This document shows positions 1-43,505 of a stretch of DNA of 43,505 bases, one piece after another; the stretch's first letter is position 1; each line of letters starts with the position of its first letter. The notes under the pieces are model-generated. The model searched no databases. It saw nothing but the letters and a program-made list of their open reading frames with translations, and had not been told where the DNA came from. The position numbers and the translations under genes are program-made. Location of the stretch: the NCBI GenBank assembly GCA_016177615.1, contig JACOUX010000020.1:1-43505 (forward strand). Reading direction: 5' to 3'. This stretch comes from Candidatus Woesearchaeota archaeon. Its GTDB lineage: Archaea; Nanobdellota; Nanobdellia; Woesearchaeales; GW2011-AR4.

Positions 1-1
1 A

Positions 2-145
2 GAGATAATAAAAAGAATAAGCATAGAAGAAAAGCAGATTAAATTAATTGCAAATATAACAAACCACTATCTTCCCAGAGCCAAAAGGCCTAATTGGAGC
101 ATATTTTTAGAGGAATTAAAGGAGAAGATAAAAGACTATAAATAA
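2..145 (+). CDS. C-terminal end of an unknown protein (5' partial)
   Basis: An open frame enters from the left edge and ends at a TAA at 143-145, giving the last 47 residues of a protein. The fragment is lysine- and isoleucine-rich, with a short aromatic/proline segment (NHYLPRAKRPNW) followed by a charged amphipathic helix. I do not recognise the family and the start is outside the window. About 50 bases downstream begins a mobile-element-like insertion, so its original downstream neighbour may have been separated from it. Confidence 0.5.
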   Translation, partial: EIIKRISIEEKQIKLIANITNHYLPRAKRPNWSIFLEELKEKIKDYK

Positions 146-197
146 GGCGTTTGAGATGTTTAATAAATTGAAATCGCAGAAAGTTGTTTCTAGTGTA

Positions 198-206
198 GTG
201 GAATAG
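198..206. repeat. Left copy of 9-bp target-site duplication
   Basis: GTGGAATAG here is repeated exactly at 411-419, immediately outside the two ends of the inverted-repeat element. Identical short direct repeats bordering inverted termini are the usual scar of transposon insertion. The identity could extend to 10 bases if the first G of the element is counted as target. Confidence 0.7.
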
Positions 207-410
207 GGTAAAGTCAAGTTAAGTGTGCTGGAGCATTGTAAATCCCGAAGCTGCCATCAAAATGCGAAGCTCAACAGAATTAATTTTAGCAATTTTCGAG
301 GTTCCAGAAAGAAAATTGCAATCCCCCATTCCATAAACAGCTAAGCGATGGCAGCAGAACAAAGTGAGGGGATTTACAATTTCATTTTTCCCACTTAACT
401 TGACAACGCC
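207..410. mobile_element. MITE-like non-autonomous element with terminal inverted repeats
   Basis: The 204-bp segment begins GG and ends CC. Its ends carry the inverted pair GTCAAGTTAAGTG (213-225) and CACTTAACTTGAC (392-404). A second inverted pair lies inside, ATTGTAAATCCC (235-246) and GGGATTTACAAT (369-380). The element is flanked by the direct repeat GTGGAATAG at 198-206 and 411-419, the pattern of a 9-bp target duplication. No convincing transposase is encoded; the 94-codon frame on the minus strand resembles nothing I know. GG ends and a 9-bp duplication could fit an IS1-like relative, but the family is not determined. Confidence 0.75.
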
Positions 411-419
411 GTGGAATAG
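411..419. repeat. Right copy of 9-bp target-site duplication
   Basis: Exact copy of GTGGAATAG at 198-206. It lies directly upstream of the probable TATA box (TATTTATA, 425-432) of the next gene, so the insertion separated that core promoter from whatever lay upstream. Confidence 0.7.
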
Positions 420-456
420 GAAGTTATTTATACAGGCGTTTTGAAGAATAACTTTT

Positions 457-1626
457 GTGCTAAAAAATAGGAAAGCAGCATCATTTGGAACAATTGTTGC
501 CATTTTTGGCTCTGTACTTATTGCTCTTGGTATTGCTTGGCTTATTGCGCAAAACTGGCATCAGATGCCTGCTCCGCTCAAAATTTTCATTCTTCTTGCA
601 GCGACAATCGGAGCTTACACTGCAGGCACAATATTTAGAATTCGCGGTTACCATGGCATTGGAAAGGCGCTGCTCGTCCTGGGCGCATTGCTTTACACGT
701 TGACCATTTTTTTGATTGCGCAGATATTCTCGACAAGCGTGTCATTCCAGGGAACAGCGTGGCTGCTGCTCTTGGCATGGGTTGGCGTTTTCGCATCAGC
801 GTACATATTTGACTCGTCTGCAAGCCTTGTAGTTGCTTTAGCAGAATTTATAGTTTGGCTGGTGATGCAATACCTTGCATTCATTGAAGCCAAAGACGAA
901 TTGATTTCGCCCGGAATTTTGGCTTTCTATCTTCTGGCAACAGGTGTTTTGCTGTATGGGCTCAGCCTTTGGCACAGGTCAAAAAACCAGAAGTTTGCGG
1001 GAGTTTACCAGTGGTGGACTGCGTTTTACTTCTTATTCTTCACCTACATATTGAGCTTTCAGACTTTACTGCCTTTAATCTGGCCAAAAGAGGCAATTTC
1101 CTCAACACCCTCCATTATATTTTTGTTCTTTTTAGCTTTGCTGTCTTTAGCTGCATTCGTGAGTGGAATATTGGTTTCAGCGAACAAGAATATCGTTGAG
1201 AATAAGGAAACTTTTGGCGTTATTGGAATAGTGGGCTTGCTTGCAGTTCTGATAGGTTTAACTAGCTTTGTCTCCAATGACAGGATTAACTTATTTTCAT
1301 GGTTATTTGGGGACAGTGGCGGCGCTTCAACAAAATTATGGGCGTTGTGGACTACGATAAACATTGTGTTTATCCTGTTAATTTTAGCAGTTATATTCTA
1401 TGGAACTTGGCAGAGACTTCCGAAGCTAATTAACCTTGGGATAGTATTTTTTGCCCTTGATATAATAACAAGATACATGGGTTTTGTAATGGATTTGTGG
1501 GGCTACACAAGTTTGAGTGTCATATTTATTATTGGAGGGGGCATACTGCTTGTTGGCGGCTGGTTCATAGAGAGATGGCGAAAAAACTTAGTGATGAGGG
1601 CAAAACTCTCCGCAAAAGCAAAATGA
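457..1626 (+). CDS. DUF2157-family polytopic membrane protein
   Basis: The 389-residue protein is almost entirely hydrophobic, with about ten to eleven predicted membrane spans. Its first span region (GIAWLIAQNWHQMPAPLKI) matches the 'G..W..A.NW..+p...K' pattern of the DUF2157 family, whose function is unknown. Family members usually begin with a short soluble helical region before the first span; here a stop at 442-444 in the same frame forces a GTG start at 457, so that region is missing. A TATA-like box at 425-432 fits leaderless transcription from this GTG. The stop overlaps the start of the next gene by ATGA, and the pair DUF2157 plus GDYXXLXY protein is a recurrent gene neighbourhood. 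Confidence 0.75.
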   Translation: MLKNRKAASFGTIVAIFGSVLIALGIAWLIAQNWHQMPAPLKIFILLAATIGAYTAGTIFRIRGYHGIGKALLVLGALLYTLTIFLIAQIFSTSVSFQGTAWLLLLAWVGVFASAYIFDSSASLVVALAEFIVWLVMQYLAFIEAKDELISPGILAFYLLATGVLLYGLSLWHRSKNQKFAGVYQWWTAFYFLFFTYILSFQTLLPLIWPKEAISSTPSIIFLFFLALLSLAAFVSGILVSANKNIVENKETFGVIGIVGLLAVLIGLTSFVSNDRINLFSWLFGDSGGASTKLWALWTTINIVFILLILAVIFYGTWQRLPKLINLGIVFFALDIITRYMGFVMDLWGYTSLSVIFIIGGGILLVGGWFIERWRKNLVMRAKLSAKAK

Positions 1627-2138
1627 GGCAATATACTCGCCTTTTAGCGGCATTAGCGGTTCTGTTAGGGATTGCAGGAGTTTTTCTTATTTATCTGGCA
1701 TGGCCATCGCTTACAGGGCAGACAATTGCCTTGGCTTTACGGCCGGTTGATCCTTTTGATCCGTTGCGGGGGCAATACATCATACTTAATTACGAGATAA
1801 ATAGCATTCCTTCGGTTGACAGTGCAAAGAAAGGTGGGGTAATTTATGTTGCTTTAAAGGAAGATGAAAGCCAAATATGGAGGTACCAGTCAGCATCCTC
1901 GGAAAAACCGCAACAAGGCACATTTGTTAAAGGAATAATAAAATCAGTCTATGGTGGCACAATGAGGGTTGAATATGGCATCGAGCAATTTTTCTTTGAA
2001 AGGCATGCCGAATTTCCCCAGCGCGATTTAACAGTAGAAGTAAAAGTAAGCAGCTCTGGGCAGGCGAGAATATCCCAATTGCTTCATGAAGGCAAGCCAA
2101 TCAATATAACTTATAAAAAACCAAGCCTAACTTCTTAA
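1623..2138 (+). CDS. GDYXXLXY-domain membrane-anchored protein
   Basis: I chose the ATG at 1623 because it overlaps the preceding stop (ATGA) and starts directly at a membrane-spanning N-terminus (residues about 5-25). The rest of the 171-residue protein is predicted outside the membrane. The segment RPVDPFDPLRGQYIILNYEI is the signature of the GDYXXLXY family, here with RGQYIILNY in place of GDYxxLxY. Proteins of this family are usually encoded right after DUF2157/DUF4401 membrane proteins, as here, so the two probably form one complex. Function is unknown. A longer frame starting at 1497 runs inside the upstream gene and is unlikely to be used. Confidence 0.75.
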   Translation: MRQYTRLLAALAVLLGIAGVFLIYLAWPSLTGQTIALALRPVDPFDPLRGQYIILNYEINSIPSVDSAKKGGVIYVALKEDESQIWRYQSASSEKPQQGTFVKGIIKSVYGGTMRVEYGIEQFFFERHAEFPQRDLTVEVKVSSSGQARISQLLHEGKPINITYKKPSLTS

Positions 2139-2178
2139 TCAAAAACCTTTTTATAAACCCCTATTATTCTAATCATTT

Positions 2179-3204
2179 ATGCGCGTCGCAATGTACTATC
2201 ACAATCAAGATGTAAGGATAGAGGAAATGCCTGTTCCTGAAATATATGACGATGAAATTCTTGTGAAGGTCATGGCCTCTGGAATCTGCGGCACAGATGT
2301 AATGGAATGGTACAGGCTCAAAAAAGCGCCTCTTGTTCTGGGTCATGAGATTTCAGGCATTGTTGATAAAGTTGGAAAAAATGTTAAAAATTTCAAAACT
2401 GGCGACAGGGTTTTTGTTTCCCATCACGTTCCCTGCATGAAATGCCATTACTGCGCCAACAATCACCATACAGCCTGTGAAACTTTGCACAAGACTAATT
2501 TCCACCCAGGCGGATTTTCCGAGTTCATAAGGGTTCCAAAAATAAATGTTGAATTTGGAACATTTAAATTGCCTGACAATATTTCTTTTGATGAAGGGAC
2601 TTTTATCGAGCCATTGGGGACTGCTATAAGGGCGCAAAGACTGGCGGGCTTAAAGGAAAATCAGACTTTGTTGGTCATAGGCAGCGGAATTTCCGGATTG
2701 ATTCACATAAAATTGGCGAAAGCAAGAAATGTCAAAAAAATAATTGCTGTTGATTTGAATGAATACCGATTAAACGCTGCAAAAAGATTTGGAGCGGATT
2801 TTGCTTTTAATGCAAGTGAGAACATAGTTGACAAAATAAAAAAAATTAACGAAAACAGATTGGCTGATGTTGTTATTGTCTGCACAGGAGCATTGGCTGC
2901 AGCGCAGCAGGCCCTTCAATCTGTCGATAAAGGCGGCACTATCCTGTTTTTTGCTGTTCCAAGGCCTGATGAAAAATTCGAAATTCCAATCAATGATTTC
3001 TGGAAAAACGAAGTTAAAATAATGACTTCCTATGCAGCAGCACCGAATGATTTGAAGGAATCAATTAATTTAATTAAAAATAAGAAAATTGATTTTAACG
3101 ATATGGTAACACATAAATTAAAGTTTGATGAAATCCAGAAGGGGTTTGGCCTGGTTGCCGAGGCTAAGGAATCTATAAAGGTGATTGTTGAGCCGAATAG
3201 GTGA
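2179..3204 (+). CDS. Zinc-dependent medium-chain alcohol/polyol dehydrogenase
   Basis: This 341-residue enzyme of the medium-chain dehydrogenase superfamily should oxidise an alcohol or polyol with NAD(P)+. Catalytic zinc ligands are visible: Cys37, His56-Glu57 (GHE) and Glu144 (EPLG). The four structural-zinc cysteines are Cys86, 89, 92 and 100. A Rossmann glycine motif (GSGISG, 168-173) is followed by an Asp at the end of the second strand (D192), which favours NAD+ over NADP+. It resembles the sorbitol/threonine dehydrogenase branch, but the substrate cannot be read from sequence. A TATA-like box (TTTTTATAAA, about 2147-2156) about 25 bases upstream of the ATG supports a leaderless transcript and its own promoter. 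Confidence 0.85.
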   Translation: MRVAMYYHNQDVRIEEMPVPEIYDDEILVKVMASGICGTDVMEWYRLKKAPLVLGHEISGIVDKVGKNVKNFKTGDRVFVSHHVPCMKCHYCANNHHTACETLHKTNFHPGGFSEFIRVPKINVEFGTFKLPDNISFDEGTFIEPLGTAIRAQRLAGLKENQTLLVIGSGISGLIHIKLAKARNVKKIIAVDLNEYRLNAAKRFGADFAFNASENIVDKIKKINENRLADVVIVCTGALAAAQQALQSVDKGGTILFFAVPRPDEKFEIPINDFWKNEVKIMTSYAAAPNDLKESINLIKNKKIDFNDMVTHKLKFDEIQKGFGLVAEAKESIKVIVEPNR

Positions 3205-3236
3205 ATGAATGAAAATGTTTAAGAATAACTTTATAA

Positions 3237-4034
3237 TCAGCCTATCACAGCACTCTTTATGTCTTCCCTGCATTGACATTCTTCATAATTTATCTTGGGA
3301 ATAGCTGCAAGCAGCAGCTTCTTTACATTTTCAGCGTTCTGCTTCATGACCTGAAGAATCATTGCAATGTTAACGCCATCTTCGTGCTCTTTCCAGACAT
3401 CATAATCAGTAGACATCGCGACAACCGCATAGCATATTCCTGCTTCCCTTGCCAAAACTGATTCAGGCACAGTGCTCATATTAATAACATCAGCGCCCCA
3501 CTGCCTGAACATATGGCTTTCTGCTTTTGTCGAAAACCTTGGGCCTTCAATGGTGACAACAGTTCCTTTCTTATGGTACTCAAGCCCGATTTCCGAGGCT
3601 GCTTCCCCAAGCAAATCTCTCAATTTGCCGCAGAACGGCTCTGCCATCGGAATGTGGCAAACTTTGTTTTCGTCGTAAAATGTCTGGTGCCTTTTTGTCG
3701 TCCTGTCAATGAACTGGTCACAGAAAATAAAATCACCGGGCTTTACCTCTTCCTTTAAAGAGCCGCAGGCAGATGTTGCTATAATATGGGTGCAGCCCTG
3801 TTCCTTTAAAGCCATGATATTTGCTCTGTAATTAATATTTGTCGGGTTTATTGTGTGCCTTTTACCGTGCCTCGGGATTACAACAACCTCTATATCATTT
3901 ATCTTTCCTGTTGTCAGACCCCCGGACGGATTCCCAAATTTTGTTGTTAAGTAAACCTCTTTAGCGCCCTTCAAAATTCTTGAGTCCTCAAGGCCGGAGC
4001 CCCCTATAATTCCGATTTTTATTATCTTAACCAC
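3237..4034 (-). CDS. mtnP: S-methyl-5'-thioadenosine phosphorylase (MTAP)
   Basis: This cytosolic enzyme cleaves methylthioadenosine with phosphate to adenine and 5-methylthioribose-1-phosphate, recycling the by-product of polyamine synthesis. The 265-residue protein shows the family's motifs in order: GIIGGSGLE at the N-terminus, the phosphate-binding RHG, NYRANI, the SACGSL segment, and the substrate segment [10 protein letters not shown] followed by NMSTVPE. The MSTDYD motif near the C-terminus fits MTAP rather than purine nucleoside phosphorylase. The start is GTG with a GGAG ribosome-binding site just upstream. It is the last gene of a tight operon (GNAT, ZPR1, MTAP), nine bases after the ZPR1 stop. 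Confidence 0.92.
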
Positions 4035-4043
4035 ACTCCAAAA

Positions 4044-4595
4044 TTATTTGACTACCTTTACCCTTAACTGGGACTTTATTGCCTTATCGCTTATTATCGC
4101 CGAGTTTCCGCTCGGATCCTCTATTATGAGCTTCTGCCTTTCCTGCCCCCATTTGATTCTTGTAATCTTCTTCAAAAGATTCTTGGCATTTTTCTTTCCA
4201 TCCTCATCTTCTTCCATCTCTTTCGCGGATTCAATCTGGTATTTCACCCTGTTCAAAATGCCCTCAATATTTGAAACATAGCCTTGGGCAGCAGGCCCTG
4301 GGCTTATTGAGGCAAGATGGGGCAGCTTGACTGTGGCTTCTGATGACTTGACAATCCTGACTTTCATGTCATCCTCGCTTGAGATGTCAAACTCATACTT
4401 TACAGGCTCCTTCTGCTCTGTCGATTCAACGTCAGCTTTGTGATATTTGCAGTTGTTGCAGGTCATTGAGAACAGGTAAACCTTGCCAAAATAAGGAACC
4501 TCAACTTCCCTCTCAGCCAGGATAAGGGTTCTTTCATTGCACAAAGGGCATGGCTGATGCTCAAAATCCTGCTCCGTTTCAATCTCCTTTGCCAT
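4044..4595 (-). CDS. ZPR1-type zinc-finger protein
   Basis: One C4 zinc finger is seen, CPLCNE near the N-terminus and CNNC about 30 residues later, followed by the ZPR1 beta-domain (KLPHLASISPGPAAQGYVSN), typical of archaeal single-unit ZPR1 proteins. Eukaryotic ZPR1 acts as a chaperone for translation factor eEF1A; the archaeal role is not established. The frame is open up to 4661, where an ATGA overlaps the upstream stop, but a TATA-like box at about 4616-4625 lies roughly 27 bases before the ATG at 4595. I therefore prefer 4595 (183 residues, MAKEIE), which also removes an odd basic N-terminal extension. Confidence 0.85.
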   Translation of the reverse strand: MAKEIETEQDFEHQPCPLCNERTLILAEREVEVPYFGKVYLFSMTCNNCKYHKADVESTEQKEPVKYEFDISSEDDMKVRIVKSSEATVKLPHLASISPGPAAQGYVSNIEGILNRVKYQIESAKEMEEDEDGKKNAKNLLKKITRIKWGQERQKLIIEDPSGNSAIISDKAIKSQLRVKVVK

Positions 4596-4657
4596 AGGCG
4601 TTTTGGAAAATAATTTCTTTTTATAGTTTGCGGTTTTTATTTGCTTAAAATAAAATC

Positions 4658-5170
4658 TCATTTTGTTTTGGCGTATAAAAATACGTCATATAGCTCCCCG
4701 TTTTTAGAGGCATATTTTCTCATCAAGCCCTCACATTGATAGCCGTTCTTTTCCAGTATATGCGCGGAAATTTTATTCTTTGCAAATACTGTGGCGTAAA
4801 TCCTTCTTAATTTCAGCTTCTTAAACCCAAAATCTGTGGCAATCTTGACTGCCTGCGTCATTATTCCAACATTCCAGTATTTTCTTCCAAGCCAGTAGCC
4901 GATTTCTGCTTTGTGCTTTTCAATATTCATCAGGCCGATGCCGCCCACTAACTCACCATTAATCTCTATGGCAAAGCTGCATGCTGTCTTGTTTTTATTT
5001 GTTTTTTTGAATTCCTTCATCCATTTCTTTGCGTCCTTCATTGAGTATGGATATGGAATCCTGCACATATACCTTGAAACTTTTTTATCATTTATATTTT
5101 CAATTAGGGATTTTTCATCTCCTTTCCCGTAGGGCCTTAAGATGAAGTTTTTGAATTTGATTATTGGCAT
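4658..5170 (-). CDS. GNAT-family N-acetyltransferase (RimJ/RimL-like)
   Basis: The 170-residue protein has the GNAT fold order: N-terminal LRPYGKGD strand, the GGIGLMNIEKHKAEIGYWLGRKYWNVG core (the RimJ/RimL-type 'igYwlg..ywg.G' pattern), then LRRIYATVFAKNKISAHILEKNGY, which is the acetyl-CoA-contacting helix and the usual C-terminal segment. Such enzymes acetylate protein N-termini or small amines; the substrate is not predictable. In the acetyl-CoA loop the usual Q/R-x-x-G-x-G/A is modified (WNVGIMTQA). It leads the operon with ZPR1 and MTAP. Confidence 0.85.
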   Translation of the reverse strand: MPIIKFKNFILRPYGKGDEKSLIENINDKKVSRYMCRIPYPYSMKDAKKWMKEFKKTNKNKTACSFAIEINGELVGGIGLMNIEKHKAEIGYWLGRKYWNVGIMTQAVKIATDFGFKKLKLRRIYATVFAKNKISAHILEKNGYQCEGLMRKYASKNGELYDVFLYAKTK

Positions 5171-5194
5171 TTTATTGATTTTATGTAAATAACC

Positions 5195-7051
5195 TTACTT
5201 TTTAAACCAATTGCTTAATGTAATCTGCTCCCCCCTCTTCGAGCTCAGGTAAATCACCTGCCCTTCCCTTGAGCCATACCTGTAGATAGAAATTCCTTTG
5301 CATCCAAGCTCATAAGCCATCATGAAGATTTTTTCAGCATCCTCAACAGTGGCGTCTTTAGGCAACGTTACGGTTTTTGAAATGCCGTTATCAACGTATT
5401 TCTGGAAAGCAGCCTGCATCTTTACGTGCCATTCTGGCGCTATGTCACTTCCAACAACAAATATTTTTTTTATAGAATCCGGAATTCCTTCAATATTTTT
5501 CAGCGAGCCTTCCCTGCTGATTTGTTCAACAATTTCATCATTGTATAAATCATTTTCAATCAATGCTTTTTTCAGATTTTTATCAAAATAGGACAAAGTC
5601 TTGCCTTCTGCTGTTCTTCTTACATAACTCAGGGCAAACAATGGCTCGATTCCGCTTGAGCAGTCTGCGATTATGCTGATTGTCCCTGTTGGCGCGATTG
5701 TTGTTCTTGTGGCATTTCTCAAACGCGTATGGCAGCCATTGAAATATCTGCTTTTTCTGTTCCATATGCTGTCCTTCCACGCTGGGAATTTCCCCCTTAC
5801 AGCTGCCAGCTCCATTGATGCATGCGATGCTTCCCTCGAGATAAATCCCATGACTTCTTCTGCTTTTTCAATGCCTTCTTCAGAGTCATAGGCGACTCCG
5901 AGCTTTATGAGCATATCCGCGAATCCCATTATCCCAAGGCCGATTTTGCGGTTCTGCTCGACAATCTTTCTGTTTTCCTTCAGCGGGTAATTGCACATGT
6001 CAATCACATTGTCGAGGAAATGGGCGGCAGAATGAATTGTTTTTTTCAGTTTTTCATAATCTATTTTTCCGCCCGCAGCCATATTGGAAAGGTTGATGCT
6101 GCCAAGATTGCATGACTCATAAGGCAGCAATGGCTGCTCTCCGCAGCTGTCGGTTGATTCTATTTTGCCTAATTTGGGCGTGGGGTTGAACTCATTGATT
6201 CTGTCAATGAATATCACACCTGGGTCTCCATTAAGCCAAGCCTGCCCGCATACCAAGTCAAAAATCCTTTTCGCGCTTTCTTTTCTTACAGCTTTTCTAG
6301 TTCTCGGATTTATGAGCTTATAATTTTTGTTTTCTTTTACGGCTTCCATAAACTCATCAGTTATCGCAACCGAGACATTGAAATTAGTCAGTATATTTTG
6401 GTCGCGCTTTACAGTTATGAATTCCTCAATGTCAGGATGCTCTGCATTTAACATGCCCATATTGGCTCCTCTCAGCACCCCTCCAAGCTTTATCTGCTCT
6501 GTAGCAGCGTCATAGACCTTCATGAAAGATACGGGCCCTGATGTGTAGCCCGCGCTTTCAATTGCATCACCCTTTGGCCTCAGGTTTGAGAAATTAAATC
6601 CAGTTCCAGCTCCTGTCTTATGAATTAATGCAGTATTCTGCAATGTCTTAAAGATTGAGCTTATATCATCCTCAATAGGAAGAACAAAGCACGCTGCCAA
6701 TTGCTGTAGCTTTCTCCCTGCGTTAAACAATGTTGGAGAATTAGGAAGAAAATCAAGAGAGGCCATCAACTCAAAGAATTCCACCTCTGTCTTTTTGATT
6801 TCCCTGTCATTCCTTATCAGTTTTTTGAATTCCTTGGCTTCAATTATTTCATAAAATTCCTTCTTGTATTCCTTCTGTATCTTAGCGGCTTCAATATTGT
6901 GCCTGTATTTAGCATCTGCCAGAGAAATGTTTTTTGCAACTCTCCTGAATAAGTCTTCAGGCTTTTCAATTACTTTCCCCTTGTCATTCTTTCTGAGATA
7001 GCGCTGCTCAAGGATTGTAAGGGCGTTTTGTGAAAACCTCAATTGATGCAT
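5195..7051 (-). CDS. nrdJ: Class II (adenosylcobalamin-dependent) ribonucleotide reductase, short intein-free paralogue
   Basis: It reduces ribonucleotides to deoxyribonucleotides by a thiyl radical generated from adenosylcobalamin. Domains visible in 618 residues: N-terminal ALTILEQRYLRK, PNSPTLFNAG (about 103-112), the redox Cys121 in ACFVLP, GAGTGFNFSNLRP, GGVLRGANMGML, the thiyl-radical Cys303 in SCGEQPLLPYESCNLGSINL, and PTGTISIIADCSSGIEP (about 454-470). It lacks an ATP-cone domain and the C-terminal cysteine tail that re-reduces the active site. The usual Asn two residues before the radical Cys is Asp301 (DSCGE, not NPCGE). TATA-like sequence at about 7066-7078 serves it divergently from the next gene. 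The second, intein-bearing paralogue lies 1.8 kb away. Confidence 0.9.
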   Translation of the reverse strand: MHQLRFSQNALTILEQRYLRKNDKGKVIEKPEDLFRRVAKNISLADAKYRHNIEAAKIQKEYKKEFYEIIEAKEFKKLIRNDREIKKTEVEFFELMASLDFLPNSPTLFNAGRKLQQLAACFVLPIEDDISSIFKTLQNTALIHKTGAGTGFNFSNLRPKGDAIESAGYTSGPVSFMKVYDAATEQIKLGGVLRGANMGMLNAEHPDIEEFITVKRDQNILTNFNVSVAITDEFMEAVKENKNYKLINPRTRKAVRKESAKRIFDLVCGQAWLNGDPGVIFIDRINEFNPTPKLGKIESTDSCGEQPLLPYESCNLGSINLSNMAAGGKIDYEKLKKTIHSAAHFLDNVIDMCNYPLKENRKIVEQNRKIGLGIMGFADMLIKLGVAYDSEEGIEKAEEVMGFISREASHASMELAAVRGKFPAWKDSIWNRKSRYFNGCHTRLRNATRTTIAPTGTISIIADCSSGIEPLFALSYVRRTAEGKTLSYFDKNLKKALIENDLYNDEIVEQISREGSLKNIEGIPDSIKKIFVVGSDIAPEWHVKMQAAFQKYVDNGISKTVTLPKDATVEDAEKIFMMAYELGCKGISIYRYGSREGQVIYLSSKRGEQITLSNWFKK

Positions 7052-7097
7052 ATTACTGGCAAAAAATTTATATTTATATAAACTTTATGAATAAAAT
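7052..7097. promoter_or_regulatory. Divergent promoter region
   Basis: The 46 bases between the two divergent starts contain TTTATATTTATATAAA (about 7067-7082), readable as a TATA box on both strands. It lies about 20-30 bases from both the reductase ATG (7051, minus) and the dehydratase ATG (7098, plus), implying leaderless transcripts in both directions. Confidence 0.55.
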
Positions 7098-7379
7098 ATG
7101 GAGCATTTGTCCATAAAAGAGATCCATGAAAGGCTGCAGGAACTTAACGGCTGGGAGATGAGCGATTACTCTTCAATATACAAGAATTTTGAGTTTTCAA
7201 GCTTCAAGGAAGCGATGGAGTTTGCAAATAAGGTTGGCGAAGAGGCATCGCACCAATACCACTATCCTGAAATTAGCATTAAGAACAGCAAGGTTACAAT
7301 AATTCTGACAACTCCTGAAGAAGGAGGATTGACTTACAAGGATTTCAAGATGGCGAAGATTATTGAGCAGCTGGTTTGA
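7098..7379 (+). CDS. Pterin-4a-carbinolamine dehydratase-like protein with altered active site
   Basis: The 93-residue length and the pattern of helix, 'HYPEISIKNSKVTIILTTPEEGGLTYKDF' and a closing helix match the PCD/DCoH family, which dehydrates 4a-hydroxytetrahydropterin. The catalytic signature is degraded: the family HHP is HYP (His55-Tyr56-Pro57), and the later His of the STHD motif is Pro73. Folding is therefore probably intact while classical dehydratase activity is doubtful. Archaeal relatives have been suggested to act on other pterins, for example in molybdopterin metabolism; nothing nearby tests this. It has its own TATA box and a leaderless start. Confidence 0.7.
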   Translation: MEHLSIKEIHERLQELNGWEMSDYSSIYKNFEFSSFKEAMEFANKVGEEASHQYHYPEISIKNSKVTIILTTPEEGGLTYKDFKMAKIIEQLV

Positions 7380-7422
7380 TTAGAAAGTTATTTAAAGATA
7401 ACTTATCCAAAGTATAACTGAA

Positions 7423-7842
7423 ATGAAGGTTCTTAAAATTTCCATAGTATTTATGCATATAGCTTTAGGCTTATATCTTATCTTTGTGCTGAATTCTCCG
7501 CTAACAATATACTATAAAGTGAGCAGCCCTGAAACTTTTTGGCCGGATTACTCAGTGTCTAGAATTATCGCTGAAACTGCCATTGGAATTATTATAGGCT
7601 TGTTGTCTATTGTTGGCGCAATTGGCTTTCTAAAGGACAAAAAATGGGCAATGTATGCCCTGCCTTTAACGATATTGGCACTAAGCACACTGATAGTTTA
7701 TGCAGCTTTAACTGCCCCTCCACCTGGAGAAAATTGGGGTATTGAAGGCATTGCGCTTTTTTTTGCCTTTATTCTGTTTATAATCTTTGTTTTGGAAGCT
7801 GTATACATGTATTTTTTCAGAAAAAGAATGCAGCCTAATTAA
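7423..7842 (+). CDS. Small four-span membrane protein, unknown function
   Basis: The 139 residues contain four clear hydrophobic segments: about 5-25, 47-68, 76-97 and 107-133. The loop after the first span carries a PETFWPDYS segment that may face outside. I do not recognise a family. A TATA-like box (TTATTTAAAG, about 7386-7395) supports independent transcription from the ATG. It ends ten bases before the convergent adenosyltransferase gene. Confidence 0.65.
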   Translation: MKVLKISIVFMHIALGLYLIFVLNSPLTIYYKVSSPETFWPDYSVSRIIAETAIGIIIGLLSIVGAIGFLKDKKWAMYALPLTILALSTLIVYAALTAPPPGENWGIEGIALFFAFILFIIFVLEAVYMYFFRKRMQPN

Positions 7843-7851
7843 AAACGTGAT

Positions 7852-8463
7852 TCAATACTCAATCCCCTTCCTCGCCACAATCCCTTTCTGCCACGGATGC
7901 TTTATTCCCTGTATCACGTTGACATAATCAGCTGCATCAATTAATTCTTTTGGCGCATCTCTTCCTGTGAAGACAAGCTCAACTTTGCCATGATTTCTTA
8001 CAACATCAAGAACTTCCTGCAATGGAATCAATCCTTTCGCAAGAGCGCAGTTTATCTCGTCAAGAATAACCAAATCGTACTGTCCGCCTGAAATGATTTT
8101 CTTTGCATGCTCCCACCCTTCCATTGCCGCATCTTTTTCTTTTATGTCCGGCTGGAATACAAACGAGCCTGTCCTGTCGGAAAATTCCTGCAGATTCTTC
8201 TGCTTCTCTTTAAGCGCATCAACTCCAAACTGCTCGATGACAAACCCAAGCCTGTTCGCGCTGTAAATCTCTCCTGTCAGCCCGCTCTTGAGAAACTGAA
8301 TCATGTGAACTGTCAAATTGCTTCCAATCGCCCTCATGGCCAGCCCTAACGAAGATGTTGTCTTCCCTTCCCCGTCGCCGGTTACAACATGGACTAAGCC
8401 AAGCTTCTCCTTGCTGTTGTCTCCCGCCACTTTGATTGGCGCTTTTATTTGTGTTAATGACAT
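7852..8463 (-). CDS. cobO: Cob(I)alamin / cobyrinate a,c-diamide adenosyltransferase
   Basis: It transfers the adenosyl group of ATP to cob(I)alamin or a corrinoid precursor, making adenosylcobalamin. The 203-residue protein has the BtuR/CobO/CobP P-loop GDGEGKTTS (29-37), the LILDEINCA Walker B-type segment, and the C-terminal 'TGRDAPKELIDAADYVN..IKHPWQKGI.ARKGIEY' pattern of this family. No other cobalamin-synthesis gene is in the window. It sits between two B12-dependent ribonucleotide reductases, so it most likely converts salvaged cobalamin into their cofactor. It starts at ATG 8463; no strong TATA box was found directly upstream. Confidence 0.92.
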   Translation of the reverse strand: MSLTQIKAPIKVAGDNSKEKLGLVHVVTGDGEGKTTSSLGLAMRAIGSNLTVHMIQFLKSGLTGEIYSANRLGFVIEQFGVDALKEKQKNLQEFSDRTGSFVFQPDIKEKDAAMEGWEHAKKIISGGQYDLVILDEINCALAKGLIPLQEVLDVVRNHGKVELVFTGRDAPKELIDAADYVNVIQGIKHPWQKGIVARKGIEY

Positions 8464-8882
8464 TTTATTGAATTAAACTTTTAGCCTGAATTAAATTATT
8501 TTTTATTTGAAATTTTTTGCCTTGTTCAATTTTCGTATTAAAATTTTAAGGGGGAATACTTGATTCTTGCTCTTTCTGTTCCAGTGTTGTTCCCACCCCC
8601 TTGCGGAATTAAAAGTTAAGGAGCATGATTGTCCCCACTTGAGCAATCCGCTTAATGCGGTGGGTGGAGGGCAAAGCAAAAATATGTAAGTGATACTGCG
8701 AGTACCCTCCCCTAATTTGTTATTTTTACGTTAATGGGCTTTTTTATTTGAACCTCATTAGGAAAATGATTTAAAACAAATATTTTCTTGATGGATATAA
8801 CTGCCAACAAAATTTTGTCTCTTTTTTGGGAGGCTGGTTGAATTGAAAGCGTAAAATAAAAATCAGAAAAAATAAATTAATG
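8464..8882. other. Non-coding spacer, about 420 bases
   Basis: Apart from the structured block at 8549-8713, the spacer is AT-rich and holds no open frame longer than about 15 codons from an ATG. No clear TATA box or tRNA was found. It lies downstream of the large reductase gene and upstream of the adenosyltransferase, both on the minus strand. Confidence 0.6.
8549..8713. other. Candidate structured RNA or palindromic DNA element of unknown type
   Basis: Within the 419-base gap between the adenosyltransferase and the large reductase, a closing stem can be drawn between 8549-8562 (AGGGGGAATACTTG) and 8699-8713 (CGAGTACCCTCCCCT), with one small internal loop. Inside it CCCACC (8592-8597) can pair with GGTGGG (8659-8664). 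Two alternative hairpins use TCCGC: with GCGGA at 8603-8607, or as CCGC-TTAAT-GCGG at 8648-8660. The block is far more GC-rich than the surrounding spacer. No open frame of note runs through it. Orientation and identity are unknown; an RNA gene, an adenosyltransferase leader or an IS200/IS605-type end remnant are all possible. Confidence 0.5.
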
Positions 8883-11800
8883 TCACATGCAAAGTCCCCA
8901 TCCGCATCCAGGGCAGTGCAGGCATCCTTCTTTGAGCTCGACCAGCGTTCCGCATTCCGGGCAGTTCTTGATTGTCGCTTTTGTCATGTGCCTGCTGCTA
9001 GTTGCGCTGCCGCCGTTGCCATTGCCGCTGCCATTCCCGTTTCCGGCAAAGACCAGACCGCTTTCGGATTCCTTCACCATCTTTTTCTGCTCCGGCTTGA
9101 TGTCAATTTTAGCTTCCTGCTTTTCTTCTTTCGCTTTTGGAGCAACAAGAACCTGGTCCTTGATGCTGGAATCTCTGAAAACAGTCACGTCTTTGCATCC
9201 AAGCCTGTAGGCAAGTATGTAGCTGTCCCTCATGTGCTCCAAGGTGGCATCAGCAGGGAAGTTGTTTGTTTTTGAGATGCTTGAGTCAACCCATTTTTGG
9301 AAAGAAGCCAACGCCCTTATGTGGTCTTCTGGAGTTATATCCATCGCAGTCACGAGCGCATTCCTTATTTTCTTAGGTACATAATCAAGGTTTTGTATGC
9401 TTCCCTTGTGCTGGTTTATGTCCTCCATCAGCTTGTCGTTGTACAGCCCTTCTTCCTTCAGGACTTTCTCAGCAGCAGGATCAACATAATAAAAGCTTCC
9501 AACCTTTACATTCTTCTCGAACACGAGAGAATACACTGGCTCCATTCCGGAGCTGCATCCGGCAATCATCGATATGCTCCCCGTCGGGGCAATTATTGTC
9601 GTATAGCCGTTTCTGATTCCGTATTTTGTCGTATCCTGGCTTATTTTATCCCAGTTGAAATTGCTGCTTTCCGAAACATATGGGCCTCTTATTGGAAGCT
9701 TTCCCTCTTTGTAAAAGCTCTTATTGTAATATGGCAGATTACCCCTCAATTGAGCAAGCTTTATGCTCTCCACCTTGCTCCAGTAAGCTATGAACTCCAT
9801 CAGCTTCTCCATGAATTTTCTCCCTTCCTCGGAATTGTAGGGCAGCCTTAGCTCGTAAAGGAGGTCAGCAACACCCATGACCCCAAGCCCGATTTTTCTG
9901 GTTGCCAGGCTCATCTCTTCAATCTGCTTCAGCGGGAAATTATTCACGTCTATGACGTTGTCAAGAAACCTTGTGCAGCTGAATGTTGCCTCTTTTAGGG
10001 CTTCCCAGTCAACATAAGCATTTCCCTCATCATCATTCTTTGCGAATGCCCAGACATTAATTGAGCCAAGGTTGCAGGGCTCGTTTGGGTAAAGTAACAC
10101 TTCTCCGCAATTATGCACCACAATTCCATTTGCTATAAACGAATGGGTTATCGGCTCGGTTATGTCGTAGACTTCTTCAATACCGTTGGCTTCTATTCTG
10201 TCCAAATAATCTTCCCCCGCTTCATTATCTGCTAAAATGCTGTCGGCGCTTGTTAATTCTTCAGCGGCTTTCCAGCCATTAATTGTCAAAATTCTATGGT
10301 CAGGAGTGCATTTTAATTCCTTGCCTGATTTTGTAATTAATCTGATAGTTTCCTTTTTGCCAGTTTTAAATGCCCTAAAGTGCGAAATATATTTAATTCC
10401 CCTCAAGAAAAGGTTTCCGTTTTGGATTCTTTGATCCACTTTAATGTTTATTCCACCATTAGGGTATTTTTCAGCAAGCTCTTTAATTGTTATTAGACCT
10501 GCTTCAGTAGGGATAAGAGTGTCCCCTACAACGCATGGATTAGTTGTCACAATCGGCCCCAGATATTCAAAGAATGGGTTGTATTCATTCACTTTGTCAA
10601 AGAAAATTACTCCAGGCTCTGCTGATTCCCATGCCTGATAAACAATCTTGTCAAATAATAGTCTTGGATTGACATATTTTACAATCTGCCCGTCCTTGGG
10701 ATTGACCAATGGATATGGCTCGTTCTTATCGTAATGCTCCCAGAAGTCTGGCATTATCAGCACTGAGATATTGAAGTTCCTCAATCCCTTGTTGCCTTCC
10801 TTTGCGGTTATGAACTTTTCAATGTCAGGGTGGTTGCTGTTCAGAATGCCCATGTTGGCGCCACGCCTGATATTATGAACTAGCAATCCATTTGCAATAT
10901 AGCTTGAAGTGGATGGGACTTCTATTTCCATAGTATAAGTTTCCAGTCCGTTAGAAGTATTTGTAACTCTTGTAAAGAATTTACTATCAGAGCTAAATTC
11001 AGACAAAATCTTATCATCATTAAGGAATTGATGCTTTTTCATTAGCTTTTGCAGTTTTGTTCGTGTTAATGTCCTATCATTTTTTAGATAATGATAAACA
11101 TCTCGGTAGTAAGCTATATTTGCGCCTTTTTTTGCCCTTCCCTTGGCAGAGCCCCGGCCTACTCTCTCATAATATTTTGAGAATATTGTTGGATATGTTG
11201 GTATAAGGTCCGAATATTCTATTTTTTTATCCCTGCTATACTGCTCGAAAAGCTTCTTTTTCTTTTGTGAAATAAATCCTATATTTTTCTTGAAGATATT
11301 TACGCTCTTGTCCGTTAATATAATGATCTTATACATTTGCCTTTTGCCATAGCGCTCTTCTGATTGGGTTACTTTGTGGGCTTTTGCTACAATTCCCAAA
11401 GACAAGAGAAGTTGCTGTGCTTGGTCTATTAAAGTCTTAGAAGAAGAATATAGAATAGGGTAACCATCTGGATGTATGCTGCCATCTCCTTCAAACAAGC
11501 CCCTTAAGAATGCGCTAACAACAGGTTCTTCTGACCGGAAAATCTCGTTAGGCACAAAAGCATTCCATGATCTATGCTTCATCCATCGTAACTCGTTAAA
11601 AAACTTTTCCAAAGTCTTTGAAAAGAAAACAAGATCAAAATAAGTTACTTTGTCTCTTTTTTCTCCTATGCCTAAACCAAAAACTGTTTGCACAAGGTAT
11701 CCTATCCTTGTTATCAAGTCTTTATCTCTCGCATCTACAGAAATTATAAGTCTGCCTCTATTGAAGCACCCATCTGAAACATACAAGCCAAGCAATTCAG

Positions 11801-14375
11801 CAAGTTCTGCATTCAAGAATTCTGGTATTTTTAGAGGATTTGAATTATGATGCTGCTTTTCAATTCTCGGCAGTTCTATTTTTTTACCTTGATGCCCGCC
11901 CAATATTATTACAAGCCAGTCTCCTTCTTTTATTGAATCAACTCTTTTCCATTCAATTCCATTTGAAGTTGCAACAGCCATAAGATGGTTACCTGTTGCT
12001 TTTAGCTCATTTCCTAATTCTGTTTCAATTGTATAAACAGAAGCAATTCCATTATTTTGAGCGAGCCATGCATAGTTGTATTCATTTCCATCATACACAA
12101 AATAGTCTGTGAGGTTATCTCTTAATGGGGGAGAATTCAACATATCTATCATTGGCACAATGCCTTTGTCTGTCCTAACCATTGTATCAGTTGCGACACA
12201 TCCTCCCTGTTTTATCACTTCAGTCATTGTGTCAAACAATCTCATAAAGCTCAATGGGCCTGAGGCTACTCCCCCAGTTGAAGAAACGAAATCTCCTTCC
12301 GGCCTCAGCTTTGAGAAATTGTAGCCCATCCCGCCTCCGGCTTTGAAAACAACAGCAGTATTTTTCAATGTCTCCATTATTCCTTCGATGGAGTCAGGGA
12401 CGTCGAGGACAAAACAATTGTGCACGGAAACCATATTAGCAACATAAGAATGATCTTCCTCGACTTCCAGATTGTACACGGGACCGTAATATTCGACTTC
12501 TGAAATTTGGTCTATTTTTGTAAATGTAACTCCATTGACAATAAGGTCATTTGGCTTAAATCCACTGTCAGTTTCCTGTCTTTCAAAAAGTTCATTGATT
12601 AGCATAAGCCCATTTTCCCCGCTTAAAGTGCATCTGTATGGCTGAGTAGTGCCCATTTTTGGTATGGATTCTTTTCCCAAAGCCGAGAAGACTCCACAGC
12701 GCATTGACATTTGCCAAAATGCATAGACTAAATTTTGATTGCACATCACCAGTTTGGCATTTGTTTTATTATAATTTTTGAATACAGTTCCATCTCCCCT
12801 AATCATTCCTGCCATCAATCCCTTTTGCTTATTCTGTGGCAATTCAAGCATCCACGAAGGAACTGATTTTTCATCAAAGCCCCTTCCCAAAATTTTTTCA
12901 AAAAACTTAGCCAAAATGGTTGAGTGAAATCTCAAAGACAGCCATTTTCTGCTTTCTGAATTGGTTCTTTCTATTCTTGAGGAAATTCCAAATTTGTCCT
13001 GCATTATTGAAATAGCCTCTTGGCAATAGCTTTCCTCATCTGCTGAAAATGTAAATCTAACGCAGTCATTATCTGCAAGAGATCCTTCTGAAAGATAGTA
13101 TCCGAATAGCTTCATCAGGTCATTATCTACAACTACTGTATTCTTGACCTGCTTTGTGGAATGAACAAAAACATTGAATTTTCCGCCTTTGTATTCATAT
13201 GAGCATTTATCCTCTTCATTTACATGAACATTTTCAACAAAGTCGCTAACTTTTATCGCCTCTGCGTCTTGTACATCTTTGGGATAAGACATTGCAACAT
13301 AATCTCCTTCGCCTAGCGCATTGAGCCTTAGCCATTGTATTTTGCTGTCTTTATAGCATAAGATTGGGTGCTCCTCTGTGACAATCATAGAAGGCTTGGG
13401 AAGCTTGGAGCAGTTTACCTTGTATAACAAATCCGCATTTCTGGTATACACTTTTTCCACGTTTCTAAACCTTCCTTTATGAGTCAATACAGAATCTCCC
13501 ACTTTGACATCTTTAATCATCTTCGGCCCATTTTCTGTCATAATAGGCTGGTTTGGGTGGAAGCACGCACTTCCCATCCCCAACGGATTTCCGAAATTGG
13601 CAATTGCAGGAGTGTTGGGCATGAAAAGCTTATGGGTCATTAGGGTGTATAGCTCATCAATATTCTTTTCATAACCTTCAAACTCCCCTTTTTTTACCAT
13701 GTCAAAGAATTTTCCCCATGTCACTTTCATCTGCTTGTTCCTGTTGAAGCGGTCGTACATCCGCTTAAGCGCCTCTAAATGATACTTATTTAGGTGGTAC
13801 TTTCCAATCCCATGCTGGTCTTCATGGATAGCTGGCTTGAAATCCTCGACCATGTTGACCGGTTGTCGGCCGTTGATGTCAAAAATCCTCGTGTCATATA
13901 TGATGTCAGGCAATGCAGCATGAACTGCCACTCTTGTAAAGAGCTGCTTTGGAGTCTCGATTAATTTTCCGGTTGAGTCCTTTCTGAGATACCTCGCCTT
14001 TAGAACCCTTAGCGCATTGACATCAAACCTTTTGTCAACTTCATCAATCTCTTCTTTCTCAAGAACAAGCTGCTTCTCCTTCCTTAATGCGGCCCTTTCC
14101 TGCCTATAAAGTATATAAGCCTTTGCTGTTGAAGCATGCCCATTTTCTATAAGGACTTTTTCAACAATGTCCTGTATTTCCTCAACAGAAGGCATTGCAA
14201 GCTTTTCAAGCTCCTGCACCACCTTGTCGCTTAGTGCCTGTGCTGTCTTTTTGTCCCTGCCACCTACAGAGCTTGCTGCCCTGAATATAGCATTTGTTAT
14301 TTTGCCCTGGTCAAACAGGACAATTGTCCCGTCGCGCTTCTTCATCCTAGAAATTTTTGTTTCCATATTGGGCAC
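8883..14375 (-). CDS. nrdJ: Class II ribonucleotide reductase with ATP-cone and three inteins
   Basis: The 1830-residue precursor should splice to an 862-residue B12-dependent reductase. In order: ATP-cone (about 5-95, KKRDGTIVLFDQGKI), reductase N-domain, intein 1 (271-653), redox Cys654 in CFVLDVP, intein 2 (726-1168), RRGANMGIL, intein 3 (1281-1422), radical Cys1423 in NP|CGE, NEPCNLGSIN, APTGSISMIAGCSSGMEP (about 1596-1613), a Gly/Asn/Ser linker and a four-cysteine tail (CPEC, then CPGCG). The tail is the redox-shuttle or zinc-ribbon region typical of the family. The frame opens at GTG 14375; an in-frame ATG at 14366 is equally possible. A TATA-like ACTATATA lies near 14416-14423. Confidence 0.93.
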   Translation of the reverse strand: MPNMETKISRMKKRDGTIVLFDQGKITNAIFRAASSVGGRDKKTAQALSDKVVQELEKLAMPSVEEIQDIVEKVLIENGHASTAKAYILYRQERAALRKEKQLVLEKEEIDEVDKRFDVNALRVLKARYLRKDSTGKLIETPKQLFTRVAVHAALPDIIYDTRIFDINGRQPVNMVEDFKPAIHEDQHGIGKYHLNKYHLEALKRMYDRFNRNKQMKVTWGKFFDMVKKGEFEGYEKNIDELYTLMTHKLFMPNTPAIANFGNPLGMGSACFHPNQPIMTENGPKMIKDVKVGDSVLTHKGRFRNVEKVYTRNADLLYKVNCSKLPKPSMIVTEEHPILCYKDSKIQWLRLNALGEGDYVAMSYPKDVQDAEAIKVSDFVENVHVNEEDKCSYEYKGGKFNVFVHSTKQVKNTVVVDNDLMKLFGYYLSEGSLADNDCVRFTFSADEESYCQEAISIMQDKFGISSRIERTNSESRKWLSLRFHSTILAKFFEKILGRGFDEKSVPSWMLELPQNKQKGLMAGMIRGDGTVFKNYNKTNAKLVMCNQNLVYAFWQMSMRCGVFSALGKESIPKMGTTQPYRCTLSGENGLMLINELFERQETDSGFKPNDLIVNGVTFTKIDQISEVEYYGPVYNLEVEEDHSYVANMVSVHNCFVLDVPDSIEGIMETLKNTAVVFKAGGGMGYNFSKLRPEGDFVSSTGGVASGPLSFMRLFDTMTEVIKQGGCVATDTMVRTDKGIVPMIDMLNSPPLRDNLTDYFVYDGNEYNYAWLAQNNGIASVYTIETELGNELKATGNHLMAVATSNGIEWKRVDSIKEGDWLVIILGGHQGKKIELPRIEKQHHNSNPLKIPEFLNAELAELLGLYVSDGCFNRGRLIISVDARDKDLITRIGYLVQTVFGLGIGEKRDKVTYFDLVFFSKTLEKFFNELRWMKHRSWNAFVPNEIFRSEEPVVSAFLRGLFEGDGSIHPDGYPILYSSSKTLIDQAQQLLLSLGIVAKAHKVTQSEERYGKRQMYKIIILTDKSVNIFKKNIGFISQKKKKLFEQYSRDKKIEYSDLIPTYPTIFSKYYERVGRGSAKGRAKKGANIAYYRDVYHYLKNDRTLTRTKLQKLMKKHQFLNDDKILSEFSSDSKFFTRVTNTSNGLETYTMEIEVPSTSSYIANGLLVHNIRRGANMGILNSNHPDIEKFITAKEGNKGLRNFNISVLIMPDFWEHYDKNEPYPLVNPKDGQIVKYVNPRLLFDKIVYQAWESAEPGVIFFDKVNEYNPFFEYLGPIVTTNPCVVGDTLIPTEAGLITIKELAEKYPNGGINIKVDQRIQNGNLFLRGIKYISHFRAFKTGKKETIRLITKSGKELKCTPDHRILTINGWKAAEELTSADSILADNEAGEDYLDRIEANGIEEVYDITEPITHSFIANGIVVHNCGEVLLYPNEPCNLGSINVWAFAKNDDEGNAYVDWEALKEATFSCTRFLDNVIDVNNFPLKQIEEMSLATRKIGLGVMGVADLLYELRLPYNSEEGRKFMEKLMEFIAYWSKVESIKLAQLRGNLPYYNKSFYKEGKLPIRGPYVSESSNFNWDKISQDTTKYGIRNGYTTIIAPTGSISMIAGCSSGMEPVYSLVFEKNVKVGSFYYVDPAAEKVLKEEGLYNDKLMEDINQHKGSIQNLDYVPKKIRNALVTAMDITPEDHIRALASFQKWVDSSISKTNNFPADATLEHMRDSYILAYRLGCKDVTVFRDSSIKDQVLVAPKAKEEKQEAKIDIKPEQKKMVKESESGLVFAGNGNGSGNGNGGSATSSRHMTKATIKNCPECGTLVELKEGCLHCPGCGWGLCM
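10110..10535 (-). mobile_element. Intein 3 (142-residue mini-intein) in nrdJ
   Basis: It starts Cys1281 (CVVGDTLIPTEAG), has block B ELKCTPDHRIL (T..H) and ends with HSFIANGIVVHN at Asn1422, followed by Cys1423. It has no endonuclease domain, so it cannot home by itself. It interrupts NP|CGE immediately before the thiyl-radical cysteine, which therefore doubles as the +1 splicing nucleophile. Without splicing the enzyme must be inactive. Confidence 0.94.
10872..12200 (-). mobile_element. Intein 2 (443 residues, LAGLIDADG endonuclease) with Ile at +1
   Basis: It starts Cys726 (CVATDTMV, block A), with block B LKATGNHLMAVATS (T..H) and the C-terminal block TYTMEIEV...SYIANGLLVHN ending at Asn1168. 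Endonuclease motifs are LLGLYVSDGC (861-870) and FLRGLFEGDGS (956-966). The exteins rejoin as KQGG|IRRGANMG. The +1 residue is Ile1169 (ATC codon at 10871-10869), not Cys, Ser or Thr, so the standard branched-intermediate route lacks its nucleophile. The uninterrupted paralogue has Val at this position. Confidence 0.92.
12417..13565 (-). mobile_element. Intein 1 (383 residues, LAGLIDADG endonuclease) in nrdJ
   Basis: It starts with Cys271 (CFHPNQPIMT, block A) and ends His652-Asn653, followed by Cys654 as +1 nucleophile. Block B is VTEEHPIL (T..H), and block F is GPVYNLEVEEDHSYVAN. Two LAGLIDADG-type motifs, LFGYYLSEGS (423-432) and LMAGMIRGDGT (520-530), mark a homing endonuclease. The insertion splits the ACFVL motif exactly before the redox-active cysteine of the reductase. 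All canonical splicing residues are present. Confidence 0.95.
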
Positions 14376-14567
14376 TCTTCATTTATTGCTATTTTTACTA
14401 CTCAGCCTAAAACACAATATATAGTATATCCGCCATTATCCATATACAATAGGTAGTGGTTTTTCAATACACGCTTCTATTTAAAGATTTTGTTTTCACT
14501 GGCCTAAAATAAAAATCTTAACTATTTTAATGATGAGATTCCAGAAATCCTTTGTGGTTTAAATATT

Positions 14568-15827
14568 TTAGGCAGCCATGTCCAGTGGCCGCGGATTCAA
14601 CCGGTATCCGGCAACCCTTAAGAGATTTTCATCTATCAAATCAATCTTAAACCTGTTAATTTTTTTCAAATCATCTCCCAGGCTTAACAGGTCAGCGTTG
14701 AATCTGGAAGGCAAACCCGTATCCATATTATAATTTTCATCAAGATAAACAACGCCTTTTGCTTTTTCCCTAAAAAACTCCCTCGAACTTTTATAATCTG
14801 AAGCAAAGAAAGCCTCTCCTGCTTGTATAACCATTCTGGTTGCCTTCACTGCAAGGTCGAACAGCTCTAAAACAGTGTACCTTGGAAGAAGCTGTGATTC
14901 ATTGTCAAAGAACCTATTGTCCCGGGAGTTTGGAATTCTTTGGAATGAATTCTTCAATTCCTGGCTTTTTAGTACATGGAAGAACATATCATTCCAATAA
15001 TGCGTTGTCATTATTCTTTCCTCCAGCTTGTCCAGATTGTCTTTGGGTATAACCCCCCTCAATCCAAAAAAATTATCAAATTTTGATGGTATGTGGAAAG
15101 GTATAAATGAATATTTGGCCAGCATCTCATATGCCTTATAAAACGGGTGCTCTCTCGAATCATGAAACTTTCCAAAAAGCTCAAAGTAGTTCAAATTAAC
15201 ATTGGCTATGTCTTTTGCAATGGATTCCAGGCGTGTAATCCCGGTTTTTGGATCCGGGACTCCGTAAGCCATGCTCATTCCAACATTTAAAAGCTCAAAG
15301 CTGGCAGGATCAAGGCCTGAATTGCAGATTAGCTCGCCAAATTTTAACTGATGGGGGGAAACGTCCATCTTCTCTTTGAGAAGAAAAGTATCCATGATGC
15401 TCTCGAGTTTTTTATGTGCTCTGACCCGCTTCTTCGGATGTTTTACCCAGTGGTCGTTTGATATTCTATAAACAGTTGGATGCACTATCATGTCCACTAT
15501 TGCGTGCGAATACCAGAAATATGCTTCCTCTGCAAGCGCTTGGTAGGCGCGCAAAGCCCCATCGGAAACATCATGTTTTCTAATTGAGGGATTTGATTTT
15601 TTAGTGTGGTCCAGCATATGACAAAAGCAATCAAGGGAACCATCCCAGTGAGTTACATTTGCAGCCTGCTCATATTCTTTTCTCCATGGAAGGGTCCCAT
15701 AGTAATATAGAGAATCCGGCCCTTGCGACATTTTGGTTGCAGCGACTCTATTTTGTCTCCAAATATTTGGGAATTCAGAAAGGGCTGCTTCACGCATAAC
15801 TAGATAATGAAAATATGGCTGTGGCAT
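14568..15827 (-). CDS. Zinc-dependent phospholipase C-like protein
   Basis: The first third of this 419-residue protein follows the zinc-dependent phospholipase C / S1-P1 nuclease-like pattern: His7, Asp38 in GPDSLYYYG, His60, His70 and His74 (CHMLDHTK), and the H-x3-D-x3-H set His108, Asp112, His116 (SHAIVDMIVH). These could bind two or three metal ions. Most secreted members have a signal peptide; none is visible here, so a cytosolic role is likely. The C-terminal 250 residues are helical and unrecognised. Substrate could be a phospholipid or other phosphodiester. It stands alone between long spacers; the call is at superfamily level only. Confidence 0.6.
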   Translation of the reverse strand: MPQPYFHYLVMREAALSEFPNIWRQNRVAATKMSQGPDSLYYYGTLPWRKEYEQAANVTHWDGSLDCFCHMLDHTKKSNPSIRKHDVSDGALRAYQALAEEAYFWYSHAIVDMIVHPTVYRISNDHWVKHPKKRVRAHKKLESIMDTFLLKEKMDVSPHQLKFGELICNSGLDPASFELLNVGMSMAYGVPDPKTGITRLESIAKDIANVNLNYFELFGKFHDSREHPFYKAYEMLAKYSFIPFHIPSKFDNFFGLRGVIPKDNLDKLEERIMTTHYWNDMFFHVLKSQELKNSFQRIPNSRDNRFFDNESQLLPRYTVLELFDLAVKATRMVIQAGEAFFASDYKSSREFFREKAKGVVYLDENYNMDTGLPSRFNADLLSLGDDLKKINRFKIDLIDENLLRVAGYRLNPRPLDMAA

Positions 15828-15901
15828 ATTACCACAGAAAAATCAGCCATTAATAAATCTTTGCAGAGTATCTACTTAGAAGAGGTAATAAATTTTAAAA
15901 T

Positions 15902-15913
15902 ATGCTCCCGCCG
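15902..15913. repeat. 12-base copy of the tRNA-Glu 3' end
   Basis: ATGCTCCCGCCG here exactly matches 16945-16956, the 3' end of the tRNA-Glu gene (read as complement) plus one flanking base, in the same orientation. Short duplicated tRNA 3' ends are typical attachment-site scars of integrated elements. The 1-kb interval between the copies holds only the CARDB surface-protein gene. The match is short and could be chance. Confidence 0.25.
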
Positions 15914-16056
15914 AGTATAGTACTATTTTAAGACTTTTTGGGATAAAAATATTTTTGTGCTAAGAATAAATATCAACATTACGGTTTATTTGATGAATTA
16001 ATTGTTGTATTTAATAAACTGCGGGATGCAACGAGAGTGTAGTTTAGTATAATCAA

Positions 16057-16857
16057 TCACCCTGAAGCAGGTACATATAAAGGATCATAAGGAGGAAAAT
16101 CTTCGCAGTAATATGTTCCATACATGATGTACCTAGTTGTTAAAGGATCGACTCTATGCAAGCAACAAGTAGGGGCATAAGGATAAACAGAAAGATCATC
16201 ATTCTGAAAAGCACAGCGGAAAATATAACCTTGTTCTATGTAGTTATTAATTTCATCTGATTCAGTTACAACTTTAGTTACATCAGCGTCACCGAAAAGA
16301 GTGAATCTTGTTTCAGTAACTGTTCCATCAGGAGGAGGCATGTTTATAGGAACGTCTAAGAAAAGAACAGCGTAACTGTCGCCCCATTTATATTTATCAT
16401 ATGGCATTAGAGTATCCACAGGAATATCAATATATACGCCGTTATTAGTTAAGGTGAGGTATTGCGTTGTAGCACTTGTAACAAGTTTTCCAGTCGAATC
16501 TAAATAAGATACAGTTGCTCTAACATTTTGTAGTGAATCACCTGTTATACCAGCACGAAGAACCGATGCTTTTGATCTTGCACCGCCCATATTTGCAACA
16601 CCCACACCTTCTTGTAAATGAAAAAATAGTTTATCCTCTATTAATTTTTTTTGTACATGTTGCAAAGTTGCTCCTGAGGCTATCAAATCAGGCTTTTTTG
16701 AGCCACTTCCACGCACCACACTTCCAGTTCCTGAAGAATAGTTATTCATAAACACTAATAAAAATACTATGGCGATAATTAAAACGACTAGAATTGCAGT
16801 CCAGTTATGCGGTTTATTTCCTTTGCTTTCTTCTGCCTTAGCCTCTTTTTTCTGCAT
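16057..16857 (-). CDS. Membrane-anchored surface protein with CARDB-like domain
   Basis: The 266-residue protein has a lysine-rich cytoplasmic start, one membrane span (about 19-37, TAILVVLIIAIVFLLVFM) and an external remainder, so it is probably anchored by its N-terminus. The segment from PDLIASGATL through VANMGGARSKASVLRA to VTESDEINNYIEQG follows the CARDB (Ig-like adhesion) pattern, whose hallmark is a terminal 'ESdEtNN'. A cysteine-containing tail (CAFQ...TCCLHR...YYCEDF) could form disulfides. Binding partner unknown. It lies between the partial tRNA copy at 15902 and the tRNA-Glu gene. Confidence 0.6.
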   Translation of the reverse strand: MQKKEAKAEESKGNKPHNWTAILVVLIIAIVFLLVFMNNYSSGTGSVVRGSGSKKPDLIASGATLQHVQKKLIEDKLFFHLQEGVGVANMGGARSKASVLRAGITGDSLQNVRATVSYLDSTGKLVTSATTQYLTLTNNGVYIDIPVDTLMPYDKYKWGDSYAVLFLDVPINMPPPDGTVTETRFTLFGDADVTKVVTESDEINNYIEQGYIFRCAFQNDDLSVYPYAPTCCLHRVDPLTTRYIMYGTYYCEDFPPYDPLYVPASG

Positions 16858-16945
16858 TTTCTACTATTTTTTAATTTTATGAAGATTAGTGTTTATAAAG
16901 TTTCCTATTTTCAATTTGTAATCACTTATTAGAAATGAAATTTAA

Positions 16946-17080
16946 TGCTCCCGCCGGGATTCGAACCCAGGTCTTCGGATCGAAAATCCGAAATGATTGG
17001 TTATCCTTAAAGAACAACCTCATGTGAGGGCTTCCTTAATCCGGAGTATGCGAGCATCTGGCTCTCTACACCACGGGAGC
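16946..17080 (-). tRNA. tRNA-Glu(UUC) gene with about 60 inserted bases in the D-loop region
   Basis: Acceptor strands GCTCCCG and CGGGAGC, the T-arm CTGGG-TTCGAAT-CCCGG and the anticodon arm TCGGA-TTTTCGA-TCCGA (anticodon TTC) are clear. The gene is 135 bases where 75 is expected. The surplus lies between GTGTAG and CCAATCAT of the D-arm. Removing gene positions 16-35 (20 nt) and 41-80 (40 nt) leaves GTGTAG-TCCGG-CCAATCAT, matching the usual archaeal tRNA-Glu D-arm and giving exactly 75 bases. A bulge-helix-bulge can also be drawn around positions 36-77 (TTAA pairing TTAA between 3-nt bulges). Intron number and borders are unresolved. CCA is not encoded. Confidence 0.8.
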
Positions 17081-17177
17081 ATAGTCAATTAGATTTTTGT
17101 TATATTTTTAAATCTAATGGTTTGAATCCGAAAAATAGCCAAAAATTATTTAAACTAGAACACATTAAAGGCAAAAT

Positions 17178-18005
17178 ATGAGAAAAGCAGCATTAGTATT
17201 TATCTCTGTTATTCTATTTGTACTTGGATCAATCCTTGCCATCAGCAAGCCAGACACAGGCAGAGTTGCTGCAACAGTAAGCCCAAGCGGAAGAGCGGTT
17301 GTTATTCCGGCGCATGCGGTACAGGTTGCTCCGGGAGTTTTTGATTTAGGTACAACAACTGTAAATGGCCAAGCTCTTCAAGGCTATATGTACATTGACT
17401 ATAAAGATGAAGCTTCTCACAATCCAAATCACGCAAAAACCCAAAAATCCACTTGCTATGCATTCTTATCCCAAGGAGCCAGATGGAAAGAGACAGAGCC
17501 TTATGTACTTGATACTTCCAATAGCCATAACATGAGCGATGCTTTTGTCGATAGCGTTACTGCTGTTAGCCTGAACACATGGGACGAGCAGGCAGCATTT
17601 GAGATATTTGGAGATAGAGATGCTGGCAATGTCGTTGATGGCGCAGATACAAGCGCTCCTGACAACAAAAATGAAATATTTTTCGGCACTATTGCAGAGC
17701 CTGGCGCTATCGCAGTAACAACTGTATGGGGCATATTTAGTGGGCCCCCGCAGCAGAGAAAATTGGTTGAATTTGATGTAGTTTTTGATGATGTTGATTT
17801 TGTTTGGGGGGATGCCTTAGCCAATCCGCTGGTTATGGACTATCAAAACATAGCAGCCCATGAGTTTGGCCATGCTGCCGGAATGGGCCACACAAGTGAC
17901 AGCTGTACAGAAGAGACAATGTACAGGTTTGCTTCTGCTGGCGAGACAAAGAAAAGGGACCTGAATGCCGGAGACATTGAAGGAATAAAAAAATTATACA
18001 AGTAG
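17178..18005 (+). CDS. Secreted or anchored matrixin-family metalloprotease (M10-like)
   Basis: The 275-residue protein starts with a signal peptide or anchor (about 4-22) and carries the metzincin zinc motif HEFGHAAGMGH (His228, Glu229, His232, His238), followed by Met248 in EETMYRF as probable Met-turn. The domain ends with 'LNAGDIEGIKKLY', the terminal helix typical of matrixins. There is no obvious cysteine-switch propeptide. It should cleave proteins outside the cell, possibly on a host or neighbour surface. A TATA-like box at about 17145-17153 supports leaderless transcription from this ATG. It lies between two tRNA genes transcribed from the opposite strand. Confidence 0.85.
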   Translation: MRKAALVFISVILFVLGSILAISKPDTGRVAATVSPSGRAVVIPAHAVQVAPGVFDLGTTTVNGQALQGYMYIDYKDEASHNPNHAKTQKSTCYAFLSQGARWKETEPYVLDTSNSHNMSDAFVDSVTAVSLNTWDEQAAFEIFGDRDAGNVVDGADTSAPDNKNEIFFGTIAEPGAIAVTTVWGIFSGPPQQRKLVEFDVVFDDVDFVWGDALANPLVMDYQNIAAHEFGHAAGMGHTSDSCTEETMYRFASAGETKKRDLNAGDIEGIKKLYK

Positions 18006-18038
18006 CTTGTTTATTAGTTTAGTTCTTTCTTAAGAAAA

Positions 18039-18148
18039 TGGGCCTCAAGGGATTTGAACCCTCGACCTACGGCTCACCTAGGTCTTATTGATTGTTTAGA
18101 GCAATGCCGTATAAGACCGTCGCTCTAACCAGGCTGAGCTAGAGGCCC
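18039..18148 (-). tRNA. tRNA-Ile(UAU) gene with a 35-base intron
   Basis: Acceptor GGGCCTC/GAGGCCC with discriminator A, D-arm GCTC...GAGC, T-arm GAGGG-TTCAAAT-CCCTT and variable loop AGGTC are all clear. The anticodon stem ACGGT/GCCGT places CTTATA before the intron, giving U33 and anticodon TAT at 34-36. Removal of 18075-18109 at the canonical 37/38 site leaves 75 bases. UAU would read the AUA isoleucine codon directly; most archaea instead use a CAU tRNA modified with agmatidine. CCA is not encoded. Confidence 0.85.
18075..18109 (-). other. Canonical-position intron of tRNA-Ile
   Basis: The 35 bases follow A37 and precede A38 of the tRNA. CGGC at its 5' end can pair with GCCG of the 3' exon, and CTTA of the anticodon loop with TAGG, giving a relaxed bulge-helix-bulge for the archaeal splicing endonuclease. 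Exact borders could shift by a base. Confidence 0.65.
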
Positions 18149-18247
18149 GCCTGTGTGCGATATTCAAGAATTGTTTAAAAGGTTTTCTGAAAATGAAAAT
18201 GACATTTCCACAATTTATTTAAAGAGGCTTAGCGCATATTGGAAAAA

Positions 18248-18820
18248 ATGAATGACGGCAATAAAAGAGGAATTGAATTATCGCTTAATTTTCTTGTGGT
18301 TATAATAATCTCAATAACAGTATTTGCGTTCGGCGTCAAGTTTATTTATGACCTGACTAATGAGGCTAATGAGCTTCAGAAGCTGACCATAAACGACCTG
18401 GACGAAAGGATAAGCGGGCTTGCATGCGAAGGAACTGACCTGGTTTGCATAGGTATAGACAGGAAAACAATAAAAAGGTCAAAATTTGACGTGTTCGGAA
18501 TCAAAATAATCAATATAAAGGAAAGGCAGAAATTTGACATAGAGGTTGAAAACCCTAAAGAGAATTCAATTGAATTCCTTGGGTATGACAAAGACGACAA
18601 CAACAAAATTTTAAAAAATTCTGAGACTCCTGAATTAAGCGTCAGGCCTAGGAAAAGAGACATTGAAATAGGCAAGAATGAGGAAGGACTCATAGGAATA
18701 GGAGTCGAAGTACCTTCAAACGCCAAATCAGGAACTTACATCCTGAATGTTGTTATAAAGACCCAGCAGGGTGGAGCTTTGTACGTCCCTTTCCAGAAGC
18801 TGTATGTTGATGTGCCTTAA
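18248..18820 (+). CDS. Single-span surface or pilin-like protein, unknown function
   Basis: A short basic leader (NDGNKRG) precedes a hydrophobic helix (IELSLNFLVVIIISITVFAF), which resembles archaeal class III (pilin-type) signal sequences, with cleavage expected after KRG. The remaining 150 residues are predicted external and end in a beta-rich segment (SGTYILNVVIKTQQGG...PFQKLYVDVP) like an Ig-type strand pair. I chose ATG 18248; TTG at 18239 in the same frame is the alternative. A TATA-like TTTATTTAAA at about 18214-18223 fits either. Pilin identity is inference. Confidence 0.6.
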   Translation: MNDGNKRGIELSLNFLVVIIISITVFAFGVKFIYDLTNEANELQKLTINDLDERISGLACEGTDLVCIGIDRKTIKRSKFDVFGIKIINIKERQKFDIEVENPKENSIEFLGYDKDDNNKILKNSETPELSVRPRKRDIEIGKNEEGLIGIGVEVPSNAKSGTYILNVVIKTQQGGALYVPFQKLYVDVP

Positions 18821-18843
18821 ATAGTGCTTAAAAAACTAGCAGC

Positions 18844-19599
18844 TCATTTAGCGGACATGATTATCTCGGCAAAACTTTTTGCATCAAGGGAGGCGTTTCC
18901 GACTAAGCCGCCGTCAATGTTCGGCATCGACAAAAGCTCTTTCGCATTCCCGGGCTTCATTGAGCCTCCGTAAAGGATTCTTGTATTTCTTGCAGCCTCT
19001 TCGCCAAAAATGCCTTCCAGCACTTTCCTTATGAACAAATGGCTTTCCTCGGCATCTGCTTTGGTTGCTGATTTTACATTGGCATTGCCGCGGCTTATCG
19101 CCCATACGGGCTCATATGCAATTGTAATGTTTTTTGCATCTTTAATATCTTTAAGGCAGTTTATCAGCTGGTTTTCCAGAACATCCTCTGTCTTCTGCGT
19201 CTGCCTTTGCTCAAGAGTTTCTCCAACACAAAGTATCGGCTTTAAGCCATTGTTCAATGCAGAAATAATTTTTTTGTGGATTTGCTCATCCTTTTCGCCG
19301 AAAAATTCCCTTCTCTCAGAATGCCCAAGGATGACATATTCGCATCCAATCTCCTTCAGCATCAATGGCGAAATTTCTCCTGTATAAGCCCCTGAGGCTT
19401 CAAAATGCATGTTCTGCGCCCCAAGCATTATTCCGGAGCCAGCAACAAGCTTTTTCATTTCTGCAAGAATCGTAAAAGGCGGGCATATTGCTATTTCAGC
19501 ATCGCTGCCCTTGGCCAGTTTCCTGAATTCCCCTATAAAAGAAGAAGCCCCCTCCATAGTCTTGTTCATCTTCCAGTTCGCAGCAATCAGTTTTTTCAT
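18844..19599 (-). CDS. tpiA: Triosephosphate isomerase, bacterial-length type
   Basis: It interconverts glyceraldehyde-3-phosphate and dihydroxyacetone phosphate in glycolysis and gluconeogenesis. Catalytic residues are visible: Asn8 and Lys10 (NWKMNK), His93 (GHSERR) and Glu163 (AYEPVW), with the phosphate-binding GGSMKPGN and GGLVGNASL near the end. At 251 residues it has bacterial/eukaryotic length; typical archaeal enzymes are about 225 residues, suggesting ancestral transfer. Loop 6 reads PVWAISRGN instead of PVWAIGTGK, an unusual lid sequence. It may be co-transcribed with the three genes upstream, the nearest 23 bases away. Confidence 0.95.
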   Translation of the reverse strand: MKKLIAANWKMNKTMEGASSFIGEFRKLAKGSDAEIAICPPFTILAEMKKLVAGSGIMLGAQNMHFEASGAYTGEISPLMLKEIGCEYVILGHSERREFFGEKDEQIHKKIISALNNGLKPILCVGETLEQRQTQKTEDVLENQLINCLKDIKDAKNITIAYEPVWAISRGNANVKSATKADAEESHLFIRKVLEGIFGEEAARNTRILYGGSMKPGNAKELLSMPNIDGGLVGNASLDAKSFAEIIMSAK

Positions 19600-19622
19600 T
19601 GAAGATGCTATTTTTTGCAGTC

Positions 19623-20279
19623 CTATTTAATTCTTGCTTTTTTTGACCTAAATATAAGAAATATCCCCAGCAGTATGAGCGCGGCTGACACAATAAGCAC
19701 CCATGCCGAAATTCTTATCCCGAGGTCCATGAAAAGCTGCTCCGGATACAGCCTGACAACAATTTCCTTTGCAGAATCGAAAGTATAGGTGCCTTTTTCA
19801 AAAAAAAGCTTGTGGAATGACTCAAATGCAGACTGGAAATCAGAGCTTATGAGAAGGAATAGGATTGCAGCAAGTACTATGGTGAGGATTCCGCCGAACA
19901 GCAGCACCTTGCCGACAAAATTTGTTATGTAATTGTTCACTTTTAATGTAAATGCAGAGAAAGCGAGCAGCACTATGAACAGTGCAATCAGAGCGTAAAG
20001 CATGACTGTCAAAAGCCTTACTATAGATCTAACGTCCCAAAAATGTTGCTTTTCCCTTTCATTAAATGTGTCCGGCAGCTCGTTGGAGTTTCCTTTTAGA
20101 AACTTTATTACATTGTCATGCAGGGATTCGGCATCTTCAACGTTCGAATACACTCCATACCCTAAGAACTTTTCTCTGTAGAAAGAGCCGTCAAACCCAA
20201 GCAGGATAATCAATAATGAAAAAACAAGAAAAGGGAGCGCAATTATGAGCAAAAGATTTGACAGTGTTATTAATTTCAT
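19623..20279 (-). CDS. DUF1461-like integral membrane protein
   Basis: The 218-residue protein has four membrane spans (about 6-27, 87-109, 121-143 and 186-210) and a large loop between the first two. That loop contains NEREKQHFWDVRSIVRL, similar to the 'E..HL.DV+.l' motif by which I recognise DUF1461/TIGR01906 proteins. Function unknown. It follows the preceding gene by one base, so translation is probably coupled. Confidence 0.65.
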   Translation of the reverse strand: MKLITLSNLLLIIALPFLVFSLLIILLGFDGSFYREKFLGYGVYSNVEDAESLHDNVIKFLKGNSNELPDTFNEREKQHFWDVRSIVRLLTVMLYALIALFIVLLAFSAFTLKVNNYITNFVGKVLLFGGILTIVLAAILFLLISSDFQSAFESFHKLFFEKGTYTFDSAKEIVVRLYPEQLFMDLGIRISAWVLIVSAALILLGIFLIFRSKKARIK

Positions 20280-20280
20280 A

Positions 20281-20694
20281 TTAGCTGTCCATCATTATTA
20301 CTTCCTTCTCGCTTTTTATAGCTTTCTGGATTGCATCATCTATTGTGCTTATGTCTTTTTTCTTCTCGGGCTTCTTCGCCTCTTCATGCCTGTTTTCCGA
20401 GAATATCTGCCTTGCGGCCTTGAATGTCAGTTCCTCGTCATGCTTTTCCTCTTTCTTTTCCTCTTCCAGGCTGCTGAAAAAGTCCTCTTTCTTTTCCTCT
20501 TCTTTTTCCTTTCCCTCTTCCTTTTTTAAATAGTCAGACGAAAGATTGCCCTCCTTCTGACCGTATTTCTGCTCGTTGTATTTTGCGTCGTCTTTTTTCC
20601 CCTCGCTGAAGATATTGCCGTATTTTTGGGAGCCATAGTTGCTGCTCGAGTGAATGTTCAGCTTGTCCTCATCCCACAATTTTGCATGGTACAT
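20281..20694 (-). CDS. Highly charged Lys/Glu-rich protein, unknown
   Basis: The 137 residues are dominated by Lys and Glu, with low-complexity stretches (KKEEGKEKEEEKKED) and a short start rich in Tyr/Gly/Lys. Disorder is likely, with a possible coiled coil at the C-terminus. It is the middle gene of a compact operon, one base from both neighbours. No family recognised; partnership with the following membrane protein is inferred from coupling only. Confidence 0.6.
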   Translation of the reverse strand: MYHAKLWDEDKLNIHSSSNYGSQKYGNIFSEGKKDDAKYNEQKYGQKEGNLSSDYLKKEEGKEKEEEKKEDFFSSLEEEKKEEKHDEELTFKAARQIFSENRHEEAKKPEKKKDISTIDDAIQKAIKSEKEVIMMDS

Positions 20695-20695
20695 T

Positions 20696-20854
20696 TTAAG
20701 ATGCTATATATCCGCTCCACACTGGTTTCTTTATCTTGTAGCCCCTCTTGATTAAAAGATCTGCTTCCTTATTGTTCCTTTCCAGCACCAGCGCGTCAAA
20801 CTCGAAATCCGGTGCAGGCTCTCCAAGCTCCAAAAAAGGGTTTAGTTGCATCAT
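20696..20854 (-). CDS. Small 52-residue protein leading the operon
   Basis: A short frame starts with tandem ATGs (20854 and 20851) and ends with TAA at 20696-20698, one base before the next gene. The product contains an acidic first half (LELGEPAPDFEFDALVLE) and a basic second half (KRGYKIKKPVWSGYIAS). A TATA-like ATTTAAATA at about 20866-20874 supports leaderless transcription. Its tight fit in the operon is the main evidence that it is real. Confidence 0.6.
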   Translation of the reverse strand: MMQLNPFLELGEPAPDFEFDALVLERNNKEADLLIKRGYKIKKPVWSGYIAS

Positions 20855-20912
20855 TTTGCCTCTTTGCTTATTTAAATCTTTCGTTTTTAACTACTGATAA
20901 GTAACTATAAAA

Positions 20913-21236
20913 TTAAGCTTTTGTCAATGCCAAGTCTATCTTCCCCCTTAGCTGCGCTTCAGGGTATGCCCCTATAACCCTGTCAACTTCGGCCCCTTTG
21001 CTGAAAATCACCATGCATGGAATGCCCCTGACATCAAACTTTGCAGCAATGTCCTGGTTGTCATCAACATTCAGCTTTGCAAATTTCAATTTGCCTGCAT
21101 ATTCGCTTGATATTTTCTCAAGCACAGGCCCGACAATCCTGCACGGCCCGCACCATGGCGCCCAGAAATCCACCAGAACAGGGATTTTGCCTTCAAGAAC
21201 CTCCTTTTCAAATGTGTCTGACTTTAAATCCAGCAT
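20913..21236 (-). CDS. trxA: Thioredoxin
   Basis: The 107-residue protein has the thioredoxin fold order and the active site WCGPC (Cys29, Cys32) within LVDFWAPWCGPCRIVGP, plus the cis-proline segment RGIPCMVIF and the terminal G...(A)..L...I helix. It reduces protein disulfides and could donate electrons to the ribonucleotide reductases through their cysteine tail. An extra Cys precedes the usual cis-Pro region (IPCMVIF, where PT is common). It is monocistronic by spacing. Confidence 0.93.
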   Translation of the reverse strand: MLDLKSDTFEKEVLEGKIPVLVDFWAPWCGPCRIVGPVLEKISSEYAGKLKFAKLNVDDNQDIAAKFDVRGIPCMVIFSKGAEVDRVIGAYPEAQLRGKIDLALTKA

Positions 21237-21286
21237 CTTAATTTGGTAGATTCTTTTTTTCTATTTAAATCTTTATATTTTTATTA

Positions 21287-21793
21287 TTACCTAAAAATCA
21301 GAAACCTTCTCTTGTCCGAATCAAGATCAATAAATGAGTCGCATTCCTCTTTCAGCTTTCCGGAGCAGGATTTTCCGAATGCAATCGCCTCTATCCTGCA
21401 TCCCAGTGCATGCCTCAAGTGGCGCACCAATGGCACATAATCGCCGTCTCCGCTCACAATCACAATAGTGTCAAGCTTTGGGGCAAGCTCTATAGTATCC
21501 ATCGCCAGCCCAATATCCCAGTCGCCCTTTTTTGCGCCTCCTGCAAAAATCTGCAGGTCTTTTGCCTTCACCTCAAATCCAATTTTTTCCAGGGCGTCAA
21601 AGAAATTCTGTTCCTCCTTTATGTCTGCCTTGATGACGTATGCTATTGCCCTTATAAGGCATCTATTGCCTGCGCCTGCCTTAAGTATCTGCATGAAGTT
21701 GACTTTTGCATTGTAAAGGCTCTTCGCGGAATAGTACATGTTCTGCACATCGACAAAAACGCCTATCCTTTGGTCCTTGAAATGTATTGGCAT
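21287..21793 (-). CDS. NYN-domain (LabA/DUF88-type) predicted ribonuclease
   Basis: The 168-residue protein shows the PIN-like NYN pattern: FVDVQNMYYSAK near the start, KGDWDIGLAMD in the middle and IVSGDGDYVPLVRHLR near the end. The conserved Asp residues (in FVDVQN, WDIGLAMD and GDGDY) form a metal site for RNA cleavage in this fold. The target is unknown; LabA-like proteins process or degrade RNA in several lineages. It follows a small zinc-ribbon gene by three bases. Confidence 0.88.
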   Translation of the reverse strand: MPIHFKDQRIGVFVDVQNMYYSAKSLYNAKVNFMQILKAGAGNRCLIRAIAYVIKADIKEEQNFFDALEKIGFEVKAKDLQIFAGGAKKGDWDIGLAMDTIELAPKLDTIVIVSGDGDYVPLVRHLRHALGCRIEAIAFGKSCSGKLKEECDSFIDLDSDKRRFLIFR

Positions 21794-21796
21794 TTT

Positions 21797-21946
21797 TCAC
21801 CTCATTGAAGGCACTTTTTCCTCATAGCCGCAGCTTGAGCAGCGCAATGCGCCATTCCGGAACGACAATGAAAGCTCGCTGCACTTTGGGCACTGCTGCA
21901 CGGCAGAAAACCTAATTTTCCTGAACTGCTCTTCGTCGCGAGCCAT
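21797..21946 (-). CDS. 49-residue zinc-ribbon protein
   Basis: The small frame from ATG 21946 to TGA 21797-21799 encodes one zinc ribbon, CPKC (19-22) and CSSCGY (36-41), of the type seen in archaeal RNA-polymerase or ribosome-associated peptides. It is three bases upstream of the NYN nuclease gene, so the two are probably translated together; it could deliver the nuclease to RNA or polymerase, which is inference. A pair of CPxC/CxxCG motifs makes chance coding unlikely. Confidence 0.75.
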   Translation of the reverse strand: MARDEEQFRKIRFSAVQQCPKCSELSLSFRNGALRCSSCGYEEKVPSMR

Positions 21947-22074
21947 TGCTATTACAACAATTTTGAAGCTTCTATATAAAGATTGTGAAAAAAATTAAGT
22001 AAAGTTGTTATAATAGCAATGGCTTGGATGGCATCAGCTTTTTTATCAGCTCATCCATCCTTATAGAATGGATG

Positions 22075-24138
22075 TCAAACAACCATGCTTAGATTTTCGT
22101 TCTTCTGCACTCTTACGACATTCTGCACAAAGCTTTCAATCTTGCCTTCATGCGAGACAATTATAACCTGCTTCATGTTCAGCTGATCCAGAATGTCCCT
22201 CATCTTGTCAAGCTGCTCTGTGCTGAAGCCGTCTGTCGGCTCGTCTAGTATTATTATGTCTTTTGTCTTGATGGTGGCAACTATGTCATTTATGACCTTG
22301 TTCAATGCAAGCCTGTAAGACAATGCAACTGAGGTTCTTTCGCCTCCGCTCAGGCTCTCTATGTACGTCTCGTAGCCGTCCTGCTCTATGAATGGGGTGA
22401 ATTCCTCATCTACATTTACGCTGATGTTTTCATCTTCTATAAGCACGTCAAACCAGTTTCTGAACAGCTCATTAAACTGGAAATGGATGTTTACCATGAT
22501 ATGCTTTTCCATTGTGGACATAAGCTTGACAAAAAGCTCGTCGATCCACTGGCTTAAGCCGGATAAATAAGCAAGCTTGTCTTTTGCCTTCTGCTTTTCA
22601 TTAATCTCTTTCTCAAGCGCAAGAACAGCCCTTCTGCCAGCTTCCCTTTCAGTCTCATATTTGTTTTTCTCCAGCTCCAGAAACCTTTCCTGCGGCAGCA
22701 GGCTATCAATTTCCTTTTTCATCGATTTGTACTTTTGCTCGGATTCCGCATACATCGGGATTTTTTGGCTTAATTCAGCCTTTCTTGAATTAAGGCCGGC
22801 AATCTCTTTTTTTATGCTTTCTTTCATAACAATCTTTGACTCCTTTAACATTATTTTCTCGCTTAGGCTTTCAAATTTTATTTTTAGTATGCCAGCATAA
22901 TTCAGCTCTTTGGCCAAATCATTAAGCTCTTTCCTAAGGCGCATTTTTACCTGGGCAATGTTGCCATCTTCCTCATTCAGGTATCTTATCTGCTTCAGGA
23001 GCACGTCAAGCTTCGCGGCTTCCCTGCTGCTTATTTCACTCTTGTGCAAATCGTCAACTTTTTGCTCGCACACCGGGCATATGTCAACCTGGCTGATCTT
23101 TCTTATAGTTTCATTGCATTGCTCTATTTTAACTTCAGTTTCCCTTATTTTTCTTGATATATTCCTTAAAGAGATTTCTGCATCGTCAATCTCTTTTTCC
23201 TTGCTCTCTATGCCGGCTTTAACCGAAGGAGTCTCGTCCGGTTTTTTCCCATCAAGCTCTTTCTGAAGCGACATGATTTGGGCTTCCAGCTTTTTTATTT
23301 CATCATTTAGGTGATTGTTTTGCTCAGCCTTGTGGATTATGCCTGCTTCTGCAACGCTCAGCTCCCTCTTTAGCGAATTTAATTCTATTATCTGGCTTTC
23401 AATGCTTTCCAAGGAGGCTTTCCTGGCTGCGATAATGGACTTTAGCTCCTCAATCTTCGGGGACAATTCTACGACCTTCCTATCTATTTCAAATATCTCA
23501 TTTTTTTTGCCTTCCAGCTCCATTTTCTTGTACCCCATGTCAGAGATATAACCTTCCAAATGCCTTTTTTTCTCCTTTAACGCCCTTGTAATGATTGAGC
23601 AGGATTCCCTTATTTTCTTGTACTTGTCGATATTAAACACTTTTCTTAGTGTGTCAAGCCTGGCATCCTTGCTTTCGTAGAGTATCTGCTTCATTTCTTC
23701 CTGCGGCGTATAAACGGTGTACCTATAGATAAAGTCCTTGCCCTTTTTCACCAGTTCCTTTGGGTAGCCCATGATGTCAAGTATGATGGCGCGCAGCTCT
23801 TCTGCAGTGGCCTCTTTTTTTATTCCGTTGCTTATTATGTAGCCTGCTTCCTGCTTGATATCCTCATTGCTTTTCTTCAGCGTTCTTTTTATGATAATTT
23901 CTTTTTCGTCAATGCCCATCTTCAGCTCAACGCTTCCTTCTTTTTTTCCGTGCCTGAGCAGTGTATAGGCAGGAAGCTCGCCTTTCTTGGCTCCAAAAAT
24001 CGCAAACTCTATTGCAAGAAGGATCGTTGACTTTCCGCTTCCTATGTCGCCTGCAAGAAGGACAGAGCCTGCAGGAAATTGTATTTCAGCGCCTTCATAG
24101 CTTCTGATGTTGTGCAGCTTTATGGATTTTATGAGCAT
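22075..24138 (-). CDS. rad50: Rad50-type SMC-like DNA repair ATPase
   Basis: The 687-residue protein has all parts of Rad50: N-terminal Walker A GDIGSGKST (30-38), a Q-loop-like region YTPQEEM, long coiled coils with a zinc hook CPVC (Cys354, Cys357) in the middle, then signature LSGGE (596-600), Walker B IIILDEP (628-634) and the VSHE switch His. It works with Mre11 to tether and process DNA ends. It is shorter than many archaeal Rad50 proteins (commonly over 850), the coiled coils being compact. No mre11 gene is adjacent. It follows the isomerase gene by 12 bases. Confidence 0.9.
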   Translation of the reverse strand: MLIKSIKLHNIRSYEGAEIQFPAGSVLLAGDIGSGKSTILLAIEFAIFGAKKGELPAYTLLRHGKKEGSVELKMGIDEKEIIIKRTLKKSNEDIKQEAGYIISNGIKKEATAEELRAIILDIMGYPKELVKKGKDFIYRYTVYTPQEEMKQILYESKDARLDTLRKVFNIDKYKKIRESCSIITRALKEKKRHLEGYISDMGYKKMELEGKKNEIFEIDRKVVELSPKIEELKSIIAARKASLESIESQIIELNSLKRELSVAEAGIIHKAEQNNHLNDEIKKLEAQIMSLQKELDGKKPDETPSVKAGIESKEKEIDDAEISLRNISRKIRETEVKIEQCNETIRKISQVDICPVCEQKVDDLHKSEISSREAAKLDVLLKQIRYLNEEDGNIAQVKMRLRKELNDLAKELNYAGILKIKFESLSEKIMLKESKIVMKESIKKEIAGLNSRKAELSQKIPMYAESEQKYKSMKKEIDSLLPQERFLELEKNKYETEREAGRRAVLALEKEINEKQKAKDKLAYLSGLSQWIDELFVKLMSTMEKHIMVNIHFQFNELFRNWFDVLIEDENISVNVDEEFTPFIEQDGYETYIESLSGGERTSVALSYRLALNKVINDIVATIKTKDIIILDEPTDGFSTEQLDKMRDILDQLNMKQVIIVSHEGKIESFVQNVVRVQKNENLSMVV

Positions 24139-24150
24139 TTTAGAAAAAAA

Positions 24151-25119
24151 TTACCTAAGCCTCTTCTTCAGATTCTCAATCACAGCAACAGGAGTAGGAT
24201 CTATTTTGTTTGCCAATGCTAGATAATAAGAAGCAAAATCAGCATAATACAAGCCCGAAAATAATCTTGACAGCAGATAAGTTCCTTTTGTAGAAACTTC
24301 TTCAACTTCCATCTTGCTTGATATTATCTCTTTCGTTATGTCCATTCTCTTCTTGATTCTTTCATTGTCAAAATTATCTCTTATAAATATCGGCAGAAAC
24401 TTCTCTCCGCTCATAGTCTGGAACCCGACAATCTCATTGTGGTTCATTTCAGAAAACAGGTGATGGAACGCAGCAATCTTGCTGTTTTCATTAAACTGGG
24501 TTTTCCATCTGTATGCAACTGCCCCGATTGCTTCAGATGCGTAAATCAAAGGCGTTCTTGTCCCAATCTTCTTTGCGATTCTTTCTCCAATATTCTTAAA
24601 CTCATTTAAGTTTGAAAGAATGTCAAGCATTTCTTTTATTTCCTCATTTTTGACATCAGCAATTCCTGAATTCTGGAGAACTCCTAAAACAGGAAAAAAT
24701 AAGTAGCCGAGAGCAGCCCTTGGCTGCAATCCAGTCGGAATCCTGACAACTTTTTTTGCCTTTGTTCCCAATTGTCCGCCGCTTGTAACCGCAACAATCC
24801 TGGCTTTTTTCCTTTCAGCATCACCAAAAGCAGCCAAAGTTTCTTCTGTATTCCCTGAGTATGAAACCGCAAAGAATAAAGTTTTGTCATCAACAAAATT
24901 TGGAACTTTATAGTCCCTTACAACAAATACAGGAACCTTGGAATCATGCATGTAAAGCTTAAGCAAATCACCGCCAACAGCAGAGCCGCCCATGCCTGCA
25001 ACAACAATTTTATCAATTTTGCCTGAAACAGACATTCCCTTTGGAAGCTCCAACCCTGTTTTGCATTGCTGAGGGAATTCTTCAATGACCTTAAGCATGT
25101 TTGAATTGTCGATTGGCAT
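24151..25119 (-). CDS. Bifunctional phosphoglucose/phosphomannose isomerase
   Basis: The 322-residue SIS-fold protein carries the PGI/PMI family signatures: AGMGGSAVGGDLL near the start, VSYSGNTEETL, TSGGQLG, then QPRAALGYLF, and the catalytic FSEMNHNEIVGF region with a His pair (AAFHHLF). Such archaeal enzymes convert fructose-6-phosphate to glucose-6-phosphate or mannose-6-phosphate. The product could feed central metabolism or surface glycosylation. It heads a probable two-gene operon with rad50; the functional link is not obvious. Confidence 0.92.
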   Translation of the reverse strand: MPIDNSNMLKVIEEFPQQCKTGLELPKGMSVSGKIDKIVVAGMGGSAVGGDLLKLYMHDSKVPVFVVRDYKVPNFVDDKTLFFAVSYSGNTEETLAAFGDAERKKARIVAVTSGGQLGTKAKKVVRIPTGLQPRAALGYLFFPVLGVLQNSGIADVKNEEIKEMLDILSNLNEFKNIGERIAKKIGTRTPLIYASEAIGAVAYRWKTQFNENSKIAAFHHLFSEMNHNEIVGFQTMSGEKFLPIFIRDNFDNERIKKRMDITKEIISSKMEVEEVSTKGTYLLSRLFSGLYYADFASYYLALANKIDPTPVAVIENLKKRLR

Positions 25120-25200
25120 TTTAAGAGCGACTAATACATTGCGTTATAAAAAGATTTGGGTTAATATTTCATTTTTTTTGTATATTTGATTCGAAATTCT

Positions 25201-25482
25201 CTATAGAGGATTTTGAAAAATATATGTGCCATGGAACAATTCCTTAACAGCGTTTAAATCTATTCTGGCATCACCTGGGACAACGCCTAAAACATACTTC
25301 GTTACTTTCTTTCCAAGCTTCACCATGATAACAATACACTTTGCCGCTTGTGAGGCCTTGTTTCCACGCATCGGGCTTACAATTTCAGTTCGCCCTTCTG
25401 ATGGATGGTCAATCAACCTATACTCTGCTTTAGGTTGATCAAGAAATTCAATGAGTTGTGTGTATGTATCATTTATAGTCAC
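25201..25482 (-). pseudogene. Truncated YbaK/ProX-type aminoacyl-tRNA editing-domain gene
   Basis: The 93 residues match the first half of YbaK-domain proteins: YRLIDHPSEGRTEIVS, RGNKASQAAKCIVIMVK (with the catalytic Lys48), then YVLGVVPGDARIDLNAVKELF. Family members are about 155-165 residues; here a stop follows HGTYIFQNPL and the second half, with its 'P.pf' loop, is absent in all frames downstream. The enzyme would deacylate misacylated tRNA; this shortened form probably cannot complete the fold, although the GTG start and promoter look intact. Gene decay or a deletion is the likely cause. Confidence 0.65.
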
Positions 25483-25645
25483 AAGAATTTGTTTTTAATT
25501 ATAAATATTTGTTCTAACAGCGCATCGATTTGCGATACATTTATAAACAAAATAATTTTTCGTTGTAATGTGAGAAATGTAGGCAATTGCTCGCCTGAAT
25601 CTCGGCATTTGAGAAATCATCTGCAGTTCAATAACGGAAGCTAAA
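25483..25645 (+). promoter_or_regulatory. L15e promoter and about 75-base leader
   Basis: A strong TATA-like CATTTATAAAC lies at about 25538-25548, roughly 100 bases before the L15e ATG, unlike the leaderless genes around it. The resulting leader contains the small hairpin AGGC...GCCT (about 25580-25595). Ribosomal-protein leaders often serve feedback control, but no known L15e binding structure could be recognised. Confidence 0.45.
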
Positions 25646-26218
25646 ATGGGAATGTACCAGTATATAAGGAATTCTTGGAACAAGCCAAGCGAAGAGCTTG
25701 AGGAATTGCAGCATCAGCGAATAATCAAATGGCGAACAGAGCCTGCTACAATCAGGATTGACAGGCCTACAAGGCTTGACAGGGCCCGCTCTTTGGGCTA
25801 CAAGGCGAAGCAAGGATTTATTCTTGTACGGCAGAGGGTTAACAGGGGCGGAAGAAAAAGGCCGCAGATAAGGCACCCAAGAAGGCCAAAAGCCATGAGC
25901 AGGAGGAAGGATTTGACAATGAATTACCAGGCTGTTGCTGAAAACAGGGCAGCGCGAAAATACCCAAATTGTGAAGTGCTTAACAGCTATTACGCAGCAG
26001 AAGATGGGCTGCACTACTGGTATGAAATAATTCTGGTTGATAGGCATAACCCTTCAATACTTGCTGATGAGAAAATAAGCTGGATTTTTAGCCACAAAGG
26101 AAGGTCTGAAAGAGGCCTTACGAGCGCCGGAAGAAAAGGGAGAGGATTAAGGAACAAGGGCAAAGGCGCAGAGAAGATAAGGCCTAGCCTAAGGGCGCAT
26201 GACAGGCAGGGGAATTGA
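25646..26218 (+). CDS. rpl15e: 50S ribosomal protein L15e
   Basis: This archaeal/eukaryotic-specific large-subunit protein is recognised over its full 190 residues: [14 protein letters not shown] at the start, the [34 protein letters not shown] block, the [21 protein letters not shown] segment and the closing [23 protein letters not shown]. It is strongly basic and binds 23S rRNA. The coding strand is monocistronic; the following gene converges on it. Confidence 0.97.
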
Positions 26219-26231
26219 GATTAATTTTTTA

Positions 26232-26774
26232 TTATCTTTTTCCAATAACAGTGTTTAGTAGTTCTTCATTTAATTGATTACCCCTAATTAAGTGATTGTC
26301 TCTCAAATATCGGCAGTATTCTAAATAGCCCTCTGATGCAGGCTTAGCCACTAATGCCCCAAGATCGGTGTGGTTGCTCGTTGCTATTTTTTCCTGAAGT
26401 GCGGCATCGAGCAAAGCTATATGAAAGAGGCCAGCATATTCAGTTCCAGCAATTTCCATTGCAGCACCATCCTGCCTTCTCAAAAGTGCTAAGGCGGTGG
26501 CGTACCTCCCCCTCTTTGCTTCAGAATAAACCATATGCAAAAGAACATAGCCGACGTGTCCATTCAATTTTTTAAAATAGCGTGAGTCGGATTCTAATGT
26601 GCTATCTAAGCTTCCGCTTCTTATTCTTTTTCTGATTTGTCTTAATTCTTCCCTGCTCAAGCTATCTTGAGTTGCCGCATATTCTCTTTCTACTTGGACC
26701 CGCAGTCTTGCGGCATTTTTCGCTATATTTGCATCAATTCTTTTATCAGTTTTATCATATGCATCTTTTGGCAT
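26232..26774 (-). CDS. Helical protein of unknown function
   Basis: The 180 residues are predicted almost wholly helical and charged, starting with KTDKRIDANIAKNAARLRVQVEREY and continuing with repeat-like helices (HMVYSEAKRGRYATALALLRR) that resemble a TPR-type pair. No membrane span, signal peptide or cysteine cluster is seen. A good ribosome-binding site (GGAGGA) lies 8-9 bases before ATG 26774, supporting this start. I do not recognise the family. Confidence 0.6.
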   Translation of the reverse strand: MPKDAYDKTDKRIDANIAKNAARLRVQVEREYAATQDSLSREELRQIRKRIRSGSLDSTLESDSRYFKKLNGHVGYVLLHMVYSEAKRGRYATALALLRRQDGAAMEIAGTEYAGLFHIALLDAALQEKIATSNHTDLGALVAKPASEGYLEYCRYLRDNHLIRGNQLNEELLNTVIGKR

Positions 26775-27029
26775 TTTACATTTCCTCCAAAATTTTTTTA
26801 ATAAATCCTAGAACGCAACCTAAACGAATTTGCCCAGGCCCGCCTAGAAATAATATTCGGGCACTAAATAATTATAATTATGATAGATATGATAGAGATT
26901 ATCCCGATGTTTATTTTTGCTTTATTTTGTGCTATCATGGAGTTGAGTTAATTGGTTTTATTTTTAAATCTTTTGATTATTTTTCCCTATCCCGCAAACT
27001 TTATATACTTCTTACTCTTTAGTAGGGCT

Positions 27030-27176
27030 ATGTTAGACCTGGAATGCAGAAGCTGCGGATACAAGTTCAGAAACAAGAAAATCGTTCCAAGATGCCCTTA
27101 CTGCTCTAAGGAAGGCGCTGTCGGAATGCGCAAGATGGCGCAGGATATCCTAAACGAGACTTTTGAAGCGGCATAA
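27030..27176 (+). CDS. 48-residue zinc-ribbon protein
   Basis: The short product has CRSCGYKF and CPYCSK motifs, about 16 residues apart, forming one zinc ribbon, followed by a helix (MRKMAQDILNETF). A TATA-like TTTATATA at about 27000-27007 is 25 bases upstream of the ATG, fitting leaderless transcription and excluding the longer in-frame start at 26952. It resembles small archaeal regulators such as Rpb12-like ribbons, without certain assignment. Confidence 0.7.
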   Translation: MLDLECRSCGYKFRNKKIVPRCPYCSKEGAVGMRKMAQDILNETFEAA

Positions 27177-27187
27177 TAAAACCTGGC

Positions 27188-28621
27188 CTAGTCTTTTTTC
27201 TCACTTTCCCCTCTTTCTTTTTTTCTGCCTTTTATTAATTTCATTATGGGCTTTCTTCCATAGCGGAACATTATTATCAAGACCACGCTGGCCAGCGCAA
27301 GCGGAGCAAGCAGCGGGTTTCTTGCAAGCAGCCCGTTCGAGCCAGCCACTCCTGCGCTGAAGGACTGCAAGGCGCTTACAAACTTTTTGTAGGCGGGGCG
27401 GTTGTCGTGTATAGTGACATTATTGGCCAAAAGGTTCTGGGCTGCTTCGTCCTCACTTTTCCTTATCTGGACCCCATCTTTAAATGAGGCAACCACATTA
27501 TAAATTCCAAGAGGCACCTCCTTGGACAAGTCAATTGTAAGGTATTTGCCGGGGTTTAGAAATACTTTCTTCAGCACAGCATATTTGTTAAACTCATTTT
27601 GCACGATGAACGTTAATTCATCATCATAAGGGATATTGCCAATGTTCTCAACAACCACGCTCTCATTGCCATATTTGATTTTTATTTCCCTGACAGTCGA
27701 AACATTGACAAATGATTTGGCAGCCAAATCATAGTAATAGCTTTCCATGCTGTATTGGCCTGGCTCAGCATACTGGCTGAATTCATACAATATTTTTTCA
27801 CCGCTTTGGGCAATTTTTTTGAATACGTTCTCTTTTTTTGGAGAGTACAGCTCCAACTCCAGTGACGTGTTGATCAAGTCATCTGCCTGGTCATAAAGAT
27901 AGACTGTTACTTCAACTTTTGAGCCAGGCTCAACCTGCGTCTCGCTTAGTTCCATCTTCAAATAGCTAGGAACCGCTGTTACAAGCATTTCAATGCTTCC
28001 ATAGCCTATGTTTATTCTTGAGTCGGAAACAGTTATTTCGACCTTGTGCAAGCCTGTCTTGATGTTTTTCGGCAGAGGAAGGTTGAGATTAAACTTTCCG
28101 CTGGAGACTTCGGCATTGTAAGGCACTTCGTCCAGCATAATCTTCGCGTCTGCATTCAGCACATTATTGCCAAAGGCCTCATTCACCACCCCTGCAATAA
28201 GGACTGTTTCTCCGGGCATTGTGTTAATTTTGGCTTTCACCGGAAGGACTGTAAGCTGGTTTGTAACGGTAAAAGTATCAGATTCTTTTGAATCAACAAC
28301 TATATTGTCATTAGTTGTAAGATCGCTCACGATAATGCAATTGCCAAGCATAAGGGCTGTGGCAGTGATGTCAGGAACGTCTACAGCGGTTCTGAGGCCT
28401 GCCTCCAGGCTCATAGGGGTTACAAAATAAGGCAGCTTATAGCTGTCGCACGATAAGGTTAACTTAAGAAGACCGTCAAAATTGCTGTCATACAAAACAG
28501 AGGCAGAAGCTGATATTTTATTTCCAATATTGTAAACTTGCTGGCCCGTCTTAGTTGAAACGTCTGAGAAAGCTGCAGGCACCACAAGCAAGGCAACGAA
28601 GAATAATAGTAATCTTTTCAT
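27188..28621 (-). CDS. Secreted/anchored surface protein with Ig-like domains
   Basis: The 477-residue protein begins with a signal peptide (KRLLLFFVALLVVPAAFS) and ends with a membrane span (about 441-459, NPLLAPLALASVVLIIMF) followed by a basic cytoplasmic tail. The external part is beta-rich, with MG2/Ig-like segments (KVEVTVYLYDQADDLINTSLELELYSP; GKYLTIDLSKEVPLGIYNVVASF). It is probably part of the cell envelope. No catalytic motif is visible. It converges on the zinc-ribbon gene. Confidence 0.65.
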   Translation of the reverse strand: MKRLLLFFVALLVVPAAFSDVSTKTGQQVYNIGNKISASASVLYDSNFDGLLKLTLSCDSYKLPYFVTPMSLEAGLRTAVDVPDITATALMLGNCIIVSDLTTNDNIVVDSKESDTFTVTNQLTVLPVKAKINTMPGETVLIAGVVNEAFGNNVLNADAKIMLDEVPYNAEVSSGKFNLNLPLPKNIKTGLHKVEITVSDSRINIGYGSIEMLVTAVPSYLKMELSETQVEPGSKVEVTVYLYDQADDLINTSLELELYSPKKENVFKKIAQSGEKILYEFSQYAEPGQYSMESYYYDLAAKSFVNVSTVREIKIKYGNESVVVENIGNIPYDDELTFIVQNEFNKYAVLKKVFLNPGKYLTIDLSKEVPLGIYNVVASFKDGVQIRKSEDEAAQNLLANNVTIHDNRPAYKKFVSALQSFSAGVAGSNGLLARNPLLAPLALASVVLIIMFRYGRKPIMKLIKGRKKERGESEKKD

Positions 28622-28729
28622 AAGACAAAACTCTGATAACTGGTTTATATAATTTACTGTTTCAAAATAAGGAATTTAGCGCCTAATAATTTAAAAAAAT
28701 TTAAATATCATTATGCATTACATCCTATA

Positions 28730-29074
28730 ATGAATGAAATTCAGGGGAAAAATTTGGCTGATGCGTTCGGATTACAAAGTACGCCGAAAGCCGCCGGGTT
28801 AAGGGAGATTACAGAATCCTTTAAATCAGATTTAGCGTCTTTAGGGAACGAAATAGACAGAAAAGATAATCTTACAGGAGGAATTTTCGGAGACCTGTCA
28901 AGGCTCGAGGGGCGCATAAACACAAAAAGAGATGCTGTTGAAGTAACAATTTACTGCCTGGTGCTCGCAGGTTTGCTTTATTTTGGTTTAAAGCCGCAAG
29001 AAGATTACCATAAAAATCTCAAGCCGCAGCACAGCCAAAGTGAGACTCTTCAGGACAGCCGTTACAAGCGTTAA
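28730..29074 (+). CDS. Small protein with one membrane span, unknown
   Basis: The 114-residue protein has a soluble, helical N-terminal 75 residues and a single hydrophobic segment (VTIYCLVLAGLLYFGL, about 73-89) followed by a polar, Gln/Ser-rich tail. A TATA-like TTTAAATATCA (about 28698-28708) lies 25 bases before ATG 28730. No family recognised. Confidence 0.55.
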   Translation: MNEIQGKNLADAFGLQSTPKAAGLREITESFKSDLASLGNEIDRKDNLTGGIFGDLSRLEGRINTKRDAVEVTIYCLVLAGLLYFGLKPQEDYHKNLKPQHSQSETLQDSRYKR

Positions 29075-29086
29075 TTGTCAAAAACA

Positions 29087-29509
29087 CTATAACCTTAATC
29101 TTGCATCAATCTCTTTCGCCACTTCCTTAAGGTCTTCGCACGCCCTCTTTATATCCTTTTCAACCTCATCGATGAGTGACTGAAGGTTTTCAACCCTTAA
29201 TGTGTATATGTTCCTTTCATGGACAACGATGCCTGATTCCATCAACCTATTAATGTGATGGATTACAGTTCCTCTTGATAAGCCAAGCTGGGTTGCCAAT
29301 TCATCGCTTGTCACTTCACGCCTTGCTTTTGCGGATTTTAGAAGCTCGATAAACACCCTAAAGCAGCTCTTATCCTTGTCCCTTAGGCTAAAAAGCCCAA
29401 GTGAAGAGCCAAGCCACTGAAGCTCCTGGTTTACGTTACGCTCTGCCGGCTTTCTTATATTTACTATTGTTATCCTTTGTCTGATGAATGCCATAAGCGG
29501 GTATAACAT
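29087..29509 (-). CDS. Winged-helix transcriptional regulator, probable heat-shock repressor
   Basis: The protein contains a helix-turn-helix wing domain (SDELATQLGLSRGTVIHHINRLMESGIV) and a C-terminal helical region rich in Glu/Lys (SLIDEVEKDIKRACEDLKEVAKEIDARL), a layout similar to archaeal ArsR-type heat-shock regulators such as Phr. It is divergent from hsp20 and shares the intergenic TATA region, so it could control hsp20 and itself. I chose ATG 29509 (140 residues); GTG 29515 is an alternative. Role is inferred from position. Confidence 0.75.
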   Translation of the reverse strand: MLYPLMAFIRQRITIVNIRKPAERNVNQELQWLGSSLGLFSLRDKDKSCFRVFIELLKSAKARREVTSDELATQLGLSRGTVIHHINRLMESGIVVHERNIYTLRVENLQSLIDEVEKDIKRACEDLKEVAKEIDARLRL

Positions 29510-29577
29510 ATCCACCTATTTAAACTTTTGCTCTTACGCCGAAACATTTATATATTAGTTGATATTACAACCATTTC

Positions 29578-29594
29578 GTTGACTTAAAGTCAAC
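29578..29594. promoter_or_regulatory. 17-bp perfect palindrome: candidate heat-shock operator
   Basis: GTTGACTT-A-AAGTCAAC is a perfect inverted repeat of eight bases around one central base. It lies 20-45 bases downstream of the TATA-like TTTATATATTAG (29547-29558), so it covers the expected start point of the hsp20 transcript. This is the position where a repressor would block initiation. The divergent winged-helix gene is the obvious candidate binder. Confidence 0.65.
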
Positions 29595-29626
29595 CAATGT
29601 TTAAATCAATACTGAGGTGGTATAAG

Positions 29627-30025
29627 ATGATAGGAAGAATTTTTGATGAGATAAACAGAATGGAGAGGGATATGAGCATGCTATGTATAGACAAGTGTGC
29701 TGAAGTAGTCACTAAAAGCAACGAGCCGGAAGTGGTTTTAAGGCTGCCGGTGGCAGACTTATATGAAACAGAGAGCTCTGTAATAGCTACATTTGAGCTT
29801 CCAGGAGTTGAAAAGGAAGAAATCCAGCTTGACGTGACGGAAGACAGGATTGAGGTAAAAGTTGAAAAAAAGGCAGAGAAAGAAATAAACTTTTATGGCG
29901 CATTGCCGATGCCAAAAGACGTTGTTGCTGAAAATGCAGAAGCAACGTACAAGAACGGTATCTTAAGGATAGAGATTCCAAAGGCAAAGAAGCAGGACTC
30001 AAGGAAAAGGATTGAGATAAGGTAA
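29627..30025 (+). CDS. hsp20: Small heat-shock protein Hsp20
   Basis: This ATP-independent holdase has an alpha-crystallin domain from about residue 32 (VVLRLPVADLYETESSVIATFELPGVEKEEIQLDVTEDRIEVKVE) to the closing YKNGILRIEIPK motif. The I-x-I-type tail is IEIR at the C-terminus. I chose ATG 29627 (132 residues) because GAGGTGG sits six bases upstream; the in-frame ATG at 29597 would add ten residues with no such site. A short N-terminal region and the next gene, grpE, 27 bases on, suggest one heat-shock transcript. Confidence 0.92.
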   Translation: MIGRIFDEINRMERDMSMLCIDKCAEVVTKSNEPEVVLRLPVADLYETESSVIATFELPGVEKEEIQLDVTEDRIEVKVEKKAEKEINFYGALPMPKDVVAENAEATYKNGILRIEIPKAKKQDSRKRIEIR

Positions 30026-30052
30026 AATTTTATTTTTTTAATTTTTTTCAAA

Positions 30053-30580
30053 ATGGAACAGAAAAAAGAAGATAAAAAACATTCAGAAGCAAAAAAGCCT
30101 GCTGAAGAAACAAAAGAGACAAGCGAAGTTGAAAGCTTAAAAAAACAAATTGAAGAAAAATCACATAAGATTGATGAATTGACAGACACTTTGAAAAGAC
30201 TGCAGGCAGAATTCGAGAATTTCAAGAAAAGGACCGAAAAGGAAAAATCAGAATTCATGAAATACTCTAGCGCGATGATTATAAGCCAGATTTTGCCTGT
30301 GCTTGACAGCTTCGAGATTGCATTGAAGAACGCAAGTGACAAGGAAAAGTTCATTGACGGCATGAAGATGATTTATGCGCAGCTTCATTCTGTGCTTGAA
30401 AAGGAAGGATTAAGGCCAATACACGCTGCTGGCGGCATATTTGATCCTTACAAGCACGAGGTTTTGATGAAAGAAGAGTCCGACAAACCCGAAGGGACAA
30501 TTTTGGAAGAGTTCCAGAAGGGATACATGCTCAACGACAAAGTCTTGAGATTCAGCAAGGTTAAAATTAGTGGAAAGTGA
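30053..30580 (+). CDS. grpE: GrpE nucleotide-exchange factor
   Basis: The 175-residue protein shows a charged, coiled-coil N-terminus (to about 75), then the GrpE core: RLQAEFENFKKRTEKEK, ILPVLDSFEIALKNA, GMKMIYAQLHSVLEKEGLRPI, FDPYKHEVLM and the terminal GYMLNDKVLRFSKVKIS. It releases ADP from DnaK. It precedes dnaK by 135 bases. This bacterial-type trio is found only in some archaea. Confidence 0.95.
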   Translation: MEQKKEDKKHSEAKKPAEETKETSEVESLKKQIEEKSHKIDELTDTLKRLQAEFENFKKRTEKEKSEFMKYSSAMIISQILPVLDSFEIALKNASDKEKFIDGMKMIYAQLHSVLEKEGLRPIHAAGGIFDPYKHEVLMKEESDKPEGTILEEFQKGYMLNDKVLRFSKVKISGK

Positions 30581-30701
30581 AGAACAGATAATATAATAAC
30601 AAGAAAAAAACAATTATGAAATAAAGTCCAATAACTGTTAACATTAAATCAAACTCATTAAATAAAATATAAGGATAATAAAAAAATCAAAAATCAAATT
30701 C

Positions 30702-30707
30702 GGAGGA
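30702..30707 (+). promoter_or_regulatory. Ribosome-binding site of dnaK
   Basis: GGAGGA lies eight bases before ATG 30716. Most genes here appear leaderless, so this strong site indicates that dnaK is translated from a transcript with a leader, perhaps a continuation from grpE. Confidence 0.7.
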
Positions 30708-30715
30708 AACTTAAA

Positions 30716-32614
30716 ATGGCAAAGGAAAAAATAATAGGAATTGACCTTGGAACATCAAACAGCGCAGCTTCTGCTCTGCAGGCAGGAAAGCCGATAATAA
30801 TCCCAAGCGCTGAAGGAACAACTGCTTACGGAAAGGCATTTCCAAGCGTTGTTGCATTCACAAAAGACGGACAAGTGCTTGTCGGAGAGCCGGCAAGAAG
30901 GCAGGCTGTTTCTAATCCGGAAAAGACTATAATGGCCGCAAAGAGGAAGATGGGCACCACTCATAAATATCATATTGATGGAAAAGAATACACGCCCCAG
31001 CAGATTTCAGCGTTCATTCTGCAGAAGATAAAGAAAGACGCAGAGGAATTTCTTGGAGAAAAAATCAGCAAAGCGGTAATCACAGTTCCTGCTTACTTTG
31101 ATGACAACCAGAGGCAGGCAACAAAGGATGCAGGGGAGATTGCAGGGCTGGAAGTTGTGAGGATAGTCAACGAGCCAACTGCAGCATCAATGGCTTACGG
31201 AATAGACAAGCAGGACAAAGACCTCAAGATTCTCGTTTTTGACTTGGGAGGCGGAACCTTGGATGTGACAATAATGGAATTTGGAGGCGGAGTTTTCCAA
31301 GTTCTATCAACATCAGGAGATACCCAATTAGGCGGAACTGACATGGACCAGTCATTGATTGACTATCTGGTTTCTGAATTCAAAAAGAAGGAAGGGATTG
31401 ACTTGTCAAAGGACAGCACCGCAATGCAAAGGCTAAGGGAGGGTGCAGAAAAAGCCAAGATAGAGCTGTCAACAGTGTTTGAGACAGACATCAATCTGCC
31501 TTTTATAACGGCAACAAATGAAGGCCCAAAGCACCTGACGATGAAATTCACAAGGGCAAAGCTTGAGCAGCTTATCGAGCCAATCATAAAGAGGTGCAGG
31601 CATCCTATGGAGCAAGCCATTAAGGATGCAAAGCTTTCAGTAAGTCAGATAAATAAAATCATTCTAGTCGGCGGTCCTACAAGAATGCCTATCGTCAGAA
31701 AGTTTGTTGAAGATTTTATAGGCAAGCAGGCAGAAAGAGGAGTTGACCCAATGGAATGTGTTGCAATGGGCGCGGCAGTCCAGGCAGGAGTGCTTGCAGG
31801 AGAGGTAAAAGATATTCTACTGCTGGATGTGACTCCATTAAGCCTTGGAATTGAGACCCTTGGCGGAGTTTTCACAAAATTGATTGAAAGAAACACAACA
31901 GTTCCGACTAAAAAACAGCAGGTTTTTAGCACAGCAGCTGATAATCAGACTGCTGTTACAATAAGGGTTGGCCAGGGAGAAAGACCGATGTTCGCTGACA
32001 ACAAGATACTTGGGCAGTTTGACTTGGTTGGAATACCTCCAGCTCCAAGAGGCGTTCCTCAGATTGAAGTCACATTTGACATTGATGCAAACGGAATACT
32101 TCATGTCAATGCAAAAGACCTTGGGACAGGAAAAGAGCAGAGCATAAGGATAACAGCCTCCCAGAAATTAAGCGAGGACGAGATTGAAAGGATGAAAAAG
32201 GCAGCAGAAGAGTTTGCTGAAGTTGACAAGAAGAAAAAGGAAGAGATTGAAACGATAAACCAGGCAGACAACCTTGTCTATACGACTGAAAAGCTGTTTA
32301 AGGATCTTGAGGGAAAAGTTCCAGAAAAAGAAATCGGCGACATTAAAGGAAAAATAATTGAGCTGAAGGAGCTGCTCAAGCCAGCAGAAAAGGACGCTGC
32401 TGCAATCAAGAAAAAGGTTGATGAAATCAGCGAGATGGTGCAGAAGATGTCAACGGAGCTCTACCAGAAGGCAGGAGCACAATACAAACAAGAGCATCCT
32501 CAAGGAAGCGGGGAACAACATGAAGGACATTCAGAAAGCCCCCATCCGAAAGATGATAATGTAGTCGATGCCGACTATGAAGTAAAGGATGAGAAAAAGG
32601 GGAAGAAGAAATAA
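30716..32614 (+). CDS. dnaK: Molecular chaperone DnaK (Hsp70)
   Basis: The 632-residue ATP-driven chaperone shows GIDLGTSNS near the start, the [26 protein letters not shown] motif, [13 protein letters not shown], the linker [17 protein letters not shown] and the substrate-binding domain. The C-terminal tail [11 protein letters not shown] resembles the bacterial tail. The nucleotide domain lacks the extra loop typical of proteobacterial DnaK, as usual for archaeal and Gram-positive forms. With GrpE, DnaJ and Hsp20 it forms the local protein-quality-control set. Confidence 0.97.
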
Positions 32615-32630
32615 AAAATAAACTAATAAA

Positions 32631-33125
32631 ATGATAATCCCTACCAAGGAGGAATGCCTTAAGATTTTGAAGGAAAACAACGTCCCTGACAATATAGTCG
32701 CCCACGTCAAGGCTGTATGCGATTTCTCTGTTAAGGTTGTTGATTTGGTGGCGAAGAGAGGGATAAGCGCCAACAGGGACTTGGTTGTGGCAGGAGCATT
32801 GCTGCATGACATCAAAAAGCTTGCTCCGGGGGACCATGTGATTGAAGGCTCTGAATTGGTGAGGTCTTTAGGGTACCCAGAGGTTGCATCTTTGGTGAAA
32901 AGGCACGGCCTTTACCATCTTGATAAAGACGAATTTGTGCCAAAAACATGGGAAGAGAAAATAGTCTTTTATGCTGACAAAAGGATAAGGCACGACAAGG
33001 CTGTTTCTGTTGATGAAAGATTCGAATATATAAAGCAAAGATATAAAAAAGATGATGTTGAAAAGGAGCTGAAATTTACGAAAGAGATTGAGAAAGAGCT
33101 GTTGGGAGATGAAAAAATAAGTTAA
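32631..33125 (+). CDS. HD-domain phosphohydrolase
   Basis: The 164 residues contain His in HVKAVCDF, the HD pair in GALLHDIKKLAPGDH, and later His residues (KRHGLYHLD) with YADKRIRHD, together the HD superfamily metal site. Such proteins hydrolyse nucleotides, (p)ppGpp or cyclic nucleotides; the substrate is unknown. The gene begins 16 bases after dnaK, implying co-transcription with the chaperone. Confidence 0.85.
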   Translation: MIIPTKEECLKILKENNVPDNIVAHVKAVCDFSVKVVDLVAKRGISANRDLVVAGALLHDIKKLAPGDHVIEGSELVRSLGYPEVASLVKRHGLYHLDKDEFVPKTWEEKIVFYADKRIRHDKAVSVDERFEYIKQRYKKDDVEKELKFTKEIEKELLGDEKIS

Positions 33126-33301
33126 ACTTTATATTTTCCTTGAACATTAACGATAAACATTAAAAAATAAATCAATAAAAATTGGTATAATTGCAATTAT
33201 TAATTAAAAATAAAATTATTATTTAATACGCTGAGAAAGATTCTGCATAATAACCAAATAAACCGCGCTTGGTTTAAATAAAACATTAACAAAAATCAAT
33301 A

Positions 33302-33841
33302 TTGAAAAAGAGCGAAAACTTGATAACCAAAAACACACCATTAAAAGAGGTATTGAATTTAGCTGCCCCGTGCAGGTGCGAGTCCTGCAACCATGGATGC
33401 AGGATTGGAAGCGGAAAGCTTGCAGCTGGCGATTTAAAGAATATCGCGAAATTTTTGAAAATTACAGAAGAGGGGCTGAAGCAAAGGTACATGGAGGAGA
33501 TTGAACTGTTTAATAAAAAGCTGCTGAAGCCCAGGCTGTTAAGAAAAAGCGGCAGGAATTACGGGCAATGTGTTTTTTATGACGAAAAGCAGGGATGCAC
33601 AATCCACGAGGTGAAGCCGCTGGAATGCAAAACCTCAATACAATGCAAGGATTATGGAGAAGAGCTAAGCGTCTGGTTTATGGTTAACTTTATAATTGAT
33701 GCAAATGACCCTGAAAGCGTAAGGCAGTACGCGCAATATTTGAAAACAGGAGGAAAAGTGATTACGGGAGCTGAACTTGAAAATATTGTTCCAAATAATG
33801 AACGGTTAAGGAAAATATTAGAATATGAAATATTAAAATGA
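33302..33841 (+). CDS. YkgJ-family cysteine-cluster (Fe-S/zinc) protein
   Basis: The 179-residue protein has an N-terminal cluster CRCESCNHGCRIG (Cys24, 26, 29, 33) and a second group, CVFYDEKQGCTIHEVKPLECKTSIQC, the pattern of YkgJ/CxxCxxxCC-family proteins thought to bind an Fe-S cluster or zinc. Function is not established. The start is TTG 33302; a TATA-like GGTTTAAATAAA at about 33270-33281 about 25 bases upstream fits a leaderless transcript. It overlaps the next gene by ATGA. Confidence 0.8.
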   Translation: MKKSENLITKNTPLKEVLNLAAPCRCESCNHGCRIGSGKLAAGDLKNIAKFLKITEEGLKQRYMEEIELFNKKLLKPRLLRKSGRNYGQCVFYDEKQGCTIHEVKPLECKTSIQCKDYGEELSVWFMVNFIIDANDPESVRQYAQYLKTGGKVITGAELENIVPNNERLRKILEYEILK

Positions 33842-34197
33842 AAACGAAAGACATTTTTTCGAATGAATGTCGTAATCCACTCATATGGGGCTTAATTGCA
33901 GTAGTAGTGATTGCCGGATTCTTTCCTCTTGAAGTCAAGCAGATAGTATACACCTTGTTCTTTTTTGTTTTTGGAAGCATATGCTTATACAACTTTCACA
34001 GATGCGGTAGAATCCATTGTCAAATAACTGGCCATGGATTTCTAGCTGTTGGTATATTGTCATTGCTTAAGATTCTGAATTTAATTGGTATAAGCTGGAA
34101 TTTTCTTTTTGGATTGTTTCTATTGGCGATAGTAATAGGGTATGGTTATGAGTTCCTACAAAAAAGAAAAACTGGAGGTTGCTATTGTGGAAAATAA
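33838..34197 (+). CDS. Small three-span membrane protein with Cys motifs
   Basis: The 119 residues show three hydrophobic segments (about 15-30, 36-52, 68-105, the last probably two spans). Between them lies NFHRCGRIHCQITGHGFL, a CGRxHCxxTG motif that occurs in small uncharacterised membrane proteins, and the tail ends GGCYCGK. Cysteines could bind a metal. It overlaps the YkgJ-like gene by four bases, so a joint metal-related role is plausible but unproven. Confidence 0.65.
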   Translation: MKTKDIFSNECRNPLIWGLIAVVVIAGFFPLEVKQIVYTLFFFVFGSICLYNFHRCGRIHCQITGHGFLAVGILSLLKILNLIGISWNFLFGLFLLAIVIGYGYEFLQKRKTGGCYCGK

Positions 34198-34266
34198 AAA
34201 AATTTCATCTCGTGACATGTGAGTGAGCGAAGCGAACTCGCTCACGAGTCACTGAAATTTTTTTCA
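34196..34266. repeat. Large imperfect hairpin upstream of dnaJ
   Basis: Nested inverted repeats can be drawn: A-rich AATTTCA with TGAAATTT at the base, GTGAC (34212-34216) with GTCAC (34248-34252), and GTGAGTGAG (34219-34227) with CTCGCTCAC (34237-34245), leaving a nine-base loop. The loop side carries GTGAGCGAAGCGAAC (34223-34237), found again at 37300-37314. It lies between the membrane-protein stop and dnaJ, in the expected promoter zone. Confidence 0.7.
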
Positions 34267-34289
34267 AAGTCGCTAAAGAAGTAACTAAC

Positions 34290-35402
34290 ATGGTCAAAGA
34301 CAAAGACTATTACAAAATCTTGGGAGTAGGCAAGAACGCATCCAAGGAGGAAATCAAGTCAGCCTACAAGAAGCTGGCAAAGCAGTATCATCCTGACCTA
34401 AATAAATCTCCAGACGCTGCTGAAAAATTCAAGGAGATAAACGAGGCAGCAGCTGTGCTTGGAGATGATAGCAAAAGGTCGCAGTATGACCAGTTTGGAG
34501 CAGCAGGCCCGCAGTTCCAAGGCGGCGGATTTTCAGGATTTGATTTTTCGGATTTCATGTCTGAGTCAGGCGGCTTTGGATTTGACTTCGACAGCATATT
34601 TGAGAATTTTTTTGGCGGAGGCGGAAGAGGTAGTGGAAGGGCAAGAAGGAGGCAAAGAGGCTCTGACTTAAGATATGACATGGAAATTGAGCTGGAGGAT
34701 GCTGCTTTTGGCGCAACAAAAACAATCAGTATCCCAAGAATGGAAGAATGCGAAAAGTGCCAAGGCACAGGGGCTGAAAGCAAGTCTGACGTTGTAACTT
34801 GTGACGAATGCGGCGGAAGGGGCGTTAGCACCAGAACCCAGAGAACCCCGTTTGGCATGTTCCAGACTACAACAACGTGCAGGAAATGCAGAGGGCAAGG
34901 CAAATACATAAAGAATGAGTGCCCAGAATGCGATGGAAGGGGCGCTGTACAAAGGACAAGAAAGATTGAGGTCAAGATTCCTGCTGGCGCTGTTGACGGC
35001 ACAAATCTTAGGATACAGGGCGGAGGAGAAGCAGGGGAAAGAGAGACATCATCCGGCGATTTGTACATTGTCATTCACGTCAAGCCTCATGAAATATTTG
35101 AAAGGCATGGGAATGATATTTATATTAAAGCACATGTTCCTTTTGCTGCAGCTGCTTTAGGCGGAGAAATTGAAGTTCCTACTTTAAAGGGCAAGGCTTC
35201 TTTGAAAATTCCGGAAGGCACCCAAAGCAATACAGTATTCAGGATGAGGCATCAGGGGATACCGGATTTGCACAGCCATCATGTTGGGGACGAGAATGTT
35301 GAAGTCATTATTTCTGTTCCTGAAAAACTTACCAAGAAGCAGAAGAAACTGCTGGAAGACTTTGAGAAGGAAAATAAGGAGAAGAAAGGAATGTTTTGGT
35401 GA
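34290..35402 (+). CDS. dnaJ: Chaperone DnaJ (Hsp40)
   Basis: The 370-residue co-chaperone has a J domain with HPD at 34-36, a Gly/Phe-rich segment ([21 protein letters not shown]), four zinc-finger motifs ([32 protein letters not shown]) and the C-terminal peptide-binding domain. It stimulates the DnaK ATPase. It is separated from dnaK by four genes and has its own spacer with a large hairpin, so it is probably separately regulated. Confidence 0.96.
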
Positions 35403-35418
35403 TAAGAATAAGTTCTTG

Positions 35419-35922
35419 TTATAATCTAGAATAAATTTTCCCTAGCCTATCCAAGCCTTTGGCTTTTTTAAGATGGCCTGATACTTCTTTTGGCACCAAC
35501 CTCTCCCATTTCTCTCCTTTTACCATCATTTCCCTTATTCTTGTGCTGCTTACGCCCCTGATTAATCTGATTTTTTTGACTTTTATCTTATGTTTCCCAA
35601 AGCACCTGATAGTATAAGGGTTGCCGGAATAAGCAATGCCAAAAGAAGGAAGCCGTTTCCTTAGGTCTGCAATCCACTTATTGTCATCATAAAAGTCAGG
35701 ACTCGGATAAATTTTGAAATTGCTGATTTTGTTTTTCAAAAGGGCTTTTTTTATCATCTCTCTTCTTTCAGCATAGCTAAAAGGATTTTCAGGCGTGTTT
35801 TTTTCATTAGAGCTTCCTATTGCAATTATTATTTCATCATATTCTTTTAGAATGTTCTTTATATCAATCAAATGCGCATTGTGGAACGGCTGGAACCTGC
35901 CGATGAAAAGGGCGCGTGACAT
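35419..35922 (-). CDS. nadM: Nicotinamide/nicotinate-nucleotide adenylyltransferase (NadM-type)
   Basis: It joins ATP and NMN (or NaMN) to make NAD (or deamido-NAD). The 167-residue protein has GRFQPFHNAH (the archaeal GRFQPFHxGH with Gly replaced by Ala) and the C-terminal GVSSTRIREMM (ISSTxIR). I start at ATG 35922; the frame extends to 36072 but a TATA-like TTTATAAA near 35945-35955 points to a leaderless start here and the extra residues are unlike the family. It fits the nearby NadE pair as an NAD-synthesis cluster. Confidence 0.92.
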   Translation of the reverse strand: MSRALFIGRFQPFHNAHLIDIKNILKEYDEIIIAIGSSNEKNTPENPFSYAERREMIKKALLKNKISNFKIYPSPDFYDDNKWIADLRKRLPSFGIAYSGNPYTIRCFGKHKIKVKKIRLIRGVSSTRIREMMVKGEKWERLVPKEVSGHLKKAKGLDRLGKIYSRL

Positions 35923-35955
35923 AAAGAAATAAGAAAGATTGCGGTTTATAAAGTT

Positions 35956-36363
35956 TTGGTGAAATTTTTGACAATTGCTATTATTCTGATTGGAATAATT
36001 TTGGCACAAGGATTTATTAATAAGGGTATAAAAATATTTATCGTGGCAAAAGTTCAAAACGTTTCCAGTCATTCAGATTTAGGAGTAGTGGCGTCTACAA
36101 TATTAAAATCTGAAAACATCCCGCAGGCTGTTTTGCAAGCATTGAAATCTGATGGGCAAAATATGGCCATAGAGCCGCCTGTACTCTGGCTCGCATTATA
36201 CAGGGCCGGAGCATCTTCGGTTAAAGAGCCCCCAAGTTCGCCTCTATCCTTTGCGTGCCATGATAAAAGTGTAGCTCTGGATGGAAAAACACAACTTGCA
36301 TTAGACACCATCAACGCATACTTGGAAAATCAGAGTTTGGGTCAAGAGCCATACTACAAATAA
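35956..36363 (+). CDS. Small protein with N-terminal signal/anchor, unknown
   Basis: The 135-residue frame starts at TTG 35956 (GTG 35959 alternative) with a hydrophobic helix (FLTIAIILIGIILAQGFI) and a polar remainder containing a PPVLWLALYRAGA segment and a single Cys. It is probably anchored or secreted. No family recognised. It diverges from the adenylyltransferase. Confidence 0.5.
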   Translation: MVKFLTIAIILIGIILAQGFINKGIKIFIVAKVQNVSSHSDLGVVASTILKSENIPQAVLQALKSDGQNMAIEPPVLWLALYRAGASSVKEPPSSPLSFACHDKSVALDGKTQLALDTINAYLENQSLGQEPYYK

Positions 36364-36382
36364 AATTACCATTAATAATTCT

Positions 36383-37213
36383 TTACCCCCTAAACCCATT
36401 CGTCACAGGCATTCTCCACTCCATCCCGTGAAAAGACCTTTCAGAAACTCTAAGGATCATTGCAGCCCTTCTCTTGTGCTCGTTTAGCCTGATTCTTTCA
36501 GCGACACTATGGACTATTTTTCTATTAAACCCAATTTTTATAATGCCATCTATTGATTTGTTTTCTTCAATGTACATCTTCAATATCTTGTCCAAAATTT
36601 TATATTGCGCGCCCAATTCTTTTTCAGCAGTCTGGCCCGCTATCAATTCAGCGCTTGGCTTCTTTCTTAAAATATTGCCTGGAACGCCTAAATATTTTCC
36701 CAGCCCAATCACCTCGCTTTTCCATAAGTCGCCAAGCACTAAAATGTCAGATGCGTTGTCCCCGTATTTTGTCGTGTAGCCGAGCGCAATCTCGGACTTG
36801 TCTGAAGTGCCTATCACCAATGCATTGCTTGAATTTACAAAATAATAAAGAATCATCATTCTGGCCCTGGCTTTTGCGTTGGCAATGGCGAAAATATCTT
36901 TTTTTAATTTTAATTTTTTGTTTATTTTTTCAAATGAAGCCAGAAAATCATTTATTTCAATTATTTCATATTCTATTTTTAATTTTCTTGCCAAATCTTC
37001 GGCATCCCGGGTGCTTTCTTTTGAAGTAACTTCCAAGTCCGGCATTAAAATTGCCATGACGTTTTTGCCACCCAGGGCTTTTGCAGCCAGAGCGCATGCT
37101 ACCGAGCTGTCTATCCCGCCGCTTAGACCTATGACTGCCTTCTGGAAATTATTTTTCCTGAAATAGTCTCCGATGCCAAATACTAATGCTCTGCAGATCT
37201 CCTTTGTGTTCAT
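36383..37213 (-). CDS. nadE: NAD+ synthetase catalytic domain protein
   Basis: It amidates deamido-NAD to NAD with ATP. The 276-residue protein has the pyrophosphatase P-loop SGGIDSS (31-37), the ALVIGTSDKSEIALGYTTKYGD motif, and GDLWKSEVIGLGKYLGVP. Its size is that of the ammonia-dependent type, but the gene upstream encodes a matching glutaminase domain, so the two may act as a glutamine-dependent pair. It starts at ATG 37213. Confidence 0.94.
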   Translation of the reverse strand: MNTKEICRALVFGIGDYFRKNNFQKAVIGLSGGIDSSVACALAAKALGGKNVMAILMPDLEVTSKESTRDAEDLARKLKIEYEIIEINDFLASFEKINKKLKLKKDIFAIANAKARARMMILYYFVNSSNALVIGTSDKSEIALGYTTKYGDNASDILVLGDLWKSEVIGLGKYLGVPGNILRKKPSAELIAGQTAEKELGAQYKILDKILKMYIEENKSIDGIIKIGFNRKIVHSVAERIRLNEHKRRAAMILRVSERSFHGMEWRMPVTNGFRG

Positions 37214-37299
37214 TTTTATTGAATTTGTTTAATCTAATTATTGAATAAATAGGCGAGCCCGAGCGTGTGTGCCAACAGCGAGGGCGAGCACAATATTTT

Positions 37300-37314
37300 G
37301 TGAGCGAAGCGAAC
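37300..37314. repeat. Second copy of the GTGAGCGAAGCGAAC repeat
   Basis: Exact 15-base match to 34223-34237. It lies in the 121-base spacer between the glutaminase and synthetase genes, next to the small hairpin CACAA-TATT-TTGTG (37290-37303). A dispersed repeat of unknown origin; other copies outside the window are likely. Confidence 0.6.
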
Positions 37315-37334
37315 AGGTTTAATTAATTTTATTT

Positions 37335-38042
37335 TTATTGGGTTTCAACAATCAAACTATTCTCCTCAAAATCCTTTGCTTTCCTTACAATTCTTCCATT
37401 ATTGAAAAACATGCTGTGCCCATAATAAACAATCCCGTCCTGCCCCCCGGCCTGATTGACATAAGCTATTGGAATCCTGTTTTCTTCCCACCTTTCTTTT
37501 AGTATTTTTTCAATTTTTTTTATTTTGCCTTCTCCGTAAGGCGATGCTGAAATATTTATTATCAGCTCTGCGCCATTGTCCTTTTGCTTTTTTGTTGTTT
37601 CAGGAAACCAGATGTCCTCGCAGATGCTAAGGCCGATTTTCTTCCCGTTAAATTCGAATATTGTCGCTTCACTGCCTTCCATGAACCATCTTTTCTCGTC
37701 AAAGATTGAATAATTGGGAAGGCAGATTTTATGGTGGATCCTGAGAATCTGCGTGTCTTGCATAACTGCGGCGCTGTTGTACAGCTGATTATTCCTCTTG
37801 TCAATGAATCCGATAATTGCTGCCTTGTTTTTAGTGCTTTGCACTATCCTTTCAAATGCCTTTAGATTCTCTTCAACAAAATTTGGGTTTAGGAGCAAAT
37901 CCTGCGGGCTGTATCCTGTGATTGAAAGCTCAGGAAAAACAATTAAATCTGCTTTTGTGCTTTTGATTATTGAGATGATTTTTTTAGTGTTCCCCTTAAT
38001 ATCTCCGACTGTCGGGTTTAATTGGCATAGGGCAATTCTCAT
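37335..38042 (-). CDS. Stand-alone glutaminase (nitrilase-fold) subunit of NAD synthetase
   Basis: The 235-residue carbon-nitrogen hydrolase has the Glu-Lys-Cys triad Glu38 (VFPELSITGYSPQDLL), Lys105 (HHKICLPNYSIFDE) and Cys141 (SICEDIWFP). The wording of these motifs, plus NISASPYGEGK and YVNQAGGQDGIVYYG, matches the N-terminal glutaminase domain of bacterial glutamine-dependent NadE rather than other nitrilases. It would supply ammonia to the NadE protein encoded next. In most organisms the two are one polypeptide of about 550 residues or more. Confidence 0.85.
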   Translation of the reverse strand: MRIALCQLNPTVGDIKGNTKKIISIIKSTKADLIVFPELSITGYSPQDLLLNPNFVEENLKAFERIVQSTKNKAAIIGFIDKRNNQLYNSAAVMQDTQILRIHHKICLPNYSIFDEKRWFMEGSEATIFEFNGKKIGLSICEDIWFPETTKKQKDNGAELIINISASPYGEGKIKKIEKILKERWEENRIPIAYVNQAGGQDGIVYYGHSMFFNNGRIVRKAKDFEENSLIVETQ

Positions 38043-38085
38043 ATTAAGAATGAAAGATTACGGTTATAAAAAGGTTTGTGGAGAA

Positions 38086-38421
38086 CTATCCAACCAGAAC
38101 TTCCAAGGGCAAATCCTGATCAATGTTGCCTGAGTCGTCTCTCTCATATCTCCAGATATGCTGTCTTGGGAAATTTTGAGGCTCAAGAGGTATGTCTTTT
38201 TTTGGCCTGCCAAGGATATCCCCGTCTTTTAAAACCAAAGCGTTTGTTAGACAATACCTACCATCCCTATATTTCAATGTTCCCCTTAAGATGAGCCCCG
38301 ATATAGTCTTCCAACCGGATGTTTCTTCTGACTCGCTTTTTCTTTGCATGCAACGGGCTTCAACAATAGTTCCGATTGAATATCCCAGACTGTAATAATT
38401 GAAAAAATATATTTTTGGCAT
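38086..38421 (-). CDS. Unknown small protein
   Basis: The 111-residue product from ATG 38421 (TTG 38430 also possible) starts PKIYFFNYYSLGYSIGTIVEARC and contains GLILRGTLKYRDGRYCLTNALVLKDGD, a beta-rich pattern. No membrane span. I do not recognise it. It could precede the glutaminase gene in one transcript (43-base gap). Confidence 0.55.
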   Translation of the reverse strand: MPKIYFFNYYSLGYSIGTIVEARCMQRKSESEETSGWKTISGLILRGTLKYRDGRYCLTNALVLKDGDILGRPKKDIPLEPQNFPRQHIWRYERDDSGNIDQDLPLEVLVG

Positions 38422-38473
38422 TTTATTCAACTCTGTTTAATTTAGCGGTTAATATTAAGAATTTTTACAAAAA

Positions 38474-41359
38474 TTAAGCGGCCAGTTTATACGCATTTTG
38501 TATTTTCCTGACAATTGGCTGGGATATTTCTTCAGGAAGACAGTATAACATTGTTGTGAATTGTTTTTTGAAAGAAGCAACTTGCTTTGCTACATTCTGC
38601 CCTCTTAAAGCACGTCCCATGTAAGTCAAAAGTTCTCCAAAATGTTCTTCCTTCATTCCAAATCTAGTCATTTCCTGAGTTCCAATCCTTAAGCCGCTTG
38701 CTCCTAAGAAGGCCATATCATCGTATAATGCCTGTGCGCTTGTAACGGTGTTATTTTCTCTTAAAGTCCTGGCCATTTTATGTCCTTGGTATCTCTCCCC
38801 CCTCAGCAAAGCTATGTGAGACTGAGTTAATCCCGGTTCGGCTATCAATCCAGCCAATCCTGCGTTTTTTTCAACAAATTGCGCATTCTTGATTACCTGC
38901 GATCCGTAAGGTTGCCAGAATTCATTCATCTCTCTTGTAGCATACAACAATGCAAGCTTTACATGAAGATGGGTGTTGCTTTCTTCTGCCAAAACTCTCC
39001 CATAAATTTTCTGCACCAACTCGTCATTGAATGGTCTGTTTGTTGCCCAGAATGCTGCGCCTTGAGGCCCAAAGAAAACTTTGTGAAGTGAGCCTTCCAT
39101 GGTATCAACAAACTGCAATGCGTCCGCATGGAAAAATTTGTATAACCCGTTAGTATGGGAATCGTCCAAATTAAGTATAGCCTTATCAGGGTTATCTTTT
39201 CCGTAATAATCATCTATCCCTATCCTTAATCTTTCCAGCGGCTCAGGTTTTCTTATACAACTTCTGCCAACCGAAATTAGTATTCCTCCTCTTCTTTCTG
39301 GGTCAACTCTTTTAAGCATGTTAATTGCAGCATCTGTATCTATCTCGTACGGGCTATCTCTCCTCATCGGCAAATTAGAAACCGCATATCTCCCTGTCCG
39401 GTCTTTTTGCACGAAGTCCTTCAAGCCATACATTGATTGGATGCTTATATGCCCTCCATGTCCTTGGCCGACATTAAGTACATGCCACAGTCTTGGGGGA
39501 TCTCCCGCAATGCTTCTGTTGGTGTAATCCATAATTCCCCCAACTACCATCTTGACTGCCTGTTGTCCTGAATTTGGGCTGTGGCCCACTGTTCTAGCAT
39601 TAAAATATCTTCTCAATTCAGCATTTAGTAAAGGCTCAATTCCCGCATGCAGTTCTCCATCAGGAAGGCCGACATTCATGAATTGGGTACCTTCATAAAA
39701 CGCCATGACTTGTCTAATTGCCCTAAGAAACATAATCTCATTGTATCTATGTTTTGGGTCAAGTCCTGTAAAAGCTCCGACTATATCAGATGTGCTTTGT
39801 TCAGAGGCTATACAATTAAAGCAGTCAAATTTTCTGGATTGTGTATTTACCACACCATCGTTTGTCAATGCAATGGCAAATTGTTCCAGGCTTCCTTGAA
39901 ATGGCTCCACCAATTGTGGTTCAGGAATTGTGCCGTCCTGTGGCCTTGAATAAGGATATGCAGATATCATATTTGAATCGACAAGTTTTGCTTCCAAGCC
40001 TTTTACTTCTTTTCCGTTCTCGTCAAATACTTGGAACACGATCTCTTTTTGTGGATTAAATCTTAAGTCAGAATTTATCAGTCCCATTCCGATAGTTCTT
40101 TTGCTCCACTCATCTGCAGGAACTGCATAAACACCTTCGCCATCGAAATGAGTATAAGGTGAGTACAGTCCGCTTGTTATTGCTCCGACTTCTTTTCCTT
40201 TATAATGGAGCTTCATGCCCGCCCTTAGACTTCGGCCGCTGCTTCCAACCCCTAGCAAGGGTTTTATGTGCTTGCTCAATAATATTGATGAGGGGTCAAT
40301 GAGTTCTCCTCTTTCTATTGCCTCATACTCTTTCCTCTGTCTCTCCAAATATTCCCTGCCAGGAAAACTTCTTTTTGGGTCTAATAAATTTACTCCAAAT
40401 CTGGCTTGATCAATTGCAAATGTATTGATTGTTGGACTTCCATTAGTTCCGTCTCCCTGTTCGTGTCCATATAGGGGAAATCCGGCCTCCAGCCTGGTGC
40501 TGTCTCTGGCAGCAAGCCCGGCGGCCATTAAGCCATAAGGCTTTCCAGCTTCAGCTAATTCTCTTGAAAACTGAGGAGCAAACTCTGAATTCAGGAAAAT
40601 TTCGAAGCCTACATTTTCTCCTGTATAGCCAGTTCTTGAAATAATTAATTGATAGTCGCCTATCTTAACTTTTGATAAATAGTTTTTCTTAGCCTTCGGA
40701 AGCCAACCGCTGTTTCCATCCCTGCTTAAGATATCTTCCAATATGCTTTCTGCATTTGGACCCTGCAAAGAGAGCATTGCAACCCTTTTACTTATGTTTT
40801 CTAATTCTACATCCGGAAGTTTTCCTTTGTAAAATTTTGAGAGCAGCCTTCTTTCGAAACTAACTAATTTGTCCCTAACTGATTCAGGCAAAAATCCAAA
40901 GTTTACAGGGGTTAGTGCAGCAGTCTTGTATTCCTCCAAAGACTTGCTTAAATAATCAAAATCCTTTTTCCTGTTTGAGGCATTTCCAACAAAAATAAAA
41001 ATATCTTCAAGCCTATAAAGAAAAGCATCATCCTTCAAATGCCCTTTTCCATCTGGCAGTCCTGTATACTGCGCCATGCCAAAATCTTCACCAAAATCAT
41101 TTAATGAAGCAGCATCATTTGTCAGGTATTTCCTCAAAAAGTCAAGAGCATCCTTTCCTTTTATCATAACTCTCAACATATGGCTTATGTCCCACCAAGC
41201 AGCAGTCCTTCTCGCTGCCAAATGCTCCTCAAAAGGATGAGAAAATTGAATTGGCATTAAATGGCCGCCAAACTCGCCCAGTTTGCCCTTGCCAGGCTGC
41301 ATAAATTCCTGGTAAACTGGGAACAGAACAGTTCTCTCCAATTGAGAAATATCAGTCAT
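38474..41359 (-). CDS. Fusion of glycine-cleavage T protein and serine hydroxymethyltransferase
   Basis: Residues 1-470 are a GcvT-like aminomethyltransferase: WWDISHMLRV, NDAASL, DDAFLYR (catalytic Asp110/111), SRTGYTGENVGFEI, GLAARDSTRLEAGFPLYG. Residues about 490-961 are a divergent serine hydroxymethyltransferase: FNCIASEQSTS (Glu520), HSPNSGQQA, LDDSHTNGL (Asp732, His735), SLHK with the PLP lysine Lys760, and GLRIGTQEMTRFGMKEE (Arg891). Together they would turn glycine units into serine through methylene-tetrahydrofolate without releasing it. No other gcv gene is in the window. A TATA-like box at 41423-41432 and GGTG near 41366-41371 precede ATG 41359. Confidence 0.9.
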   Translation of the reverse strand: MTDISQLERTVLFPVYQEFMQPGKGKLGEFGGHLMPIQFSHPFEEHLAARRTAAWWDISHMLRVMIKGKDALDFLRKYLTNDAASLNDFGEDFGMAQYTGLPDGKGHLKDDAFLYRLEDIFIFVGNASNRKKDFDYLSKSLEEYKTAALTPVNFGFLPESVRDKLVSFERRLLSKFYKGKLPDVELENISKRVAMLSLQGPNAESILEDILSRDGNSGWLPKAKKNYLSKVKIGDYQLIISRTGYTGENVGFEIFLNSEFAPQFSRELAEAGKPYGLMAAGLAARDSTRLEAGFPLYGHEQGDGTNGSPTINTFAIDQARFGVNLLDPKRSFPGREYLERQRKEYEAIERGELIDPSSILLSKHIKPLLGVGSSGRSLRAGMKLHYKGKEVGAITSGLYSPYTHFDGEGVYAVPADEWSKRTIGMGLINSDLRFNPQKEIVFQVFDENGKEVKGLEAKLVDSNMISAYPYSRPQDGTIPEPQLVEPFQGSLEQFAIALTNDGVVNTQSRKFDCFNCIASEQSTSDIVGAFTGLDPKHRYNEIMFLRAIRQVMAFYEGTQFMNVGLPDGELHAGIEPLLNAELRRYFNARTVGHSPNSGQQAVKMVVGGIMDYTNRSIAGDPPRLWHVLNVGQGHGGHISIQSMYGLKDFVQKDRTGRYAVSNLPMRRDSPYEIDTDAAINMLKRVDPERRGGILISVGRSCIRKPEPLERLRIGIDDYYGKDNPDKAILNLDDSHTNGLYKFFHADALQFVDTMEGSLHKVFFGPQGAAFWATNRPFNDELVQKIYGRVLAEESNTHLHVKLALLYATREMNEFWQPYGSQVIKNAQFVEKNAGLAGLIAEPGLTQSHIALLRGERYQGHKMARTLRENNTVTSAQALYDDMAFLGASGLRIGTQEMTRFGMKEEHFGELLTYMGRALRGQNVAKQVASFKKQFTTMLYCLPEEISQPIVRKIQNAYKLAA

Positions 41360-41534
41360 TCAGAAACACCTTATTGAGCTCATTTTGTCACCATTATTTT
41401 AAACGCCGAAACTATAAATTTTATATAAACCTTTTGATGGAGTTATAAAATAATTATTATCAGTAAGAAGTAAAAATAATCAAATTTGCAAAATCGTAAA
41501 AACATTTATAAACAAAACAATTATCCTTTTTTCC

Positions 41535-42263
41535 ATGGATGTTGCAGTTCTATATTCAGGCGGAAAAGACAGCACTTTTGCCATCCAGCATTCTCTTGAC
41601 AAGGGATGGAATATCAAGTACCTCATTTCAGTAAAGCCTACAAGGAAAGACTGCTTCCTGTTCCATTTTGCAACAGTGGAGCAGACAAAGGAATTAGCTA
41701 AGATGTTAAACATCCCGCATTTCTATGTAAAGTGCACGGTTGCTGATCCTGTAAAGGAAGCTGACATAGTTAAGGCAGTAGTAGAAAAAAACCAGAAGAA
41801 GATGCCGGTTGAAGCTGTCGTCCTTGGCGGCACAGGATTGCAGGAAACTCAGCTGAAAAGCATCCAGAATGCCCTGAGACCGTTGAAAGTTGAGGCATTT
41901 GCCAGCCACGCAGGAGAAGAGCACGACTTGGTGATGGAGCAAATGCTTAATAATGGATATGAAATCCTTATCACCCAGATTGCCTCTGACGGACTGAAGG
42001 GCTGGCTTGGAAAGAAAATAACAAGAGAGAATTTTTCGCAATTAAAGAAAGATTCTATCAAATACGGCTTTCACATCGGCTTTGAAGGAGGGTATGCAGA
42101 TACTTTCGTCACAGACTGTCCTTTATTCACAAAAAGGCTTGTTGTTGAAGACATGTCAATGATTTTTGAGGACAATTACTGTGGGCATGTCGTGATAAAT
42201 AGATATAGAATGGAAGAAAAAAGTGAATTAATAAAATTAAGTGATTATATGCTTCTTCATTAA
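41535..42263 (+). CDS. dph6: Diphthine-ammonia ligase Dph6
   Basis: The last step of diphthamide formation on elongation factor 2 is the ATP-dependent amidation of diphthine. The 242-residue protein has the PP-loop YSGGKDST (7-14), the VLGGTGLQETQ and IASDGLKGWLGKKI segments, and DCPLF near the end, as in archaeal Dph6 (MJ0570-type). A TATA-like CATTTATAAAC lies about 25 bases before ATG 41535, indicating a leaderless transcript. The modification marks archaea and eukaryotes. Confidence 0.93.
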   Translation: MDVAVLYSGGKDSTFAIQHSLDKGWNIKYLISVKPTRKDCFLFHFATVEQTKELAKMLNIPHFYVKCTVADPVKEADIVKAVVEKNQKKMPVEAVVLGGTGLQETQLKSIQNALRPLKVEAFASHAGEEHDLVMEQMLNNGYEILITQIASDGLKGWLGKKITRENFSQLKKDSIKYGFHIGFEGGYADTFVTDCPLFTKRLVVEDMSMIFEDNYCGHVVINRYRMEEKSELIKLSDYMLLH

Positions 42264-42381
42264 TGACACCAATTCACCCGGAATTTCTATATCTACCTTG
42301 TCATCCAGAGTAGTGGTTTTGATTGCATAATACGCAAAAGGCGCCTTAAAAACTGAAAGTTTATACTTTTATTAATAATTT

Positions 42382-42813
42382 TCAATGCAAATGCCCTGTC
42401 TTAAAATACTTTTTGCCTAGAGAAATCGCGCCCGGACCCTTGACCATGAGGACAAACAGCACAGCCAGTATCAGCAATACAAACTCATATCCATAAGCCT
42501 TTTGTGATATGAAAAATCCCTGCTTTGCATGAACTTTAGCAAGAGCAACAAGCATTTCAATAATTAAGACTGCAGAAGCCCATCTTGAAGCCAATCCAAG
42601 AACAAGCAATATGCCTCCTGCAAATTCAACAACTGCAACGAGCAGCGCGGAATAAGCCGCCAATGGGATTCCTATTGCCTTGAAAAACTCGGCTGTTCCT
42701 GCAAATCCGCCTGGCACAAAAAGCTTGGCATAGCCATGCGCTGCAAAAATAACGCCAAGAACAAACCTCAAAAGAGTTAATGCCAAGCCGCCATTTCCAT
42801 TCTCCTTTGCCAT
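42382..42813 (-). CDS. DoxX-family membrane protein
   Basis: Four spans in 143 residues with the DoxX/SURF4-like motif LLRFVLGVIFAAHGYAKLF at the start, and the middle GGILLVLGLASRWASAVLIIEMLVALAKVH. DoxX-type proteins are often associated with redox or thiol functions, but the activity is not established. It is separated by one base from the VKOR gene, which supports a thiol-redox link. Confidence 0.85.
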   Translation of the reverse strand: MAKENGNGGLALTLLRFVLGVIFAAHGYAKLFVPGGFAGTAEFFKAIGIPLAAYSALLVAVVEFAGGILLVLGLASRWASAVLIIEMLVALAKVHAKQGFFISQKAYGYEFVLLILAVLFVLMVKGPGAISLGKKYFKTGHLH

Positions 42814-42814
42814 T

Positions 42815-43213
42815 TTAGACCACCGCGATTAAAATCAAAATTGATGCTATTGTTGAAACGATGCAGTATTCGCACCATTTCCTGAGCACAAATGCCTGAA
42901 CTCCCGCAAGGTAAAGCGAAAATGCCACAGAGGCAATGCTTGACCCCACTATAAAATAGTAAACAGGTTTTACTATAAAAAGATTTCGATTTGAAAGCAT
43001 GAAAACAGCGTAAATAAATATCAAAGCGTAATAAGCCATACCTGGAATCGTGTTTTCAACACCAAAAGTCCTGCCGTACCTGCTCCTGACAACAGCGTCG
43101 CAGTCCTGCCCTATGATGCAGTGCATCGGCTTTTCATGTTTTTTCGAGTAATATATGTAGAAGGATACGGCAAAGCCGATGATTGACAGTATGATTAAAT
43201 AAATTTCCTTCAT
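42815..43213 (-). CDS. VKOR-family disulfide-forming membrane protein
   Basis: The 132-residue protein has four to five spans. The CxxC centre is WCEYC (Cys114, Cys117), and a loop pair, Cys32 and Cys38, lies after the first span, the set of four cysteines typical of VKOR homologues, with Ser/Val-rich third span. It passes electrons from exported thiols to a quinone, helping disulfides form outside the membrane. It overlaps the RibL-like gene by ATGA. There is no fused thioredoxin domain. Confidence 0.85.
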   Translation of the reverse strand: MKEIYLIILSIIGFAVSFYIYYSKKHEKPMHCIIGQDCDAVVRSRYGRTFGVENTIPGMAYYALIFIYAVFMLSNRNLFIVKPVYYFIVGSSIASVAFSLYLAGVQAFVLRKWCEYCIVSTIASILILIAVV

Positions 43214-43505
43214 TTCCCCATCTTCGAGCTTTTATAGAGATTCGGCATGTAAGAGCCAATCCTGATAACTTCAGCCTTAATATTTCTTTTCTTTAACTCG
43301 TCTTCAAGCTCCTGCTTCTGGACTTTTTGGTCGTAGCCAAGGCATATGACATCAGGATTTATTTCATTTATTATGTCAAATATGCTTCCCGTTTTTCCCA
43401 ATACAGCTTCATCAACAACCTTGAGCATCCTCACAGCCTCCAGCCTTGCTTTCTCGCTGTTCTGCGGCTTTTTGCCCTTGAACTTTTCAGAAGTCTCGTC
43501 TCTTG
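43210..43505 (-). CDS. ribL: Cytidylyltransferase-like protein, FAD synthase (RibL) type (5' partial)
   Basis: The frame continues beyond the GTG at 43434 to the right edge. The visible C-terminal part (RDETSEKFKGKKPQNSEKAR, LKVVDEAVLGKTG, then INPDVICLGYDQK) matches archaeal RibL / glycerol-3-phosphate cytidylyltransferase-like enzymes that attach a nucleotide to FMN or a polyol phosphate. The N-terminal HxGH motif lies outside the window. FAD synthase is the more likely identity; a cytidylyltransferase remains possible. It shares an operon with VKOR and DoxX. Confidence 0.75.
   Translation of the reverse strand, partial: RDETSEKFKGKKPQNSEKARLEAVRMLKVVDEAVLGKTGSIFDIINEINPDVICLGYDQKVQKQELEDELKKRNIKAEVIRIGSYMPNLYKSSKMGK

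Follow-up and report, generated by a model that had tools for sequence, protein, structure and literature searches.

A fused GcvT and serine hydroxymethyltransferase gene in a Woesearchaeota archaeon is a diverged member of a mostly bacterial family

Introduction

In Pseudomonas aeruginosa, the gcs2 operon (gcvH2-gcvP2-glyA2-sdaA-gcvT2) couples glycine cleavage to serine hydroxymethyltransferase (SHMT), converting glycine to serine and pyruvate, and this operon is needed for growth with glycine as the only carbon source (PMC4894688). Its T-protein (GcvT) and its SHMT are separate proteins, unlike those of the fusion described in this study. An unfused counterpart is also carried by a P. megaterium plasmid, in the order glyA-sdaA-gcvT-gcvH-gcvPA-gcvPB.

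The solved GcvT proteins of B. subtilis (1yx2), T. maritima (1wos) and E. coli (3a8i) share the full T-protein fold and the catalytic residues with the N-terminal half of the fusion, which continues into roughly 450 residues of SHMT. The SHMT of M. jannaschii (4bhd/4uqv), which uses tetrahydromethanopterin (PMC3697235), has the PLP lysine, the active-site residues and the motifs HKTFFGPQ and FPG..SNHH in common with the fusion family. In contrast to this enzyme, the family is fused to GcvT and is mostly bacterial, and the archaeal copy studied here has no FPG loop. L-threonine transaldolase (7k34) and fluorothreonine transaldolase (TIGR04506) share the SHMT fold and the GPQ signature with the fusion, but 7k34 is a weaker match than the M. 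jannaschii SHMT, and its solved chain has no GcvT part.

In this study, a stretch of 43,505 nucleotides from a Candidatus Woesearchaeota archaeon (assembly GCA_016177615.1, contig JACOUX010000020.1), hereafter the window, was analysed for a gene in which two folate enzymes are joined.

The fusion gene and its domains

The fusion gene lies at 38474..41359 on the minus strand and encodes 961 amino acids. The ORF starts with ATG and has no internal stop over its 961 codons, the chance of which is about 3e-30 given its base composition; the remaining five frames contain 34-71 stops. The codon-position GC is the same in the GcvT and SHMT halves. AAGGTG stands immediately ahead of the ATG, and a putative TATA-like box (TTTATATAAA, 41420..41429, minus strand) can be read about 60 nt upstream of it.

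The GcvT (aminomethyltransferase) half covers approximately residues 1-470 (39950..41359, minus strand). Pfam GCV_T (PF01571) matched residues 24-304 with an E-value of 3e-57 and 194 bits against a cut-off of 25.6, and the closest solved proteins were 1yx2 and 1wos. With the NCBIfam gcvT equivalog, the window protein scored 176, under the cut-off of 236, which the fusion of Vescimonas fastidiosa clears. The window copy differs from known GcvT proteins by some 37 additional residues (approximately 146-182; 40814..40924, minus strand), which are gapped in the other aligned fusions and are partly covered by a helix (159-176) in the predicted model; another difference is that searches of its genome found neither a P- nor an H-protein. 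A linker follows at approximately residues 471-489 (39893..39949, minus strand), which is a low-conservation joint in the alignment and has no secondary structure in the model.

The SHMT-like half covers approximately residues 490-961 (38474..39892, minus strand). Pfam SHMT matched residues 697-913 (E 6e-9, 35.5 bits against a cut-off of 27), and NCBIfam PRK00011 (SHMT) matched residues 505-935 with an E-value of 6e-32 and a score of 111 against a cut-off of 335. TIGR04506 was also a match to this half, and the best solved SHMT match was the M. jannaschii enzyme. In the fusion of the genome numbered G050, from the same order as the window, the SHMT half gave 168 bits with the M. jannaschii SHMT versus 78 with that of E. 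coli, and by this resemblance the SHMT half of the fusion belongs to the archaeal type represented by the M. jannaschii enzyme.

Both domains of the window protein were modelled by AlphaFold (mean pLDDT 86.9, pTM 0.86), and the predicted model of the Sporomusa ovata fusion was also of high confidence. In a structure comparison, the window model resembled solved T-proteins and SHMTs. The window ORF is a true GcvT-SHMT fusion, two folate enzymes joined in one protein: the ORF, the Pfam domains of both halves and the predicted folds bear out the preliminary description, which had placed GcvT at residues 1-470 and SHMT at 490-961 of one polypeptide. An assembly join, named there as what would overturn the fusion, was ruled out because unrelated genomes share the same one-ORF fusion, with 76 of the 80 bacterial loci fetched carrying it.

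Active-site residues and divergence of the window copy

By alignment with E. coli GcvT and GlyA, the main catalytic residues of the window copy are present (D111; S519, E520, Y539, E541, Y555, H637, D732, H735, K760 and R891). The GcvT motifs GYTGE and ARD..R are kept (D110, D111, G244-E248, R285, D286 and R289), as are the SHMT positions, in E. coli numbers, of the PLP lysine, H126, D200, H203, R363, E57, Y55 and Y65. The D111 codon (41027..41029, minus strand) aligns with D98 of E. coli GcvT (Met taken as residue 1), the second aspartate in the DD motif, which would be D97 in the numbering of PDB 3a8k. The K760 codon (39080..39082, minus strand) encodes the PLP-binding lysine (K229 of E. coli SHMT). 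D111 and K760 are D and K, respectively, in 69/69 other fusions, and in these 69 no catalytic residue of either half is changed except S35 (68/69).

The Phe-Pro-Gly loop of SHMT has a role in folate binding. This loop (E. coli 257-259) is found in 69/69 other fusions and is absent from the window SHMT half, where L790 and A791 (38987..38992, minus strand) read L-(gap)-A. In addition, T230 of E. coli SHMT is V in the window copy, and SNTH stands where the family has SNHH. The earlier claim that the key residues are intact thus applies to the main catalytic positions in either half, but not to the Phe-Pro-Gly loop and T230. The SHMT half had also been called divergent, and rightly: it deviates at 52 of the 118 columns in which 67 bacterial fusions do not vary, and the GcvT half at 16 of 65 such columns. 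In the two full-length sisters from the window's order, 25 and 18 of the 118 SHMT columns are changed. The retained catalytic residues suggest that the window copy is still an active folate/PLP enzyme.

Distribution and kinship of the fusion family

When the window protein served as the single query against public genomes, no matches were obtained, presumably because the protein is too divergent, and viral scans also gave none. A tblastn search of plasmid records revealed a full-length relative in V. fastidiosa, named only GcvT in RefSeq, and a search of genomes from the window's phylum gave more fusions. A scan with an alignment of SHMT halves yielded at least 594 stretches, among them at least 572 relatives, and 80 of these were retained and fetched. 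In 76 of these 80 loci, both halves lie in a single ORF, and the hosts are unrelated bacteria (Clostridia, Desulfobacterota and other Deltaproteobacteria, Nitrospirota, Actinomycetota, Riflebacteria, Spirochaetales and others). Together with full-length copies in two further genomes of the window's order, these loci provide the list of fusion genomes that the preliminary description had called for. Literature searches for a described GcvT-SHMT fusion found none, and the fusion seems to be undescribed, in line with the earlier remark on the lack of a well-described enzyme of this kind. It is by no means confined to the window genome, as the many SHMT-half relatives show.

In the GcvT tree, the fused rows cluster (2 label changes versus 16.5 in shuffles), and the tree is compatible with a single origin of the fusion. 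In the SHMT tree, the fused halves group with the stand-alone protein of genome G044, the split gene of genome G457 and a stand-alone clostridial copy, separate from ordinary SHMTs. In both trees, the window copy and the split G457 copy are joined on long branches, a grouping that may be false according to a program warning. In G457 (L155, 3980-6714), the GcvT and SHMT-like halves are two overlapping ORFs, both very divergent, which is apparently a split form of the fusion. The stand-alone protein of G044 (L039, 5809-7224) has 471 residues, is of the SHMT-half type and adjoins genes resembling gyrase subunits.

Gene neighbourhood in bacteria

Genes for gcvH or gcvP were found inside the fetched stretch at 42 of the 76 fused loci. 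Among the other 34, 27 have some flank but no gcvH or gcvP, and seven lie near a contig end. In V. fastidiosa, the gene row is fusion-gcvH-gcvPA-gcvPB-lpdA-5-formyl-THF cyclo-ligase. When 23 fusion genomes were searched, the fusion was the sole GCV_T match in 10 and therefore the only T-protein candidate there; the fused half was the sole SHMT above the cut-off in four, and an ordinary SHMT was also present in 19. Because of the 42 loci with glycine cleavage genes and these 10 genomes, the family is most likely a glycine-cleavage T-protein with a built-in SHMT. Among neighbours named by eye, a serine dehydratase gene precedes the fusion in Desulforhopalus (D. singaporensis); in a Thermoleophilia MAG, the fusion lies between 2-hydroxyacid dehydrogenase and glycerate-kinase-like genes.

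S. ovata has an ordinary gcvT with gcvH and gcvPA, plus a separate fusion. This, together with the 27 fusions that have no glycine cleavage genes nearby, means that some fusions may have another role. In the same species (L176/L161), an ORF that by eye resembles a group II intron reverse transcriptase lies between gcvT and gcvH.

The window genome and its order

Searches of the window genome, which is 99% complete in 67 contigs, found no GcvP, no GcvH and no second GCV_T gene. The search for gcvH and gcvP elsewhere, which had been proposed as a check, found such genes beside many of the bacterial fusions but none in the window genome. This genome has a separate ordinary SHMT (glyA) with FolD adjoining (by eye), as well as lipoyl synthase, thymidylate synthase and DHFR (the last two by eye). 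FolD beside glyA, thymidylate synthase and DHFR make it likely that THF chemistry is present in the organism.

Five genomes of the order have the fusion, namely the window genome (G000), G050, G179, G103 with a broken copy and G457 with the split one. The G103 copy (L038, 3132-5039) stops at 635 aa and its frame near the end no longer matches the family, so either the copy is broken or a sequencing error lies within it. Among these five, GcvH was found in none and GcvP in one, G050, where the order is fusion-gcvPA-gcvPB, with the GcvP genes directly after the fusion. A stand-alone GcvT match was listed for 22 genomes of the order, among which GcvH occurs in 19 and GcvP in 21. The hand-calculated chance of finding GcvH in 0/5 is 56/80730, approximately 0.0007, with kinship and incomplete assemblies ignored. 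G332 and G338, from the window's genus, carry a gcvT-gcvH-gcvPA-gcvPB operon with an ordinary GcvT.

A diphthamide synthase gene adjoins the window fusion, and in the sister genome G179 archaeal-looking RNA polymerase and ribosomal protein genes were recognised by eye, both in keeping with an archaeal host. Near the window fusion (35419-38042, minus strand) lie a Pfam cytidylyltransferase-like protein and two ORFs that by eye resemble NAD synthetase and a nitrilase-type amidase; together they may form a cluster for NAD synthesis. Elsewhere in the window, a ribonucleotide reductase of 1830 aa (8883-14375, minus strand) is split by intein splicing and LAGLIDADG domains, and a second one is uninterrupted (5195-7051).

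Discussion

We believe, with a probability of roughly 0.6, that the family is a bifunctional T-protein/archaeal-type SHMT that makes serine, CO2 and NH3 from two glycine, and that the window copy has diverged from it and is most simply a second serine-glycine enzyme. The GcvT half would take the aminomethyl group off the lipoyl H-protein and then yield 5,10-methylene-THF and NH3, and the SHMT half would transfer the methylene-THF carbon onto a second glycine to form serine. This net reaction would be reversible in principle. For the fusion family, we infer both activities, the direction and any channelling. In the window copy, the GcvT half would be idle or would serve another donor, and the SHMT half would supply the second serine-glycine activity.

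The conversion of two glycine to serine had been proposed for the window protein itself. It is supported for the family by the gcv operons and the serine- and glycerate-pathway neighbours, but not for the window copy, whose genome has a separate ordinary SHMT. Since no GcvP or GcvH was found there, the T half has no known donor and the full reaction is impossible by any known route; with 52 of the 118 SHMT columns also changed, the glycine-to-serine mechanism is unsupported for this copy. The window copy is probably an uncoupled or repurposed member of the family. A further-reaching version, in which the fusion, as a widespread and so far undescribed enzyme, channels methylene-THF from the T-protein site to the archaeal-type SHMT within the protein and the window lineage has been uncoupled from glycine cleavage and uses another one-carbon donor, seems to us unlikely.

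The window copy might also have been repurposed such that its GcvT half takes a one-carbon unit from a methylamine such as sarcosine instead of from the H-protein, and passes methylene-THF to the SHMT half. We regard this as unlikely. GcvP and GcvH were not found although the GcvT catalytic residues are kept, and the GcvT-like domains of demethylases were also structural neighbours of the model (compare dimethylglycine and sarcosine oxidases); but the neighbours of the fusion within the window included no oxidase or demethylase gene, and its GcvT half fits true T-proteins better than demethylases. The loss of the Phe-Pro-Gly loop that 69/69 others keep and the change of SNHH to SNTH could instead point to a folate-independent aldolase or transaldolase acting on hydroxy-amino acids, with the GcvT half a structural or regulatory remnant, and L-threonine transaldolase 7k34 likewise has no FPG (CPH) and has SNCH. 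However, the window sequence is nearer to the M. jannaschii SHMT (79 bits) than to 7k34 (33 bits), and E541, Y555 and R891 are kept, which makes this reading rather improbable.

If the P- and H-protein genes were absent from the assembly only, or were supplied by a partner organism, the window copy could carry out the ordinary glycine-to-serine reaction. The 67 contigs, the lipoyl synthase and the complete operon for glycine cleavage, including an ordinary GcvT, in species of the same genus are consistent with this, but at 99% completeness both genes would need to be missing, and GcvH is also absent from the four other fusion genomes of the order, so we consider it very unlikely. A functionless, decaying gene or an assembly join is hardly to be expected. 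The strongly diverged SHMT half and the broken copy in G103 would fit decay, but the 961 stop-free codons, the kept catalytic residues and the like composition of the halves speak against it, as does the same fusion found elsewhere against a join.

Should both halves of the fusion be active, serine would be produced from glycine in hundreds of bacteria by a single-chain T-protein/SHMT that genome annotation conceals under the name GcvT. The transfer of methylene-THF between two active sites would then become directly testable, and the enzyme would be relevant to modelling how glycine is used and how the reductive glycine pathway works, and could be taken up as it is in one-carbon engineering. 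Copies that lack P- and H-proteins, like that of the window, would show the fate of such an enzyme after the loss of its partners.
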